Assembly (NCBI GenBank): GCA_016192145.1
Contig: JACPUT010000018.1
Coordinates: forward strand, 62,001-126,000
Origin: Acidobacteriota bacterium
GTDB lineage: Bacteria; Acidobacteriota; Holophagae; Holophagales; Holophagaceae
Direction: 5' to 3'
DNA length: 64,000 bases
Below, in pieces: positions 1 through 64,000 of this stretch. The translations under genes were made by a program, and so were the position numbers. The notes below the pieces were generated by a model. The model saw only the letters and a list, made by a program, of their open reading frames with translations. It did no database searches and was not told the origin of the DNA. Position 1 is the stretch's first letter. Every line of letters starts with the position of its first letter.

Positions 1-423
1 GCGGACCTTCCGGGCCTTGATGAGCACGAGGGTGCTGCCCTCGGGGCTGCGGTCCAGGCGGACCTCGTCCATGACGGCCTTCATGAAGAAGACGCCGCGG
101 CCGCCGGGCTTCATGAGGTTTTCCGGCAGGTTGGGGTTGGGGATCGTATCGAGGTCGATGCCCTTGCCCTGATCGCTGATCTGGATCTCGAAGCGGTCGG
201 TCTTGGGGATGAAGGTCACCCGCACGGGCTTGCTCTGATCCAGCTTGTTGCCATGGCGCATGGCGTTGGCGATGCCCTCCTGGATCGCGAGCCAGAGCTG
301 TTCCCCGTCCTCCTGCGTAAAGCTCAGATGCTTCAGGAATTCCGCGCCCACGACCTGGATGAGGTCAATGAACCGGAGATCCGTATTGCAAGTAAGCGTG
401 ACGGGCAACAGCGGTGTGGCCAT
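1..423 (-). CDS. Anti-sigma factor/serine kinase of the RsbW type (GHKL ATPase domain), 3' end missing
   Basis: The reading frame starts with ATG at 423 and is still open at base 1, so the C-terminus lies outside the window. The 141 visible residues form a GHKL (HATPase_c) fold of the RsbW/SpoIIAB kind. The N-box is E49-G-I-A-N53 followed by AMRHG. The G1 box is D84-Q-G86-K-G88, and the G2 region is GGRG near residue 107 followed by FFM. Such proteins phosphorylate an anti-sigma antagonist on Ser/Thr and sequester a sigma factor or act as a switch kinase. No STAS-domain antagonist gene is visible nearby; it may lie beyond the left edge. The partner and regulon are unknown. Confidence 0.85.
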   Translation of the reverse strand, partial: MATPLLPVTLTCNTDLRFIDLIQVVGAEFLKHLSFTQEDGEQLWLAIQEGIANAMRHGNKLDQSKPVRVTFIPKTDRFEIQISDQGKGIDLDTIPNPNLPENLMKPGGRGVFFMKAVMDEVRLDRSPEGSTLVLIKARKVR

Positions 424-510
424 GGTGTTCCCTGGAAAGAGCTGGTGGAAAGCCCAAGGTACAAGGCGGATGCCCCCTTTCACCAGTGATTTGTGCCAGG
501 TGGGAAGGGA

Positions 511-545
511 AGGGGCCCCACAACCGCGTTCGGTCGGGGGCCCCT
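511..545. terminator. Strong hairpin between ric and the anti-sigma gene
   Basis: A 9-bp perfect stem (AGGGGCCCC / GGGGCCCCT) holds an inner ACCG/CGGT stem. It lies just downstream of the ric stop codon. Read leftwards it is followed by a pyrimidine tract (TTCCCTTCC) rather than a clean U-run, so termination is plausible but not certain. Confidence 0.45.
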
Positions 546-578
546 AGGAATTTCCCGCGCCGGATCAGGCGCTGGTGG

Positions 579-1292
579 CTAGCGCTTTTCCAGCTCGATG
601 GCCGTGGGGAAGAGCCAGCTGTTCTCCTTGTGGATGTGGCGGTGGAGGTCCTGCTCCATCTCATGGAGCCCGTCGAGCATGGCGCGCCAGCTGTTGCAGG
701 CATCTGCCGGGGGAACGAACTCATCGGTGAGTCGGCGGAAGGATTCCAGGTTCGCGCCGTGGTTCTCGTGCTCGTGCATCATGGCGTTCACGGGCATCTG
801 CACGGACATGTGGCAGCCGCCCATGGCCGCGCCGGTCTTGCCTTCGGCCAGGGCCAGGCACATGGGGAAGAGCACGCGCTCCTCCTTCTCCAGGTGGGCG
901 TAGGTCTCCTCCTGGAACTGGAGGTAGATGCGGCGCAGCTCCAGGAGCCGGGGATCCTCGTGGCCGTGGACGTTGGCCACCTTCTGGGTGAGGAAGTCCA
1001 GGCGGGGCATGCACTCCTTCATGAACACGTGGTGGGTGGAGACGATGTGATCCACGGCCGTGGCCACGCTTTCCCGCCAGGTCTGATCCTCTTCCTGATG
1101 GGCCGCGGCGTCCTGGGCCTCCAGGGCCTGGAGGATGGCGCTGAGCTCGATGCCCTTCTCGGCGCAGGCCACGCCCAGGGCCTGATGCCCCTTGCAACAG
1201 TAATCCAGCCCCACCTTCTCGAACACCTTCGAGCGGCTCGGCTTTTCCAGCACCAGCTCGCCCACGCTCTTGGCAACCCATTCCTGGCTCAT
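579..1292 (-). CDS. ric: Iron-sulfur cluster repair protein (ScdA/YtfE/Ric family)
   Basis: A 237-residue protein with the two-part Ric architecture. An N-terminal ScdA_N (DUF542) segment carries the CC motif in YCCKGHQ, near residue 30. A C-terminal hemerythrin-like helical domain holds repeated His/Glu iron ligands (for example HHVF, HLEKEERVLFP, HEHENHG and HRHIHKENSWLFP). The di-iron domain of this family repairs nitrosylated or oxidised Fe-S clusters. ATG 1292 is preceded by an AAGGAGG-type ribosome site, and the open frame further upstream has no family homology. It is divergent from a nitric oxide reductase with FNR-type palindromes in the gap, which fits a nitrosative-stress role. Confidence 0.92.
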   Translation of the reverse strand: MSQEWVAKSVGELVLEKPSRSKVFEKVGLDYCCKGHQALGVACAEKGIELSAILQALEAQDAAAHQEEDQTWRESVATAVDHIVSTHHVFMKECMPRLDFLTQKVANVHGHEDPRLLELRRIYLQFQEETYAHLEKEERVLFPMCLALAEGKTGAAMGGCHMSVQMPVNAMMHEHENHGANLESFRRLTDEFVPPADACNSWRAMLDGLHEMEQDLHRHIHKENSWLFPTAIELEKR

Positions 1293-1340
1293 GAAGGCCT
1301 CCTTGTGAACCAAGGGTGGGCGGGTCGCATCGGGAGGGCC

Positions 1341-1354
1341 TTGACGCATCTCAA
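1341..1354. promoter_or_regulatory. FNR/DNR-type binding site, ric-proximal
   Basis: TTGACGCATCTCAA resembles TTGAY-N4-RTCAA with one half-site mismatch. Its centre lies about 55 bp upstream of the ric start, a typical activator distance. The family match is established; binding here is inferred. Confidence 0.7.
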
Positions 1355-1365
1355 GGTGGCCACCC

Positions 1366-1379
1366 TTGACATGGGTCAA
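1366..1379. promoter_or_regulatory. FNR/DNR-type binding site, norZ-proximal
   Basis: TTGAC-ATGG-GTCAA is a perfect 5-4-5 palindrome of the FNR/DNR/NNR class. It is centred about 53 bp before the norZ GTG start. A GCTACA at 1405-1410 is a possible -10 element about 35 bp downstream of the site centre. Confidence 0.75.
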
Positions 1380-1425
1380 GGTCATCGCGACGCATTCTCC
1401 GCAGGCTACAGGGCAGGAGGTGCCC

Positions 1426-3645
1426 GTGAGAGCCCGCTGGTTTGCCCTGTTGATGGTCGTCTTAGGTGGTTTCGGAGTATTGGGATACGGGGGCTTACGC
1501 ATCGCCCGGGAGGCGCCGCCCATTCCCCGGCAGGTGGTGGCGGAGGGTTCCGTCCTGGCGCCCGAGGGGGCCATCCTGGAGGGCCAGAAGCTCTACCTGG
1601 GTCACGGAGGCCAGCACTTGGGCTCCATCTGGGGCCACGGCGCCTACCTGGCGCCGGATTGGACCGCCGCCGCCCTGCACCAGTGGGCGGAAGGCACCCT
1701 CGCCGCCCTGAAGGCCGAAGGGCTTTCCGAAGCGGAAGCCCGGGAGCAGGTGAAGCAGCGCTTCCAGCAGAGCCGCGTGGAGGGGGGCCAGCTCGCCCTC
1801 GATCCCGCCCGCGCCAAGGGCTATCGGGCCGCTCAGGAGGCCCTGGCCCGCACCGTGTCGCTGGGCGACAAGGAAGCCGCCATCCCCGCGAAGTGGATCC
1901 CCACCCTGGAAGAAGGCCGCCGCGTCGCCGACTTCTACCTCTGGACCGCCTGGACCGCCGCCGCGCGGCGCCCCGGCCAGGCCGAGAGCTGGACGCAGAA
2001 CTGGCCCCAGGAATCCCTCGTGGGCAACACCGTCACGCCCCGCAGCCACTTCTGGAGCATCCTCTCCATCGTGATCCTGCTGGCGGGCGTGGGCCTGCTC
2101 GTGTGGCACCACGCGTCCCAGCCGGCCGAGGAGCTGCCGGAGCCCCAGCCCCTGGCCCCCCAGCCCGCCACCCCCAGCCAGCGCTGGGCCGGCGTCTACT
2201 TCGGCGTGGCCATCGCCCTCTTCCTCGTGCAGATCGGCATGGGCATCTTCACAGCCCATGACGCGGTGGAAGGCAACGCCATCTACGGTCTCGACCTCTC
2301 CCGCATCCTGCCCTACGCCGCCTCCCGCACCTGGCACCTGCAGCTCGCCGTGTTCTGGATCGCCACCTGCTGGCTGGCCACGGGTCTCTACCTGGGCCCC
2401 CGCCTCGCGGGCAAGGAACCCAAAGGGCAGGGCATCGGAACCATCGCGCTGCTCATCGCCCTCGTCGTCGTCGTCGTGGGCGCCCTCGCGGGCAGCCACC
2501 AGGCCATCCTGGGCAAGCTCTCCGGCTCCTTCATGCTGGGCCACCAGGGCTATGAGTACGTGGAGCTGGGCCGCCTCTGGCAGATCCTGCTGACGGTGGG
2601 CCTCGTGGGCTGGCTCGTGCTCGTCGTCCGGGCCCTGCGTCCCGCCCTGGCCGCCGAGAAGGGCCGCCTGGGCCTGCTCAAGCTCTTCCTGCTGGCCGCC
2701 ATCGCCATCCCGCTCTTCTACAGCGCCGGCTTCATGTACAACCGCGAGACGCACCTGGCACTGGCCGAGTACTGGCGTTGGTGGGTGGTCCACCTCTGGG
2801 TGGAGGGCTTCTTCGAGGTCTTCGCCACGGTGGCCATCGCCCTGCTCAGCACCCGCATGGGCCTGCTGCGCGAGAACAGCGCCCTGCGCGCCGTGAACAT
2901 GAGCATGATCCTGTTCCTGGGCAGCGGCGTCATCGGCACCTTCCACCACCTCTACTTCACGGGCGCTCCCGCCATCGTCTCCGCCCTGGGCAGCGTGTTC
3001 AGCGCCCTGGAGATCGTGCCCCTCTCCCTCGTGGGCTACGAGATCGTGCAGAGCCTCAAGCACGGCAAGGCCCTGGGCAGCGGCTACGAGTGGCCCTTCA
3101 AGTTCTTCGCCGCCGTCTGCTTCTGGAACTTCCTCGGCGCGGGCGTCTTCGGCCTGCTCATCAATCCGCCCTCGGTGCTCTACTTCGGCCAGGGCCTCAA
3201 CACCACGCCCATCCACAGCCACGCCGCCCTCTTCGGGGTGTACGGCTTCCTCGCCCTCGCGCTCATGCTCTTCGCCCTGCGTGGCATGACGCCCGATAAG
3301 GCCTGGGACGAGAAGTGGCTCTCCTGGGGCTTCTGGGGCCTGAACCTGGGCCTGGGCCTGATGCTCGTCCTGAGCCTCATCCCCTCAGGTCTCTACCAGT
3401 TCAGCGCCAGCCTGGAGCAGGGCACCTGGTTCGCCCGCAGCGCCGCCGTCGTGCAGAGCCCCTTCATGCGGATCGTGACCTGGCTCCGCATGCCGGGGGA
3501 CATCCTCTTCACCATCGGGGCCCTGTGCATGGGCATCTTCACGGCCAAGTCGGTGTGGGGAGCCTGGGCCTGGTCCAAGCCTGTGACGGAGCCGGAGTTG
3601 GATGAAGTGGCACTGCCCGTGGCGCAGGCCCGGGAAGGCAACTGA
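1426..3645 (+). CDS. norZ: Quinol-dependent nitric oxide reductase (qNor)
   Basis: A 739-residue membrane protein that reduces 2 NO to N2O with quinol electrons. It has the single-chain qNor layout: one N-terminal membrane helix, a large periplasmic NorC-like domain without a haem c CXXCH motif, then about 13 membrane helices of the haem-copper oxidase/NorB fold. Metal-ligand histidines are visible in WWVVHLWVEGFFEVF, GTFHHLYFTGAP and PIHSHAALFGVYG. The Glu of EGFFEV is typical of NO reductases. GTG 1426 was chosen because AGGAGG sits 5 nt upstream; a TTG at 1366 overlaps the FNR-like site and is unlikely. It is divergent from ric. No nitrite or N2O reductase is in the window, so this may serve detoxification rather than full denitrification. 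Confidence 0.95.
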   Translation: MRARWFALLMVVLGGFGVLGYGGLRIAREAPPIPRQVVAEGSVLAPEGAILEGQKLYLGHGGQHLGSIWGHGAYLAPDWTAAALHQWAEGTLAALKAEGLSEAEAREQVKQRFQQSRVEGGQLALDPARAKGYRAAQEALARTVSLGDKEAAIPAKWIPTLEEGRRVADFYLWTAWTAAARRPGQAESWTQNWPQESLVGNTVTPRSHFWSILSIVILLAGVGLLVWHHASQPAEELPEPQPLAPQPATPSQRWAGVYFGVAIALFLVQIGMGIFTAHDAVEGNAIYGLDLSRILPYAASRTWHLQLAVFWIATCWLATGLYLGPRLAGKEPKGQGIGTIALLIALVVVVVGALAGSHQAILGKLSGSFMLGHQGYEYVELGRLWQILLTVGLVGWLVLVVRALRPALAAEKGRLGLLKLFLLAAIAIPLFYSAGFMYNRETHLALAEYWRWWVVHLWVEGFFEVFATVAIALLSTRMGLLRENSALRAVNMSMILFLGSGVIGTFHHLYFTGAPAIVSALGSVFSALEIVPLSLVGYEIVQSLKHGKALGSGYEWPFKFFAAVCFWNFLGAGVFGLLINPPSVLYFGQGLNTTPIHSHAALFGVYGFLALALMLFALRGMTPDKAWDEKWLSWGFWGLNLGLGLMLVLSLIPSGLYQFSASLEQGTWFARSAAVVQSPFMRIVTWLRMPGDILFTIGALCMGIFTAKSVWGAWAWSKPVTEPELDEVALPVAQAREGN

Positions 3646-3655
3646 GAAAAGCCAA

Positions 3656-3741
3656 CCAGTGATAAACAGTGATGAACAGTGATAAAGGCGATAGTCGGCC
3701 CCATCACTGTTCATCACTTTTTCATCACTGTTCATCACCGG
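3656..3741. repeat. Long inverted repeat built from GTGATGAACA-type units
   Basis: The left arm (3656-3686) has three tandem copies of a roughly 10-nt CAGTGATRAA unit. The right arm (3702-3741) is four complementary copies. The whole can fold into a long stem directly after the norZ stop codon. The same unit recurs at 50325-50454. No T-run of a standard terminator follows. Confidence 0.85.
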
Positions 3742-3766
3742 TTTTCTTTTCAACTAGGCTGAACCC

Positions 3767-4411
3767 ATGTCCATCCCGCACCAGGGCCTCTGGTCCAAGG
3801 CCCCGCTCTTCCAGAACCTCACCCCGGAGCAGCTGGCCCGGGTGGGTGGCCTTCTCGCCTTCAAGCACCTGGAGCCCGGCCAGGTGCTCTTCGTGGCGGG
3901 AGAGCCCTGCATCGGCTTCTTCATCGTGCTGGAGGGCGCGATCCAGCTGCTGCGGCCCGAGGGTGATGGCCGCGAGACGCTGCTCAACCTCGTGCGGCCG
4001 CCGCAGTCCTTCGCCGAAGCGGCGCTGTTCTCCGGCGGCGATTTCCCCGCCACGGCCCGGGCCCAGGAGGCCTCTCTCGTGGCCATGATGCCCAAGGCGC
4101 CCTTCCTGGCCCTCCTGCGCAGCGATGCGGATCTCTGCCTGAAGATGCTCGAAAGCCTCGCCGCCTGGCACCACCGGCTCACCTTCCAGGTGCAGCAGCT
4201 CCGCGCCCAGGATGGCGCCGGCCGCCTGCGCCGCTGGCTCCTGGACGAAGCCGCCAAGGCACCAAACCGGGAGATCCTCCTGCGCGTGCCCAAGAAGGTG
4301 CTGGCGGCCCAGTTGGGTTTCACGCCGGAAACCCTGAGCCGCCTGCTGGGGCAGCTCAAGAAGGAGGGCGTCATCCAGGTGGAGGGGGCGAGGATTCGAG
4401 TGAAGGGGTAG
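3767..4411 (+). CDS. Crp/Fnr-family transcriptional regulator (DNR-like)
   Basis: A 214-residue regulator with an N-terminal cyclic-nucleotide-binding-type beta-barrel (about residues 15-120), a dimer helix and a C-terminal winged helix. The recognition helix reads TPETLSRLL, which has the E-x-x-S-R pattern of the FNR class that reads TTGAN4-type sites. The four-cysteine Fe-S cluster of true FNR is absent, so it is closer to DNR/NNR proteins that sense NO through haem. Position directly after norZ and the two matching palindromes at 1341 and 1366 make it the probable controller of ric and norZ. The signal it senses is inferred. Confidence 0.85.
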   Translation: MSIPHQGLWSKAPLFQNLTPEQLARVGGLLAFKHLEPGQVLFVAGEPCIGFFIVLEGAIQLLRPEGDGRETLLNLVRPPQSFAEAALFSGGDFPATARAQEASLVAMMPKAPFLALLRSDADLCLKMLESLAAWHHRLTFQVQQLRAQDGAGRLRRWLLDEAAKAPNREILLRVPKKVLAAQLGFTPETLSRLLGQLKKEGVIQVEGARIRVKG

Positions 4412-4468
4412 CCCCTTCAGTGGCTTGAGCAGCCGGAGTAGCCATACTCGGTAGTCTGGGGTGGGCAC

Positions 4469-5134
4469 GTGAACCTCATTTACGACACCATCGGCATTTA
4501 TGCAGCCGTGGCCATGGGGGGCTTGGCGACGCTGTTCGCGCTGTCGATCCGGCCTTGGTGGGGCCGGACCTACGTCCGCGCCTGGGTCGCCTCCTTCGCC
4601 TTGATGGGGCTGGGGCTGGCCCTATTCATCTTCCCCATCCGCGAGGGAACGACCCTGGGCCTGATCCTCCTGGCCTCCCGGAACGGTTGCCTGCTCCTGG
4701 GCGCGGGCTACCAGCTTTTCGGGTGGTCTCGGGTCCTGGGTCAAAGCTGGCCCTGGACCCTCGCCTGGGGACCCGTGGCGCTGCTCCTCCCGCCTTACCT
4801 GCTCTTGGGTACCACCTACCCCCGGCGCGTGCTCATCGTCTCCCTAGTCATGGGACTCGTCGCCCTGGGGCAGGCCGTCGCCCTCCTCCGGGCCTTCCCG
4901 GGGCCCTTCCTGAGGTTGGGGGCCATGGCCCGCATGCTGTTCTCGGCCCATGGCGTCTTTTGCCTCCTGCGAGCTTTCGCCACGGGGATCGGGGGTGGTC
5001 AGGAGAGCCTTTTTCGCTGGACCGCCTACGCCTTTTTTGAGTTTTCCCTGATCTTTTCACTGCTGGCCTACCTGGAGTGGGGTTGGGTGGAGCAGTGGGA
5101 AGAGGCAGCCGCCAAGGCGGACCTTCGCTGCTGA
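4469..5134 (+). CDS. Polytopic membrane protein of unknown function
   Basis: A 221-residue protein with roughly six to seven hydrophobic segments spread over its whole length and a short soluble C-terminus (EWGWVEQWEEAAAKADLRC). It starts with GTG. It resembles the membrane sensor half found in front of GGDEF or kinase domains, but no catalytic domain follows, so it is either a stand-alone membrane protein or a remnant of such a sensor. It lies on the same strand as, and 60 bp before, the ispH-ubiA fusion; co-transcription is possible. Confidence 0.6.
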   Translation: MNLIYDTIGIYAAVAMGGLATLFALSIRPWWGRTYVRAWVASFALMGLGLALFIFPIREGTTLGLILLASRNGCLLLGAGYQLFGWSRVLGQSWPWTLAWGPVALLLPPYLLLGTTYPRRVLIVSLVMGLVALGQAVALLRAFPGPFLRLGAMARMLFSAHGVFCLLRAFATGIGGGQESLFRWTAYAFFEFSLIFSLLAYLEWGWVEQWEEAAAKADLRC

Positions 5135-5194
5135 TCCCGCTGGGACCTGGGGCCTCCCGGGGGTATCCTGAATACCTGACCTCCACGGTCGGCT

Positions 5195-6919
5195 ATGGGA
5201 GCCCCCTTGAAAGTGATCGTCGCCAAGACCGCGGGCTTTTGCTGGGGCGTGAAGCGCGCCATGGACGCGGTGCTGGAGGCCAGCGCCCGCCACGATGGCG
5301 AGAAGGTGCAGACCCTCGGGCCCCTCATCCACAACCCCCAGGCCCTGGAGCTCATCGGCAAGCGGGGCGTGGCCGTGGCCGAGTCGCCGGACAAGGTGGA
5401 GAACGGCACGGTGGTGATCCGCGCCCACGGCATCCCCATCCAGGATCTGCGCGGCCTCAAGGAGCGCCAGGCCAAGGGCGAGGTGAAGATCGTCAACGCC
5501 ACCTGCCCGGAAGTGGCGAAGGTCCACAACAAGATCAAGAAGTGGAGCCCCAAGGGCTACTTCACCATCATCCTGGGCAGCCACGGGCACGCGGAGAGCG
5601 TGGCCCACCGCAGCTTCGCGGAGCACGGCTCCCGCATCGTGGCCAACATGGGCGAGGCCATGGCCCTGCCGCCGGAGGAGCTGAAGAAGGTGCTCGTGGT
5701 GGCCCAGACCACCTACACCGTGAAGGATTTCCACGACATCGTGGATTACCTGCGCGGCCGCTCCGAGGACATGGTGGTGGAGAACACCATCTGCGAGGAC
5801 ACCTGGACCCGCCAGGACGAGGCCAAGGCCCTGGCCCAAACGGTGGACACGGTGATCGTCGTGGGCGGCAAGGCCTCCAGTAACACGAAGCACCTCGCCG
5901 AACTGGCCCACCACTACGGCAAGCCCGTGCAGTACGTGGAAACGGCCGCGGAAATGGATCTCTCGAAGTTCACGGGCCAGGAAACCGTGGGCGTTCTGGC
6001 GGGGGCCTCCACGCCCACGTGGCTCGTGGACGAGGTCGTGGACGTGCTGGAACAGCTGGGCGATGGCCCCAGCCGCTGGCGCAGCTTCGCCCAGGCCGCC
6101 TTCGGCAGCAGCTCCTTTCTGGCCCTGGGCACGGCCTTCGCGACCGTCGGCGTGCACAGCTGGCTCGACCTGCCCCTGCGCTGGACCTACCCCGTGATCA
6201 CGGCGGCCTACGTGCTGGCCATGTACCTGCTCAATCCCTATCTGGATCCCCACGGCCTCGGCGCCAAGGGGCCCGCCCGGGCCCGCTTCCTGGAGCGCAA
6301 CCGCAAGGCCCTCGTGGGCACGGCCCTCGTCGCCATGCTGGTGGCCCTGGGCCTCGCGGGTTGGGTGGGCTTGAAGGCCCTGGCCGTCATGGCCTTCGCC
6401 ACCACCCTCGGCCTCGTCTACAAGCTGCAGACGTCGAAGGGCTTCAGCCTCCGCCGCATCCCCGGCAGCAAGGATTTCGTGGTGGCCGCGGCCCTCGGCA
6501 CGGTCACGGTGATGATGCCGGTGTGGCAGGAGGGCGCCCCCTGGAACCTCCGCGCCTTCGCCGCCCTCTTCCTCATTGGCACCCTGGCCTTCGCCCGCAC
6601 GGTGATCTACGACATCCGCGATATGCAGAACGATCAGGTGCTGGGCAAGGAGACCCTGCCCATCGCCATCGGCAAGCGCGGGGCCAAGCTGGTGCTGGCC
6701 GCCCTGCTCGGCACCCTCGTGATGGGCACGGTGTGGCTCACCTTCCAGAACCGGCACATGGGCCACCCCTTCCTCATCGCCCTCGTGCTGGTGCTCTGCA
6801 CCTCCTATCCCCTCGTTTACCTCTGGGCTTACCACGAGCGTTTCACCACCGGGAAGCACCGCCTGGAACTCAGCGTGGAGCTGAGCTTTTACCTGGTGGG
6901 CCTCCTGGCCCTCGTCTGA
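5195..6919 (+). CDS. ispH: IspH (HMBPP reductase) fused to a UbiA-family prenyltransferase domain
   Basis: A 574-residue two-domain protein. Residues 1 to about 290 are IspH, the [4Fe-4S] enzyme that turns HMBPP into IPP and DMAPP in the last MEP-pathway step. The three cluster cysteines are present at C16, C104 and C200. The substrate histidines H46, H78 and H132, the acid E134 and an SSNT motif are also present. Residues about 300-574 are hydrophobic with about eight membrane helices. They carry the second UbiA aspartate motif at D473-x2-D476-x3-D480 followed by GKETLP, while the first motif is reduced to N347-x3-D351. UbiA enzymes transfer prenyl chains onto aromatic or other acceptors. 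No stop, frameshift or internal start separates the halves. The acceptor is unknown. Confidence 0.9.
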   Translation: MGAPLKVIVAKTAGFCWGVKRAMDAVLEASARHDGEKVQTLGPLIHNPQALELIGKRGVAVAESPDKVENGTVVIRAHGIPIQDLRGLKERQAKGEVKIVNATCPEVAKVHNKIKKWSPKGYFTIILGSHGHAESVAHRSFAEHGSRIVANMGEAMALPPEELKKVLVVAQTTYTVKDFHDIVDYLRGRSEDMVVENTICEDTWTRQDEAKALAQTVDTVIVVGGKASSNTKHLAELAHHYGKPVQYVETAAEMDLSKFTGQETVGVLAGASTPTWLVDEVVDVLEQLGDGPSRWRSFAQAAFGSSSFLALGTAFATVGVHSWLDLPLRWTYPVITAAYVLAMYLLNPYLDPHGLGAKGPARARFLERNRKALVGTALVAMLVALGLAGWVGLKALAVMAFATTLGLVYKLQTSKGFSLRRIPGSKDFVVAAALGTVTVMMPVWQEGAPWNLRAFAALFLIGTLAFARTVIYDIRDMQNDQVLGKETLPIAIGKRGAKLVLAALLGTLVMGTVWLTFQNRHMGHPFLIALVLVLCTSYPLVYLWAYHERFTTGKHRLELSVELSFYLVGLLALV

Positions 6920-6929
6920 GGCCAGGAGC

Positions 6930-8702
6930 GTGTCCAAGAAACCCATGGGAGCCGCGGGACTCGCGGATCGTTGGACGGCCCCCTTCGTCCACCGCGCCCT
7001 GCTCGGCCTCCTCGTCCTCGGGGCGGGCGTGGGCCTGCTCGGGGAACGGAACGTGATGAACTTCCTCCCCCGGGCCTCCTTCCATGAAGGGCGCTGGCTG
7101 GGGAGCCCCTGGTTCATCGGCGCCATGGCCCTGGCGGCGCTATCGGGCTGGTTCCAGGCGCTGCGGGATCCCGAGCCCCATTGGGCCCGCCGCTGCCTCC
7201 AGCTCGCGCCCCTGGTGCTGCTAGTGGGCCTGGTGACGAGCCGGCTGCTTGGGGTGCGGGTGCCGGTGGACCTGCGTGTGGGCGGCACCAGCGAACCCAT
7301 CCTGGCCGCGGGGGGACTGCGCCTGCGGCTGGAGGCCCTGAAAACGGATCCCCGGCCCCCGGCCTTCAAACTGGCGGCCTATACGCGGCCCGATGGGTTG
7401 GGTGGCTTTGAAGCGGAACCCCGTTCCCTATCTGAAAAGGCGGGCATCGAAGGCCGGATCCCGGGAACCGCGCTGCGCTATCAGGTCGAGTCGATCATCC
7501 CCCACGGCCTGCCCAACGGCGCCATGGTGGATGACCCCGCGAGCTCCGAGAACCCCGCGTTGCACGTGTTGCTGGGCCTGAGCCAGCCCAATCCCCTGGA
7601 GGGCTTCCTCCTGGCGCGGGATCCGCGCCGAGCCCGCTTCGATGAACCCGGGGGCCGCTTCGCCGTGGTGTTCCAGGAGCGCTTCGATGGCGCCACCCTC
7701 GCGGCCTTGAAGGCCAAGCCGCCCGCCCGGGAACAGCTCGTGCTCACGGTGCAGGGCAGCTCCATCGCGCACGAGGCCCGCGTGGGCAGCACCTGGCAGC
7801 TGCCTTCCTTCAGCTTGGAGGTGGAGGCCCTCTATCCGGATTTCGTGGCCAAGCCCGGAGCCGATCGGCAGCCCCGCTTCGGCACCCGCTCCGCCGCGCC
7901 CCTGAATCCCTGGGTGCAGGTGCGGCTGCGCCAGCCGGGCGGCGCCAGCGCCTTGCTGATGCTGGCGGCCCACCCGCCGGCGGATCCCTCCTACGCGGGG
8001 TACCTGCGGGAGGTCCTGCCCCCGGGCGTGGAGCTGCGCTACGTGCGGGAGGGCGAGGATCCCGTGGATCGCTTCGTGCTCTTCACCCTCGCCGACGCCC
8101 GGGTGCGCCTCGTGGTGGGCGGGAAGGTGCTCCGCGAGGCGCCCCTGGAATTCCGCAAGCCCTTCACGGTGGCCCCGGGGCTCAGCGCCACGCCCCTGGA
8201 GGTCTTCCCCCGGGCCCGCTTCGAGGAGGACTGGCAGCCCCATCCGGATCCCGTGCAGGCCACCCGCTATGAGAACCCCGTGGCGAAGGTGAAGGTCTCG
8301 GACCTCGCGAAGGGCACGACGGAGACCCACTGGCTGGCCGCGCGGGGGCCCCAGGGCCCAAGGCCCGTGGCCTACCGGGGCGGGGCCCTGGCCCTGCTCT
8401 TCAAGAAGCGCGAACCCGAGCCGGAGCAGGTGCACGCCACCCTCAGCCTCGTGGATGCGGCGGGCGAAACCCGCGCCCAGGGCGCGGTGGACGTGGGCGA
8501 ACCGCTCCGCCCCTCGCCGATGGGCCTCCTCTCCGTGCGTGCGGACTGGGAGACCTCCAATGATCCCGCCGCCTTCCGGGCGCTGGTGGTGCGCGATCCC
8601 GGGCGGCCGATCCTCCTGTTCGGCCTGATGCAGCTCGGGCTCGGCCTGGTGGGCCTGCTCTTCCGCCGTACGGGCCAGTCCAATTGGGTCCAACGGCGCT
8701 AA
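6930..8702 (+). CDS. ResB-like membrane protein
   Basis: A 590-residue protein that starts at GTG with AGGAG just upstream and only 10 bp after the ispH-ubiA stop, so it is probably in the same operon. Three N-terminal membrane helices, a periplasmic region of about 420 residues and a final membrane helix introduced by RDPGRPILLFGL match the ResB/Ccs1 layout, where a D-P-G-x3-x-x-x-G signature precedes the last helix. ResB works with ResA/ResC in cytochrome c haem attachment. Overall similarity is limited and no ResC/CcsA is adjacent, so a role in cytochrome maturation is a family-level guess. Confidence 0.65.
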   Translation: MSKKPMGAAGLADRWTAPFVHRALLGLLVLGAGVGLLGERNVMNFLPRASFHEGRWLGSPWFIGAMALAALSGWFQALRDPEPHWARRCLQLAPLVLLVGLVTSRLLGVRVPVDLRVGGTSEPILAAGGLRLRLEALKTDPRPPAFKLAAYTRPDGLGGFEAEPRSLSEKAGIEGRIPGTALRYQVESIIPHGLPNGAMVDDPASSENPALHVLLGLSQPNPLEGFLLARDPRRARFDEPGGRFAVVFQERFDGATLAALKAKPPAREQLVLTVQGSSIAHEARVGSTWQLPSFSLEVEALYPDFVAKPGADRQPRFGTRSAAPLNPWVQVRLRQPGGASALLMLAAHPPADPSYAGYLREVLPPGVELRYVREGEDPVDRFVLFTLADARVRLVVGGKVLREAPLEFRKPFTVAPGLSATPLEVFPRARFEEDWQPHPDPVQATRYENPVAKVKVSDLAKGTTETHWLAARGPQGPRPVAYRGGALALLFKKREPEPEQVHATLSLVDAAGETRAQGAVDVGEPLRPSPMGLLSVRADWETSNDPAAFRALVVRDPGRPILLFGLMQLGLGLVGLLFRRTGQSNWVQRR

Positions 8703-8731
8703 CCTGGGATCCATTTCCCAGGAGAAATCCC

Positions 8732-8998
8732 ATGAAGCTCAAGAGCCTCGCCATCCTCTCCCTCGCCGTCCTCATGGGCGGCATCGCCGGCTACGCGGCC
8801 GCGGGCGCCACCTACCAGAAGACGGGCCTGGTGAAGGAAGTCGGCAAGGACACCTTCACCCTCGACCTCGGCAAGGACGGGGAGTGGCGCTTCTACACCG
8901 ATGGCGGCACCAAGGGCGGCGACGCGGTGAAGGCGGGCCAGAAGGTGACCGTCACCTACAAGCAGATCGCCACGAACATCGAAGCCAAGAAAAAATGA
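8732..8998 (+). CDS. Small secreted beta-barrel-type protein, unknown function
   Basis: An 88-residue protein. ATG 8732 was chosen over an upstream frame extension because AGGAGA lies 6 nt before it and a clear signal peptide follows (MKLKSLAILSLAVLMGG, then AGYAAAGA). The mature part of about 65 residues alternates strand-like segments (GLVKEVGKDTFTLDLGKDG, KAGQKVTVTYK). This resembles small OB-like periplasmic proteins of the DUF1344 kind. Function unknown. Confidence 0.75.
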   Translation: MKLKSLAILSLAVLMGGIAGYAAAGATYQKTGLVKEVGKDTFTLDLGKDGEWRFYTDGGTKGGDAVKAGQKVTVTYKQIATNIEAKKK

Positions 8999-9004
8999 GG
9001 GTTT

Positions 9005-9087
9005 GAACCACCAAGACACCAAGGCCGCCAAGACAAGGCAAATTCCCAAATTGGTTTTTCTTGGTGATCTTGGTGTCTTGGTGGTTC
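9005..9087. repeat. Inverted repeat built from CCAAGACA-type units
   Basis: Two 30-nt arms (9005-9034 and 9058-9087) match at 26 of 30 positions, including 19 in a row (GAACCACCAAGACACCAAG). Each arm contains three tandem CCACCAAG-like units. The element follows the small secreted-protein gene and ends 25 bp before the next gene. Confidence 0.85.
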
Positions 9088-9112
9088 GGCTTGAGTTCCC
9101 CGTGGAGTTTCC

Positions 9113-9913
9113 ATGCGCTTCCTGATCGCGATTCTGCTGAGCCTCCCCACCTGGGCCCAGGATCTCGCCTTCACCCGGACGGGGAAGGGGCCGGGCCTCG
9201 TCCTGATCCATGGGTTCGCGGGCAATCGCGGGGTTTGGAAGGACACCGCGAAGGCGCTCTCCGCCAAATTCACGGTGCTGGCGGTGGATCTGCCCGGCTG
9301 CGGCGAGAGCCCGGCCCTGCCGCCCGGCCAGGTGGATTTCGGGGCCGTGGCGGATCAGGTGGCCAAGCTGGGGCGTCGTGAATTGGAGGGCTCCTTCGTC
9401 GTGGTGGCCCACAGCATGGGCGGCCTGGTGGCCCTGCGCATGGGCAGCCGGCATCCCGAGAGCGTGCGCGGCCTCGTCTTCCTGGATTCGCCCCTCAGGC
9501 CCATGGAGGGCGTGGGCGCGGACGCCCTGGCGAAGGCCCTGGAGACGGATGTGCAAAGCACCTTCCGCGCCCGCTATGGCCGCTTCGCCGCCTCGCCTGA
9601 GCAGCTGGATCGCGTGGCCGCCGAGGCCGCCCGCATTCCCGGGCCCGTGCTGGCGGGCTACACCCGGGGCCGCATGGTCGGCAATGACGTGGATGCAGCC
9701 CGGGTGCTCTGCCCCGTCCTGCTCATCGCCTCGCCCAACCTCCTGCCCGCGGGCACCCAGCCCGAGACGGAAGCCCGCAGCGCGGGCTACGGCCCCTTCC
9801 GCACCCTCCAGGTGGTGCGGCTGGCGGGGGTGGGGCACTGGATCATGTGGGATGAGCCCCGGCTCGTGCACCGGGCCATCACCGAGTTCGTCGGCAATCT
9901 GGGGAAGCCTTGA
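9113..9913 (+). CDS. Secreted alpha/beta hydrolase
   Basis: A 266-residue alpha/beta-hydrolase. A short signal peptide ends near residue 16 (LPTWAQ). The oxyanion-hole motif is LIHGFAGN, the nucleophile elbow is AHSMGG (Ser near residue 99), and the catalytic His is in GVGHWIMWDEP near the C-terminus. The substrate cannot be read from the sequence. Its stop codon overlaps the start of the following SDR gene (TGATG), so the two are probably translated together. Confidence 0.85.
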   Translation: MRFLIAILLSLPTWAQDLAFTRTGKGPGLVLIHGFAGNRGVWKDTAKALSAKFTVLAVDLPGCGESPALPPGQVDFGAVADQVAKLGRRELEGSFVVVAHSMGGLVALRMGSRHPESVRGLVFLDSPLRPMEGVGADALAKALETDVQSTFRARYGRFAASPEQLDRVAAEAARIPGPVLAGYTRGRMVGNDVDAARVLCPVLLIASPNLLPAGTQPETEARSAGYGPFRTLQVVRLAGVGHWIMWDEPRLVHRAITEFVGNLGKP

Positions 9914-10749
9914 TGACCCGGAGGTGGATCCTCGTCACCGGCTGCTCCACGGGCATCGGGCGCCACCTCGTGGGGGCCCTGCGCCGCAGGGGCTGGGGCG
10001 TGGTGGCCACCGCGCGGAGGCCGGAGACCCTGGCGGATCTGCCCCCGGGTGAAGATCTCCGCGTGCTCGCCCTGGATGTGTGCGACGCGGCCTCCATCGC
10101 CGCCGCGGTGGAGGCCTGCCGTGATTTGCGCCTGATCGGATTCGTGAACAACGCGGGCTACGGGCAGATCGGCCCCCTCGAACTGCTCACGGAGGATGAG
10201 CTGCGGCGTCAATTCGAGACGAACGTCATCGGCCTCCACGCGGTCACCCGGGCCTTCCTGCCCCTGATCCGCAAAAACGCCGCGCGGGGTGAGGGCCGTG
10301 TGGTGCAGGTGTCGTCGATGCTCGGGCGCCTCTCGATTCCCTTGGCGGGGGCCTACAACGCCAGCAAGCACGCCGTCATCGCCCTGGCGGAATCCCTGCG
10401 GCTGGAGATCGGGGACGAGATCCCCGTGCTCCTGGTGGAACCCGGCGCCATCCGATCCGAGTTCCGGGAGACCCTCACGAAAGCCTGGGGGGATCTGCCC
10501 GAGCGGGCCAAGGGCACGCCCTTCGAAGCGGTCCTCCGCCGCTACATGGAGAAGCGCAAGGAGCTCAGCGAAGCCCACGCCTACGACGCGGGCCAGTGCG
10601 CGGAGCGGATCGCCCGGGCCATCTCCGCCGCCCGTCCGCCCCGCCGCCTCACCATCGGGAAGGATGCCTTCTGGGCCGGGAAGGCCAAGGCCATCCTGCC
10701 CGCCTTCCTCTGGGAGCGCCTCCTGCGCCGGGCCTATGGGCTTCGCTGA
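9913..10749 (+). CDS. Short-chain dehydrogenase/reductase
   Basis: A 278-residue classical SDR. The nucleotide-binding motif is TGCSTGIG, NNAG is present, and the catalytic Ser lies in QVSSMLG with Y-x3-K in AYNASKHA. The substrate is unknown; the C-terminal stretch resembles SDRs acting on lipids or retinol-like alcohols only in a general way. It is joined to the upstream hydrolase by a stop/start overlap, and its own 3' end overlaps the next gene by 14 bp, so all three form one operon. Confidence 0.88.
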   Translation: MTRRWILVTGCSTGIGRHLVGALRRRGWGVVATARRPETLADLPPGEDLRVLALDVCDAASIAAAVEACRDLRLIGFVNNAGYGQIGPLELLTEDELRRQFETNVIGLHAVTRAFLPLIRKNAARGEGRVVQVSSMLGRLSIPLAGAYNASKHAVIALAESLRLEIGDEIPVLLVEPGAIRSEFRETLTKAWGDLPERAKGTPFEAVLRRYMEKRKELSEAHAYDAGQCAERIARAISAARPPRRLTIGKDAFWAGKAKAILPAFLWERLLRRAYGLR

Positions 10750-11365
10750 AGAGCTGGAGGCGCGGGGCTGGGCGAGGGTGCCGGAAGGGCTGGGGGAAGC
10801 CGCGCTGGCGGAACTCGTCCGGCTCCTGCCCATGCTCGCGGTTCCCTCGCGGCGGCCCGTGCCCCTCGGGCCGCTGAATGCCTGGTTGGCGGGCACGGCA
10901 CTGCCGGGCCTCATGGCCGGATTGCTGGGGCCCGGCGCCCGGCCCACGCGGGCCCTGCTCATGGCCAAGGGGCCCGGCCAGGAATGGGCCATCGAATGGC
11001 ACCGCGACACCACCTTCGCCGTGGCGGAACCCCGCGAAGTGCCGGGCTTCGATGGCTGGGTGAACAAGGGGCCCTTCTACCAGGTGCAGGCTCCGCTGGA
11101 GCTGGTGGGCCTCATCCGCACCCTGCGCATCCACCTGGATGACGCGGGATTGGAGCAGGGACCGCTGCTCGTGCGTTCCGGGTCCCATGCCGGGGAAGGA
11201 GCGCCCGCCTTGGCCGTGCCGGCCCTGCGGGGTGAGGTTCTGGCCATGAATCCGCTGCTGCTCCACGCCTCCGAGGTGCCCCGCGACCTTTCTCCCCGGC
11301 GCGTGTTGCATATCGAATGGGCCGCCTTCGATTTGCCTGGCGGTCTGAGGTGGGGCTGGTTCTAG
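10736..11365 (+). CDS. Phytanoyl-CoA dioxygenase (PhyH)-like Fe(II)/2-oxoglutarate oxygenase
   Basis: A 209-residue protein starting inside the end of the SDR gene. It shows the H-x-D iron-binding pair in EWHRDTTF, a distal His in NPLLLHASE and the 2-oxoglutarate-binding Arg in PRRVLHIEW, the usual order for PhyH-type double-stranded beta-helix oxygenases. The family hydroxylates small molecules or lipids. With a hydrolase and an SDR in the same operon it may take part in a short oxidative modification route, but the substrate is unknown. Confidence 0.7.
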   Translation: MGFAEELEARGWARVPEGLGEAALAELVRLLPMLAVPSRRPVPLGPLNAWLAGTALPGLMAGLLGPGARPTRALLMAKGPGQEWAIEWHRDTTFAVAEPREVPGFDGWVNKGPFYQVQAPLELVGLIRTLRIHLDDAGLEQGPLLVRSGSHAGEGAPALAVPALRGEVLAMNPLLLHASEVPRDLSPRRVLHIEWAAFDLPGGLRWGWF

Positions 11366-11546
11366 GCGGTGGGAACGGAGAATCCGACTGAGGGGCTCAT
11401 GATGTCCGTCACCGTTCCGGGGCCGAAATTCTTAGAGCCCGCTCCTCCCCGGAGGCGGGGAAGTCGGTGGGCGATTTCATCGATCCAGCCACCCGGTGGC
11501 TGCATTCAGGGGCGGATTCGTGATGCCGCGCCAGAGGAGATTTGAA

Positions 11547-11714
11547 ATGCCCAATCCCATGAACCCCGGAAAGAAGTCCCCCACCCCGAAGCCGGAGAAG
11601 CAGGCGGATAAGCCGAAGACCGGAACCTCCTGGGGCAGCCCTGGGCTCCCGAAATCCGAGCCGGCCAAGAAGCCCGCCGAGCCCCCCAAACCCATCGGCA
11701 GCCCGAAGAAATAG
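11547..11714 (+). CDS. Small Lys/Pro-rich protein
   Basis: A 55-residue protein made almost entirely of K, P, S, G, E and A, with PKP/KKP-type repeats and no predicted fold. ATG 11547 has GAGGAG 9 nt upstream. It lies before the CBS-domain gene. Such low-complexity basic peptides may bind nucleic acids or be structural, but that is speculation. It could be missed by gene finders. Confidence 0.5.
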   Translation: MPNPMNPGKKSPTPKPEKQADKPKTGTSWGSPGLPKSEPAKKPAEPPKPIGSPKK

Positions 11715-11824
11715 GCGGGCGGCCCTGGCCTTGGAATGGATCCCCTTCCTGGTCGGTTGAACGGGCGGCCAGGAAGGATTGCCGGATTGGAACCCCTCCC
11801 CATATCGATTGAAGGAGCTGCATC

Positions 11825-12319
11825 ATGCTCATCCGCGAACTTTCTCCGACCTACGTGGCGTCCTGCCATCCCGATACGGCCCTCTCCGAAGCGGCCACCC
11901 TGATGCGAGAGCACGATTGCGGCATCCTGCCCGTCGTCGATGGTGCATACAAGGTCCTGGGTGTGCTCACGGATCGGGATATCTGCATGGCGGTGAGCTC
12001 CCGCGATGTCCTGGCTTCTGAATTGCGAGCCCGGGACGTGATGTCCACGACGATTCACACCATCGCCGCAGGAGATACGGCGGCCCAGGCGTTGAGGGTC
12101 ATGCGCAAGCACCACGTTCGCAGGCTTCCCATCACGGCGCCGGATGGCGTGCTGGAGGGCATCGTCTCCTTGAACGATCTCTTCCTCGCAGCCAGGCCCG
12201 TTGGGGGCAACCAGCCGATGTCACCCTCCTACGAGGACCTCATCCAGACCATGAAGGCGATCTGCAGCCATCCGTCCGCTCCTACCTCGAAAGCCGAAGG
12301 GGGATTGGCCCACATCTGA
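11825..12319 (+). CDS. CBS-domain pair protein
   Basis: A 164-residue protein of two CBS motifs (about residues 8-60 and 73-125), a Bateman module that usually binds adenine nucleotides. Typical CBS strings are CGILPVVDGAYKVLGVLTDRDI and RRLPITAPDGVLEGIVSLNDLF (quoted in part). A short tail (SYEDLIQTMKAIC) is shared with the second CBS protein at 13513. No attached enzyme or channel domain. An AAGGAG site precedes the ATG. It probably acts as a nucleotide-level sensor for an unidentified partner. Confidence 0.88.
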   Translation: MLIRELSPTYVASCHPDTALSEAATLMREHDCGILPVVDGAYKVLGVLTDRDICMAVSSRDVLASELRARDVMSTTIHTIAAGDTAAQALRVMRKHHVRRLPITAPDGVLEGIVSLNDLFLAARPVGGNQPMSPSYEDLIQTMKAICSHPSAPTSKAEGGLAHI

Positions 12320-12401
12320 ACCCGAAGGGTGCTGGGTGGTGGGAAGTGCTTGGCTTCCAATGGCCTTGGGAGGGGCCTCACCTGCTTCCGGGGCGTTCCA
12401 T

Positions 12402-13163
12402 TCACCGGAGGCGGGAGGGGAGATCCTCCACCGCCACGAGAGGCCCCGCCCGGGGTGCCATGCCATCCGGGCGGAATTTGGCCATGCCTTTCAGGGTGGG
12501 GATATCCAACAGCCTGACCACCGGGAAGGTGCTGCGGATGAGGCCCATATCCGTGAGGAGTTTGAACCCCCGGGAAACGGCCGCGCGAGTGCAGCCGATG
12601 TGGAGTCCAAGCTCGCCTTGGTCCTCCTGGAATTCCAGAAGCGAAGTCCCAGGGCGCCGCTGATGCTCCGTGAGGAGCACCCTCGCCAGGCGTTCCGGCA
12701 CCGTCTGCAAGCTCAAGCCGTGGGCCACGTCCATGAGGTGGCGCACCCGGGTGCCGAAGTGGTGCAGCACCGCGTCGATGCCCGCCGCCTCCGTCAAGGC
12801 CCAGTGTTTGAACTCATCGCCGGGAATGAAGAAGCCCCGGCTCCTCCGGAGGCTGCGAACGGAAAAGGAGGAAGGTCGGCCTTCAAAATAGGGAACGATG
12901 CCCGCGACTTCGCCCGGTTTCAGGAATTCCAAGATCTGCGGGTTCCCCCGGGCATCGAAGTGCATGACCTTCCACTCCCCTTCGACCAGCTGGAAGAGCC
13001 CTCCCACGAACTCATCCTGCTGGTAGATGGCGGCGTTATCCGCGTAGGTTCTGACTTCCTTGATGCGGTCCAGCCGATCCCACAATTCGGGGGGCAGGGA
13101 TTCAAACAAGCTGAGCCCGTTGGAATCGGGGCAGTTCAATAGGTGGGACTGAGGTTGAGACAT
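12402..13163 (-). CDS. Crp/Fnr-family transcriptional regulator
   Basis: A 253-residue regulator with an N-terminal effector beta-barrel (about residues 18-135), a long dimerisation helix and a winged helix (IGCTRAAVSRGFKLLTDMGLI near residue 190). The recognition helix lacks the Glu of the FNR class (TRAAVSR), so its DNA site should differ from TTGAN4-type boxes. There is no cysteine cluster for Fe-S binding. About 35 residues follow the winged helix, a longer tail than usual. It lies between two paralogous CBS genes, is divergent from the second, and probably controls this island. Confidence 0.85.
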   Translation of the reverse strand: MSQPQSHLLNCPDSNGLSLFESLPPELWDRLDRIKEVRTYADNAAIYQQDEFVGGLFQLVEGEWKVMHFDARGNPQILEFLKPGEVAGIVPYFEGRPSSFSVRSLRRSRGFFIPGDEFKHWALTEAAGIDAVLHHFGTRVRHLMDVAHGLSLQTVPERLARVLLTEHQRRPGTSLLEFQEDQGELGLHIGCTRAAVSRGFKLLTDMGLIRSTFPVVRLLDIPTLKGMAKFRPDGMAPRAGPLVAVEDLPSRLR

Positions 13164-13512
13164 CCACTCACCCCTTTATGGGGAGGTTTGACATTTCCGG
13201 AGGGGCTAATCCGCAGAAATCATTTTTGAAAACAAGGAAGTGGTCAGACGCTTTGCCATCCACTTCCACCTGCCCGGGAAATCCCAGGCGACGCTCCCCC
13301 AAACATAGGGCCAACCGCCTGGTGGACCACCCTGGGGCTGGAAGTTCTCGCACGCGGGAGGGGTGACTTTGAATCCCCATTCCGAGGTTCATTTCGGACC
13401 CCTGAATCGAGCCCCCGGGGGGTCCCCTCGGGGCATGGGCGATCAGCCCGATCATGATTTCAGTCACTACCGTGGAAACCCATATTGGCCGGGCCTTCAC
13501 AGAGGGGGGGTC
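13164..13512. other. Divergent intergenic region between the Crp regulator and the second CBS gene
   Basis: 349 bp without a supportable gene. It should hold both divergent promoters. I see scattered short GC-rich palindromes (for example GGTGG-A-CCACC near 13321 and GGGC-GATCA-GCCC near 13438). I see no FNR-class palindrome and no convincing -35/-10 pair. Confidence 0.4.
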
Positions 13513-14004
13513 ATGATCGTCCGCGACATCTGTTCACGAAAAGGGATTTCCTGCCATTTGGATACGACCCTCGCCGAGGCCGCCGAGCTGCTCGGGGATC
13601 ATGAGGGAGAGGCCCTCCCCGTGGTGGACGGCTCCAACAAGGTGGTCGGGGTCATCACCGATCGGGATATCGTCCTGGCCTTGGCGGCGCGAAAGGAGAA
13701 GGCCGCCAGGTTGCCGGCCCGGGATGTGATGACGGCGCCGGCCCATGGCGTCCACCCCGATGATTCGGTGGCCCTTGCGATGCGGTACATGCGGCAGTAC
13801 CAGATCCGGCGCATTCCCGTGGTGGATGGCCTGGGGAACCTCCTGGGTCTGCTCTCCATGAACGACCTCATCCTCCAGGCCCAGGAGGACCTGCCGGGCA
13901 GCCCGCCCAGCCTTCCCTATGGCGAGGTCATGGAAACCCTCAAGATCCTCATCGCCCATCGGGAGAAGCGATTGAAACGGAAGCCTCACCTCGTGCACGC
14001 CTGA
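13513..14004 (+). CDS. CBS-domain pair protein
   Basis: A 163-residue paralogue of the CBS protein at 11825: two CBS motifs (EALPVVDGSNKVVGVITDRD and RRIPVVDGLGNLLGLLSMND) plus a similar C-terminal helix (PYGEVMETLKILIAHR). The open frame extends 150 bp upstream, but ATG 13513 is preceded by a GAGGGGGG ribosome site and begins the CBS fold, so I use it. It is divergent from the Crp-type regulator and convergent with the dehydrogenase operon. A regulatory adenylate-binding role is inferred. Confidence 0.87.
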   Translation: MIVRDICSRKGISCHLDTTLAEAAELLGDHEGEALPVVDGSNKVVGVITDRDIVLALAARKEKAARLPARDVMTAPAHGVHPDDSVALAMRYMRQYQIRRIPVVDGLGNLLGLLSMNDLILQAQEDLPGSPPSLPYGEVMETLKILIAHREKRLKRKPHLVHA

Positions 14005-14024
14005 TCGCGGGATGCCGCATCCTC

Positions 14025-14285
14025 TCAATGGGACTGGGGGGCAACCAGCTTCGGTTCGAGGTAATCCAGGGTGGTTTGGAGGGTGGACAGCCGCGCGTAA
14101 TCGGCCTCGGGCACGCTGATGCCCAGCTGCTGGTGGATGGCGAGGATGAAGGCGTAGAAGTCCACGCTGTCGAGATCCAGCTCCTCGCGAATCGGCCATT
14201 CGTCCCTCCATGTGGAGAGGTCCGCCTCCGGGGCGAGGTGGCCGAGGAGCCTCAGGAGTTCGGCGCGCAGCCCCTCGCGGTTCAT
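14025..14285 (-). CDS. Acyl carrier protein
   Basis: An 86-residue four-helix acyl carrier protein with the phosphopantetheine attachment Ser at S40 in LDLDSVDFY. The last gene of the acsA-E1-E2 operon, its start overlaps the E2 stop by 4 bp. Acyl carrier proteins normally feed fatty-acid or polyketide enzymes; none is encoded here. Its tight coupling to a 2-oxoacid dehydrogenase suggests an acyl group is handed from the lipoyl/CoA system to this carrier, or that the complex is not an ordinary pyruvate dehydrogenase. That link is inference. Confidence 0.82.
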   Translation of the reverse strand: MNREGLRAELLRLLGHLAPEADLSTWRDEWPIREELDLDSVDFYAFILAIHQQLGISVPEADYARLSTLQTTLDYLEPKLVAPQSH

Positions 14286-15388
14286 AACGCCTCCGGCGTC
14301 TGGAGGAGGCGATCCATGGCCGCGAGCAGCAGGCCACCGCGGTGCCCGTCGCTGACGCGGTGATCGGCCGATAGGGTGGCCGTGGCCGTGAGCCGCGGTT
14401 CCAGCCGACCCTGCACCACCCAGGGGCGCTCCACCACCCTGCCGAGGCCCACCAGGGCCACCTGGGGCGGGTGGATCACGCCGAAGACGGCCTCCACGCC
14501 ACGATCCCCGAGGCTCGTCACCGTGATGGTGGGGTCGGTGAGCTCCGAACCGCGCAGGCCCCCGGATCGGGCACGGGTGACCAGATCCGTCATGCGCCGG
14601 TTGAGGTCCGCCAGGCTGGCTTGATCCGCATCGTGCAGCGCCGGGGCGATGAGGCCCCCATGGCGCAGGGAGACGGCGATGCCCAGGTGGACACGGGGGC
14701 TGGGTCGGAAGGCACCCGCTTCCCAGAACCCATTCAGCTCCGGGACTTCCCTCAGCCCGAGCGCCGTGGCCTTCAGCAGCAGGGCCCCCAGCAGAAGCCG
14801 TTCCTCCAGGGGAAGGGAGGCGTTGGCCTTCGCCAGCCACAGCGCGGCGGGCCCCAGATCCAAGGTGTGCGAGAGGTAATAGTGGGGGATCTCCCGCTTG
14901 CTCCGGCTCATGGCCGTGGCGATGGCCTGCCGCATGCGCTGGGCGCGATCCTCCGCTGGTGGGGGAGGGGGCGGGGGTGCGGGGGTGGCCTGTCCCAGGT
15001 CTTCCAGCTGGATTCTGCCCTGGGGGCCGGTGCCATGGATGCTGGCGAGGTCCAGCGCCAGTTCCGAGGCGCGCTTGCGCGCGGCCGGGGTGGCCATCAC
15101 GCGGGTGGCGGGGGCCCTGGCCTCGGGGGCACGGGTTGGAATCTCGGCATCGCCGGTGGTGCGGAGCGTGGCCAGCACGGTACCCACGGGAACCTTCTCG
15201 CCCGGCGGAACGAGCACCTGCTCCAGCACGCCCTCCGTGAAGGATTCCACCTCCACGGCGGCCTTGTCCGTTTCCACATCGACGATGATCTCGCCCTTGG
15301 CCACGGCCTCACCGGGGCGTTTGCGCCAAGCCACGACCTTTCCGCGGTCCATGTCCGCCCCGAGCTTGGGCATGCGGAACTCATACAT
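14282..15388 (-). CDS. 2-oxoacid dehydrogenase E2, dihydrolipoyl acyltransferase
   Basis: A 368-residue E2 with one N-terminal lipoyl domain (lipoyl Lys K42 in VETDKAAVE), a Pro/Ala-rich linker, a peripheral-subunit-binding domain near residues 105-140 ([12 protein letters not shown]) and the acyltransferase domain ending in the DHRVSDG active-site motif. It moves the acyl group from lipoamide to CoA. ATG 15388 overlaps the E1-beta stop by 8 bp and matches the usual lipoyl-domain start. No E3 (lipoamide dehydrogenase) gene is in the cluster, so E3 must come from elsewhere. Confidence 0.92.
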
Positions 15389-16361
15389 GGTGCCCCACCA
15401 GTTCCTGGGCGGCGGCGAGGATGTCCTCCACCTGGGGCAGGGCGGCCCGCTCCATGTGGATGGCGTAGGGCATGGGCACTTCCTTGGAACAGACGCGCAG
15501 GACGGGGCCATCCAGGAGGTCGAAACCCTGTTCCTGGATGCGGGCCGCGACCTCGGCCGCGAAGCTGCCCGTGCGCCAGGCCTCGTCCACGATGGCGGCC
15601 CGGTGGGTCCGCGCCACGGAGCCCAGCACCGTGTCCATGTCCAGGGGCCGCAGCATGCGGAGGTCCACCACCTCGGCGTCGACCCCTTCCTGGGCGAGGC
15701 GCTCGGCCGCTTGCAGGGTCTTGGGCAGGGATCCGCCGAAGGTGATGAGGGTGAGATCCCGCCCGTCCCTGCGAATGGCCGCGCGGGAGAGGTCCACGGG
15801 GGATTCGTCGAGGGTCCCCTCCATGGGGTAGAGCGTGGCGTGTTCGAAGATGAAGACGGGATCGGGTTCCAGCAGGGCCGCTTGCAGCATGCCGAAGGCG
15901 TCGGTCACCGTGGCGGGTACGGCCACGCGGATGCCGGGGATGTGGGCATACCAACCCTCGAGGCTATGGGAGTGCTGGGCGGCCATCTGGCGTCCGCCGC
16001 CGGTGGCCATGCGCACCACCAGGGGCACGCCGATCTGGCCGCCGGACATGTGGCGGAGCGTGGCCGCGTTGTTCACCACCTGATCCAGGGCCAGGAGGCT
16101 GAAATTGATGGTCATGACCTCCACGATGGGCCGCACGCCGCCGATGGCGGCGCCGATTCCCGCACCCACGAAGGCGGATTCCGAAAGTGGGGTGTCCCGC
16201 ACACGCTCGGGGCCGAACTCCTCCAGGAGCCCCTTGCTCACGGCGAAGGCGCCGCCGTAGCGGCCCACGTCCTCCCCCATGAGAAAGACCTTCGGATCCC
16301 GTTGCAGGGCCAAGCGCAGCGAGGCCCGGATGGCTTCACGGTAGGTGGTCGTCGTGCCCAT
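15381..16361 (-). CDS. 2-oxoacid dehydrogenase E1 beta subunit
   Basis: A 326-residue transketolase-type pyrimidine-binding and C-terminal domain protein. Conserved pieces are [12 protein letters not shown], the glutamate-bearing [13 protein letters not shown] and [10 protein letters not shown]. With E1-alpha it forms the thiamine-diphosphate decarboxylase of a pyruvate/acetoin-type dehydrogenase. ATG 16361 has GGAGGA upstream; a start 18 bp earlier is possible. It sits 72 bp after E1-alpha, the only real gap in the operon. Confidence 0.92.
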
Positions 16362-16433
16362 GGGGTCCTCCGGATCCAACGGCGCCCTCCGGGCGGGTGC
16401 CCGATCGCGATCCGCGGGGGGCTTCCCTGGTGT

Positions 16434-17408
16434 TCACGGGAGGGCCTCCTGCAACTGGGGCGCGGCCACCACGTGGCGCAGCAGCTCTTGGGTGGACTCC
16501 AGGGGGCTCGCCTCGGCGAAGGCCACGGCCGCCGCGATTTCCTCCTGGATCTCGGTTTCCATCCGACGCAGATCCGCCTCGGTCAGGCCCTCCTCCAGTT
16601 TCAGCCAGGCGGAAAGGGTGCCGATGGGGTCCTTCGCCTTCCAGGCCTCCACTTCATCCTTGGTCCGGTAAAGCTCGGGATCGGCGGTGGAGTGGGCGCG
16701 GAATCGGTAGGTGCGGGCCTCCAGGAAGAAGGGCTCACCCAGGCGCACCACGTCGACGGCCCGTCGGGTCGCGGCGAACACCGCCTCCACGTTCATGCCA
16801 TCCACGACTTCCGATGCCACCCCATAGCCCCGGGTCTTGTGGTGGAGGTCCGTCTGGGCCTGATGCCGTTCGAGCCCGGTGCCCATGGCATAGAGGTTGT
16901 TCTCGCAGAGGAACAGCACGGGCAGCTTCCAGAGCGCGGCCAGGTTCATGGCCTCGTGGAACTCCCCTTCGGCCACGGCCCCATCGCCGAAGAAGCAGGC
17001 CGTGACGTTGGTTCGGCCCAGCAGTTGGTCGGCCAAGGCGAGGCCCACCGCCACGGGGATGCCGCCGGCCACGATGGCGTACCCCCCATAGAAGCGGCGG
17101 GAAGCGTCGAACAAGTGCATGGAGCCGCCCCGGCCATGGCTGCAGCCCGTGGCCTTGCCATACATCTCGGCCATGATGGCGCCCATGTCCATGCCCCGGG
17201 CGAGGGCATGGCCGTGTTCCCGGTAGGTGGAGACGACCGCGTCCTCGGGCCGCAGCGCGTGCATGGCACCCACGGCCACGGCCTCCTCGCCGATGTAGAG
17301 GTGGAGGAAGCCCCGGATGAAACCGGCACTGTAGGCTTCGGCGCAGCGTTCCTCGAAGCGGCGGATCCGCAGCATCTCCTTGAGCATGGCTTGGGGAGAG
17401 GGGTCCAT
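16434..17408 (-). CDS. 2-oxoacid dehydrogenase E1 alpha subunit
   Basis: A 324-residue thiamine-diphosphate enzyme subunit. The diphosphate-binding motif [15 protein letters not shown] ends with the expected ENN, the phosphorylation-loop region reads [14 protein letters not shown], and [12 protein letters not shown] is typical of the acetoin/pyruvate (AcoA/PdhA) group. The substrate could be pyruvate, acetoin or a branched 2-oxoacid. Position next to an acetyl-CoA synthetase points to acetyl-CoA production. The gene begins one base before the acsA stop region ends, so translation is probably coupled. Confidence 0.9.
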
Positions 17409-19178
<1,770 letters not shown>

Positions 19179-19479
19179 CAAGGTCCTCCCCGGGGTACCC
19201 GGCGCAACCGAGGGAGGCAGGGCCCGTCGAGGCGAAACGCTGGAACCCAATGCAGGACTTGGAATTCCGCATATCCGACTGCCGGGCTCATGATTGCGAT
19301 CACCCCGAAACAGACCTATCTTTCGACCGCCTTCCCTGGCGCCGAGGGAAGGGTGTCCTTGACGGCTTTCCTTGCCGCGTTGCGGCCTGAAATTCGAGAT
19401 TCCATCGAATCGCTTTTCCCCTTGGTCCGATGGATGCGCGATGGCTTCAGCGCCCCTTCTTCCCCCAAAGGAGTTCCCC
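19179..19479. other. Divergent promoter region of acsA and hsp20
   Basis: 301 bp without a gene between divergent operons. It contains the inverted repeat ATTCGA-N7-TCGAAT at 19392-19410. A TTGACG near 19360 could be a -35 element for the hsp20 operon. I see no CIRCE-type heat-shock operator (TTAGCACTC-N9-GAGTGCTAA). Confidence 0.4.
19392..19410. promoter_or_regulatory. Palindrome upstream of hsp20
   Basis: ATTCGA-N7-TCGAAT, a perfect 6-bp inverted repeat about 70 bp before the hsp20 start. It could be an operator. The binding protein is unknown. Confidence 0.3.
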
Positions 19480-19977
19480 ATGAGCAATCTGCTGGTACAC
19501 CGACCCACTTCCCTCCGAACCCCCCTGACGGAAGGGCTCGATCCGTTCACCTCCATGAACCGGCTCCTCAATTGGGACCCTTTTCAGGAAATGTTCGGAA
19601 TGACCTTTCCACGTTCCCTGAGCCGGCTTTCAGAATCGGGGATGGCCTTGATTCCTCCCCTGGAGGCCAAGGAGACGCCCACGTCCTTCGTGTTCAAGGC
19701 GGATCTCCCGGGCATCAAGGAAGAGGATGTGGATGTCTCGATTTCCGGGAACCGGTTGAGCCTCAGTGGTAAGCGCGAGGCCGAAACCCGTGAGGAGGGT
19801 GAGACCTATCTCACCTATGAGCGCAATTTCGGCGCCTTCAACCGCACTTTCACCCTTCCGGAGTTGGTTGATACGGACAAGGTGAATGCGGAGTTGAAGG
19901 AAGGCGTGCTCACCATCACCCTGCCCAAGGTCCCCGAGGCCCGGGCGAAGGCGATCAAGGTGAAGGAAATCAAATAG
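19480..19977 (+). CDS. Small heat-shock protein (Hsp20/alpha-crystallin)
   Basis: A 165-residue ATP-independent holdase chaperone. The alpha-crystallin domain covers about residues 60-150 ([28 protein letters not shown]), and the C-terminal IKV resembles the I-x-I oligomerisation motif. ATG 19480 follows AAAGGAG. Followed 40 bp later by a second, diverged Hsp20 gene. Small heat-shock proteins often assemble as mixed oligomers, so the pair may co-assemble. Confidence 0.92.
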
Positions 19978-20017
19978 GACGAATGGCTTCCGCAGAATGT
20001 GACCGGAGGAGCCAGCC

Positions 20018-20485
20018 ATGAGCGAATTGTTCACCCGATACATCCACCTCCCGCCCCGGATTCAGGAAGAGCGGCATGTCGGCCCGTTGGGCCGGGCCGG
20101 GTTGAAACCCGTTCCCCGGATCAAGGGATGGCATCGCGCCTTCCAGCCGGCCTTGGAAGTTGCAGACGCTCCAAACTGCTATTTGGTGCGGTTGGATCTC
20201 CCTGGTGTTCGACGAGAGGACCTGGAGGTCACCGTCCAAGGTGAGGAGCTGGTCATCCAGGGCTGCAGGAATCCGGAACCCGGCCACGAGGGCCCCTGGC
20301 GTGGGGAACGGGGATTTGGCAATTTCACGCGCAAGGTGCAGTTGCCTGAGCACGTAGATTCCAATCGCGTGGAGGCGGTCTTGAATTCGGGTGTATTGAC
20401 GCTCACGGTGCCCAAGTGGCAGCCCATGACGCCCCGAAAGGTCAGGGTGGGGCATCAGAGGCGCTTCATCCACTTCGGCTCCTGA
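20018..20485 (+). CDS. Small heat-shock protein (Hsp20), diverged copy
   Basis: A 155-residue second Hsp20. The alpha-crystallin domain is recognisable from YLVRLDLPGVRREDLEVTV to GVLTLTVPK, but the N-terminus (rich in Arg/Pro) and the C-terminus (ending IHFGS) differ from the upstream copy and lack an I-x-I motif. Same strand and operon. A hairpin terminator follows directly. Confidence 0.88.
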   Translation: MSELFTRYIHLPPRIQEERHVGPLGRAGLKPVPRIKGWHRAFQPALEVADAPNCYLVRLDLPGVRREDLEVTVQGEELVIQGCRNPEPGHEGPWRGERGFGNFTRKVQLPEHVDSNRVEAVLNSGVLTLTVPKWQPMTPRKVRVGHQRRFIHFGS

Positions 20486-20494
20486 CATCGGTGC

Positions 20495-20534
20495 GGGCCG
20501 CCTACCGGTCAGGGCGGCCCATCCTCCTTTTTTT
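20495..20534 (+). terminator. Hairpin terminator after the hsp20 pair
   Basis: GGGCCGCC (20495-20502) pairs with GGCGGCCC (20513-20520), followed after seven bases by a run of seven T. A good intrinsic terminator for the hsp20 operon. Confidence 0.75.
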
Positions 20535-20549
20535 CGAAGGTCGGTTGCG

Positions 20550-21245
20550 ATGGTCATGACTCATCCAGGTCTGTGGATCGCCGGGGAACGCCAGGTGCTG
20601 ATCCCCTGCGGGCCCGTGGAGCTGGAAGGCACCTTATCGCTTCCCCCCCGAGCGGAGGGGCTCGTCCTCTTCGCCCATGGCAGCGGAAGCGGCCGTCATA
20701 GCCCCCGCAACCAGTTCGTGGCCCGGTTTCTCCAGAAGGGGAGCCTGGGAACCCTGCTCTTCGACTTGCTCACGCCTCATGAAGAGCGGATCGATGATGC
20801 CACCCGCGAATTTCGTTTCGATCTCGACCTGCTCGCCCAACGACTGATGGCCGCGGTCCGATGGGCCGCCCAGGAGCCGAGTACGCGGTTCCTGCCCTTG
20901 GGGTTGTTCGGTGCGAGCACGGGAGCCGCGGCGGCCTTGAGGGTCGCCGCGGAGCCTGGGGTCCGGATCGACGCGGTGGTGAGCCGGGGAGGGCGCCCGG
21001 ACTTGGCGGAGGATGCCCTCCCAAATGTCAAGGCGCCCACTCTGCTCATCGTGGGTGGGTTGGATGGCGAGGTGATTCGGATGAACCGCTCGGCCCTTGG
21101 TCAGATGAGCCGATGCAAGCGGGAACTCCGAATCGTGAATGGGGCAACCCACCTCTTCGAGGAACCTGGAGCCCTGCGGGTCGTGGCGGGCCATGCCTCG
21201 GAATGGTTCCGGACGCACCTCGGATCGCAGGGAGGGGAGCCATGA
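20550..21245 (+). CDS. Alpha/beta hydrolase (dienelactone hydrolase-like)
   Basis: A 231-residue cytosolic alpha/beta-hydrolase. An N-terminal LFAHGSGSGRHSPRN is followed by the nucleophile elbow GASTGAAA (Ser near residue 125), a late Asp in VGGLDGEV and His in GATHLFEEP. This version, coupled by a 4-bp overlap to a phosphoribosyltransferase, is a familiar gene pair in stress-type clusters of other bacteria, where its substrate is also unknown. Confidence 0.82.
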   Translation: MVMTHPGLWIAGERQVLIPCGPVELEGTLSLPPRAEGLVLFAHGSGSGRHSPRNQFVARFLQKGSLGTLLFDLLTPHEERIDDATREFRFDLDLLAQRLMAAVRWAAQEPSTRFLPLGLFGASTGAAAALRVAAEPGVRIDAVVSRGGRPDLAEDALPNVKAPTLLIVGGLDGEVIRMNRSALGQMSRCKRELRIVNGATHLFEEPGALRVVAGHASEWFRTHLGSQGGEP

Positions 21246-21889
21246 TCACCCCCTATCACAACCGGGTGGAGGCCGGGCATGTGCTGGCCTTGGCCTTGAA
21301 AAGTTTCAGAAACCGAATGGATGCCATCGTCCTGGGATTGCCCCGGGGCGGCGTGCCGGTGGCATATCAGATCGCGGAAGCCTTGCACCTTCCCTTGGAT
21401 GTCCTGGTGGTCCGGAAACTGGGGTTGCCGGGGCAGGAGGAACTGGCCATGGGGGCCTTGGCCCAAGGCGAGGGAATCGTATTCAATCCCGATGTCCTCG
21501 ATTCCTACCACCCGGGCACCCGGGAAATCGAGCGGACGGTCCAGCGGGAGCAGCGTGAACTGCGCCGTCGGGAGTTGGCCTACCGAACGGGCAAACCGCC
21601 GTTGGATGTGAAGGGGCTCACGGTCATCCTGGTGGACGATGGCCTGGCCACGGGAGCCACGATGCGGGCCGCCGTGCAGGCCCTTCGCAAGCAGGAGCCC
21701 GCCGCCATCGTGGTCGCGGTTCCAGTGGCGCCCCCCGACACTTGCATGGAGCTGGAGCGGGAAGTGGATCAGCTCGTATGCCCCAAGCGGCCCCCCTACT
21801 TCTCCGCCATCGGCCAGTGGTATGAGGATTTCGGACAAACCAGCGATGAGGAGGTTCTCGCCCTATTGAGTCATTCGGAGGTTCATTGA
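21242..21889 (+). CDS. Phosphoribosyltransferase-fold protein
   Basis: A 215-residue type I phosphoribosyltransferase. The PRPP-binding motif is VILVDDGLATGAT near residue 128, and a PRGGVPVAYQIA flap sits near residue 37. The family usually binds PRPP and a base, but this subgroup (linked with a dienelactone hydrolase-like gene) has no assigned base. Starts in the overlap with the hydrolase gene (ATGA). A regulatory or salvage role is possible. Confidence 0.85.
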   Translation: MITPYHNRVEAGHVLALALKSFRNRMDAIVLGLPRGGVPVAYQIAEALHLPLDVLVVRKLGLPGQEELAMGALAQGEGIVFNPDVLDSYHPGTREIERTVQREQRELRRRELAYRTGKPPLDVKGLTVILVDDGLATGATMRAAVQALRKQEPAAIVVAVPVAPPDTCMELEREVDQLVCPKRPPYFSAIGQWYEDFGQTSDEEVLALLSHSEVH

Positions 21890-21947
21890 TCCAGATCCGC
21901 GCCGTTCCCTGAAACGGGTCGGTGCACGCGGTTCGGCGGAGGTTCCC

Positions 21948-23153
21948 ATGCGTTGGAAATCCGCAAGACCTGCAAGCCCCCCGGGAAGGGACTCCCTGGT
22001 GGAGCGGATGCTCGCCTTCATGGATGCGGTGCCCTACCGGTGGGCGCTGATCTATGCCGTGATCGCAGGGGTGGGAGGTTGGCTTTCGGATTGGTACATG
22101 TCCGAGATGCAGATCCCGCGCCACCTCTACCTTTTCGCCATGGTGAAGAACGGGGGGTTCGTCCTCCTGACCGCGGGTCTGCTCTACCTCCTGCTGAGGC
22201 GCGAGGTGCGGGTGCTCCAAACCATCAACCGCACCCTCCAGGAAGAGCGGGTATTCAATCAAGCCCTGCTGCAGAGCCTTTCGGAGGGGATCGTGGCCAC
22301 GGCCCGGGATGGATCGGTCTGCGTGTTCAACCGCGCCGCGAAGGAGCTGCTGGGATCTCCGGAGGCGCTGGTGGAAGGTCGGGAGGGTCGGTTCTTCAAG
22401 GCGGATGGCGTCACCCCCCTGAATCCTCCCGATGGCCCCATGGCCCGCGCCCGGCGTGGCGAAACGGTTCACGAACTGGAAATGGTGCTCCGGTCCCCCG
22501 GCGCCCCGCCCAGGGTGCTGCTCGCCCATGCGGGCCCCATCCGCTTGGCCGATGGCCAACTCCTGGGTGCCGTGGTTGGGTTGCTGGACGTGACGGAAAT
22601 GAAGTTCTACGTCCACAAGGCCTTTCACGATCCGCTCACGGAGCTGCCCAATCGAGCCCTGTTGCTTGACCGCCTCACCCAAGCGCTGCGGTCCTTGGAG
22701 CGGCGGCCTCGGACCCTCGCATTACTCTTCCTGGATCTGGATGAGTTCAAGCCTGTCAACGACCTCAGGGGCCATGGGGTGGGCGATCAAGTGCTGGTGG
22801 AAGTCGGAGTCAGGCTCTCGGAGTGCCTGCGACCGGAGGACACGCTGGCCCGGATGGGAGGCGACGAGTTCATCCTCCTGCTGGATGAGATTGAGAATTC
22901 CATGGCGGCCCTGAAGGTCGCCCACCGGGTCGCGGAACTCATCGCCCGGCCCTTCCTGATCGAAGGGGAGGAAATCCGGATCTCCGCGAGCGTGGGTGTG
23001 GCCCTCACGCGGGCTCCCATGGCTCCCAGCCGGTTCCTGCACCAGGCCGATCTGGCCATGTATTCCGCCAAGCGCTCGCCCACGAAGGGCCGGTGCGAGC
23101 TCTTCTTGGCTGAGGTCCATGGGGAACCGGAAAGCCCCGGGGAGGTGCCCTGA
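21948..23153 (+). CDS. Membrane-bound PAS-GGDEF diguanylate cyclase
   Basis: A 401-residue protein with two membrane helices (about residues 30-85), a PAS domain (about 100-215, FNQALLQSLSEGIVATARDG) and a GGDEF domain (about 225-385). The signature is intact (RMGGDEF), so it should make c-di-GMP. The product-inhibition site R-x-x-D upstream of GGDEF reads RPEDTLARMGGDEF and may be present. No EAL domain. It overlaps the downstream Cys-rich gene by one base, which suggests linked function. Confidence 0.9.
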   Translation: MRWKSARPASPPGRDSLVERMLAFMDAVPYRWALIYAVIAGVGGWLSDWYMSEMQIPRHLYLFAMVKNGGFVLLTAGLLYLLLRREVRVLQTINRTLQEERVFNQALLQSLSEGIVATARDGSVCVFNRAAKELLGSPEALVEGREGRFFKADGVTPLNPPDGPMARARRGETVHELEMVLRSPGAPPRVLLAHAGPIRLADGQLLGAVVGLLDVTEMKFYVHKAFHDPLTELPNRALLLDRLTQALRSLERRPRTLALLFLDLDEFKPVNDLRGHGVGDQVLVEVGVRLSECLRPEDTLARMGGDEFILLLDEIENSMAALKVAHRVAELIARPFLIEGEEIRISASVGVALTRAPMAPSRFLHQADLAMYSAKRSPTKGRCELFLAEVHGEPESPGEVP

Positions 23154-23791
23154 TGTCCGACCACGCGCGCTGGGCGGGCAACCGCCGGGTGTTTGAACGC
23201 CGGGGGTGGCGGTGGGGACCCGTCGCCGTCGCCATGGCCCGACCTTTGGATGGCGGCTTTGTGCCGCGGCGCCCGGAAGCCCGCCGCATGGACTTGACCA
23301 TCCGGAAGGGCCCTTGGGCCTTCCTGAGAGGGACGGCATGGCCGGTGCTGCTGTCGACTCCGATCATCTATGGGGCGATCTTTCCCGCGCTGCTGCTCGA
23401 TCTCTACGTCGGGCTCTATCAGCTCATCTGCTGTCCGATCTACGGCATTCCCCGGACCAAGCGCAGCGATTACCTGATCCTGGACCGGGCGAAGCTGCCC
23501 TACCTCAACCTGTTCGAAAGGGCCGGGTGCTTGTACTGCAGCTATTTCAACGGGATGGTCGCCTACGTGCAGGAAGTCGCGGCGCGGACGGAGCAGCGGT
23601 TCTGCCCCATCAAACACGCCCGCAGGCCGAAGGTGTTCCATAGCCGGTACGCCCATTTCCTCGAATTCGGGGATGGGGAGGCCTATCACCGGAAATTGGG
23701 GATCGTACAGAAGGATTTTGGGGACCTTTCCGCGAAGGGCGCTCTGGAAGCGGCTGCCCCTCGGATCCCTTCCGATCCCCCAGAGCGTTGA
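23153..23791 (+). CDS. Conserved Cys-containing protein of unknown function
   Basis: A 212-residue protein. One long hydrophobic stretch (about residues 62-95) ends in CCPIYGIP. A soluble part with C126-x2-C129 and the string C151-P-I-K-H-A follows, then HSRY and EFGDGEAYH. The spacing of Cys and His suggests metal binding, perhaps at the membrane surface. I recognise this layout as a widespread uncharacterised family but cannot name it. The ATG overlaps the GGDEF gene's stop; a shorter start at 23288 is possible. Confidence 0.65.
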   Translation: MSDHARWAGNRRVFERRGWRWGPVAVAMARPLDGGFVPRRPEARRMDLTIRKGPWAFLRGTAWPVLLSTPIIYGAIFPALLLDLYVGLYQLICCPIYGIPRTKRSDYLILDRAKLPYLNLFERAGCLYCSYFNGMVAYVQEVAARTEQRFCPIKHARRPKVFHSRYAHFLEFGDGEAYHRKLGIVQKDFGDLSAKGALEAAAPRIPSDPPER

Positions 23792-24080
23792 ACCCGCCGC
23801 AGGGCCCGTACTTCGCAGGGCGCATGGGCGACCACCTTCGGGGTGGTCGCCCCCGAAGGGGAAGCGCTTCCAGGGGCTTCGCCCCTTTTTGGCCCACCCC
23901 GAGCAGCGAATCCGCATCACAACGCTTCAGCCGTTCCTCGGGGGCGGAGCCCCACACCACCGGAGGGCGGCTATTGCCGGATCCGTGAATCTCGACTTGG
24001 GGGGTCATGATTCTGCGCACAGGCCTGGGTTTGGCCGGCGCCCACATTGTCACCAGCGGATGTCTTGGAGGAGGGGCTGT
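23792..24080. other. Intergenic region with consecutive hairpins
   Basis: 289 bp without a supportable gene. It contains a perfect 11-bp stem GGGCGACCACC at 23826-23836 pairing with 23842-23852, then a small CCCCGAAGGGG palindrome and a terminator-like hairpin. The remainder up to 24080 shows no clear signal apart from a GGAGGAGG ribosome site before the next gene. Confidence 0.6.
23873..23890 (+). terminator. Intrinsic terminator
   Basis: GGGGC-TTC-GCCCC directly followed by five T. It is placed to end the transcript of the hydrolase-to-Cys-protein gene run. Confidence 0.65.
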
Positions 24081-24326
24081 ATGCCCGAGCATGGAGATCA
24101 GGTTCGTCGGGTGAACGCCATGGCCGAGCGCGTCTGGCAGGAGGAGCGGGTGCTCCTTTGTGACGCGGGGGAGTTGGAGGCCTTTTCCAAACTCTTCCCC
24201 ACCGACCGCCGCAGCGGATCGGCCCCATCCATCGATCTGGAGGCCCTGAACGGCCTGGGGCGGCCCCGGGGCTTCCTGGCCGCCTGGGATCATGGGGGGC
24301 TGATGCTCTCCCGGCTCCGGCTCTAA
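24081..24326 (+). CDS. Hypothetical protein
   Basis: An 81-residue soluble protein with a good GGAGGAGGGG site 6 nt before ATG. No motif recognised. The sequence reads as one compact mixed domain (VWQEERVLLCDAGELEAF, ending GLMLSRLRL). It is convergent with, and overlaps by 4 bp, the hydrolase on the other strand. Confidence 0.55.
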   Translation: MPEHGDQVRRVNAMAERVWQEERVLLCDAGELEAFSKLFPTDRRSGSAPSIDLEALNGLGRPRGFLAAWDHGGLMLSRLRL

Positions 24327-25198
24327 TCCCGGAGATCCGGGAAGGCCAGCTCCCGTTCGAGCCGGGAGGGGCCGCAGGGCTCTCCGCCCATGAAGCGCAC
24401 CACTTCCCGGATGACCGTTGGGTCCTTGAGGATGCGCCGGTGGCCGAGGCCGGTGGTGGGTAGGAGCCGCGCGCCGGGGTGGGCGCTGGCGGTGTCAATG
24501 GCCTCTTCCAGGGGAACCTCGCGATCCTGATCGTCGTGGACGACGAGCAGGGGCGTTGTGATACGGCGGGCCAGGCTGGGGCCTTCCACTTCCTCCCAGG
24601 TGCGGCCAACTCGCTGTTCGAAGTCGCATTCCAATGCGGGCCAGCGGCGGGCCTCCACGCCGAGGCGCTGCAGCAGCTGCCGGAAGAAGCGGCGGGGGTG
24701 GGCGGGCGCCGCCACCACCACCGCGCGGCGGGCGTCGAGCCCATCGGCCAGCGCGGCCAGGGTGGAGATGCCCCCGAGGGAGTGGCCCACGATGCCGTGG
24801 ATGGGGCCCAGGCGGGCCTCCGCGGCCTTCAGGGCCTCCGCGAACTGGGGGATGCTCGCCTGCCAGCCGGGGCTGCCGCCATGGGCGGGGGCATCGATCA
24901 CGACCGCGCGGAAATCCGCCTCGGCGAGGGCCGCGGCGAAGGCGCGCAATTGCCCGCCGCGCCCGCCCCAGCCGTGGATGAGCAGCACGAGGGGGCCCTT
25001 GCCGCGGCTGTGCGCCTGGAGGCTGCCGCCCCGGTAGGGGATGCGCAGCGGCGTCATGTGGCGCAGGGATTCCCGCTCCCGGGCGGTGGGTCTGTGCCGG
25101 GGCGGCGTGATGAAGAGGGCCTGGGCCAGGCGCCCCGTGGCGGGGGGATGCACCCGCTCCAGGAAGGCCACGGCGCGGCGCAGCAGGGGTTCGATCAT
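24323..25198 (-). CDS. Alpha/beta hydrolase
   Basis: A 291-residue alpha/beta-hydrolase. It shows the HGWGGRGGQ oxyanion loop, VIDAPAHGGSPG, the nucleophile elbow GHSLGG (Ser near residue 146), the acid in HDDQDREVP and the His in GLGHRRILKDP. ATG 25198 overlaps the end of the upstream tetR-type gene by 4 bp, so the regulator and hydrolase form one autoregulated unit. The substrate is unknown. Confidence 0.85.
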   Translation of the reverse strand: MIEPLLRRAVAFLERVHPPATGRLAQALFITPPRHRPTARERESLRHMTPLRIPYRGGSLQAHSRGKGPLVLLIHGWGGRGGQLRAFAAALAEADFRAVVIDAPAHGGSPGWQASIPQFAEALKAAEARLGPIHGIVGHSLGGISTLAALADGLDARRAVVVAAPAHPRRFFRQLLQRLGVEARRWPALECDFEQRVGRTWEEVEGPSLARRITTPLLVVHDDQDREVPLEEAIDTASAHPGARLLPTTGLGHRRILKDPTVIREVVRFMGGEPCGPSRLERELAFPDLRD

Positions 25199-25812
25199 GG
25201 GGTCACCAGGGCGTCGAGGCGCGCGGCGAAGGCGCGCCGGGCGAGGTCGAAGGCGCGGGGATCGTCGTGCAATTGATAGGCGTTGTTGGCGCCCATGGCG
25301 AGGGCCAGGAACTCGAAGGCGAGGAGGGAGGGGTCGGCCTCGTCCCGAAGGTGGCCCTCGGCTACGGCCTCCCGCACCGCGTGCTTGAGGAGGCCCGACC
25401 ACTGCTTCATGGCCTCCCGCACCCGATCCCGGACGGGGCCGGGGCGCCCATCGAATTCCGTGCTGGCCGCCGCGAAGAAGCAGCCGCCCCGGAAGGTCCT
25501 CGAGGGGCCGTAGGCCAGCCAGGACTCCAACAGCCCCCGGAGGCGGGGCAGGCCCTTGGGCAGGTGCTTCACCGGGTCGATGACGGCGGCGACGAAGAGC
25601 GCCCCTGCGGCTTCCACGGTGGCCAACTGGAGGCCCTCCTTGGAGCCGAAGTGGGCGAAGAGCCCCGCCTTGCTCAGGCCTGTGGCCTCGGCCAGCTGCC
25701 CGATGGAAAGCCCCTCCAGGCCATGGACGGAGGCCAGTTGCACGGCCTCCTCCAGGATGGCGCTGCGGGTGAGGCTGCCTTTCCGGGATTTCGGGATCTC
25801 AGCGGTGTCCAA
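25195..25812 (-). CDS. TetR-family repressor
   Basis: A 205-residue TetR/AcrR-type protein. The DNA-binding domain reads ILEEAVQLASVHGLEGLSIGQLAEATGLSKAGLFAHFGSKEGL (quoted as family pattern: helix-turn-helix at about residues 15-60). TTG 25812 is preferred because GGGAGG precedes it; the further upstream codons overlap the likely promoter. The ligand domain resembles the group that regulates hydrolases or oxidoreductases. The palindrome at 25841-25854 is its probable operator, which also faces the divergent gene at 25890. Confidence 0.85.
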   Translation of the reverse strand: MDTAEIPKSRKGSLTRSAILEEAVQLASVHGLEGLSIGQLAEATGLSKAGLFAHFGSKEGLQLATVEAAGALFVAAVIDPVKHLPKGLPRLRGLLESWLAYGPSRTFRGGCFFAAASTEFDGRPGPVRDRVREAMKQWSGLLKHAVREAVAEGHLRDEADPSLLAFEFLALAMGANNAYQLHDDPRAFDLARRAFAARLDALVTP

Positions 25813-25840
25813 GGGACCTCCCTTGATAATAAGAATAAAA

Positions 25841-25854
25841 CGAACGATCGTTCG
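25841..25854. promoter_or_regulatory. Probable TetR operator
   Basis: CGAACGATCGTTCG is a perfect 14-bp palindrome in an AT-rich patch. It lies 29 bp before the repressor start and 36 bp before the divergent gene, so one dimer site could control both directions. Confidence 0.75.
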
Positions 25855-25889
25855 AAACAAGTCCCCGAAGGGACTTTTTCGGAGGAACC

Positions 25890-26300
25890 ATGTTGCCCAG
25901 CCTGCTCATCCCCGCCCTCGTGATGGCCGCCCCCGGCGTCGACGAAGGCACCTTCGCCTTCACCAAGGCCCGCCTGGCGGCCGTGAAATCCGGGGACCTG
26001 GACCGGATCCTCGCCCTTTACGACCCCTGGGCCGAGGCCGTGGGCTCGGATGGGCGCCTGGCCAAGGGCTCCGACGCCCTCCGGGCCCGTTGGGCGGGCC
26101 TGCTGGCCAAGGGGCCCCTCCAGGTGGAGCTGAAGGAGATCAGCTACGTGGCCGGGCCCGATGGGGTCTTCGCCCACGCGGTGATCGCCCTGACCGCGCC
26201 GGGAGAGGCGCCGGTGCTGCAGCACGTCACCGAATACCGGGTGCGGAAGCAGGGGCGCTGGCTCCTGCGCTACGAATCCTTCCAGCGGGCCCAGGGGTGA
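25890..26300 (+). CDS. SnoaL/NTF2-like secreted protein
   Basis: A 136-residue protein with a short hydrophobic leader (MLPSLLIPALVMAAPG) and an NTF2-like cone fold of the DUF4440/SnoaL kind (FTKARLAAVKSGDLDRILALY, then HVTEYRVRKQGRWLLRYE). Such domains bind small hydrophobic molecules or act as non-catalytic partners. It is divergent from the TetR-hydrolase pair and shares their operator region. Confidence 0.75.
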   Translation: MLPSLLIPALVMAAPGVDEGTFAFTKARLAAVKSGDLDRILALYDPWAEAVGSDGRLAKGSDALRARWAGLLAKGPLQVELKEISYVAGPDGVFAHAVIALTAPGEAPVLQHVTEYRVRKQGRWLLRYESFQRAQG

Positions 26301-26426
26301 GGGGGCTGTAGGCTCTGGCCAACTTCTCCGCACCCTGATCCGGTTCATGCCCCCACGGATCCGGCTCATGCCGGATCCCGGGCCGGGGCGGGGAGGCAGG
26401 GGCAGGCTGGGGTGGAGGAAAACCCC

Positions 26427-27584
26427 ATGACCGATTCCACACCCTCCCCCCGCCGCCCCGATCTCGATGCCCTGCGCGTGGGCTGCATCCTGTTGCTGCA
26501 CCTCTACCACTCGGCCCGGATGTTCAACGTGGATGACCCCTGGCATGTGAAGGCTGCGGTCCTCCTGCCGGTGCTGAACGGGCCCATGGACGTGCTGCAC
26601 ATGGTTCGCATGCCCCTGCTCATGCTCGTGGCGGGCCTCGCCACGGCCTTCGCCTTGCGCAAGCGGAGCATCGGCACCTTCGCCCGGGATCGAGTGAAGC
26701 GGCTGCTGCTGCCCCTCGCCTTCGGAATGCTGGTGATCGTGCCGCCCCAGGTCTGGGTCGAGCGGGTGTGGACGGGGGCATCGACGGAGAGCTACTGGGC
26801 GTTCTGGCCTTCCGTGCTTCGGGGCGTGCCCTATCCCAAGGGGAGCCTCAGCTGGCACCACCTCTGGTTCGTGGCCTACCTGTTCGTGTTCTGCATGGCG
26901 GCGCTGCCCCTCTTCGCCTGGCTGAAGTCGGAGCGGGGGCAGGCCCGGCTGGCGCAAGCCGAAAGCTTTCTGGCCCGGGGCGCGAACCTCTGGTGGATGG
27001 CGGTCGTGATCATGGGCGGGCGCTTCCTCTTCCGGAATTTCAAGGAGACCCACGACCTCATCCACGATCCCAAGAACCTGGCCTTTTACGGCGGGCTCTT
27101 CGTGGCGGGGCACCTGCTGGGCCGGATGCCCAAGGTGGAAGGGCGGCTCCAGGAGCTCCGCCACTGGCACTTCGGATGGGCCCTGGTGCTCCTGACGGCC
27201 TCGCGCTTCTTCAACAACCTGCCCGCGCCCCTGGCCTACCTGACCTTCTACGGCGCCATCTGGGCTTCGCTCTGCGCGGTGTTGGGTTACGGCCGGACCC
27301 TCGTCACCTCCTCGCGGCCCTGGCTGGAGCACGCGCAATCCCTCGCCTATCCCTTCTACATCCTCCATCAGTCGGTGATCGTGGTGCTGGGCTGGTGGAT
27401 GCTGCGGCTCAACCTTGCACCGTGGACTTTCTTCATCGCGCTCACGGCGGCCTCCTTCGCCATCACTTGGGGCCTCTGCGAAGGCACGGCGCGCCTCGCG
27501 TGGCTGCGCCCCCTGTTGGGCATGGGCCCGCGGAAGGTGGAAGCGGCCCCGGCTCAGGGCATACTCCTGGGTGAGCCCTCCTGA
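26427..27584 (+). CDS. Acyltransferase-3-family membrane protein
   Basis: A 385-residue protein with about ten membrane helices. It has the acyltransferase 3 (OafA/OpgC-like) opening RRPDLDALRVGCILLLHLYHSARMF and a conserved His in YILHQSVIVVLG near the end. The family O-acylates sugars or lipids of the cell envelope. ATG 26427 is used with GGAGGA upstream. It overlaps the following lytS-type gene by one base. Target unknown. Confidence 0.82.
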   Translation: MTDSTPSPRRPDLDALRVGCILLLHLYHSARMFNVDDPWHVKAAVLLPVLNGPMDVLHMVRMPLLMLVAGLATAFALRKRSIGTFARDRVKRLLLPLAFGMLVIVPPQVWVERVWTGASTESYWAFWPSVLRGVPYPKGSLSWHHLWFVAYLFVFCMAALPLFAWLKSERGQARLAQAESFLARGANLWWMAVVIMGGRFLFRNFKETHDLIHDPKNLAFYGGLFVAGHLLGRMPKVEGRLQELRHWHFGWALVLLTASRFFNNLPAPLAYLTFYGAIWASLCAVLGYGRTLVTSSRPWLEHAQSLAYPFYILHQSVIVVLGWWMLRLNLAPWTFFIALTAASFAITWGLCEGTARLAWLRPLLGMGPRKVEAAPAQGILLGEPS

Positions 27585-28690
27585 TGACTACTCCCGAAGC
27601 CCCCGTCCCCTGGCGCTGGCCCCGTGTGACGGGCCGGTGGGCGGCGCTGACGGGGGCCTTCTTCCTGGCCAACGCCCTGTGGCGGGGCGCCATGGTGAAC
27701 TTCGATCTGCAGGGCTCCGGCGCGAACGTCCCCTGGCCGGAGCCCTACGTGTGGGAGCTCACCTCGGGCCTCGTCGTCTGGGCCCTCCTCCCACTCATCC
27801 AGGCGGTGGTGCTCAACGCCTCCTGGGGCCAGGTCCGGTGGGGCCGGTTCCTCGGCCTGCACCTCACGGGGGGCGTGCTGTTCTGGCTGCTCCACGTGGC
27901 CGGGCTCTGGGGCCTACGGGTGCTCATCTACCGGGCAGCGGGGTGGGGTGACTATCACTACGGGGATCTGATCCCCCGCATCCTTGGGGAAGGGGGAAAG
28001 GACCTCTTCTCCTTCGGCATCCTCGCGGCCGTGCTGCACGCGGTGGTGCTGCGCCAGGCCCGGCAGGCGCGGGAACTGGCCCTCTCCCGCCTGGAGACGG
28101 AGCTGAAGGAGGCGCGCCTCCAGGCCCTCGCCGCGCAGCTGGATCCGCACTTCCTCTTCAATGCCCTGAACACGCTCAGCGCCGTGATCTACGAGGACGT
28201 GCCGAAGGCCGATAGCCTCATCTGCGATCTGGGGCTCATGCTCCGCGACAACCTCGAGGCGGATGGACCCACCTGGACCCTGCAGCGGGAATTGGATCAC
28301 CTGGGCCACTACCTGGCCTTCGTCCGCGCCCGTTTCGGCGATCGCGTGCGGGTGGAGCTGGCGGTGGAGGCCCGCCTCGGCTCCACCCCCGTGCCCCGCT
28401 TCGCGCTGCAGCGGCTGGTGGAGAACGCCCTCAAGCACAACGAAGGCGAGGCGGGGCGGCCGCTGGCCATCCAGGTTTCGGCGCGAGCGGAACGGGGTGC
28501 GGCCCACCTTTTCGTGACCGACGATGGCGTGGGTTTCCCCGAACGGGAGGCCCCGGGCCTGGGCCTCGAGAACCTCCGCCGCAGCCTGAACCTTCTGCAC
28601 GGCGGCAGGGCCACCCTCTCGGTGGGAAACCGCCGAGAGGGGGGTGCCGCGGTGGAGCTGATCCTGCCCCTGGAGGGCGGGAATGCCTGA
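27584..28690 (+). CDS. LytS/YehU-type sensor histidine kinase
   Basis: A 368-residue kinase with four N-terminal membrane helices (to about residue 160), a coiled linker and the His_kinase domain: phosphoacceptor box QLDPHFLFNALNTLS, followed by a GHKL ATPase with ALQRLVENALKHN and DDGVGF. It lacks a separate extracellular sensor domain. It overlaps by 8 bp the LytTR response regulator, its certain partner. Phosphate flows from His to the regulator's Asp. Confidence 0.9.
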   Translation: MTTPEAPVPWRWPRVTGRWAALTGAFFLANALWRGAMVNFDLQGSGANVPWPEPYVWELTSGLVVWALLPLIQAVVLNASWGQVRWGRFLGLHLTGGVLFWLLHVAGLWGLRVLIYRAAGWGDYHYGDLIPRILGEGGKDLFSFGILAAVLHAVVLRQARQARELALSRLETELKEARLQALAAQLDPHFLFNALNTLSAVIYEDVPKADSLICDLGLMLRDNLEADGPTWTLQRELDHLGHYLAFVRARFGDRVRVELAVEARLGSTPVPRFALQRLVENALKHNEGEAGRPLAIQVSARAERGAAHLFVTDDGVGFPEREAPGLGLENLRRSLNLLHGGRATLSVGNRREGGAAVELILPLEGGNA

Positions 28691-29432
28691 AGCCCTCCGG
28701 GTGCTTATCGCCGATGACGAGGCGCCGGCTCGCGCCAAGCTCCGTCGCCTGCTGGAGGGGGTCCCGCGCTTCGAGTTGGTGGGCGAGGCGGAGGATGGCC
28801 TGCGCGCCGTGGCCCTGGTGCGGGAGCTGCAGCCGGACCTCCTCCTCCTCGATATCCAGATGCCGGGCCTCACGGGGTTTGAAGTGCTGGAGGCCCTGGG
28901 TGAACCCCGTCCGCAGATCGTGTTTTCCACGGCCTTCGACCGCTTCGCCATGGAGGCCTTCGAGGCGGCCGCCGTGGATTACCTCCTGAAGCCCTACGAT
29001 GGCGCGCGCTTCCGCCGGGCCATGGACCGCGCGGTGGCCTTGCAGGAAGGGAAGGGGCGGGAAGTGAAGGCCCTCCTCCGGCGCCTGGCCGCCGCACCCC
29101 TGGAGCGCCTGCTGGTGGAGGGCGAGCGGGGGCTGGAAGCCTTGCCGCTGCGGGGCATCCTCCGATTGGAGGCGGATGGGAAGGTGGTCCGGGTTCACGC
29201 GGAGAAGGGCGTCTTCGAACTCCGGAAGGCCCTGAAGGAGCTCGAGGCGCGCCTTCCCGCCCACCGCTTCTGCCGCGTCCACCGGAGCGCACTCGTCTCC
29301 CTGGAGGCGGTGGCGCGATTGGAGCCTTGGGATCACGGGGATGGGCTGCTCATCCTGAAGGACGGCAGCCACTGCGTGCTGAGCCGCACCCATCGGGCCA
29401 CCTTCCTGGCCCGCTGGGGTGGGTCCGGATAA
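28683..29432 (+). CDS. LytTR-family response regulator
   Basis: A 249-residue regulator. The receiver domain has acidic residues DDE near residue 11, phosphoacceptor Asp in LLLLDIQMPG, T in STAFDR and K in YLLKPYD. A C-terminal LytTR DNA-binding domain (about 150-245, KVVRVHAEKGVFELRKALKE, FCRVHRSALVSLEAV) follows. LytTR proteins bind short direct repeats; the closest promoter is in front of the DUF2157 gene. Confidence 0.92.
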   Translation: MPEALRVLIADDEAPARAKLRRLLEGVPRFELVGEAEDGLRAVALVRELQPDLLLLDIQMPGLTGFEVLEALGEPRPQIVFSTAFDRFAMEAFEAAAVDYLLKPYDGARFRRAMDRAVALQEGKGREVKALLRRLAAAPLERLLVEGERGLEALPLRGILRLEADGKVVRVHAEKGVFELRKALKELEARLPAHRFCRVHRSALVSLEAVARLEPWDHGDGLLILKDGSHCVLSRTHRATFLARWGGSG

Positions 29433-29454
29433 AGGTTGCAAACTTTTCAAATGT

Positions 29455-29472
29455 CCATACGATTGCGTATGG
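29455..29472. promoter_or_regulatory. Palindrome in front of the DUF2157 gene
   Basis: CCATACG-ATTG-CGTATGG, a perfect 7-4-7 inverted repeat 14 bp before the chosen start codon. It could be an operator or an mRNA hairpin that hides the ribosome site. Confidence 0.5.
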
Positions 29473-29486
29473 AAATGGAGCCGCCC

Positions 29487-30614
29487 ATGGAATCCCTGGA
29501 AACGCTACTGAGCCGCTGGGTGCAGGCGGGCCTGTTGGATGAGGCAGCCGCCGGGCGCATAAGGGAATTCGAGGGAGGCCGCGAACCCGAGCGGCACCTG
29601 CGATGGCCCGCGATCCTCGCCATCTCCTTCGGTTCCCTCATGGTGGCGGGGGGTGTGCTGCTCTTCGTGGCGGCCCACTGGGAGCGCATGGGCGCGGCCA
29701 GCCGCTTCCTTTCGGTGCTCGCGATGGTCGGGGTGTTCCACCTGGCCGGTGCCTGGTTCACGGACCGGATGCCGAAGCTGGCCACGGCCCTCCACGGCAT
29801 CGGCACCCTGACCCTGGGCGCGGGCATTTTCCTGGGGGGTCAGATCTTCAACCTCGCGGAGCACTGGCCCGGAGGCGTGATGCTCTGGGCCCTGGGCGCC
29901 TGGATCGGTTACGCGCTATTGCGGGACTGGGTGCAGGGCCTGCTCGCGTCGCTGCTCACGCCCATCTGGCTCATCGGCGAGTGGGTGGTGGCCATGGACC
30001 GGATGCACAGCTCGGGCGATGAGGCGCGGGTGCTCACCTTCGGGGTGCTGCTGCTGGCCATCACCTACTTCACCGCACGGCATAGCGAGGCCGACAGCCC
30101 CTTGCGGAAGGCCCTCATGTGGGTGGGCGGGTTGGCAACCTTGCCCGGGGTGTTCTCCGTGATCATCACCTCCCACGAGTTCCGGCACCGGCTGGGGCCG
30201 CAGGGCGGATCGGGGCTCCTGGCCCTGGGGTGGGCGGTGGCCCTGCTCGCGCCCCTGGCCCTCGCGGCCCGCCTGCGGGGTTCCGGGGCCTGGATGAACG
30301 CGGTGGCCGCCGGCTGGGTGGGACTGCTCGGCATCATGAACGGCCGCGAGCTCCCCTTGTACGCCTGGTGCGCCCTCGGGGCCGTGGGGCTCGTGTTCTG
30401 GGGCCTGCACGAGGCGCGCCGGGAACGCGTGAACTTGGGCATCGCGGGCTTCGCGATCACGTTGATGTTCTTCTACTTCAGCTCCGTCATGGACAAGCTG
30501 GGACGCTCGCTCGGGCTCATGGGGCTGGGCCTGGTCTTCCTGCTCGGGGGCTGGCAATTGGAACGCCTGCGCCGCCGACTGAATGCGCGCATCGCCCAGG
30601 GAGGTGCCCGATGA
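29487..30614 (+). CDS. DUF2157 membrane protein
   Basis: A 375-residue protein. A soluble N-terminal helix region (LLSRWVQAGLLDEAAAGRIREFE) is typical of DUF2157, followed by about ten membrane helices. Earlier in-frame starts overlap the palindrome; ATG 29487 has GGAG 6 nt before it. Coupled by a 4-bp overlap to a GDYXXLXY-domain gene, the usual partner of this family. Function unknown; often viewed as an envelope protein pair. Confidence 0.85.
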   Translation: MESLETLLSRWVQAGLLDEAAAGRIREFEGGREPERHLRWPAILAISFGSLMVAGGVLLFVAAHWERMGAASRFLSVLAMVGVFHLAGAWFTDRMPKLATALHGIGTLTLGAGIFLGGQIFNLAEHWPGGVMLWALGAWIGYALLRDWVQGLLASLLTPIWLIGEWVVAMDRMHSSGDEARVLTFGVLLLAITYFTARHSEADSPLRKALMWVGGLATLPGVFSVIITSHEFRHRLGPQGGSGLLALGWAVALLAPLALAARLRGSGAWMNAVAAGWVGLLGIMNGRELPLYAWCALGAVGLVFWGLHEARRERVNLGIAGFAITLMFFYFSSVMDKLGRSLGLMGLGLVFLLGGWQLERLRRRLNARIAQGGAR

Positions 30615-31198
30615 GTGGCCTGCGCAAGGGACTTCTCCTCGGGGGCCTTCACCTGCTCCTCCTCCTCAGCCTCGGCGGCAAGCTGCTGCTGGACCGCGCC
30701 ACGCGGCCCCGCATGTGGCTGAAGGCCGCGCCCGTGGATCCGGATCTACCCATTCGGGGGCGCTATGTGCGGCTGCGGGTGGAGGTGCCGGTCACGGGCG
30801 TGGAATTGCCGCCGGCCCGGCCCCGCCCGAAGGATTGGCGGGAAACGGAACCCTGGCCTCCGCGATGGGAGCGGCACCATGTACGGGTGGAGCTTCAGGC
30901 CGCGGGCGGGGGCCTGAAGGCCGTGGGCAGGCCCAAGGATGGGGCGGGAGAACCGGCCTGGATGCCCCGCGGCGACGCGGAGCTTCCCGAGCGGATGCGG
31001 GGCCTTCCGAAGGAAAGCTGGGTCGTCATCCTTCAGGAACCCTTGGCCTTCTTCATTCCGGAGCACGTGCCCGACCCCTCGCGCCGGGCGCCCGGCGAGG
31101 AGCTCTGGGTGGAGGTGACCCTGCCCAGGAAGGGGCCGCTGCGGCCGATTCGGTTGGCCGTGAAGAAGGATGGGGCATTCAACCCCCTTCCTTATTAG
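30611..31198 (+). CDS. GDYXXLXY-domain protein
   Basis: A 195-residue protein with one N-terminal membrane helix and an extracytoplasmic domain. The signature reads DPDLPIRGRYVRLRVEV, a variant of PxDPxxLxGDYxxLxY with GRY for GDY. The middle is Pro/Arg-rich; the C-terminal portion is beta-like. The usual neighbour of DUF2157 proteins, with which it overlaps; probably a complex. Role unknown. Confidence 0.75.
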   Translation: MSGLRKGLLLGGLHLLLLLSLGGKLLLDRATRPRMWLKAAPVDPDLPIRGRYVRLRVEVPVTGVELPPARPRPKDWRETEPWPPRWERHHVRVELQAAGGGLKAVGRPKDGAGEPAWMPRGDAELPERMRGLPKESWVVILQEPLAFFIPEHVPDPSRRAPGEELWVEVTLPRKGPLRPIRLAVKKDGAFNPLPY

Positions 31199-31205
31199 AG
31201 CCAAT

Positions 31206-31238
31206 GGGCGGTCGACTTCTGGAGGAGGTGGACCGCCC
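31206..31238. terminator. Hairpin between convergent genes
   Basis: GGGCGGTC pairs with GACCGCCC across a 17-nt loop, between the GDYXXLXY gene and the DUF6448 gene. There is no T-run; it may act in both directions. Confidence 0.4.
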
Positions 31239-31246
31239 GAGGTTCC

Positions 31247-31852
31247 TCAGTGGGCGTGGGCGGTGTGGGCTTCTCCCTCCACGCCGTGGGCGGGGGCGCC
31301 CGCGGCCCCGTAGAGGCCTTCCACGTAATGGATGTAAGTGACGTAGGCGGCCACGAAGCGGCGCCCGGCCTCCACGTCACCCGCAGGGAAGTCCTTGGCT
31401 TTGCGCGCGACGTCGAAACGGGCATGCAGGCCCTCGTGGGCCCGGTCGCTGAGGAGCTTCCACACGGGTTTGAGGTCGCCGGTCTCCAGGGCCCGATCGC
31501 CGGCGGGCAGGGCGGGGCCGAAATCCGTGCCCGCGGGCTTGAGCCCGGTGTAGGGCGCGCCTTCGCCGGCCCGGTGCACGCGCACGAGGGTTTCGAAGAA
31601 GAACTGGTCGGCCACCTTCTGGGCCTCGCCGCCGAGTTTGCGCACCTCCCGGGTGCGGGCGAAGGCCTGCCGGATCTCGGTCTCGTCGGACTTCCGGACC
31701 CAGATGAGGACGGAGGCGACTTCGCCGGAGGCCAGGGCGGCCTGGGCGGCCTTCACCACGGGGCCATCCCAGGTGTCGCAATGGGCGAAGGCGGCCATGG
31801 GGCTGAGGAGGGCCGCGAGGGTGAAGGAGCGGAACGTCGTGGGAACGCGCAT
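31247..31852 (-). CDS. DUF6448-family secreted protein
   Basis: A 201-residue protein with a signal peptide (cleavage near MAAFA-HCD). Conserved strings are HCDTWDGPVV, LIWVRKSDETEI, FFETLVRVHRAGEGAPYTGLKPAG and YIHYVEGLYG. This is an uncharacterised periplasmic family; the many His residues, including the C-terminal HTAHAH, hint at metal binding. The last gene of a three-gene operon with a cupin and a TetR repressor. Confidence 0.75.
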   Translation of the reverse strand: MRVPTTFRSFTLAALLSPMAAFAHCDTWDGPVVKAAQAALASGEVASVLIWVRKSDETEIRQAFARTREVRKLGGEAQKVADQFFFETLVRVHRAGEGAPYTGLKPAGTDFGPALPAGDRALETGDLKPVWKLLSDRAHEGLHARFDVARKAKDFPAGDVEAGRRFVAAYVTYIHYVEGLYGAAGAPAHGVEGEAHTAHAH

Positions 31853-31881
31853 GGAGATCTCCGTGGAATCGTGAGGGTGGA

Positions 31882-32211
31882 TCAGGCGGTGAGGCCCCGG
31901 GCGTGGATCACCAGGGCGTGGGAGGGGGCCAAGGCTCGCACGGCGTGGCGCACGGTGCGGGGGACGGCGAGGTACTGGCCGGGTCGCAGCCGATGCCACG
32001 TCTCTCCGAGCAGCACCTCGATGGAGCCGGCCAGGAGTTGGACGCCAGCTTCGTAGGCGACGGCGTGGGGAGGCACCTCCACGCCTCCGTCCAGGGCGAG
32101 CAACACCACCTTGGTCTGATCGGGGGCGAGGTCGATGAGGGGCTGGTTGGCCCGCTTGCCCTCCGGGACGGGCAGCAGGCGATCCAGGGCGGTGATGGGC
32201 AGGTTGATCAT
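31882..32211 (-). CDS. Cupin-domain protein
   Basis: A 109-residue single cupin barrel (GVEVPPHAVAYEAGVQLLAGSIEVLLG and LRPGQYLAVPRTVRHAV). The metal-binding motif is partial: H-x5-E in the first half and H in the second. It may bind a small ligand or anion. It sits between the TetR gene and the DUF6448 gene, with 23 and 29 bp gaps. Confidence 0.8.
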   Translation of the reverse strand: MINLPITALDRLLPVPEGKRANQPLIDLAPDQTKVVLLALDGGVEVPPHAVAYEAGVQLLAGSIEVLLGETWHRLRPGQYLAVPRTVRHAVRALAPSHALVIHARGLTA

Positions 32212-32234
32212 GGCGGTCCTTGGGGTGGGAGGGG

Positions 32235-32831
32235 TCAGCGGCGCGCGGGCGGCGGGGCCAGCAGGGTGAGGAGAGTGTTGGAGAGGGTTTCCACGTCGGA
32301 TTCCTTCCCCTGGCCCAGGGAGCGGGAGAGGACCAGGTTCTGCAGGGTGCCCATGACGATGGGGAGCAGGGTCTCCGCGGGCAGGTCCGAGCGGAGCTCG
32401 CCCCGGGCCATGGCCTCCTGCAGGGCCTCCAGCAGGTAGGCGCGGGTGCGCAGCACCAGGTTCCGCAGCCGGGTGGAGGCGCTGCGGGGCAGGGCCAGGG
32501 CGAATTGCTCCGAGAACATCAGGCGCGCGATGCCCGCATGGCGGCCGATGGCCTTGGCGCGGGCCTCGAAGAGGCCTTTGATGCGTTGCAGGGGCTCGCA
32601 GGCGCGATCCGGGATGGTCTCCAGGATCAGCTCCTCCACCCGCAGGGCCACGGCCTCCAGGATCTCATCCCGGTTGGCGAAGTGGCGGAAGGGCGCCCCC
32701 TGGCTCACGCCCAGCTCCGCGGCCAGGGTGGCGGTGGTGAGGGCGGCGATGCCCTGCTTGCCGATGATCCGCAGGGCCGCGTCGGCGATATCCAGCTGCT
32801 TGGGCGAGAGGGGGAGGGTGGGACTGCTCAT
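32235..32831 (-). CDS. TetR-family repressor
   Basis: A 198-residue TetR-type protein with helix-turn-helix at about residues 15-58 (ALTTATLAAELGVSQGAPFRHFANRDEI). ATG 32831 is used because the eight codons upstream overlap the operator-like palindrome. It heads the TetR-cupin-DUF6448 operon. Ligand unknown. Confidence 0.85.
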   Translation of the reverse strand: MSSPTLPLSPKQLDIADAALRIIGKQGIAALTTATLAAELGVSQGAPFRHFANRDEILEAVALRVEELILETIPDRACEPLQRIKGLFEARAKAIGRHAGIARLMFSEQFALALPRSASTRLRNLVLRTRAYLLEALQEAMARGELRSDLPAETLLPIVMGTLQNLVLSRSLGQGKESDVETLSNTLLTLLAPPPARR

Positions 32832-32842
32832 GATGTGAATGT

Positions 32843-32858
32843 AAGTAAGCATTTACTT
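32843..32858. promoter_or_regulatory. Probable TetR operator
   Basis: AAGTAA-GCAT-TTACTT, a perfect 6-4-6 inverted repeat 12 bp upstream of the repressor start, in an AT-rich patch unlike the surroundings. Confidence 0.7.
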
Positions 32859-32951
32859 TTTGCAAATCAAGTGTGACCAATGTCCATGCGGACTTGGGAG
32901 GAACCCGCCGGTTCAAAGGTGGAACCCACCCGCCTCTGGCATCCTGGAGCC

Positions 32952-35762
32952 ATGCCCGAGCAGCGCCTCTACCTCCTGGATACCTTCGCGTTCATTTTCC
33001 GTTCCTACTTCGCCAATCCCCGGCTGAAGAACGGCGCGGCCTACACCTTCGTCCGGATCGTCCTTCAACTGCTGGAGAAACACCAGCCCACGCACATCGC
33101 CTGCGTCTTCGATACGCCAGAACCCACCTTCCGGCACCAGATCTATCCCGAGTACAAGGCCAACCGCGACGCCATGCCCGAGGATTTGCGCCCGCAGATC
33201 CCCCTCATCCGGCAGCTCATCGAGGCCTTGAACATCCCCATCGTGGAACTGCACGGCTACGAGGCGGACGACGTCATGGGCACCCTGGCCCGGGAGTCCG
33301 CGGCCCACGGCCTGCCCTCGGTCATCGTGAGCCCCGACAAGGACCTGCTCCAGCTCGTGGATGACGAGCTGATGATCCAGGTGCTCAACACGAAGGATGG
33401 CGAGGTGTGGCATGACCGCGCCGGCGTGAAGGAACGCATGGGCGTGTGGCCCGAGCAGGTGGTGGACTTCCTCTCCCTCCTGGGCGACGCCTCCGATAAC
33501 GTGAAGGGCGTGCCTGGCATCGGCGAGAAGGGCGCGGCCACCCTGCTGGAGAAGTACGGAACCCTGGATGGCGTCATCGCCGCCAAGGGCGAGCTGAAGC
33601 CCAAGCAGCGCGAGGGCCTGGAAATGAGCCTGGAGCCCGAGACGGGCTGGCTGGACCTCACCCGGCGCCTCGTCACGGTGGTCACGGATCTGCAGCTGCC
33701 CCTGCATCCCAAGGATCTGGGCTACAAGGGCCTCGATGAGGCCAAGGCCCGGGAGACCTTCAAGGCGCTGGGCTTCCAGTCCCTCACGAAGGAGTTCACG
33801 GCCACCGCCGCCGAGAGCCACACGGAACGCCGCTACCGGGCCGCCGCCTCCCTCAAGGATGTGGAAGAGGCCGTGGCCGCCATCCGCGCCATCGGCCGCT
33901 TCGGCGTGGATACGGAGACCACCAGCATCGAAGCCACCCGCGGCCATCTGGTGGGCATCAGCCTCGCCTGGAGACCCAACGAGGGCCTCTACATCCCGCT
34001 GGCGCACCTCAAGGCCCCGAGCCAGGACACGGAGGGTGCCCTGCCGGGTCTGCTGCCCGATAGTGGCCTCGCGGACTCGGCTCTCGATATGGTGGGCGAC
34101 CCCGATGCCTACTTCGCCGGGCTCGCTTCCCACCTGGATCCGCGCAACCTCCCTTTCACGGCGGTACGCCGCGTGCTGGGGCCGCTGTTGGCGGACCCAG
34201 GTGTTGGCAAGGTGGGCCAGAACCTCAAGTACGACCTCATCGTGCTGGGCCGCCATGGCCTGCCCATTCATGGGATCGCCGACGACAGCATGATCCAGAG
34301 CTTTCTGGCGGAATCCGGCATGCGCCACAACCTGGACGACCTCAGCGTGCGGCACCTGGATATCAAGCCCATCGCCTTCGAGGATGTCGTCGGCAAGGGC
34401 AAGGCGATGAAGCGCTTCGACGAGGCGGACTTCGACCAGTCTGTGCAGTACGCCGCCGAGGACGCCGACCTTACCCTGCAGCTGGCGGGCAAGCTGGCGC
34501 CGCGCCTCTCGGACGAGGGCCTGCGGATGCTCTACCGCGAGGTGGACCTGCCCCTCGTGGAAGTGCTCGCCGGCATGGAACGCACCGGTGTCCGGCTGGA
34601 CCTCGAGGTGCTCGCCAGGCTCTCCGCCGAGTTCGGCGCCGAGCGCGAGCGGGCCGCCGCCCGCGTCACCGAGCTGGCCGGGGAGGCCTTCAACCTCAAC
34701 AGCCCCGCCCAGCTGGGCCGCATCCTCTTCGACAAGCTCAAGCTGCCCGTCATCAAGTACACGGGCAAGACCAAGGCCCCCAGCACGGACGAGGAGACCC
34801 TGGAGGAGTTGGCCACGGAGCACGATGCGGAGATCGCCCGGGAGCTCCTGCGCCACCGCCAGATGGTGAAGCTGCTGGGCACCTACGTGGACGCGCTGCC
34901 CCTCATGGTGAATCCCCTCACGGGCCGCGTGCACACGAAGCTCCACCAAGCCGTGGTTCCCACGGGGCGCCTCGCCTCCAACGATCCGAATCTGCAGAAC
35001 ATCCCCGTGCGCACCGAGGAGGGCCGCGCCATCCGCGCCGCCTTCGTGCCCGAGCCGGGTTGGTTGCTGCTGGACGCGGACTACAGCCAGATCGAGCTGC
35101 GGGTGGTGGCGGCCTTGGCCGAGGATCCCGTGCTGCTGGGCGCCTTCGCGCGCGGCGAGGACATCCACCGCCGCACGGCCTCCGAGGTCTACGGCGTGCC
35201 CATGGAAGAGGTCACCTCCGAACAACGCAGCGCCTCCAAGGCCGTGAACTTCGGCCTCCTCTACGGCCAGGGGGCCTTCGCCCTCGCCGCCAACATCGGC
35301 GTGTCCCAGAAGGAGGCCAAGGCCTTCATCGAGCGCTACTTCGAGCGCATGCCCAAGGTGGCCGAGTGGATCGAGGGGACCAAGGCCAAGGCCATCCAGG
35401 AGGGCCTCGTGCGCACCCACTGGGGCCGCATCCGCAGCATCCCCGAGCTGCAGAGCAGCAACAAGCAGTTCCAGGCCCAGGGCCTGCGGGAGGCGGTGAA
35501 CACGGTGGTGCAGGGCACCGCCGCGGACCTCATGAGGCGGGCCATGGTCCGCCTGCACCGCAGCCTGCAGGCCGAGGGCCTGAAGGCGCGGTTGCTCCTC
35601 CAGGTCCACGACGAACTGCTGGTGGAATGCCCCCCCGCCGAGGCCGCCCGCGCTTCCGAGCTTCTGCGCGAAGCCATGGAAGGCGCGGACGATCTGGGGG
35701 CCCTGGGTGTCAAGCTGGCGGCGGAAGTACGCCAGGGGCGGAGCTGGTTGGAGGCCAAGTAA
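32952..35762 (+). CDS. polA: DNA polymerase I
   Basis: A 936-residue polymerase with all three domains. 5'-3' exonuclease at about 1-290 (YEADDVMGTLA, SPDKDLLQLVD, GDASDNVKGVPGIG). 3'-5' exonuclease at about 300-520; GVDTETTS, the NLKYD region and YAAEDAD keep the acidic residues needed for proofreading. Polymerase at about 560-936 (DADYSQIELRVVA, VNFGLLYGQG, QVHDELLVECP). It repairs and finishes Okazaki fragments. ATG 32952 aligns with the family start (MPEQRLYLLDTFAF) though its ribosome site is poor (GGAG only 2-3 nt away). Confidence 0.95.
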   Translation: MPEQRLYLLDTFAFIFRSYFANPRLKNGAAYTFVRIVLQLLEKHQPTHIACVFDTPEPTFRHQIYPEYKANRDAMPEDLRPQIPLIRQLIEALNIPIVELHGYEADDVMGTLARESAAHGLPSVIVSPDKDLLQLVDDELMIQVLNTKDGEVWHDRAGVKERMGVWPEQVVDFLSLLGDASDNVKGVPGIGEKGAATLLEKYGTLDGVIAAKGELKPKQREGLEMSLEPETGWLDLTRRLVTVVTDLQLPLHPKDLGYKGLDEAKARETFKALGFQSLTKEFTATAAESHTERRYRAAASLKDVEEAVAAIRAIGRFGVDTETTSIEATRGHLVGISLAWRPNEGLYIPLAHLKAPSQDTEGALPGLLPDSGLADSALDMVGDPDAYFAGLASHLDPRNLPFTAVRRVLGPLLADPGVGKVGQNLKYDLIVLGRHGLPIHGIADDSMIQSFLAESGMRHNLDDLSVRHLDIKPIAFEDVVGKGKAMKRFDEADFDQSVQYAAEDADLTLQLAGKLAPRLSDEGLRMLYREVDLPLVEVLAGMERTGVRLDLEVLARLSAEFGAERERAAARVTELAGEAFNLNSPAQLGRILFDKLKLPVIKYTGKTKAPSTDEETLEELATEHDAEIARELLRHRQMVKLLGTYVDALPLMVNPLTGRVHTKLHQAVVPTGRLASNDPNLQNIPVRTEEGRAIRAAFVPEPGWLLLDADYSQIELRVVAALAEDPVLLGAFARGEDIHRRTASEVYGVPMEEVTSEQRSASKAVNFGLLYGQGAFALAANIGVSQKEAKAFIERYFERMPKVAEWIEGTKAKAIQEGLVRTHWGRIRSIPELQSSNKQFQAQGLREAVNTVVQGTAADLMRRAMVRLHRSLQAEGLKARLLLQVHDELLVECPPAEAARASELLREAMEGADDLGALGVKLAAEVRQGRSWLEAK

Positions 35763-35765
35763 GGC

Positions 35766-36302
35766 TCATTTCGCCCGCACCACGCTGATTTGGGCGGAGC
35801 CTCCGGCGCGCGCCGATTTCGAGGAGGCCGTGATGGGCCCGATGATGCCGCGCAGGTTCTTGTTGACCAGCAGCTCATGCCCCGTGCCCTCGCCGATGGC
35901 GAAGGCGGCGCCGTTGTCGAGGGCGCGGGCCTGGGTGCCGACCACGGGGATCCGTCCATCCAACTGCATGACGGCAAAGGTGGCATGGGGTGCTCCATCC
36001 TTGACCAGTCGATCTTTCGGCAGGAGCACCATCAGTTCCGTGCCGGTTCGGCTGAGCACATGGGCGGCGGCACCGACCTGATCTCGGGATTTGATGTCCA
36101 CCACCGTGATGTGGCCGGAGCCCATGGCCTCCGCCAGCCTTTGCACATCGGCCCGGCTGAAGCCGTAGTCGCAGATCACGCCGTAGTGGACCTTATCGGG
36201 AAAGGAGGCCCGAGTGGCTTGGGCGAGGTCGGAGAAGGGATTGGGGGTCTGGGCGGCCAGGGGAGCGCCGACGACGAGAAGGGAGAGAAGCATGGAGCGC
36301 AT
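35766..36302 (-). CDS. Secreted protein of unknown function
   Basis: A 178-residue protein with a clear signal peptide (MRSMLLSLLVVGAPLAAQ). The mature part starts TPNPFSDLAQ and has a Rossmann-like alternation (YGVICDYGFSRADVQRLAEAM, ITVVDIKSRDQVGAAAHVL, ELMVLLPKDRLVKDG). It resembles the core of periplasmic ABC-binding or YfiR-like proteins, but I cannot assign it. It ends 3 bp from the polA stop, tail to tail. Confidence 0.65.
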   Translation of the reverse strand: MRSMLLSLLVVGAPLAAQTPNPFSDLAQATRASFPDKVHYGVICDYGFSRADVQRLAEAMGSGHITVVDIKSRDQVGAAAHVLSRTGTELMVLLPKDRLVKDGAPHATFAVMQLDGRIPVVGTQARALDNGAAFAIGEGTGHELLVNKNLRGIIGPITASSKSARAGGSAQISVVRAK

Positions 36303-36375
36303 GGGCGCCTCCTGAGATGAAGCCGGGTCGGACTTCCCCTGCCGCCGAAGGGCGGCCCGGACGAGTCAAGGATGC

Positions 36376-36644
36376 GGAGAGTGTCTATGCAATCCGGAGG
36401 CGCCGAGCTGGGGTGGCAGCCGAGAGCTCCTAGGCGCCCGAACGAAGGTGGTGTGGTTCACCACTTAGAGAGGGCAACGAAGGAGCTCGACGGCTGCCGC
36501 CCCAGCCCGGAGGGTTGAGCGAAAAGGGGCTTGATCCAGCGTCGGGCTGCTTGCACGATGAACCCGCATCGCGCCGCGCAGCCCTTCTTGGCTGAAGCCC
36601 CTTTTCGCTCAACTCGGCGCCTCCGGATTGCATAGACACTCTCC
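36376..36644. ncRNA. Nested inverted-repeat element (structured RNA or MITE-like)
   Basis: 269 nt with a perfect 32-bp outer stem (36376-36407 with 36613-36644). Inside lie two independent long hairpins. Arm A pairs 36408-36422 with 36491-36505 (15 bp, one G-U in RNA), extended by GAGCTCCT/AGGAGCTC and capped by GTGGTG-TGGTT-CACCAC. Arm B pairs 36514-36532 with 36595-36613 (19 bp perfect), extended by GGGCTGC/GCAGCCC and CGATG/CATCG. It folds on either strand into a three-way junction covering almost every base. No target-site duplication is visible at its ends. It could be a miniature mobile element, a non-coding RNA or a transcription block; I cannot match it to a known RNA family. Confidence 0.7.
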
Positions 36645-36652
36645 TAGGGCGC

Positions 36653-36841
36653 GTGGCCCGTGGCAGCGGATCCCAAGGCGAAGGAGCGATGGGGGGTGTG
36701 TTGGGATGGAACTGTAGGTAGCCCGCAAGGGGCAGCCATGAAACCGGGGTCAATTCCCCGGAACGGGGGCGGAAACGCGCGGGAGCGTGGGGAACAGGAA
36801 TCCGTGACGGAGCCAGGCTTCGCGAGGGGCCTTTAGCCTGG
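36653..36841 (+). ncRNA. Putative structured leader of purD
   Basis: A hairpin-rich stretch: ATCCCAA (36670-36676) with TTGGGAT (36701-36707); a GNRA-type hairpin CCC-GCAA-GGG at 36722-36731; CCGGGG-TCAATT-CCCCGG at 36744-36761; TCCG-TGA-CGGA near 36801; and CCAGGCT (36813-36819) with AGCCTGG (36835-36841), the last ending 14 bp before the purD ribosome site. The layout suits a cis-regulatory RNA. I could not match it to the purine, PRPP, ZTP, glycine, cobalamin or TPP riboswitch signatures I know. Confidence 0.4.
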
Positions 36842-36865
36842 GATACTGGATGATTGGAGGGGATG

Positions 36866-38176
36866 ATGAGCGTTAAGGTCCTGCTGGTGGGCTCGGGTGG
36901 TCGCGAACATGCCATGGCGCGGAAGCTCGTGGGCGGATCCAACGCCGTCACGCTGTTCGCGGCGCCCGGCAGCGATGCCCTTGCGGAGTTGGGCACCTGC
37001 CTCCCCTTCCAGGGTGAGGACGTGGCGGGGATTGCGGCCTGGGCTGCGGAGCAGAAGCCAGACCTCGTGATCGTGGGCCCTGAGGCGCCGCTGGTGGCGG
37101 GGCTCTCTGATGCGCTTACCGCCCTGGGCATCCCCGTCTTCGGCCACCCCAAGGCCACGGCCGAGCTGGAGGGCTCCAAGGCCTTCGCCAAGGCCTTCAT
37201 GGAACGCCACGGCATTCCCTGTGCTGCATCACACACGGTGACGTCCTTCGAAGCGGGCGCGGCCCTCATCGAGGCGTGGCCTCACAAGTACCCGGTGGTG
37301 CTCAAGGCCGATGGCCTCGCCGCGGGCAAGGGCGTGGTGCTCGCCGCCGACAAGGCTGAAGCCCTCGCCACCCTGCGCGCCTTCATGGACGGCCAATTCG
37401 GCGAGGCATCGAAGACCGTGGTGCTGGAGCAGGCCCTCTTCGGCATGGAGCTGAGCCAGCATGCGCTGGTGGATGTCACCCCCGATCACGCCCGCTTCGT
37501 GATGCTGCCCGCCTGCCAGGATCACAAGCGAATCTTCGAAGGCGATCAGGGCCCCAACACCGGCGGCATGGGCGCCTTCGGGCCGTTGCCCTTCCTGCGC
37601 CCCGAGGATGTCGAGCGCATCCGCAAGGAGCTGGTGGAGCCCACCGTGAAGGGCCTCCAGAAGGATGGCCTCGTGGGCCGCGGCGTCCTCTTCCTCGGCG
37701 TCATGTACGACGAGACGGGCCCCCAGCTGCTGGAGTACAACGTGCGCTTCGGCGATCCCGAAACCCAGGTGCTCATGGAGCTGCTGGATGAGGACCTGCT
37801 CCCGCTCTTGAAGGCCGTGGCCGAGCAAAAGCTGGATCGCACCGAAGTGAAGCTCAAGCCCGGCTGCGCCATCACCTTCGTGCTCGCCGCCGAAGGCTAT
37901 CCGGAATCGGCCAAGAAGGGTGTGCCCATCACGATCCAGGATTCCAGCCTCACCCTGATCCACGCCGGCACCAGGAAGGTGGATGGCACCTGGACCACGA
38001 ATGGCGGGCGCGTCATGAACCTCGTCACTGTGGCGCCCGACCTCGCCGCCGCCCGCGCCAAGGTGCTGGCGGAAGCCGGTACGGCGGATTGGCCGGGAAG
38101 GCAGTTGCGCGAGGACATCGGATTGCGGGCCCTGAACCACGCACGGGCCGGAAAGACGGTGATGGATCCCTGGTAG
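36866..38176 (+). CDS. purD: Phosphoribosylamine-glycine ligase
   Basis: A 436-residue GAR synthetase, step two of purine synthesis: ATP + glycine + phosphoribosylamine to GAR. N-domain VLLVGSGGREHA, ATP-grasp domain with KADGLAAGKGVV, QDHKRIFEGDQGPNTGGMGAFGP and the metal-binding LEYNVRFGDPETQ. Length matches the family (about 430). ATG 36866 has GGAGG at a good distance; an ATG three bases upstream and a TTG at 36854 are alternatives. No other pur gene is adjacent. Confidence 0.96.
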   Translation: MSVKVLLVGSGGREHAMARKLVGGSNAVTLFAAPGSDALAELGTCLPFQGEDVAGIAAWAAEQKPDLVIVGPEAPLVAGLSDALTALGIPVFGHPKATAELEGSKAFAKAFMERHGIPCAASHTVTSFEAGAALIEAWPHKYPVVLKADGLAAGKGVVLAADKAEALATLRAFMDGQFGEASKTVVLEQALFGMELSQHALVDVTPDHARFVMLPACQDHKRIFEGDQGPNTGGMGAFGPLPFLRPEDVERIRKELVEPTVKGLQKDGLVGRGVLFLGVMYDETGPQLLEYNVRFGDPETQVLMELLDEDLLPLLKAVAEQKLDRTEVKLKPGCAITFVLAAEGYPESAKKGVPITIQDSSLTLIHAGTRKVDGTWTTNGGRVMNLVTVAPDLAAARAKVLAEAGTADWPGRQLREDIGLRALNHARAGKTVMDPW

Positions 38177-38192
38177 GGCGGTGGCCATCCCC

Positions 38193-38570
38193 ATGAAATT
38201 CGAAATCCGCTGCAACGACGCCGTGATCGGCCACTCCGACTTGGAGGCGGCGGATCTGGGCATGGGCATCCTGCACGGTGAGTTCCTGCCCACGGCGGCC
38301 TACGAGGGGGTTCGCCCGATCTTTCAGCTCTTCGGGGATGCGAGCCCGGAATCGGCGCCATCGAAGTCCGGGGAGTCCGCAAAGCTGGAGGCCTTCCGAG
38401 CTCAGGTGGAGGAATTGGACCTGGAGGTCTGGCACCGGTCCGGGGAGAACCTCCCTGTGGCGGAGGTCCACATCCACGATTTCTCGGCAGAGCTCGGGCT
38501 GGAAAGCGAATGCCAGGTGGAGGTGCACATCCTGGATCGAGCTTCGTGGCTCCCCTTCTTGGGGTACTGA
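38193..38570 (+). CDS. Hypothetical protein
   Basis: A 125-residue soluble acidic protein (MKFEIRCNDAVIGHSDLEAADLGMG at the start, WHRSGENLPVAEVHIHDFS in the middle) with no motif I recognise. It begins 16 bp after purD, probably in the same transcript. A GTG four codons upstream is an alternative start. A strong terminator follows. Confidence 0.6.
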   Translation: MKFEIRCNDAVIGHSDLEAADLGMGILHGEFLPTAAYEGVRPIFQLFGDASPESAPSKSGESAKLEAFRAQVEELDLEVWHRSGENLPVAEVHIHDFSAELGLESECQVEVHILDRASWLPFLGY

Positions 38571-38599
38571 TCCGGGGACCATCCACGCGAACAGAAAAG

Positions 38600-38627
38600 A
38601 AAAGGGCCTCCCGAAGGAGGCCCTTTT
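38600..38627. terminator. Bidirectional intrinsic terminator
   Basis: AAAAGGGCCTCC-CGAA-GGAGGCCCTTTT, a perfect 12-bp stem that gives a U-run on either strand, placed between the convergent purD operon and the cold-shock gene. Confidence 0.92.
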
Positions 38628-38646
38628 CGACGAGCGGGATTGAGAA

Positions 38647-38850
38647 CTACAGCTTGTTGACGTTCGTGGCCTGGGGGCCCTTCTGGCCCTGACCCACGTT
38701 GAAGCTGACGCGCTGGTTCTCATCCAAAGTACGGAAACCGGAGGTTTCAATCGCGGAGTGGTGAACGAACAGATCCTGACCGCCCTCGTCGGGGGTGATG
38801 AATCCGAAACCCTTTTCAGCGTTGAACCACTTGACGGTGCCTTGAGCCAT
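38647..38850 (-). CDS. Cold-shock protein (CspA family)
   Basis: A 67-residue single-domain OB-fold RNA chaperone. RNP1 reads KGFGFI, and RNP2 reads DLFVHHSAI. The length and motifs are standard. Upstream is a gene-free 270 bp that includes an imperfect CCTGGA/TCCAGG stem, a possible cold-responsive leader. No other csp gene is in the window. Confidence 0.96.
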
Positions 38851-39121
38851 GATGACTTCCTAATTTGTTGAGTCCTGGATACTGATGCATTGGTCCTTCC
38901 AGGGGAGGCTTCAACGCTTTTTTTGTTCATCCACCCAGAGGGCGGACAAATCAGAGTAACAGGATCCACCCCTGCAAGCTTCTTTTCCTCACGAATGTTT
39001 GGGGCGAGGGATGAAGGTGGGGCGGATGGCCCGGTAGGGCTTGCCCGATCCTCGGAGATCCTGGAATTCCCGCACATGGAACATCAGCAATGGATCGGGT
39101 TGGTGGCTCCTTCGCCTGAGG
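38851..39121. other. Intergenic region upstream of the cold-shock gene
   Basis: 271 bp without a gene. On the minus strand it should hold the csp promoter and leader. In RNA sense CCTGGA (38896-38901) can pair with TCCAGG (38872-38877), close before the ribosome site. An A-rich stretch at about 38915-38925 and a CTTGCA near 38978 are possible leader and promoter features. No open frame is convincing. Confidence 0.45.
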
Positions 39122-41821
39122 CTACTCTCCGCGCAGCACCGCCAGGGGCTCCGCCCGTAGGGCCCGCCAGCTACCGAGGAACCCCACCACCAGGGTGAGC
39201 AGGGCCGCCAGGCCGAGCAATTGGAGGGCGAGCCAGGGGCTGGGCTCCGACGGGAGGTCGAGCACCTTGCGGGCGTAGAGCCAGCTGCCGATCCAGGCCA
39301 GCGTGCCCGCCGTGAGCGCGGCGGCGCCACCCAGCAGGCTGAACTCCCAGGCTAGGCTCCGCAGCAGCAGGGGTTCGCCGGCGCCGAGGGTGCGGAGCAG
39401 GGCCACGTCGCGCTGGCGACCCAGCCGGCTGGAGAGGAGGCTGGCGGAGAGCACGAGGAGGGCCGAGGCAAGCATGAGGGTGGCGAGGGCCGCCGCCACA
39501 AGGTTCACGAGATCCAGCACGCGGCCCACCTTGGCCCCCACCTCGGCGAGATCCACCACGATGACATTGGGCGTTTCCCGCGCCAGGGCGCTCTGCAGGG
39601 CCTGGCGCATGGGTGCATCGGGAGCCTCCAAGGCCGCGATGGTCAACGCGGGCGCGCCGCTGAGCAGGGAAGGGTGGGCGACGATGAAGAAGTTCGGCGC
39701 GAGGCTCTGCCAGTTCACCCGGCGCAGGCTGGTGACGGTGCCGCGCACCTCCTGGCCCTGCACGTCGAAGCGCAGCTCATCCCCGAGCCGGGCGCCGATC
39801 TCCTTGGCGAAGCCCTCCTCAAGGCTGAATTCCGCGTGGGGCTGGCCATCCTCGGCCCAGTAGCGGCCTGCGGTCAGGCGTTCGGCGGGGCCGAGCTTCG
39901 CGCGCCAGGTGAGGTTCTGTTCCCGGGTGCGGAACTGGGTTCCGCGGCTGGGCTCCTTGCCGTTGTCCCCCTTGGGCTGTTCGGCGGCCTCCTCCACCGG
40001 GCGCCCCGCCACGGCGCGCAACCGGGCCCGCACGAGGGGGGCCTCCCGCAGCTCGTGGCCCGTGATGCGCTTGGCCAGCGCGCGCACTTGCGCCACCTGC
40101 TTGGGCTGTACGTCCAGGAGGAACACGTTGGGGCGCCCATCCCCGGCCTTGGCCTGGAGGATGGGCGCCACCAGATCGGCCTTCACGAAGTGGGCGGCGA
40201 GGAGCAGGAAGAGGGCGAGGCCCATGACACTCATGACCAGGGTGGAAACCCCGGGCCGCGCGCCGAGCTGCCCGAAAGCCAGGCGCAGGCCCAAGGGCAT
40301 GCGCGCGGCGCTGCGCCGGAAGAAGCCCAGCTGCAGGCGCAGCAGCCCCGCGAGAGTGCCCAGGAGCACCGCCAAGACGATGAGGGTGCCGAGGCCCGCG
40401 CCGAGGGTGGGGGCGTTGCGGAGCACGAGGAAGGCGGCGAGGGCCGCGGCGCCGCCCCAGGCGAGGAGCGCGACGCGTCGGGGCACGGGTGGTTCGGCGC
40501 CATCCCGGAGCAGCGCCAGGGGCGCCGTGGCTCCCAGCCGGGCGAGGGCGGGAGCCACCATGAGGGCCAGCAGCGCCAGGGCCAGCAGGCTTTCGAGGAT
40601 GGGCGGCGCACCGGGCGCGGCGCCGCGCAAGGCGGCGGGGATCAGCTCCGCCAGGGCCCGGGGCATCCAGCGCGCGGCCAGCAATCCGAGCAGGGTGCCC
40701 AGGGCGCCACCCGCCAGGAGCAGGCCCGCGGTCAGGAGACCGAAGGACCGGTGCGCCAACTCCGGCGGCGCGCCCAGGCAGCGGAGAATGGCGGCGTCGC
40801 GGCGGCGGCCGTCCAGGAAGGCCGCAAGGATGGCCCAGGAACCCAGCAGCGCGAGCAGCAGCGTGAGCAGGCCCAGTTGCCGGATGAAGCGGTTGAGGTT
40901 GCGCAGGGGCTGCGCCAGCTGGGCGGCGGCCTCTTCGTGGGATTGGATGCGGGCCTTGGCTTCCCCCGAAGGGCGCGGACGCCCTTCGGGATTAGCGGCG
41001 GCCTCTTCGTGGGATTGGATGCGGGCCTTGGCTTCCCCCGAAGGGCGCGGACGCCCTTCGGGATTAATGGACACGCTGCGGGCGAGGGCCTTCAGGCGGG
41101 GCAGGGCCTCCCCTTCGGTGCCGGGGCGGAGGTTGAGCAGCAGGCGCGAGCTGAGGCGGGCCCGGGCGGTGACGAGGCCCAGGTCCCGGGCCAGCGGAAG
41201 CCCCAGGTAGATGCGGGGGCCCAGGGCGAAGGCGCTGGCCTGGCGGGCGTCATCCTGCTCCACGATGCCGGCGACGGGCACCACCCGCCCACCCAGGCGC
41301 AGGGCCTGGCCTCGGGCGAGCAGCTCGGCTTCCACCGCGCCCTCGGGGGCCACGGCCAATCCCCAGGCCTGGGCCAGGGCCCCTTCCACCACCACGCCCC
41401 GGGCGAGGGCTGCGGCCAGGGTGGATCCGCCCTGCAAAACCACGCGGCCCTGCAGCGGGTAGGCCCCTTCCACGGCGCGGACTTCCAGGAGGCGGGCCTT
41501 CTCCGTGGCGCCCTCCCCCGTGGCGCCCAGCGTGGGGAAGTCCACCACCTGGGCCAGGCCTGCGATGGCGGGATCCGACTGGATGCGTTCCTGCAGCGCC
41601 TGGGGCATGAGGCCCTGCACGCTCACGGAGGCGTCGGCGCCCAGCAGACCCCGGCTCTCGGCCTGCACGGCGTTGAGGACGCGGGAGGAGAAGCCGTAGG
41701 TGGCGGCGAAGGCGGCGAAGCCCACGGCGAGGCAGAGCACCACCATGAGGAGGCGGCCCTTTTGGCGCGCGGCCTCGCGGGCCGCCATGAGGGCCGCGTA
41801 GGACCAGGTTCCCGCCCTCAT
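39122..41821 (-). CDS. FtsX-family ABC transporter permease (YbbP-like)
   Basis: An 899-residue permease with an N-terminal helix, a periplasmic domain, FtsX-type four-helix cores and ten or so membrane helices. The arrangement and the neighbours (ATPase overlapping by 4 bp, TesA-like esterase divergent) match the Escherichia coli ybbP-ybbA-tesA locus. Probably moves or releases lipids or lipoproteins rather than importing solutes. Odd feature: residues near 255-302 are a 24-residue block repeated exactly twice (NPEGRPRPSGEAKARIQSHE and EAAA), from a 72-bp tandem DNA duplication that stays in frame. Confidence 0.88.
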   Translation of the reverse strand: MRAGTWSYAALMAAREAARQKGRLLMVVLCLAVGFAAFAATYGFSSRVLNAVQAESRGLLGADASVSVQGLMPQALQERIQSDPAIAGLAQVVDFPTLGATGEGATEKARLLEVRAVEGAYPLQGRVVLQGGSTLAAALARGVVVEGALAQAWGLAVAPEGAVEAELLARGQALRLGGRVVPVAGIVEQDDARQASAFALGPRIYLGLPLARDLGLVTARARLSSRLLLNLRPGTEGEALPRLKALARSVSINPEGRPRPSGEAKARIQSHEEAAANPEGRPRPSGEAKARIQSHEEAAAQLAQPLRNLNRFIRQLGLLTLLLALLGSWAILAAFLDGRRRDAAILRCLGAPPELAHRSFGLLTAGLLLAGGALGTLLGLLAARWMPRALAELIPAALRGAAPGAPPILESLLALALLALMVAPALARLGATAPLALLRDGAEPPVPRRVALLAWGGAAALAAFLVLRNAPTLGAGLGTLIVLAVLLGTLAGLLRLQLGFFRRSAARMPLGLRLAFGQLGARPGVSTLVMSVMGLALFLLLAAHFVKADLVAPILQAKAGDGRPNVFLLDVQPKQVAQVRALAKRITGHELREAPLVRARLRAVAGRPVEEAAEQPKGDNGKEPSRGTQFRTREQNLTWRAKLGPAERLTAGRYWAEDGQPHAEFSLEEGFAKEIGARLGDELRFDVQGQEVRGTVTSLRRVNWQSLAPNFFIVAHPSLLSGAPALTIAALEAPDAPMRQALQSALARETPNVIVVDLAEVGAKVGRVLDLVNLVAAALATLMLASALLVLSASLLSSRLGRQRDVALLRTLGAGEPLLLRSLAWEFSLLGGAAALTAGTLAWIGSWLYARKVLDLPSEPSPWLALQLLGLAALLTLVVGFLGSWRALRAEPLAVLRGE
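40923..41066. repeat. Exact 72-bp tandem duplication inside the permease gene
   Basis: Bases 40923-40994 and 40995-41066 are identical. Each copy contains a perfect 11-bp palindrome (CCCGAAGGGCG-CGGA-CGCCCTTCGGG at 40965-40990 in the first copy), a REP-like hairpin. The unit is a multiple of three, so the frame is kept. Confidence 0.97.
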
Positions 41822-42495
41822 GCGAGGCCCCCGGTGGACGCGATGCGCCCCCGCTCCAGCACCACGCGGGCCTGGAGGCGGTCGGCGAGGTGGGGATCGT
41901 GGGTGACGAGCACGAGGGTGCTGCCCAGCTCCCGCTGCAACTCCAGCAGCAGCTCGAATACGCCATCGGCATTGCGGGGATCCAGGCTGCCCGTGGGTTC
42001 GTCGGCGAGGAGGATGGGCGGCCGCGCCACGATGGCCCGGGCGATGGCCACGCGCTGGCACTCACCGCCGCTGAGCTGGGCGGGGACATGTTCGAGCCGC
42101 CCTTCGAGCCCCACGCGGCGGAGCACCTCCCGGGCGCGCTCCAGGGGCCGGTCCACACCGGCGATCTCGGCGGCGATGGCTACGTTCTGGAGGGCGCTGA
42201 AGGGCTGCAGCAGGTGGAAGGCCTGGAAGACGAAGCCCAGGCGCCGGGCCCGGAAGGCGGCGCGGCCGCGCTCGTCCAATGCACCCAGATCCTGGCCATC
42301 CACCACCACGCGGCCCTCGGTGGTCCGCTCCAGACCCGCCATGAGGGCGAGCAGGGTGCTCTTGCCGCTGCCGCTGGGGCCCTGGATGGCCACGGCGCGG
42401 CCCGTGGGGAAGAGGAGGTCCACGGCATCCAGCACCGTGAGGCGTTCCCCGCCGGGAGCCTCGAAGACCTTGGTGACGTGGTCGAGCTGAATCAA
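41818..42495 (-). CDS. ABC transporter ATPase (YbbA/LolD-like)
   Basis: A 225-residue ATPase of the MacB/LolD type. Walker A reads GPSGSGKS, the signature LSGGECQRVAIARA (C for Q at one place), Walker B ILLADEPTGSLD, and the H-loop VTHDPH. It powers the permease encoded directly downstream (4-bp overlap). It is divergent from the TesA-like gene, the classic tesA-ybbA arrangement. Confidence 0.92.
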   Translation of the reverse strand: MIQLDHVTKVFEAPGGERLTVLDAVDLLFPTGRAVAIQGPSGSGKSTLLALMAGLERTTEGRVVVDGQDLGALDERGRAAFRARRLGFVFQAFHLLQPFSALQNVAIAAEIAGVDRPLERAREVLRRVGLEGRLEHVPAQLSGGECQRVAIARAIVARPPILLADEPTGSLDPRNADGVFELLLELQRELGSTLVLVTHDPHLADRLQARVVLERGRIASTGGLA

Positions 42496-42536
42496 GGGAC
42501 CTCCAGGGCAACCAGACTATCTGCGAGCATGGGCGC

Positions 42537-43184
42537 ATGAACCGGATGATCCCCCTCGCCCTTCTGTTCCTTTTGGCCTGCGACCGCCGGGAGGCCGTCC
42601 AGATCCCCCCCGTGGCCCCGGTCCCCGTGAATGCCAGGCATACCGTGGCCTTCCTGGGGGATAGCCTCACGGCGGGGTTGGGCCTACCGGAATCGAAGGC
42701 CTATCCCGCCTTGATTCAGGCCCGCCTTGGCGCCGAGGGGCGGAGCTGGAAGGTGGTGAACGCCGGGGTGAGCGGCGACACCACGGCGGGCGGCCTCGCG
42801 CGGATGGATTGGCTCTACCGGCAGAGGGTGGATGTGCTCGTGGTGGCCCTGGGCGCCAACGATGGGCTGCGGGGCCTGCCGCTGAAGGAGACGGAGGCGA
42901 ACCTCCGGGCCATCTTGAGGCGGGGCCGCCAGGAGGGGTCGCGCCTCGTGCTGGTGGGCATGCAGATGCCCGAGAACCTGGGGCCCGACTACCGGAAGAG
43001 CTTCGCGGCGCTCTATCCCCGCTTGGCGAAGGAGGAGGGTGCGCGGTTGATCCCCTTCCTGCTGGAGGGCGTGGCCCTGGATCCGAGTCTCAATCAGGCG
43101 GATGGCATCCATCCCAACGAGGCAGGGGCCCGGAAGGTGGCGGAGACGGTCTGGCGGGGGCTGGAGCCCATGCTGAGGGACTGA
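42537..43184 (+). CDS. TesA-like SGNH esterase/lysophospholipase, lipoprotein
   Basis: A 215-residue SGNH hydrolase. Block I FLGDSLTAG (Ser), VNAGVSGDTT (Gly), LGANDG (Asn) and DGIHPN (Asp-His) complete the catalytic set. The signal peptide ends in LFLLAC, a lipobox, so it is probably membrane anchored. Cleaves acyl esters, thioesters or lysophospholipids. Divergent from the YbbA/YbbP-like transporter. Confidence 0.9.
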   Translation: MNRMIPLALLFLLACDRREAVQIPPVAPVPVNARHTVAFLGDSLTAGLGLPESKAYPALIQARLGAEGRSWKVVNAGVSGDTTAGGLARMDWLYRQRVDVLVVALGANDGLRGLPLKETEANLRAILRRGRQEGSRLVLVGMQMPENLGPDYRKSFAALYPRLAKEEGARLIPFLLEGVALDPSLNQADGIHPNEAGARKVAETVWRGLEPMLRD

Positions 43185-43216
43185 GCTGGTAGTCTTCCCG
43201 GAAACCCGGAGCGTTC

Positions 43217-45586
43217 ATGTCCCTGAAGCGGATCTTCATTCGCCAAGGCCTGCGGTACGACAAGTACAAGGGCGCGGGGGCCCGCATCGTCTACCCCTGG
43301 CCCCGCCGGGCGCGGGTGGCTTTGTGGGTGTCCGGGATCCTCCTCCTGGTCGCGCTGGTCCCCGTCTGGGCCTGGTGGCAGGTGCGTCGCCAGGTTCCCG
43401 ATTTCGAGGTTCCCCATCTCGCGGGGCTCAAGGGGATCGTGGAAGTGCGCGTGGACAGCCGGGGCGTGCCCACCATCATGGCCCAGGAACTGCTCGACGC
43501 CATCCGGGTGCAGGGCTACCTCATGGCCCGCGAACGCATGTTCCAGATGGAGTTGCAGCGCCGCGCCGCCGGGGGCGAGTTGGCGGAAATCGCCGGGGCG
43601 GCGGCCCTGCCCCTGGATCGGATCCATCGCACCTACGGCTTCGCCCAGGTGGCGGAGGCGGCCGTCGCCCAACTCTCCAGGGAAGACGGGGAGGCATTGG
43701 AGGCCCTCAGCGAGGGCGTGAACGCCTTCATCACCTCCCATGAAGGGCGGTGGGGATTGGAGTTCCGCCTGATGGGCTTCAAGCCCCGGCCCTGGACCCC
43801 CGCGGATTCCCTGCGCACCTTGCTGCTCATGCACGAGGATCTCTCCACATCCTGGAAGTCGGAGCTGATGGTGGGCCGTCTGGCGAAGCTCCCACCCGCC
43901 ACGCGGGACTTCCTCATGCCCCGCATCGTGGAAGGGGATGGCCCCATCTGGCCGGACGCGAAGCCCGAACCCCCGAGCACGGGGAGCCTCATGGCGGCGC
44001 CGCCGCCCGCGGTGGCGGATTCGCCCGAGCTGCGCCTGAAGCGCAAGGCCGCCCTGGAGGACCCGCCCTTCGCCCTTCCCCTGGGTGGCGGGCTGGGCCG
44101 GCGGGCCGATGGCATCGGCAGCAATGCCTGGGCGGTGTCCGGCCGCAAGACCACCACGGGGAAGGCCCTCCTCGCCAATGATCCCCACCTGGGGCTCCAG
44201 GCTCCGAACCTCTGGTACCCCATGCGCATCCAGTTGGGGGGCCGCTACGTCCAGGGCGTGTCGATCCCGGGCCTTCCCGGCATCGTCATCGGCCACAACG
44301 ATCGCATCGCCTGGGGTTTCACGAACCTGGGCACCGATGTGCAGGATCTCTTCCTCGAGAAGCCCACCAAGGTCCGCCGCGAGCGGATCAAGGTCAAGGA
44401 TGGCGAGGATGAATGGCTGGAAGTCCAGGAAGGCCCCCACGGGCCGCAGATCGCCGAGGAGCACAGCCTTCGATGGACGGCGCTGGATCCCGCGAATCTG
44501 AACGTGCCCACCCAGCACCTCTTCGCTTCCGATTGGGCGACCTTCAATGCGGGATTCGACCGCTTCCGGGGCCCGGCCCAGAATGTCGTCTATGCGGATC
44601 GGGATGGTCACGTGGGTTGGCGGGCCACGGGCCTCATCCCCATCCGCCGGGCCGGGGACGATGGCAGCATGCCCCGGCGGGGCGACGATCCCGCCAATGA
44701 CTGGCGGGGCTGCCTGCCCACATCCCTGCTGCCCCGGGTGCTGGACCCCGCCTCCGGGTTCGTGGTGACCGCCAACAATCGCACCGTGGGCAGCAGTTTT
44801 CCCAACCCCGTCGCCACGGAATGGGCCTCCCCCTCCCGGGCCCGGCGCATCCGGGAACAGCTCGAGCGCAGCAGGGATCTGGATCGCGCGGCCATGGATC
44901 TCCTCCAGCGGGACGAGGTGAGCTTCTCCCACCGGGAGCTCATGGAAGCGTGGCGCCCCTACCTTCCCGAGGAAATGAAATCCCGATTCCTGGGTTGGGA
45001 TGGGATGGCCAGCGTGGAGGGCACCCTGTTCCCGGAGGCCGTCGCCCTCAACAAGGCGCTGCGGCTCGCCCTGGTCCACAAGCTGCTGGCGGGCACCTCG
45101 GTCGAGGCCGCCGAGTTCTCCTGGTACAACAGCGAAGCCATGCTCCTGGCCGCGCTCCGGGCCCATCCGGAGACCTGGAGGCGCGCTGGGTTCGGCGATA
45201 AGGAAACCTTCCTCCGGGAGGTCATCGAGGAGGCCCGCAAGACGCCCGTGAAACCCTGGGGGGAGACGAACCAGGTGCGCATGCGCCATCCCCTCGGTCG
45301 CGGGGGGGCCCTCCTCTCCTGGCTCTTCGATCCGCCGAAGGCGCCCCTGGGCGGCTCCACCCGCAGCGTGCGGGTCACGGCCCCCGCCTTCGGCCAGAGC
45401 ATGCGCATGGTGGTGGACTGGAGCGAGCCCGATGCCACCACGCTGGTGCTGCCGCTCGGCGCCAGTGGCCACCTGGCCAGCCCCAACCGGCTCGATCAAT
45501 TCCAGGATTGGCTGAAGGGGGATCCGGATGGCCGGCGCACACGGCTCTTCCAGCCTGAGGGGAAAAACGTCACCTTCAAACCTTGA
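43217..45586 (+). CDS. Penicillin acylase-family Ntn hydrolase
   Basis: A 789-residue member of the penicillin amidase (S45) family. One N-terminal membrane helix (about 33-52) exports it. The A-chain includes YLMARERMFQMEL. The spacer is followed by the autocatalytic Ser at S302 in GIGSNAWAVSG, then the B-chain with NDPHLGL and FTNLGTDVQDLF. Such enzymes hydrolyse amides, including acyl-homoserine lactones, penicillin G or other N-acyl compounds; the substrate here is not readable. Immediately after the TesA-like gene, same strand. Its 3' end overlaps the DUF420 gene tail by 11 bp. Confidence 0.9.
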   Translation: MSLKRIFIRQGLRYDKYKGAGARIVYPWPRRARVALWVSGILLLVALVPVWAWWQVRRQVPDFEVPHLAGLKGIVEVRVDSRGVPTIMAQELLDAIRVQGYLMARERMFQMELQRRAAGGELAEIAGAAALPLDRIHRTYGFAQVAEAAVAQLSREDGEALEALSEGVNAFITSHEGRWGLEFRLMGFKPRPWTPADSLRTLLLMHEDLSTSWKSELMVGRLAKLPPATRDFLMPRIVEGDGPIWPDAKPEPPSTGSLMAAPPPAVADSPELRLKRKAALEDPPFALPLGGGLGRRADGIGSNAWAVSGRKTTTGKALLANDPHLGLQAPNLWYPMRIQLGGRYVQGVSIPGLPGIVIGHNDRIAWGFTNLGTDVQDLFLEKPTKVRRERIKVKDGEDEWLEVQEGPHGPQIAEEHSLRWTALDPANLNVPTQHLFASDWATFNAGFDRFRGPAQNVVYADRDGHVGWRATGLIPIRRAGDDGSMPRRGDDPANDWRGCLPTSLLPRVLDPASGFVVTANNRTVGSSFPNPVATEWASPSRARRIREQLERSRDLDRAAMDLLQRDEVSFSHRELMEAWRPYLPEEMKSRFLGWDGMASVEGTLFPEAVALNKALRLALVHKLLAGTSVEAAEFSWYNSEAMLLAALRAHPETWRRAGFGDKETFLREVIEEARKTPVKPWGETNQVRMRHPLGRGGALLSWLFDPPKAPLGGSTRSVRVTAPAFGQSMRMVVDWSEPDATTLVLPLGASGHLASPNRLDQFQDWLKGDPDGRRTRLFQPEGKNVTFKP

Positions 45587-46067
45587 GGCCGAAGCTCAGG
45601 TAGCGCCAGGCGTAGACGAGGATGCCCGTGAGGGCGGTCGCTCCCAAGAGGGTGGCCACCAGGTAACCCACGAACCGGTGCCGGCGGGGCCAGCGGGCGT
45701 TCCGCGCCCGGCCCTCCCGGTACCTGAGGGCGGCGAGGCCCAGACCCACGGCGAGGGGCATCACGGCCAGTCCAATGGTGGCGAGGGAGAGGTGCAGGCC
45801 CATGAGATCCGGGGCCGTGGGTCGCCCGCCCCGGGGGCCGCCGGCCTTGGTCCATCCGGTGAAGATCACCACCACGAGGGGGAGGATCAGGGAAGCGCTT
45901 CCCATGAACCCCGCGTGGCGGCGGAACTGCCCGCGCCGGGCCGCCCGCAGCCCCAGGCCCACCAACGTGGCGAGCAGGAGCAGGCCCACGAGCAGCAAGT
46001 CCGAGCCCCTGGCGGCGCCGGTGCCGAAGTAACCCGGCTCGGAAAGCCAGTGGTGCAGGGGGCTCAA
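45576..46067 (-). CDS. DUF420-family membrane protein
   Basis: A 163-residue protein with four to five membrane helices. The pattern HAGFMGSASLILPLVVVIFTG, then HLSLATIGLAVMPLAVGL and HRFVGYLVATLLGATALTGILVY matches the DUF420 layout (conserved His on each helix), a family linked to haem-copper oxidase assembly (CtaM-like). No ATG is available; TTG 46067 overlaps the stop of the upstream dehydrogenase, which suggests translational coupling. Confidence 0.6.
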   Translation of the reverse strand: MSPLHHWLSEPGYFGTGAARGSDLLLVGLLLLATLVGLGLRAARRGQFRRHAGFMGSASLILPLVVVIFTGWTKAGGPRGGRPTAPDLMGLHLSLATIGLAVMPLAVGLGLAALRYREGRARNARWPRRHRFVGYLVATLLGATALTGILVYAWRYLSFGLKV

Positions 46068-46951
46068 AGGGGCATCGCCTCCAGGCGCTGCTCGCCTTCC
46101 CAACGGTAGAAACCCATGCCGGATTTCCGGCCCAGGCGACCCGCCGCGACCATTTGACGCACCAGGGAAGGGCAGGAGAAGCGGGGTTCGCCGTAGGCCG
46201 CGAACATCACGTCCGCCACGTTCGCCATGGTGTCGAGCCCGATGAAATCGCAGAGGTGCAGGGGCCCCATGGGATGGCCGCACCCCAGCTTCATGCCGTG
46301 GTCGAGGTCCTCGGTGGAGGCGAGGCGCTGCTCGGCGCAGCGGGCGGCATCCAGCAGGTAGGGCACCAGCAGCCGGTTCACGATGAACCCCGGGGCGTCG
46401 GGCGCCAGCACGGGCGTTTTATTGACCTTCGCGATGAAGTCGCGAAGATGCTGGACGGTCGTCGGCGAAGTCGCAAGGGTCCTGATGATCTCCACCAGGG
46501 GCATGGCGGGCACGGGGTTGAAGAAGTGCAGGCCCGCAAGGCCCGCATGGCGGCCCGGGGAGAGCACGGCGCCCAGCTGCGTGATGGGCAGGCTGGAGGT
46601 GTTGGAGCAGAGGAGGGCGCCGGGCCTGGCGACCTTCTCCAGCTCGGCGAAGGTGGCGAGCTTCAGCTCCAGGCGCTCGGGCACGGCTTCGATGATCAGG
46701 TCGCAGCTCGCCAGATCGCTCCAGGACGTGCTGCCTTGGAGGCGGGCCCTGAAGGCGGCCACCTCCTCGGCGCTCCGCTTGCCCTTGGCCATGGCCTTGT
46801 CCCACTGGGCGGTGATGCGGGCCAGGCCCTTGGCGAGGAAGGCTTCGTCCACTTCCTTGGATACGACGGCGTAGCCCGCCTCCGCGGAGACCTGGGCGAT
46901 GCCCGCCCCCATGAGGCCGCAGCCGACGATGCCGATGCGCTGGATATCCAT
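46064..46951 (-). CDS. 3-hydroxyacyl-CoA (3-hydroxybutyryl-CoA) dehydrogenase
   Basis: A 295-residue enzyme with Rossmann domain GIVGCGLMGAGIAQ, SNTSSLPIT, GLHFFNPVPAMPLVEI and the catalytic His-Glu pair within that string, then a helical C-domain PGFIVNRLLVPYL. It oxidises 3-hydroxyacyl-CoA with NAD(P) in fatty acid or butanoate metabolism. No other beta-oxidation gene adjoins. Confidence 0.93.
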   Translation of the reverse strand: MDIQRIGIVGCGLMGAGIAQVSAEAGYAVVSKEVDEAFLAKGLARITAQWDKAMAKGKRSAEEVAAFRARLQGSTSWSDLASCDLIIEAVPERLELKLATFAELEKVARPGALLCSNTSSLPITQLGAVLSPGRHAGLAGLHFFNPVPAMPLVEIIRTLATSPTTVQHLRDFIAKVNKTPVLAPDAPGFIVNRLLVPYLLDAARCAEQRLASTEDLDHGMKLGCGHPMGPLHLCDFIGLDTMANVADVMFAAYGEPRFSCPSLVRQMVAAGRLGRKSGMGFYRWEGEQRLEAMPL

Positions 46952-47059
46952 AGGGGCTCCGGGGGATGGAGCCTGATTCTCTCATCCCGCGGCCCGCGGC
47001 GGCATCCCTACCTCCGGGCAGTCCGCGGACCTACACTGGGGCCACCGCCGGGAGTCCCC

Positions 47060-47557
47060 ATGCTGGATGTGATCCTCGATCTCTATCACCACATGGCGTG
47101 GGCCGACGCCGAACACTGGCGGGCCATCCTCGCCCACGAGCCCGCCCGCCAGGATCCGGATCTCCGGGAGCGGCTCCTGCACCTCCACGGCGCCCAGCAG
47201 ATCTGGTTGGGCCGCTGGCAGGGGCTGACGCTGCCCTGGCCGGCGGATGCGGATCATGAATCCATCGAAGACGTGCGCCATTTCGCCGCCGCCTGCCATG
47301 CGGCCCTTCAGGCGTATCTGTCCGCCCTCAAGGCGGAGCATCTGGCCCGGGATCTCAGCTTCACCACGCTCAAAGGCGAAGCCGTCACGCAGAACCTGGG
47401 GGATACCCTCATCCAGGTGCCCCTGCACAGCCACTACCATCGCGGCCAGAACGCCACCCGCATGCGGGCCCTGGGCGGCGCGATGCCAGGCACGGATTGG
47501 GCCCTCTGGACCCGCAAAGGGCGGCCCGCCCCCCAGTGGCCCGAGGTGGAACGATGA
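47060..47557 (+). CDS. DinB/YfiT-family metalloprotein
   Basis: A 165-residue four-helix bundle. Metal-type histidines occur near the start (LYHHMAWAD), in the second helix (HLHGAQQIWLGRW) and in the third (HSHYHRGQNATRMRALGG). Many members bind Ni or Zn and act as thiol transferases (bacillithiol, glutathione), but the activity here is not known. Followed by a second member. Confidence 0.85.
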   Translation: MLDVILDLYHHMAWADAEHWRAILAHEPARQDPDLRERLLHLHGAQQIWLGRWQGLTLPWPADADHESIEDVRHFAAACHAALQAYLSALKAEHLARDLSFTTLKGEAVTQNLGDTLIQVPLHSHYHRGQNATRMRALGGAMPGTDWALWTRKGRPAPQWPEVER

Positions 47558-47628
47558 GGCCGGAGCAGGAGCGGAGGCCCACGGAATCGGAGATTCCGCC
47601 TTTAGGGGCCACACCAGGAGGAGGCGGC

Positions 47629-48117
47629 ATGCGGGCCCAGTTGCAGGACCTCGTAGCCCACCTTCGTTGGGCCGATGCCATTGCCTTCCACGCCCTGGGA
47701 AAATGCCCTGCCGCTCAGGTGGAAGCCGAAGTGCTGGAGCGGCTCTACCATACCGCGTGGGTCGCCACGGCCTTCGCCGGAATCCTTGCGGGAAGCCCCC
47801 CTGACCACCATCCACCGGCGGAAGTCCCCGCCTTCGCGGAGCTGCGCCAGAACGTTCGTGCGGCCGGAGAGGCCCTTCAGGCCTGGATCGACGGAGCCTC
47901 GGAGGAGGATGTGGAACGGAAGGTCCACATCCCCTGGTTCCCCGATCCGGCCCTGCATATCCCGGGGCGCGAGGCCCTGCTCCAAGCCGTGATGCATGGC
48001 CAGCACCACCGGGGCCAGACCATGACGCGCCTCAAGCAGTTGGGTGGTGAGGCCAAGAACGTGGACTTCATCATCTGGCTGTGGAAGGGGAAGCCGGAGC
48101 CGCGGTGGGGCCAGTGA
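47629..48117 (+). CDS. DinB/YfiT-family metalloprotein, second copy
   Basis: A 162-residue DinB-type bundle (LVAHLRWADAIAFHAL, RLYHTAWVATAFAG, HGQHHRGQTMTRLKQLGG). ATG 47629 is preferred for its AGGAGGAGG ribosome site; ATG 47554, which overlaps the preceding stop, would add 25 low-complexity residues. A paralogue of the upstream gene with similar His spacing but different second-helix residues, so the pair may differ in substrate. Confidence 0.85.
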   Translation: MRAQLQDLVAHLRWADAIAFHALGKCPAAQVEAEVLERLYHTAWVATAFAGILAGSPPDHHPPAEVPAFAELRQNVRAAGEALQAWIDGASEEDVERKVHIPWFPDPALHIPGREALLQAVMHGQHHRGQTMTRLKQLGGEAKNVDFIIWLWKGKPEPRWGQ

Positions 48118-48128
48118 ATAAATGAAAA

Positions 48129-48201
48129 CCGGAGATGAACAGAGAGGGACGGAGATGAAAGAAACCGGAATCCATCTCCGTTCCTCTCCGTTCATCTCCG
48201 G
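48129..48201. repeat. Inverted repeat built from GGAGATGAAC-type units
   Basis: Arms 48129-48158 and 48172-48201 match at 27 of 30 positions. Each contains tandem CGGAGATGAA/CGGAGAGGAA-like units. Lies between the second DinB gene and the convergent SRAP-like gene. Related to the outer arms at 50293-50498. Confidence 0.88.
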
Positions 48202-48218
48202 CTCGCTTTTGAACCCAC

Positions 48219-48665
48219 CTACCGCACCCCGATCTCCGGCATGCGGTCGTGGATCTCGGCTTTGAAATCCCCGGTGGCGGGCACGGTGACGATGTAGAGC
48301 GGCGAGCCTTCCGCCTTGTGCAGCCGGATGCAGCGAATGCCTTGGCCGGGCTCCAGGTCGAACCAGTGGGTGCGGCGGCTCGGATCCTTCTCCATCCATC
48401 GCACCGGATGGATCATCAGGGGCTCGGGCTCCCAGCGGGTCCAGTAGGGCTTCGCTAGACTCTCCGCCCGGGCCCAGCCGCCTTCGGGCCAGTCGCCCGC
48501 CTGCTCCTTCCGGCGGCCCCAGGGCAGCCAGAGGCCCGTGGCCTCATCCACGAGCAGGGCGGCCTTGGGATTGGGGAAGTAGACGGCGATGAGCTCGTCC
48601 TCCGGTTCCAGCAGGCCGAGGTCCTGCTGCACCTTCTTCCGCTTGAACTGCATTCCGCCGCACAT
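48219..48665 (-). CDS. Compact SRAP-domain protein (YedK/HMCES-like)
   Basis: A 148-residue protein that begins M-C2-G-G-M-Q-F and ends with H139-D-R-M-P-E, the two ends of an SRAP domain. SRAP proteins cross-link to abasic sites in single-stranded DNA through Cys2. The middle fits too: GLWLPWG, then WARAES in place of the usual NARxE, and a Glu in RWMEKD that could be the catalytic one. At 148 residues it is much shorter than YedK (about 220). The Asn of NARxE appears replaced by Trp, so activity needs testing. Confidence 0.6.
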   Translation of the reverse strand: MCGGMQFKRKKVQQDLGLLEPEDELIAVYFPNPKAALLVDEATGLWLPWGRRKEQAGDWPEGGWARAESLAKPYWTRWEPEPLMIHPVRWMEKDPSRRTHWFDLEPGQGIRCIRLHKAEGSPLYIVTVPATGDFKAEIHDRMPEIGVR

Positions 48666-48687
48666 GGGACCAGGATCCCAGAAACGG

Positions 48688-48712
48688 AAAGCCCCCGGGG
48701 GACCGGGGGCTT
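48688..48712 (-). terminator. Terminator after the peptide transporter gene
   Basis: AAAGCCCCCGG pairs with CCGGGGGCTT. On the minus strand the stem ends in a short T stretch just after the transporter stop. Confidence 0.7.
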
Positions 48713-48730
48713 CGGGCGGGGCTGGGCGGG

Positions 48731-50182
<1,452 letters not shown>

Positions 50183-50517
50183 GGGTTTGTCTCGGAAAAC
50201 CTCAGTATGAACGAAGGCCGGAGATGCCGCATCGGGCTAATTCGGCCGGTGGCGCGCTACTGCGGAGGGCCTGGAAATGGGTCAAAAGGCAACCGGAGGT
50301 GAACGGAGATGGATGTGCGGTCAGTTATCACCGTTCATCACTGTTCATCACCGGTTTTCTTTTTCCTTTTCATTTCGCCCAAACGTTGGCTCTTCGCCCG
50401 GCGCAGGGAAATCAAAAAAGATGACCAGTGATGAACAGTGATGAACGGTGATAAAGGCAACCGGGGCTTAATCTCCGTCCATCACTGTTCATCTCCGGCT
50501 ATCAGTTCTTTCGCCGG
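50183..50517. other. Intergenic region holding the nested repeat and POT promoter
   Basis: 335 bp without a gene. Most is the nested inverted repeat. The POT promoter must lie in the first 110 bp (minus strand reading); I see no clear consensus there. Confidence 0.5.
50293..50498. repeat. Nested double inverted repeat
   Basis: The inner arms (50325-50354 and 50425-50454) match at 29 of 30 positions and consist of GTGATGAACA-type units like those at 3656-3741. The outer arms (50293-50312 and 50471-50498) consist of GGAGATGAAC-type units like those at 48129-48201. So two repeat kinds are combined in one 206-bp structure, within the 335-bp gap between the POT gene start and the peptidase stop. 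Confidence 0.88.
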
Positions 50518-52713
50518 CTACAGGTTCTTCTGCAAGAACTCCCACATGGCCCTCTGGCGGTTCCAGATCTGCCAGGGCGCGCGCGGGCCGTGGTCGCTGC
50601 CGGGGAAGAGGCGCAGTTCGTAGTCCTGGCCGCCCTTCTGGAGGGCATCGATGAACTGGATGGTGTTCTGGGGATGGACGTTGTCATCCAGGGTGCCGTG
50701 CATGAGGAGGATCTTGCCGGCGAGATCCTTGGCGTGGGCGCTGAGGTTGGTGCTCTCGTAGCCATCCTTGTTCTCGGCGGGCAGGCCCATGTAGCGCTCG
50801 GTGTAGATGCTGTCGTAGAGCCTCCAGGAGGTGACGGGGGCGCCCACGAAGCCGATCTTCCAGGCCTTGCTGTGGGTGAGGCCGTAGGCGGTCATGTAGC
50901 CGCCGTAGCTCCAGCCTTCGAGGGCCACGCGGGACATGTCGGCCCAGCCCTGCCGCTCCAGCCACTTGAGGCCGTCCAGCTGGTCCTGAAGCTCCTGCTC
51001 GCCCATGCGCTTGTAGATGCCGAAGGCGGCGTTGCCCTTGGCGGAGGCGCTGCGGTTGTCGCAGACCCACACCACGTAGCCCTGCTGGGCCAGGAAGTGG
51101 AACCACATGAGGTCGCGGCCGAAGGCGTCCCGCACTTGGGGCGCGGCGGGCCCGCCGTAGATGTGCTGGAACACGGGGTACTGCTTCTTGGCGTCGAAAT
51201 CGGGGGGAAGGACGAGCATCGTCTCCATGGGGAATCCATCGCGGGTCCGCACCTGTTGGAACTTGGCGGTGCCAAGTTTGAGGTCCTTCAGCAGGGGCGA
51301 GGGGTTCTCGTCGATCAGGCGGGCCTGCTTGCCCGTGGCGTCGAAGAGGGCCTGCTTGGCGGGGACCTCGAGGCTCGAATGCGTGTCGAGGAAGAGGCTG
51401 AAGTCCTTGTTCCACCGCACGCGGTGGGTGCCGCGGGTCTCGGTGAGTTGCTTGAGGGCCTTGCCCTGCTTGCCCATGCCTTCCGCGGGCACCACGTAGG
51501 TATCGAGGCCGATGGGGCTGCGGGCGGTGGCATCGAAATACACCTTCTTCCCGTCGGGGGAGACGCCGTGAACGTGCTTCACATCCCAGTCGCCGCTCGT
51601 GATGGCGTTGCGGAGCTGGCCATCCTGGCCGTACCGGTACAGGTGGTGGAAGCCGCTGCGGTCGCTCTCCCACACGAAGCCGCCATCGGGCAGCCACATG
51701 GGCAGGGGCAGGCGCTCCTGCCAGGCCTTGCTCTCCTCGCGGATGAGCGTGGTGGACTCGGTGCCCGAGAAGCGGCGGAGATCCAGCCAGGTCTGCACGC
51801 GATCCTGATAAGCGGCGATCAGCTCCCCCTTCGGGGTCCAATCCACCTGGACGATGAGGGTCTCTTTGCCGACGTAGGGATCCGCCATCCAGGTGGTGTG
51901 GCCCTGGAGGTCCACCACGCCCAGTTTGGTGATGGGATTGGGGTCGCCGGCCTTGGGGTATCGGGCCCGGAGAAGCTTCTGGGGCTGGCTGCGATCGTCG
52001 GCGAGGGTGAAGACGGGCACCTGGGTCTCGTCCAGGCTCAGATAGGCGAGCCTGCTGGAGTCGGTGCTCCACCAGAAGGCCTTGAAGTCGCCCCGGCCGT
52101 AGACCTCCTCCTGGTACACCCAGTCGAGGCGGCCGTTGAACACGGTCTCGCTGCCGCCGGTGGTGAGGCGGGTCTCCTTGGCGTCGGCCACGGTGACGAC
52201 GAAGAGATCATTGCCCCGCAGGAAGGCGACCCTCGAACCATCGGGGCTGAAGCTGGCCTCGTCTTCGCTTCCCGGTGCCGTGGTGAGGCGGCGCGCCTCG
52301 GCCTTGGCCAGGTTCACGAAGTAGAGATCCTCATCGATGCTCACCACGCAGGCCTTGCGATCGGGGCTCCACTTGGGCTGGGATCCAAAGGCCTTGGCCG
52401 CGCCTTCCCCCTTGGCGCCCACGGCGATGAGGGCCGCCACGAGCTTGTCGCCTTCGAAGAAGGGCTTCTTCTCCCAGGTCTTGGGATCGACGCGCCAGAG
52501 GGTGGCCTGCCCCTTCTCCACCCGGGTCTCCACCAGGCTGCCATCCGGCGCCCACTCCAGGCGGGTGGTGGGATTGCCCACGTACTGGACGCGCTTCTGG
52601 GGATGGAACAGCCCCTCCAGCGTGATGGCGCCGGAGGCCTCCTGCCGCGCCTGGGCGGACAAGGGAGCCAAGAGGGCCGCAGGCAGGGTAAGTAGCAAGG
52701 CCGTTCGGGACAT
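50518..52713 (-). CDS. Dipeptidyl peptidase IV-type serine peptidase (S9B)
   Basis: A 731-residue exported peptidase. Signal peptide MSRTALLLTLPAALLAPLSAQA. Eight-bladed propeller (about 30-470), then an alpha/beta-hydrolase domain with Ser in GWSYGGYMTAYG, Asp in MHGTLDDNVHPQ and His in GSDHGPRAPW. The family removes X-Pro or X-Ala dipeptides. ATG 52713 has GGAGG 5 nt before it. With the POT transporter downstream it would supply dipeptides for import. Confidence 0.93.
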   Translation of the reverse strand: MSRTALLLTLPAALLAPLSAQARQEASGAITLEGLFHPQKRVQYVGNPTTRLEWAPDGSLVETRVEKGQATLWRVDPKTWEKKPFFEGDKLVAALIAVGAKGEGAAKAFGSQPKWSPDRKACVVSIDEDLYFVNLAKAEARRLTTAPGSEDEASFSPDGSRVAFLRGNDLFVVTVADAKETRLTTGGSETVFNGRLDWVYQEEVYGRGDFKAFWWSTDSSRLAYLSLDETQVPVFTLADDRSQPQKLLRARYPKAGDPNPITKLGVVDLQGHTTWMADPYVGKETLIVQVDWTPKGELIAAYQDRVQTWLDLRRFSGTESTTLIREESKAWQERLPLPMWLPDGGFVWESDRSGFHHLYRYGQDGQLRNAITSGDWDVKHVHGVSPDGKKVYFDATARSPIGLDTYVVPAEGMGKQGKALKQLTETRGTHRVRWNKDFSLFLDTHSSLEVPAKQALFDATGKQARLIDENPSPLLKDLKLGTAKFQQVRTRDGFPMETMLVLPPDFDAKKQYPVFQHIYGGPAAPQVRDAFGRDLMWFHFLAQQGYVVWVCDNRSASAKGNAAFGIYKRMGEQELQDQLDGLKWLERQGWADMSRVALEGWSYGGYMTAYGLTHSKAWKIGFVGAPVTSWRLYDSIYTERYMGLPAENKDGYESTNLSAHAKDLAGKILLMHGTLDDNVHPQNTIQFIDALQKGGQDYELRLFPGSDHGPRAPWQIWNRQRAMWEFLQKNL

Positions 52714-52851
52714 GAAGCCTCCGTGGGAGACTCCAGGATCCCGGAGTTCGAGCTCTGATACACCGCTTTTCCCCCCAGCAAGTCCCCCGTCCGCCCCTTC
52801 GGGCGGAATTCGGAGGTGGACACCTGGGACCAAAGGCCTAAGTTCCCCCTC

Positions 52852-54798
52852 ATGACCGCTGAACCTTCCCGCGTGGCGCTGTCAGGAAGCTCCGGCATTT
52901 CGGGGAAGTTGGAGCGGGATGCCCTCGCCCACTGCCTCGATGTGGTGGTCACCCTCGATGCCGAAGGCCGGTTCCTCTTCGCCAACCGGGCGGCCCAAGG
53001 GCTGTGGGGCATCGAGCCCACCGAACTTCCAGGCCGGACCGCGGATTCCCTGATCCATCCCGCGGATCGCCCAGGCCTTGAGGGGCTCTTGAAGGCCTCG
53101 CGGGGAGTCGAGGGCCGTCACCACCTGGAGATCCGATGCCTCGACACGGCGGGGGGCGTTCACCCCACCATCTGGTACCTGGAGAGCCCCGCGCAGGAAT
53201 CACAAACCTACGTGACCATCCGGGATATCGCCGGTGAATGGAAGGCGGAATCCAGGTTGGTGGAGGCGCTCTGGGAGCTCAAGGACGTCAAGCGGGCCCT
53301 GGATGAGCACGCGATCGTGGCCATCACGGATGCGGCGGGGCGGATCACATCGGTCAACGACAAGTTCTGCGCCATCTCCAAGTACTCGCGGGAGGAACTC
53401 CTCGGGCAGGACCACCGCATCATCAACAGCGGCCACCATCCGAAAGCCTTTTTCAAGGCGCTCTGGGGGACGATCCGGTCCGGCAAGGTGTGGAAGGGGG
53501 AAATCAAGAACCGGGCGAAGGACGGGAGCCATTACTGGGTGGACACCACCATCGTCCCCTTCCTCGACGCCGAGGGCCGCCCCGTGCAGTTCATCGCGAT
53601 CCGGGCCGACATCACCCAGCGCAAGGAGGCCGAGGAGGCCCTGCGGCAATCCCAGAAGCTGGAATCCCTGGGCGTGCTGGCCGGTGGCATCGCCCATGAT
53701 TTCAACAACCTCCTCACGAGCATCCTGGGCAATGCGAACATCGCCTCCCTCACCCTCCCCCCGGAGAGCCCGGCGCGCCCCTTCTTCTCCCATATCGAGG
53801 GGGCCACGCTGAAGGCCGCGGACCTCACCCGACAGCTGCTGGCCTATGCGGGCAAGGGGCAGTTCGTGCTGACGGATGTGGACCTCAACCGCCTCGTGGA
53901 GGAGATCGCCCAGCTCCTCGCGGTCTCCATCTCCAAGAAAGCCGTGATCCGATTCGACCTCGCCCAGGGCATGCCGAAGGTCCGCGGCGACGCCTCGCAG
54001 ATGCAGCAACTGGCGATGAACCTGGTCACCAACGCTTCCGAGGCCATCGGCGACGTGAAGAGCGGGATCATCACGATCCGAACGGGGGTGCAGCAGGTGG
54101 ACACGGCCTATGCGGCCCTCCTGGCGCCCACGCTGCCCTTGGCTCCGGGCCTCTACGTCACCTTGGAGGTGAGTGACACGGGCTGCGGCATGCCACCCGA
54201 GGTGCTCGGGAGGATCTTCGACCCCTTCTTCACCACCAAGTTCACCGGAAGGGGGCTGGGGCTGTCGGCCATGCTGGGGATCCTCCGCAGCCACCATGGG
54301 AGCCTGAAGGTCTACACCGAGCCCGGGAAGGGCTCCTCCTTCAAGGTGCTGCTGCCGGTTCAGGATGAGGGTTCCGAGGAGGCTGAGATCCTCAACTCCA
54401 ACAAGAGCCAGGGCCTCATCGGAACGCTGCTGGTGGTGGAAGACGAATCCGATGTGCGGGCCATGGCCCGCGCCATGGCTCAGAGTCTGGGGCTCACGGT
54501 GATGGAGGCGGCCGATGGCCGGGAGGGCGTGACTCTGTTCGAGCAGCACCACGGCCGCCTGGCGGCGGTGCTGATGGATCTCACGATGCCGCACATGGAT
54601 GGGCGGGAAGCTTTTATGTGCATGCAGGCCCTGGATCCGGAGGTCCCGATCGTATTGTCGAGCGGATACAGCGAGCAGCAGGCGGTCAGCGATTTCCTGG
54701 GGCGTGGATTGGCGGGGTTCCTGCCCAAGCCCTACCTGAGATCGAATTTTGAAGAGGTGCTTCGGAAGGCGATCGAAGCCAGGCAACCGCCGAACTAA
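52852..54798 (+). CDS. PAS-PAS hybrid sensor histidine kinase with receiver
   Basis: A 648-residue soluble protein. PAS 1 (about 15-130), PAS 2 with PAC (about 140-260, DEHAIVAITDAAGRITSVND, GSHYWVDTTIVPF). HisKA with phospho-His in GGIAHDFNNLLTSILGN. HATPase with NLVTNASEAIG, GCGMPPEV and GRGLGLS. C-terminal receiver with LLVVEDESDV and phospho-Asp in AVLMDLTMPHMDG. No membrane helix. Start is uncertain: ATG 52852 or GTG 52816. No cognate output gene next to it. Confidence 0.9.
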   Translation: MTAEPSRVALSGSSGISGKLERDALAHCLDVVVTLDAEGRFLFANRAAQGLWGIEPTELPGRTADSLIHPADRPGLEGLLKASRGVEGRHHLEIRCLDTAGGVHPTIWYLESPAQESQTYVTIRDIAGEWKAESRLVEALWELKDVKRALDEHAIVAITDAAGRITSVNDKFCAISKYSREELLGQDHRIINSGHHPKAFFKALWGTIRSGKVWKGEIKNRAKDGSHYWVDTTIVPFLDAEGRPVQFIAIRADITQRKEAEEALRQSQKLESLGVLAGGIAHDFNNLLTSILGNANIASLTLPPESPARPFFSHIEGATLKAADLTRQLLAYAGKGQFVLTDVDLNRLVEEIAQLLAVSISKKAVIRFDLAQGMPKVRGDASQMQQLAMNLVTNASEAIGDVKSGIITIRTGVQQVDTAYAALLAPTLPLAPGLYVTLEVSDTGCGMPPEVLGRIFDPFFTTKFTGRGLGLSAMLGILRSHHGSLKVYTEPGKGSSFKVLLPVQDEGSEEAEILNSNKSQGLIGTLLVVEDESDVRAMARAMAQSLGLTVMEAADGREGVTLFEQHHGRLAAVLMDLTMPHMDGREAFMCMQALDPEVPIVLSSGYSEQQAVSDFLGRGLAGFLPKPYLRSNFEEVLRKAIEARQPPN

Positions 54799-54820
54799 GG
54801 GCTCGGAGGGTGGGGCCGAT

Positions 54821-56143
54821 TTAGTTGGGCAGGTGGGCGCGGGTGAGGTTTTGGTGGCCCGTGGTCGTGACGAGGAGGTTGTCCTCGATTCGGATGCCAC
54901 CCAGGGGCGTGAGCTCGTCGATCTGCTTCCAGTCGAACTTGGCGGCGTGATCCCCGGTGCGGAAGGGGCGGAGCAGCATGGGGATGAAATAGAGGCCCGG
55001 CTCCACGGTGAAGACCTGGCCCGCGTCGATCACGCGGGTCGTGCGCAGGAAGGGATGCTCGGCCGGAGAGGGCTTGAACTCGCCATCGGGGCCCAGCTGC
55101 TTGCCGGCCACGTCATGCACCTGGATGCCCAGGTGGTGGCCGAGGCCGTGGGGGAAGAAGGGCTTGGAGAGGCCCAGCTCCACGGCCTCTTCGGCGTCCG
55201 CCTTCAAGATGCCGGCCTCGTGGAGGAGGCCCGCGATCTTGAGGTGGCCGCGCTTGTGGAGCTCGCCGTAGTGGAGGCCGGGCTTCACCTCGTCACAGAG
55301 CTCCAGCTGGAGTTTTTCCATGCCCACGAGCAGGGCCTTGAACCGGCTGTCGCAGGCAGGCGCGGCCCAGGTGCGGGTGATATCGGAGCCATAGCCGTGG
55401 GACTTGGCCCCGGCATCGATGAGCAGCACCCGCCCGTTCCGGAGGTGCCGCTTGCCCTCGTAGTGAAGGATGGCGCCCTTCTCGTCCAAGGCCACGATGG
55501 TGCCGTAGGGCAGCTCGTGATCGACACAACCCACGGCCTGCACGTAGGCATGGTGGATCTCCAGTTCGGAGGCGCCCTGGAGGAAGGCCTCCAAGGCGGC
55601 CTTATGGCCTCGCGCGGCCAGCTCCGTGGCCGCTTCCAGGCACTTCACCTCGTAAGGGGTCTTGAAGGAACGGGTCCAATCCAGATGCTTGGTGAGCTTG
55701 TCGGGGTTCACGGAAAGGCCGGCTTTCTCCGCCCCGGCGAGGTCGGTTCCGATGAAGGCGGCCTTGGCGAGCTTGCCCAGGCGCTCCCACACCGCTTCCG
55801 TGGTGGGGGCTTCCACGATCTCGAAGCCCTCGGCCCAGTAGGGAGTGCCACCCCAGATCGCCTCGAGGCTGGCCTGTTCGTACCAGAAGTCCTCGGGGGC
55901 GTAGCGGATCAGGGTCGGCTTCTGGCCCGGGCGGATCACCAGCAGGTGGTGGGGACCCTGCAGGGGGCACCAGTGGGCGAAGTGGGGGACCGTGTGGAAG
56001 GGGGCTTCCTGGTCGTCGGCGAAATACGTGTGGTGCTCACCCGAGCCCAACACGAGGGCGTCGAAACCCGCGTGGGAGAGGGCCTCCTCCGCCTGCTTCT
56101 GGCGGGTGGTCAGGTGATCCAGGAAGAGGGCATTGAAGGTCAT
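54821..56143 (-). CDS. pepQ: Xaa-Pro dipeptidase (PepQ-like, M24B)
   Basis: A 440-residue metallopeptidase, the usual PepQ length (about 443). N-terminal creatinase-like domain (LDALVLGSGEHHTYFADDQEAPF pattern) and a pita-bread domain with the five metal ligands: LLIDAG, GSDITRTW, HGLGHHLG, VFTVEPG and GGIRIEDN. It splits X-Pro dipeptides in the cytosol. ATG 56143 aligns with the E. coli start; one upstream ATG is possible. Complements the dipeptidyl peptidase and POT transporter functionally though it is not in their operon. Confidence 0.9.
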   Translation of the reverse strand: MTFNALFLDHLTTRQKQAEEALSHAGFDALVLGSGEHHTYFADDQEAPFHTVPHFAHWCPLQGPHHLLVIRPGQKPTLIRYAPEDFWYEQASLEAIWGGTPYWAEGFEIVEAPTTEAVWERLGKLAKAAFIGTDLAGAEKAGLSVNPDKLTKHLDWTRSFKTPYEVKCLEAATELAARGHKAALEAFLQGASELEIHHAYVQAVGCVDHELPYGTIVALDEKGAILHYEGKRHLRNGRVLLIDAGAKSHGYGSDITRTWAAPACDSRFKALLVGMEKLQLELCDEVKPGLHYGELHKRGHLKIAGLLHEAGILKADAEEAVELGLSKPFFPHGLGHHLGIQVHDVAGKQLGPDGEFKPSPAEHPFLRTTRVIDAGQVFTVEPGLYFIPMLLRPFRTGDHAAKFDWKQIDELTPLGGIRIEDNLLVTTTGHQNLTRAHLPN

Positions 56144-56252
56144 CCGCTGCTCCGGCAAAGGCCACCAGTCTGCCATGTCCGGGCCCGGAATCAGCTCATC
56201 TTGGCCCCAATGGCCGCCCCGGGGCGGGGGATCCGACAAATGGGACTCTAGC

Positions 56253-57062
56253 CTAGAGCCACTGCAGCGGCTTCAGCTCCGGGGCGAAGCCATGGCGCAC
56301 GGCCTTCTCGAAGAAGAGTTGAAGGCTTTCGCGCTCCGCCTCGCCCAGGGTGTAGCTGATGTTCGAGGTGAGGTATTCGTTGAGTTCGAGCCGCGTCCAC
56401 CCGATGGTGCGGCGGGCCTCCTCCACGATGAGGGGGAGGTTGGCCATACCCTGTTCGAGGCTCCGGTGGAAGAAGGGACCGACCCCCCCGGGTTCCGGGA
56501 AGGCGGGGGCGTCGGCGCGCACGGTCCAGAGGGCGAAGACGAAGGGCAGGCCCGTCCAGGCGTGCCACTCCTCCGCGAGGTCCAGTACGTAGAGCCCATC
56601 CTTGGGTGTTCGCATGGCGGCATCCCCGATCATGAGGGCCGCATCGTGGTGCTCCAGCATGGCGGCGAGATCCGGCCCCAGGTCGTGGGTTTCGGGGCTC
56701 ACCCCGTAGCGCTCGCGGAGGAGGAGCTGGCCCAGCACCACGGAGGTGCGGCTGGAGGTATCCAGGGCGAGGCTCCTGATCTGCTCGGGGGGGACCTTGG
56801 AAAGGATCACCACGGAGCGAACCCGCTTGGGGCTGGCGATGCAGAGGCCCGGCACGATGCGGAGGTCCGGAATCCGCAGGTACTCGATGGAGCTGATGAG
56901 CCCCGCATCCACCTCGCCCGCCCGGAGTTGATCGGCGCAGACGGAGGGGTAGTGGAACTTCAGATGGAACCGGTTCCACCCCAGACCCTGCTTGAACCCG
57001 TGGTTCAAGGGGGCGGCGTTGAGGTAGTCGATGATGCTCAGACGGAAGGGACGCTCGACCAT
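56253..57062 (-). CDS. mqnA: Chorismate dehydratase (futalosine menaquinone pathway)
   Basis: A 269-residue MqnA/MqnD-type periplasmic-binding-fold enzyme. SIIDYLNAAPLNHGF near the start and VDAGLISSIEYLR, ALDTSSRTSVVLGQLLL and LMIGDAAMR match MqnA. It makes 3-enolpyruvylbenzoate from chorismate, the first step of the futalosine route. Evidence that this organism makes menaquinone without the classical MenFDHCEB set. The other mqn genes lie elsewhere. Confidence 0.9.
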   Translation of the reverse strand: MVERPFRLSIIDYLNAAPLNHGFKQGLGWNRFHLKFHYPSVCADQLRAGEVDAGLISSIEYLRIPDLRIVPGLCIASPKRVRSVVILSKVPPEQIRSLALDTSSRTSVVLGQLLLRERYGVSPETHDLGPDLAAMLEHHDAALMIGDAAMRTPKDGLYVLDLAEEWHAWTGLPFVFALWTVRADAPAFPEPGGVGPFFHRSLEQGMANLPLIVEEARRTIGWTRLELNEYLTSNISYTLGEAERESLQLFFEKAVRHGFAPELKPLQWL

Positions 57063-57156
57063 TCCGCCAGTGTATCTGCCCGGCGCCAAGGGCCAATGAG
57101 CCTGTCCAAGGGATGCCGTCCTATCCATTCCCGGCGGGGGATCCTATCATTCCTCC

Positions 57157-57666
57157 ATGCTCTGGTTCTACGAACTGGATGGGCCCCTGGGGCCCATGAA
57201 CGCCGCCTTCGACGGCCGCGGAAAGCTGCGCCAGCTCGGATTCGGAGGGCTGGATCCCAGGAAGACCACGCCCCTGGCCCCCAAGGAACAGCGCGAGGCA
57301 TGGCGGTTCCTGAGGATGCAGATGGAGGCGTACTGGGGGGGCAATCTGCGGACTTTCACCGTTCCCCTCGCGCCGGAGGGAACGGAATTCCAGATGCGGG
57401 TGTGGGATGAGTTGTTGAAGATCCCCTACGGGCAGACCATCAGCTACCTCGACCTCGCCCGGCGGCTGGGCGACGAGAAGGCCACCCGGGCCGTGGCCGC
57501 CGCCAATGGGGCCAATCCCATCGCCATCCTCGTTCCCTGCCACCGGGTGGTGGGCAGCGATGGAACCCTGACGGGCTACGCCGGAGGCAAGGACAAGAAG
57601 GCCTTCCTGCTCAATCTGGAGCGGGGGCTTCCCCTGGCGAAACAGCTGGAGCTGGGGCTGGAGTAG
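57157..57666 (+). CDS. ogt: Methylated-DNA-protein cysteine methyltransferase
   Basis: A 169-residue suicide repair enzyme that takes methyl from O6-methylguanine onto C128 in LVPCHRVVGSDG. The C-terminal DNA-binding domain RVWDELLKIPYGQTISY is intact; the N-terminal domain is short as in Ogt. The last 56 bp overlap the end of the convergent DUF454 gene. Confidence 0.93.
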   Translation: MLWFYELDGPLGPMNAAFDGRGKLRQLGFGGLDPRKTTPLAPKEQREAWRFLRMQMEAYWGGNLRTFTVPLAPEGTEFQMRVWDELLKIPYGQTISYLDLARRLGDEKATRAVAAANGANPIAILVPCHRVVGSDGTLTGYAGGKDKKAFLLNLERGLPLAKQLELGLE

Positions 57667-58042
57667 GTGCCCCGGCCGGGCGGGGGCTCGGGGGGCGGCT
57701 CCAAATGAACGTGAGCACACCCAGGAAGGTCAGGGCCATGGCGCCCTTGGCCCAGAGGGGAGCCTCCACGAGGACCAGGCTGAGCCCACCCGTGCCGAAA
57801 ATGAGCAGGGTGGCAGTTCGCTTGGCCGCGGGCCGGATGGCGCCCCCGTGTTCCCAATCGGAAATGAAGGGGCCAAGCCGGGGGTGGGCCAACAGCCAAT
57901 TGTGGAGCCGTTCCGAGGAGCGGGCGAAGCAGGCGGCGGAGAGCAGCAGGAACGGAGTCGTCGGGAGCAGGGGGAGCACCACGCCCAGGAGGGCGAGGAA
58001 CAGGCTCACCACTCCGGTCAGGATGAGCAGGGGACGCACCAT
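57611..58042 (-). CDS. DUF454 (YbaN-like) inner-membrane protein
   Basis: A 143-residue protein with a DUF454 signature: LGVVLPLLPTTPFLLLSAACFARSSERLHNWLLAHPRLGPFI, then two more membrane helices and a Pro/Ala-rich tail of about 30 residues. The function of the family is unknown. Starts one base from the speD stop, so they are probably co-transcribed. The low-complexity tail lies in the region overlapping ogt. Confidence 0.85.
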   Translation of the reverse strand: MVRPLLILTGVVSLFLALLGVVLPLLPTTPFLLLSAACFARSSERLHNWLLAHPRLGPFISDWEHGGAIRPAAKRTATLLIFGTGGLSLVLVEAPLWAKGAMALTFLGVLTFIWSRPPSPRPAGAPTPAPAPAVSPGEAPAPD

Positions 58043-58419
58043 CAGGCCAGCGGCATCCGGGCCGCGGGGCCCCGCTCAAGGATGCGGGTGTGATCCTCCC
58101 GGGCCCCGAGGGCAACCCGAAGGACGGCATGGGCCTTGAACGGATCCACGCTTTCGCCGCAGGTGAAGAGGTCCACGGCGGCGTAACCGTGCTCGGGCCA
58201 GGTGTGGATGGCGAGGTGGCTCTCGCTGATGATCACGGCCCCGCTGACCCCCTGGCCTCCCTCGGGGCCGGAGAAACGGTGGAACCGATGGGTGAGGATG
58301 GTGGCTCCCGCCTCCCGCGCCGCCTGGAGCATGGCCTCGGAGATGAACGCGAGGTCTGTCAGGCGATCCCCGTCACATCCCGTGAATTCCACCAACATGT
58401 GACGGCCCACTGCCTCCAT
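58042..58419 (-). CDS. speD: S-adenosylmethionine decarboxylase proenzyme
   Basis: A 125-residue class 1B SpeD. Self-cleavage occurs between E66 and S67 in ISESHLAIHTWPE to form the pyruvoyl cofactor; C near FTCGES is the proton donor. Makes decarboxylated SAM for spermidine synthesis. The start is ATG 58419, or 58437 with a few more residues. No spermidine synthase (SpeE) adjoins, unusual for a polyamine locus. Confidence 0.93.
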   Translation of the reverse strand: MEAVGRHMLVEFTGCDGDRLTDLAFISEAMLQAAREAGATILTHRFHRFSGPEGGQGVSGAVIISESHLAIHTWPEHGYAAVDLFTCGESVDPFKAHAVLRVALGAREDHTRILERGPAARMPLA

Positions 58420-58443
58420 GGAAATTAAGCTCCTCATCAGTTT

Positions 58444-58462
58444 GGATTCTAGATCGGAATCC
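58444..58462. promoter_or_regulatory. Palindrome upstream of speD
   Basis: GGATTC-N7-GAATCC, a perfect 6-bp inverted repeat between the divergent speD and kinase genes. It may be an operator; no candidate binder is evident. Confidence 0.3.
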
Positions 58463-58538
58463 AGGAGAAATCCCGCCCCGGGAACGATCCCCTGCAGGAA
58501 TCCGACAGCTTACGACCCCATTTCCACTGAGGCCTCGC

Positions 58539-60083
58539 GTGCATCCCACCCCCACCCATTCCGGACTCAGGCCCGCCTTGGAAGGCGCGGGCTTCTGGGT
58601 GGCCTCCTTCGACGAAGGTGGGAACTGCCGGTACCGATCGCCTGGGCTCTCGGCACTGTACGACCCCGGATCCGACGGGCCTGAAACCTGGGAGGCGATG
58701 AAGGCCCAGGTGCACCCCGAGGATCGGGAGTCCCTCGAGGCTTGGCGCAGCGCCCATTGGGGATCCTGCCATGACCACCGGCTGGTCACCTCCCGGGGCG
58801 AGGTCCGCCGGATGCGGGGCCACCTCATGGAGGGTGATGGAGGGGGATGGCATCTCCTGATCCAGGACCTGACCGATCTCCACCGCGCGGAGAACTCCCT
58901 GGAGCACCTCCGCCTTGGAGCCTCCGGCCTCTCGGGCTCGGCCTTCTTCCAGGCGCTGGTCGTCCACCTCGCCGCCGCCTTCGACGCGCCCTACGCCCTC
59001 GCCGGGGAGCTCGTGGGGACGGACAAGGTTCGCACCCTCGCCTTCTGCAACCACGGGCACCTGGGGGCGGAAGTCACCTACGGCCTGGAAGGCACGCCCT
59101 GCGGGGACGTGATCAACGCCAAGGCCTGTTTCCACTCCCATGGAGTGCAACGGCGCTATCCGGCCGATACGATCCTCAGGGATCTGGCCATCGAGGGTTA
59201 CCTGGGCACCACCCTGGTGGACAGCCATGGTCGCGGCCTTGGCGTGCTGTGCGTGATGAGCCAGGAGCCCCTCACCCCCCATCCCGGCATGATGGATCTC
59301 CTCTCCGTATTCAGTGCCCGTGCGGGTTTGGAGCTGGAGCGGATCCGCAACGAGGAGGCCCTTCACCAGACCCAGCACCTGCTGCAGGGCCTCGAACGCA
59401 TGAACGCCATGGCGAGCCTCGGCGCGGGGCTGGCCCACGACCTGAACAACCTGCTGGCCGTCATCCAGAACTACGCGGAGCTCTGCGAGCTGGAGATGGA
59501 GGAAGGCCAGCGGCCATCCCCGGGTCACCTGGCCCGGGTGAAGGAAGCCTCCCTTCGGGCCGGGGCCCTCACGGCCCAGCTCATGAGCTATGGCCGTGCC
59601 CGGAAGGGCCAGGTGGAGCGCTTCGAAGCCGGGGACCGCCTTCGCCGCCTGGGGGGGCTGCTCAAGGCTGCATTGCCGCCCAAGGTGAAGCTGGAACTGA
59701 ATCCCGACGCGGATCCCATCTGGCTGGTGGCGGATCCCACGCAGCTGGATCAAATGGTGGCAAACCTGGTCCTGAACGCCCGGGATGCCCTGCCGACGGG
59801 CGGACGGATCCGGGTGGGCTGCGTGCCCACACCCGCTGGCGGCATCCGTCTCACCGTGCAGGACGACGGCACGGGCATGCCCCCCGAAGTCGTGGCCCGC
59901 CTGGGTGAGCCCTTCTTCACCACCAAGGGGGAAGGGCGCGGCACGGGGCTCGGGCTCGCCAGCGTGCGGTCGATCCTTGAAAAACTGGGCGGCCACCTGA
60001 AGGTGGAAAGCGCGCCCGGAGCGGGCACCACCTTCCACCTGGAGTTCCCGCTCAATGGTTGCGGGGCCGCAGCAGCGCGATGA
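58539..60083 (+). CDS. PAS-GAF sensor histidine kinase
   Basis: A 514-residue soluble kinase. PAS-like N-terminus (about 5-120), GAF domain (about 130-275, YALAGELVGTDKVRTLAF, LGTTLVDSHGRGLGVLCVM), HisKA with phospho-His in GAGLAHDLNNLLAVIQNYAE, HATPase with MVANLVLNARDALP, DDGTGMPP and GRGTGLGLASVR. No receiver or membrane helix. Starts at GTG. Its 3' end overlaps the convergent methyltransferase by 32 bp. Confidence 0.88.
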   Translation: MHPTPTHSGLRPALEGAGFWVASFDEGGNCRYRSPGLSALYDPGSDGPETWEAMKAQVHPEDRESLEAWRSAHWGSCHDHRLVTSRGEVRRMRGHLMEGDGGGWHLLIQDLTDLHRAENSLEHLRLGASGLSGSAFFQALVVHLAAAFDAPYALAGELVGTDKVRTLAFCNHGHLGAEVTYGLEGTPCGDVINAKACFHSHGVQRRYPADTILRDLAIEGYLGTTLVDSHGRGLGVLCVMSQEPLTPHPGMMDLLSVFSARAGLELERIRNEEALHQTQHLLQGLERMNAMASLGAGLAHDLNNLLAVIQNYAELCELEMEEGQRPSPGHLARVKEASLRAGALTAQLMSYGRARKGQVERFEAGDRLRRLGGLLKAALPPKVKLELNPDADPIWLVADPTQLDQMVANLVLNARDALPTGGRIRVGCVPTPAGGIRLTVQDDGTGMPPEVVARLGEPFFTTKGEGRGTGLGLASVRSILEKLGGHLKVESAPGAGTTFHLEFPLNGCGAAAAR

Positions 60084-61242
60084 ACTCCGCGTGGGCCGTG
60101 CGGGGGAACAGATCCAGGGCGTGGAGTTCCTGGATCTCCCACGCGGGGGCGAGGCGCTGGAGATCCCGGCAGAAGGGCGCCCCATCGCAGCCGATCAGGA
60201 TCAGGTGTCCCGCCTGGGCGGTGAGCAGCTTGAGGGCCAGGGCCTCATCGAGGCCCGCACGGGGCGGATCGAGAAGGATGAGGTCGGCGGGGGTGCCGAG
60301 GTTTTCGGGACACCAGGCCGTCACATCCGACGCAACGCATTCGGTGGGCAGGTCGAGGGCCAGCATGTTCGCGAGGGCCCTTTCCACGGCGGGTTCGAAA
60401 CCTTCCACCAGCATCCTTTTGTGGAAGCGATCGCCGAGGAGGGCCGAGAAGAACCCGACCCCGCCGAACAGGTCGTAGAGGGTTTCACCCCTGAGGTTCC
60501 AGCCGTCCAACACGGTGGAGAATGCCTCGTGGGCCCACTCGGGGGAAACCTGGAAGAAGGCACCGGCATCCTGCGAAATGCGTAGATCGCCAAAGCGATG
60601 GGTCACCGGATTGGCATCCTTGTGCCAGCCATCGGGATTCAGGAGCCAGGCTTGGCCATTCTCATTCACGGCGCGCACCTCGCCCGCAGGCGTTCCGGTC
60701 ACCAGCTCCCAGCGCTGGGATTTGCCCGGCAGGATGCGGGCCTCCAGGGCATCGGTGAGGCGCGGGATGGCCTGGGAGAGGGGATCGGCGGCAGCTGGGC
60801 ACTTGGTGACGGCCACCAAGGCGTGGCTGCCCCGGCGGTGGTAGCCCAGGGCGGCGCCATCCCAATGCAATTGGATGCGGTGGCGGCGGGCGCTGGGGGG
60901 CGCGGGATGGAAGGTGTAGGCCTGGTTGGGGAGCTGACGGCCCAGGAGGTCGGCCACCATCAGGGACTTGAGCTCGCCCTCATGAGCGCCGGCTTCCCAG
61001 AGGTCGCAGCCGCCGCAGGCCTGCGCCACGGGGCAGGCGGCCTTGGTCCGCCGGGCATCCTCGCGGATCCAGCGGGTGACGGTGCCTTCGGCGTGGCGAG
61101 GCTTCCAGCGCAGCTCCGCCTCCACCTCCTCGCCGGGAAATAGGGCCAGGGGCGCGCGGAGGAGGATCCGGCGGCCATCCTCGGCGGAGGCCAGGCCCAG
61201 GCCGCCCCAGGTGAGGCGCTCGACGACACCGCGCCAACTCAT
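60052..61242 (-). CDS. RNA (uracil-5-)-methyltransferase, TrmA/RlmD family
   Basis: A 396-residue enzyme. N-terminal TRAM-like barrel (GVVERLTWGGLGLA), Fe-S cysteines C-x5-C-x2-C in ACPVAQACGGCDLW plus KCPAAAD, SAM-binding YDLFGGVGFFS, LLDPPRAG and a late nucleophile Cys in LIGCDGAPFCRDL, where the more common form is SCNP. Modifies uracil-5 in 23S rRNA or tRNA; which site is unclear. ATG 61242 is chosen as the TRAM start. Confidence 0.85.
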   Translation of the reverse strand: MSWRGVVERLTWGGLGLASAEDGRRILLRAPLALFPGEEVEAELRWKPRHAEGTVTRWIREDARRTKAACPVAQACGGCDLWEAGAHEGELKSLMVADLLGRQLPNQAYTFHPAPPSARRHRIQLHWDGAALGYHRRGSHALVAVTKCPAAADPLSQAIPRLTDALEARILPGKSQRWELVTGTPAGEVRAVNENGQAWLLNPDGWHKDANPVTHRFGDLRISQDAGAFFQVSPEWAHEAFSTVLDGWNLRGETLYDLFGGVGFFSALLGDRFHKRMLVEGFEPAVERALANMLALDLPTECVASDVTAWCPENLGTPADLILLDPPRAGLDEALALKLLTAQAGHLILIGCDGAPFCRDLQRLAPAWEIQELHALDLFPRTAHAEFIALLRPRNH

Positions 61243-61309
61243 GGTGGGGGCCGGTGAATTCCGATAGGCTGGCTGGGCCTTTCCACTCTTTCCCGAACGG
61301 GAGCTTTCC

Positions 61310-63025
61310 TTGCGTTTCACGGTCCTGATCCCCCCAGAGCACCGTAACACCCTCCTGGACCGGGTCCGGAGGGAGATCCGGCGCAGCCTCATCTGGGCCG
61401 AGGGCTCCGAGGCGGACGTGGTCATCGGGGCCGTCGGTGAGGGGCGCCTGGCGGAGTGCCTGATCTGGCCGGGGATCGAGGGGGCGGTGGCCCTCGTGAA
61501 CGCGGGTTGGGAGCGGTTCAAGGATCAGACCCACATGGAGCGCTTGAATGAGGTCGGGCGGGCCCTGGCCAGCGAACAGAACCTGGATCGGCTGCTGGAC
61601 CTGATCCTCCGGCTGGGGCGGGAACTGCTCTCGGCGGAAGCGGGCTCCATCTATCTGGTGCAGAGCGAGGAGCCCCAGGAGCTGCTCTTCGCGCATACGC
61701 AAAACGCCAAGCTGAGCCTGCCTTTCCACCGCTTCAAGATGCCCATCAATCCCAGCACCCTGGCGGGTTTCGTGGCATCCACGGGGGAGACGCTGAACCT
61801 TGGTGACGTGTACGAGATCTCCGCGGGCTCGCCCTATCAGTTCAGCGACGCCTTCGATAAGCAGGCGGGGTATCGCACTCAATCCATGCTGGTCGTGCCC
61901 ATGCAGGATACGGAAGGCCGGATGCTGGGCGTGCTGCAGTTCATCAATCGCGTGGAGCCCGAGGGACTGCAACCCAAGGTCGTCCCCTTCGAGAAGGAGC
62001 ACCAGGATCTGGCCACCAGCCTTGCGGGGCAAGCCGGCGTGGCCGTGCGCAACGCTCAGCTCCGCGAGGAGATCGAGGTGCTCTTCGAGGGCTTCGTGAA
62101 CGCCTCCGTCACGGCCATCGAGGCCCGGGATCCGGTCACCTCCGGCCATTCAGGCCGGGTGGCGGATCTCACCGTGGGGCTGGCGGAAGCGGTGAACGCC
62201 ACGCCGAACGGCCTCTATGGCGAGCTCTTCTTCTCCGACCGCCAGCTGCGCGAAGTCCGCTATGCAAGCCTGCTCCACGACTTCGGCAAGGTCGGGGTGC
62301 GGGAGCAGGTGCTCGTGAAGGCCAAGAAGCTGCAGCCGGAGAAGCTGGAGGTGATCCTGCAGCGCCTGCGCCAACGTCAGTTGGAGGATGCCCTGGTGCT
62401 CATGGAGGAGGCCTGGCGCAAAGGCGAATCGTTCGATGCTGGAGCCTGGGCGCGGATCCTCAACGGCCGGGCCGAGGATTCCGAGCGGCTGATCCACCTA
62501 GTGCTCCAGAGCAATGAGCCCACGGTGCTGGCCCAGGAAACGGCCGATGGCCTGAGCCTGCTGGGGAACCTCGATTACGGCCACTGGGACGGAAGCCGGA
62601 AACCCCTCGTGGATCCCAAGGACCTCTCCTGTCTCAACATCCGGCGCGGCAGCCTCTCGGAGGAGGAACGGCTGGAGATCGAGAGCCACGTCACCCATAC
62701 CTTCCGGTTCCTCCAGCAGATCCCCTGGACCAAGGATCTGGGGGGCGTCCCGGAGATCGCCTACGCCCACCACGAGCGGCTCACGGGCACCGGCTATCCC
62801 CGGAAGCTGGCGGAGAAGGAGATTCCCGTCCAGAGCAAGGCGATGGCGATCAGCGATGTCTTCGATGCCCTGACGGCCCGGGATCGGCCTTACAAAGGGG
62901 CTGTGCCCCTGGAGAAGAGCCTTTCGATCCTCGATGAGGAGGCCCGGAGCGGGCAATTGGATCGGGTGCTCCTGGACCTCTTCATTGAAGCCCGGGTCTT
63001 CGATCGGGTGGTGAAGGTGTCGTGA
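61310..63025 (+). CDS. GAF/HD-GYP-type protein, probable c-di-GMP phosphodiesterase
   Basis: A 571-residue soluble protein. N-terminal region of unknown fold (1-75), GAF domain (about 85-240, LLSAEAGSIYLVQ, SMLVVPMQDTEGRMLGVLQFIN), then HD-GYP at about 255-560. The HD is in LLHDFGKVG and the second motif reads HHERLTGTGYP, close to HHExxDGxGYP. A 100-residue insert separates the HD from that motif. Starts at TTG with GGAG upstream. Probably degrades c-di-GMP; a counterpart to the GGDEF enzyme at 21948. Confidence 0.85.
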   Translation: MRFTVLIPPEHRNTLLDRVRREIRRSLIWAEGSEADVVIGAVGEGRLAECLIWPGIEGAVALVNAGWERFKDQTHMERLNEVGRALASEQNLDRLLDLILRLGRELLSAEAGSIYLVQSEEPQELLFAHTQNAKLSLPFHRFKMPINPSTLAGFVASTGETLNLGDVYEISAGSPYQFSDAFDKQAGYRTQSMLVVPMQDTEGRMLGVLQFINRVEPEGLQPKVVPFEKEHQDLATSLAGQAGVAVRNAQLREEIEVLFEGFVNASVTAIEARDPVTSGHSGRVADLTVGLAEAVNATPNGLYGELFFSDRQLREVRYASLLHDFGKVGVREQVLVKAKKLQPEKLEVILQRLRQRQLEDALVLMEEAWRKGESFDAGAWARILNGRAEDSERLIHLVLQSNEPTVLAQETADGLSLLGNLDYGHWDGSRKPLVDPKDLSCLNIRRGSLSEEERLEIESHVTHTFRFLQQIPWTKDLGGVPEIAYAHHERLTGTGYPRKLAEKEIPVQSKAMAISDVFDALTARDRPYKGAVPLEKSLSILDEEARSGQLDRVLLDLFIEARVFDRVVKVS

Positions 63026-63030
63026 AGCAG

Positions 63031-63153
63031 GCTGGAGACCGGAGACTGGAGGGGGAAAGCGGGGCGGCCCTCCGGGCCACGACCTCTGGGGAGGTCCGGC
63101 ACCTTTGGTGCCGGGCGAATTCCACCTCCCGCCTCCAGTCTCCAGCCTCCAGC
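63031..63153. repeat. Inverted repeat built from CTGGAGA-type units around three hairpins
   Basis: Arms 63031-63059 and 63125-63153 match at 24 of 29 positions and consist of tandem GGAGACT-like heptamers. Between them are three consecutive hairpins: GGCCC-TCC-GGGCC, GACCTC-TGGG-GAGGTC and CGGCACC-TTT-GGTGCCG (63066-63113). It follows the HD-GYP stop and precedes fabZ. Confidence 0.85.
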
Positions 63154-63194
63154 ATGGCCCCAAGTCGTGCGACAATGACCGGTTGGAGCCGAAT

Positions 63195-63677
63195 ATGACC
63201 GAAACCACCGAGCGCACGCCGACCCCCATCGATATCCAGGGGATCATGGAGCTGTTGCCCCATCGCTATCCCATCCTCCTGGTGGATCGGGTGGAGGACT
63301 TCGAGCCCAAGCAGTGGATCCGCGGCATCAAGAACATCAGCTATTCCGACCAGATTTTCCAGGGCCATTTCCCCAAGCGCCCCGTGTTTCCGGGGGTGCT
63401 GATCGTGGAGGCCATGGCCCAGACGGGTGGCTGCCTGATCATGCAGGAGTTCGAGGATCGCTCGAAGAAGGTCATCTACTTCATGGCCATCGACGCGGTG
63501 AAGTTCCGCAAGCCCGTGCTGCCGGGCGATCAGCTCGTCATGGAAGTCAAGGTGGTCAGCTTCAAGGGCCGCATCTGCAAGATGCGCGGCGAGGCCTTCG
63601 TCAACGGCGCCAAGGTGGCCGAGGCGGAGTTCATGTCCATGCTTCAGGATCTGACTGGCGAGGAGGCCGGACAGTGA
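63195..63677 (+). CDS. fabZ: 3-hydroxyacyl-ACP dehydratase
   Basis: A 160-residue hotdog-fold dehydratase of fatty acid synthesis. Active-site His58 in [13 protein letters not shown] and Glu72 in VEAMAQ. ATG 63195 follows TTGGAG; the frame extends upstream but without homology. Overlaps lpxA by four bases (GTGA), the conserved fabZ-lpxA order that links fatty acid and lipid A synthesis. Confidence 0.95.
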
Positions 63678-64000
63678 GCGCGCAGGTCCATCCCTCCAGC
63701 ATCGTCAGCCCCGAGGCCGTGATCGGGGAGGGCGTCGTCATCGGCCCCTTCTGCGTCGTGGAGGGCAACTCCCGCATCGGCGCCCGCACCGTGCTGCGCA
63801 GCCACGTGGTCGTGGGCCCCCATACCACCCTGGGCGAAGACTGCGTGCTCTTCCCCCACAGCACCGTGGGCATGGAGCCCCAGGATCTGAAGTTCAAGGG
63901 CGAGGCCACCACCCTGGTGATCGGCGATCGCAACCAGTTCCGCGAGGGCACCACCATGCACCGCGGCACCGTGGGCGGCGGAGGCATCACGAAGATCGGC
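63674..64000 (+). CDS. lpxA: UDP-N-acetylglucosamine acyltransferase, 3' end missing
   Basis: 109 codons visible, running off the right edge. Hexapeptide-repeat left-handed beta helix ([25 protein letters not shown]) with the LpxA-type motif QDLKFKGE and an [11 protein letters not shown] stretch that holds the catalytic-region His. Transfers 3-hydroxyacyl from ACP to UDP-GlcNAc, the first lipid A step. GTG start overlaps fabZ. Confidence 0.93.

What the first reader, a model, noticed from the sequence alone, without database searches (positions are those of the whole stretch)
36376..36644. 269-nt three-way-junction element with a perfect 32-bp outer stem
Almost every base of this gene-free segment is in a helix: a perfect 32-bp outer stem, a 19-bp perfect inner hairpin and a 15-bp inner hairpin with one G-U, each with further internal stems. 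It is far too elaborate for a terminator. It may be a new structured RNA, a miniature transposon or a cruciform-forming DNA element. It has no visible target duplication and matches no RNA family I can recall.
Basis: seen in the sequence. Interest (0 to 1): 0.75.

Follow-up and report, generated by a model that had tools for sequence, protein, structure and literature searches.

The report
Folding mini-transposon with conserved branched shape
The 269-base element is a miniature transposon that borrows the enzyme of IS1182-type insertion sequences, and unusually its whole interior is one branched hairpin shape that many copies in at least three bacterial phyla keep by paired mutations, which suggests that the folded shape itself does something.

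Summary
In detail: a 31-32-bp perfect outer stem encloses two ~100-nt hairpin arms and a tiny central hairpin (z about -16). It is not single-copy. The genome holds 18 full-length copies, one one-arm copy and many ~57-bp stem-only versions. Relatives carry 98-99% identical copies at unrelated sites.

Empty sites of four copies in related genomes show insertion into the TA of CTAG/TTAR-type sites with TA duplicated. The 19-bp ends equal the terminal inverted repeats of IS1182-family insertion sequences (ISMno38-like). So it is a MITE. The window copy is a decayed relic; no intact IS1182 gene was found in this genome.

What is unusual is the fold. A covariance model from Holophagaceae copies finds full-length relatives across Acidobacteriota, in Planctomycetota and in one alphaproteobacterial MAG. 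In 22 copies, 74 of 87 pairs show two-sided changes, while internal-loop bases stay conserved. G.T and A.C mismatches are equally rare (48 v 39), arguing against an RNA read from one strand. Arms are sometimes deleted at their bases, as hairpin-forming DNA would be.

Best reading: a new MITE family whose strand-symmetric hairpin/cruciform is selected, probably as DNA; what recognises it is unknown. It is not IR-replacing like IS1272, nor a REP element, and has no Rfam match.

The parts
36374..36646 (+). whole element, including the positions of the flanking TA dinucleotides (left changed to GC, right TA)
   Evidence: covariance model R1 match, 254.9 bits on + and 114.4 bits on -
36376..36406 (+). 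left terminal inverted repeat = left side of the outer stem
   Evidence: perfect pairing with 36614-36644; diverged form of the TIR GGAGCSTGTCCAMGTAA
36407..36506 (+). arm A: hairpin with conserved internal loops (family consensus CAAGGA ... GACGC)
36507..36513 (+). mini-hairpin CCGGAGG between the arms
36514..36613 (+). arm B: hairpin whose internal loops are the reverse-complement counterpart of arm A (GCGTC ... TCCTTG); basal stem 19 bp perfect
36614..36644 (+). right terminal inverted repeat = right side of the outer stem
36645..36646 (+). TA, the remaining copy of the presumed target duplication
   Evidence: by comparison with other copies and empty sites

Best explanation
A non-autonomous miniature transposon (MITE) family mobilised in trans by IS1182-family transposases. 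SHOWN: its ends equal the terminal inverted repeats of IS1182-type ISs; it inserts into a TA (mostly within CTAG) and duplicates it; it exists in many copies per genome, with recent spread in relatives. SHOWN: its interior is a conserved branched fold (outer TIR stem of about 32 bp, two arms of about 100 nt, a 3-bp central hairpin) kept by covariation, with conserved bases in the arms' internal loops, in several phyla. INFERRED: mobilisation by IS1182 itself (shared ends, no experiment). INFERRED, less sure: the fold is selected as a strand-symmetric DNA hairpin or cruciform, most likely as a platform that brings the two ends together or recruits the transposase or a host architectural protein during transposition; arm B is the inverted counterpart of arm A, so either strand presents the same motif. 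The window copy is an old, probably immobile relic between two divergent genes (a 178-aa ORF and purD). I put the MITE identity at about 0.93, selection on the folded form at about 0.8, and action as DNA rather than as RNA of both strands at about 0.6.
For: 18 full-length copies plus short versions in the genome. 98-99% identical copies at different loci in G015 and G022. Empty sites with a single TA for L121, L128, L127 and L119. The same 19-bp ends bracket IS1182 transposase genes in L157, L175 and L210, and ISMno38 has the same ends. 74 of 87 pairs with two-sided changes; 92.6% of cells paired against 69.5% shuffled and 38-44% slid. Model matches outside the training set in Planctomycetota, an alphaproteobacterial MAG and other Acidobacteriota. 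38 of 100 unpaired columns at least 80% conserved. G.T 48 v A.C 39. L129 lacks exactly arm A plus the mini-hairpin.
Against: The autonomous ISs and the ~57-bp versions have only the TIRs, so the arms are not required for transposition. G015 has five near-identical copies but no IS1182-family match, so its transposase was lost recently or another enzyme moves them. The parity test is not corrected for phylogeny, and the outer stem alone shows a mild excess of G.T (28 v 13). No transposition or binding experiment exists.
Confidence: 0.75

Rival explanations
1. An IS1182 MITE whose pairing has no function: long palindromes are repeatedly 'corrected' by template switching during replication, which copies a change in one arm into the other.
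For: No strand bias of mismatches. In recent G015 copies one pair runs C-G, C.A, T-A (positions 38/125). Palindromes are known substrates for such correction (own knowledge).
Against: Internal-loop bases stay unpaired and conserved (38 of 100 columns), although correction should erase such loops. Arm lengths and the four-branch layout persist across phyla. Most changes between very recent copies are one-sided.
Confidence: 0.2
2. A structured RNA encoded by the mobile element that works when transcribed from either strand, for example as a bidirectional transcription barrier or mRNA 3'-end protector at stop codons.
For: Covarying helices with conserved loops. Dyad symmetry gives both transcripts the same motif. 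Element edges coincide with a TAG stop of an ORF of at least 200 codons in 26% of cases against 13% of control CTAG sites. MITE transcripts are often described as stable stem-loops (PMC10969869).
Against: No G.U preference on either strand. No Rfam family. The window copy lies between divergent genes, not at a gene end. No expression data available.
Confidence: 0.22
3. A REP element: a head-to-head dimer of CGTC- or GTAG-tagged palindromes moved by RAYT (Y1) transposases.
For: Arms carry GCGTC/GACGC motifs facing each other; CGTC REPs are mostly head-to-head dimers and some lie inside a larger palindrome (PMC3733652).
Against: CGTC REP stems are 8-9 bp with 4-5-nt loops; these arms are about 100 nt with internal loops. 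Seven of 12 genomes searched, including this one, have no Y1 transposase match. The ends are IS1182 TIRs.
Confidence: 0.03
4. A MITE of IS630/Tc1-mariner type.
For: TA target within CTAG; IS630 copies abut the element in G022.
Against: The G022 IS630 ends are GTGTAGGCCGCCAGAA and no IS630 locus examined has the TIR, whereas IS1182 elements do. G000, G014, G015 and G028 have no DDE_3 match.
Confidence: 0.02

Closest known systems
ISMno38-like insertion sequences, IS1182 family
   Same: Terminal inverted repeats (CTAGGAGCCYGTCCGAGTAA in Methylobacterium, TAGGAGCCTGTCCAAGTAA in Holophagaceae) and CTAG at the edges
   Different: The ISs are 1.4-1.5 kb, encode a transposase and have no arms
IS1272 (IS1182 family) with proposed stem-loop-replacing transposition (PMC5678879)
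   Same: Same transposase family; inverted-repeat structures are thought to matter
   Different: Here empty sites show simple TA duplication, no replaced stem-loop
Folding bacterial MITEs and palindromic repeats (ERIC, NEMIS, YPAL, QMITE2; PMC10969869, PMC3733652)
   Same: 70-300 bp, TIRs, no coding capacity, strong secondary structure, intergenic
   Different: A specific branched fold with conserved internal loops, shared across phyla and shown by covariation; I found no such case in the papers searched
CGTC-tagged REP head-to-head dimers (PMC3733652)
   Same: Two inverted hairpins with CGTC motifs facing each other; some lie within a palindrome
   Different: Stems of 8-9 bp and no known transposase, against ~100-nt arms and IS1182 ends

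Membership tests
MITE | Short, repeated, no coding gene | tested here: met
   18 full-length copies of about 270 nt; the only long ORF over it (36430-37269 minus) is a chance frame through purD
MITE | Terminal inverted repeats | tested here: met
   31-32 bp perfect here; conserved 19-nt ends in relatives
MITE | Target duplication and empty sites | tested here: met
   TA, mostly in CTAG, in other copies and four empty sites; not visible in the window copy itself
MITE of IS1182 type | TIRs shared with an autonomous IS1182 element | tested here: met
   L157, L175, L210 and ISMno38
MITE of IS1182 type | Mobilised by that transposase | not testable with these tools
   needs an assay; the window's genome has no intact copy
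IS1272-like IR-replacing element | Target stem-loop replaced, no target duplication | tested here: not met
   empty sites with TA duplication; flanks not palindromic overall, p 0.23
IS630/Tc1-mariner MITE | TIRs shared with an IS630 element | tested here: not met
REP (RAYT-associated) | 20-40-bp GTAG- or CGTC-tagged palindrome | tested here: not met
   arms of 98-104 nt with internal loops; definition from PMC3733652
REP (RAYT-associated) | Y1 transposase in the genome | tested here: not met
   no PF01797 match in G000 and six other genomes of 12 searched, most of them shown to carry the element
Known Rfam RNA | Covariance-model match at the curated score | tested here: not met
Structured RNA read from one strand | G.U tolerated, A.C not | tested here: not met
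   48 v 39; a ratio of 3:1 rejected at p 4.5e-5, not corrected for phylogeny
Structured RNA of either strand | Stable transcript | not testable with these tools
   no expression data

The most novel reading that the evidence does not exclude
A class of transposable elements in which the folded DNA itself, a strand-symmetric two-armed cruciform with sequence-specific internal loops, is the selected unit: recognised as hairpin or cruciform DNA by an IS1182-type transposase or a host protein, and kept across several phyla while the sequence of its stems turns over.
Probability: 0.3. Interest if true: 0.85.

Novelty: new variant of a known kind. Interest (0 to 1): 0.62.

Why it matters
MITEs are usually seen as decayed transposon remnants with an unconstrained interior. 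Here the inside is the conserved part: a branched fold with covarying stems and conserved loops, shared by Acidobacteriota, Planctomycetota and an alphaproteobacterial MAG. That makes it testable whether bacterial DDE transposons use folded DNA as a substrate or regulator. The family model (R1) would also annotate many unlabelled repeats that could be mistaken for non-coding RNAs.

Tried and rejected
IS630/Tc1-mariner origin: suggested by the TA/CTAG target and by IS630 copies next to the element in G022, dropped because the ends differ. IS1272-like stem-loop replacement: dropped after the empty sites. Palindromic targets: only L099 sits in a long palindrome; overall p 0.23. REP/RAYT origin: dropped. 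Plasmid records: no DNA match to the element; one viral contig carries the TIR. Covariation inside the Planctomycetota alignment alone is uninformative because the copies are too similar (6 of 92 pairs). Direct pair counting in equal-length copies is noisy because of small indels; its 85-97% identity classes show parity of G.T and A.C, but its youngest class (26 v 6, non-independent pairs) and its oldest (24 v 48) deviate in opposite directions. The leader region before purD (36690-36862) has no unusual fold (z -0.41) and no clear relatives.

Full report
OBSERVATION. The element at 36376-36644 is as described and far beyond chance as RNA (z -15.6) and as DNA (z -16.7). Folding without G-U gives outer stem 31, arm A 100, mini-hairpin 7, arm B 100, outer stem 31 nt. 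No Rfam family matches.

COPIES. A BLAST search of the same genome finds this copy and five others at 74-80% identity. A pattern for the ends gives 38 matches with up to 3 mismatches, many of them paired around 50-58-bp elements that consist of the outer stem only. A covariance model (R1; 273 positions, 87 pairs), built from 22 Holophagaceae copies, finds 18 full-length copies and one one-arm copy in the genome. Contig titles place relatives in Holophagaceae and Geothrix, so the window is most likely from a Holophagaceae genome (inference).

MOBILITY. In G015 five 267-bp copies are 98-99% identical, and in G022 five 270-bp copies are about 99% identical, at different loci and in both orientations. 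Some element ends lie at contig ends (for example four in G035), as expected for repeats that break assemblies. The edges usually read C-TA|GGAG...CTCC|TA-G. Queries made from the joined flanks found empty sites in related genomes: L121 against G078 (99% over 300 bp without a gap), L128 against G068 and G060, L127 against G076, and L119 against G063. Each has one TA at the junction. The element therefore inserts at a TA, mostly within CTAG, and duplicates it. In some copies one side has since changed (for example TT in L121 and L128); the window copy has GC on the left. Other alignments were too diverged at the junction to be read.

PARTNER. A scan of genome contigs with the 19-nt end found three loci where it brackets one transposase gene: L157 (1541 bp, Holophagaceae), L210 (1478 bp, the genome called G072 here; its second end has two mismatches) and L175 (1424 bp, Caulobacter segnis). 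The L157 protein is an IS1182 transposase (NF033551, 382.9 bits against a cutoff of 270), and both L157 and L175 proteins carry DUF772 and DDE_Tnp_1 domains. The named relative ISMno38 has ends CTAGGAGCCCGTCCGAGTAA. The window's genome has only weak, broken IS1182-like traces, which fits old, immobile copies.

THE FOLD. In alignment A1 (22 copies, 68% mean column identity) the consensus structure has 87 pairs; 74 have two-sided changes, 92.6% of cells are paired (69.5% shuffled, 38-44% slid), and the covariation score is 0.578 against 0.171. The outer stem (about 32-34 nt), the arms (mostly 98-104 nt) and the mini-hairpin (7-11 nt) keep their lengths; some copies have extra hairpins inserted in an arm. 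R1 finds full-length matches outside its training set: one alphaproteobacterial MAG (6e-38), Planctomycetota (down to 3e-28) and, weakly, a one-arm element in a gammaproteobacterial MAG (2.5e-8), as well as several other families of Acidobacteriota; 23 of 119 genomes of the phylum have a match. Part of each score comes from the shared ends: stem-only versions score up to about 55 bits, while full-length matches outside Holophagaceae score 44-162 bits, so the weakest of these rest mainly on the ends.

WHAT IS CONSERVED. Over 87 elements, 38 of 100 unpaired columns are at least 80% conserved. By consensus arm A reads CAAGGA...GACGC and arm B GCGTC...TCCTTGC, that is, its reverse complement, so each strand presents the same motif once. 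Simple palindrome correction would not be expected to leave such loops.

DNA OR RNA. If one strand worked as RNA, G.U should be tolerated and A.C not. Single mismatches inside good stems are 48 G.T and 39 A.C (p 0.39; 3:1 rejected at p 4.5e-5); in the arms 20 and 26; in the outer stem alone 28 and 13. Both types are rare, so either DNA or both strands are under constraint. Copies have lost an arm at or near its base: L129 lacks exactly arm A plus the mini-hairpin, and L230 lacks nearly all of arm B, as expected if the hairpins form during replication (inference). The counts are of distinct local events but are not corrected for phylogeny.

CONTEXT. Element edges coincide with the TAG stop of an ORF of at least 200 codons in 26% of cases against 13% of control CTAG sites. 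CTAG is rebuilt at both edges after insertion, so a stop codon survives. ORFs were not curated, so this is suggestive only. The window copy lies between a 178-aa ORF on the minus strand (35766-36302) and purD on the plus strand.

MECHANISM. Shown: IS1182-type ends, insertion at TA, recent spread in relatives, and a fold kept by compensatory change. Inferred: the fold is read as DNA, perhaps to bring the ends together or to recruit the transposase or a host protein. Against a strict need: the autonomous ISs and the ~57-bp versions have no arms, so the fold can only be an enhancer, a regulator or a feature that makes insertions tolerable.

KNOWN SYSTEMS. IS1272, another IS1182-family element, is proposed to replace stem-loops (PMC5678879); the empty sites here do not show that. 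REP elements and CGTC-tagged REPs (PMC3733652) share the idea of inverted hairpin pairs but fail on stem anatomy and transposase. No paper found in the searches made describes this family; the library is limited to open-licence papers, so absence there is weak evidence of novelty.

VERDICT. A MITE family of IS1182 type: a known kind, with a conserved, cross-phylum branched fold that I could not match to any described family.

Noticed in passing
window 6923-6941: A decayed, one-ended copy of the terminal repeat (CAGGAGCGTGTCCAAGAAA) continuing into CCCATGGGAGCC, the inner sequence of the 57-bp versions (L055).
   Followed up: partly
window 40923-41066: A perfect 72-bp tandem duplication inside a long permease-like ORF (39122-42061 minus), in frame (24 codons); the unit contains a GC-rich palindrome and looks like a repeat captured in a protein.
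   Followed up: no
window 36690-36862: G-rich leader region between the element and purD; no Rfam match, no unusual fold (z -0.41) and no clear relatives.
   Followed up: yes
L132 about 915-2786 (genome G022, 7 near-identical copies): A 1.87-kb IS630-type element with ends GTGTAGGCCGCCAGAA, a second ORF resembling a GxxExxY protein (from memory) and a 153-bp internal palindrome; some copies sit in the CTAG at the edge of the MITE.
   Followed up: partly
L099 and L107 flanks (genome G022): Another palindrome, TTATGACACAGTAGTGCTAGCACTACTGTGTCATAA, with CTAG at its centre; a target for the MITE, and a similar sequence lies beside an IS630 copy (L140).
   Followed up: no
G015 (complete genome): Five 98-99% identical copies but no IS1182-family match: the transposase was lost recently or another enzyme moves the element.
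   Followed up: partly
L345, L346, L348, L349, L352 (own genome): Subfamilies with other ends (GGGGCCTGTATGG..., CCAGGCTGTCCCGAAAC...) but the same arm geometry, suggesting co-evolution with different transposases.
   Followed up: no
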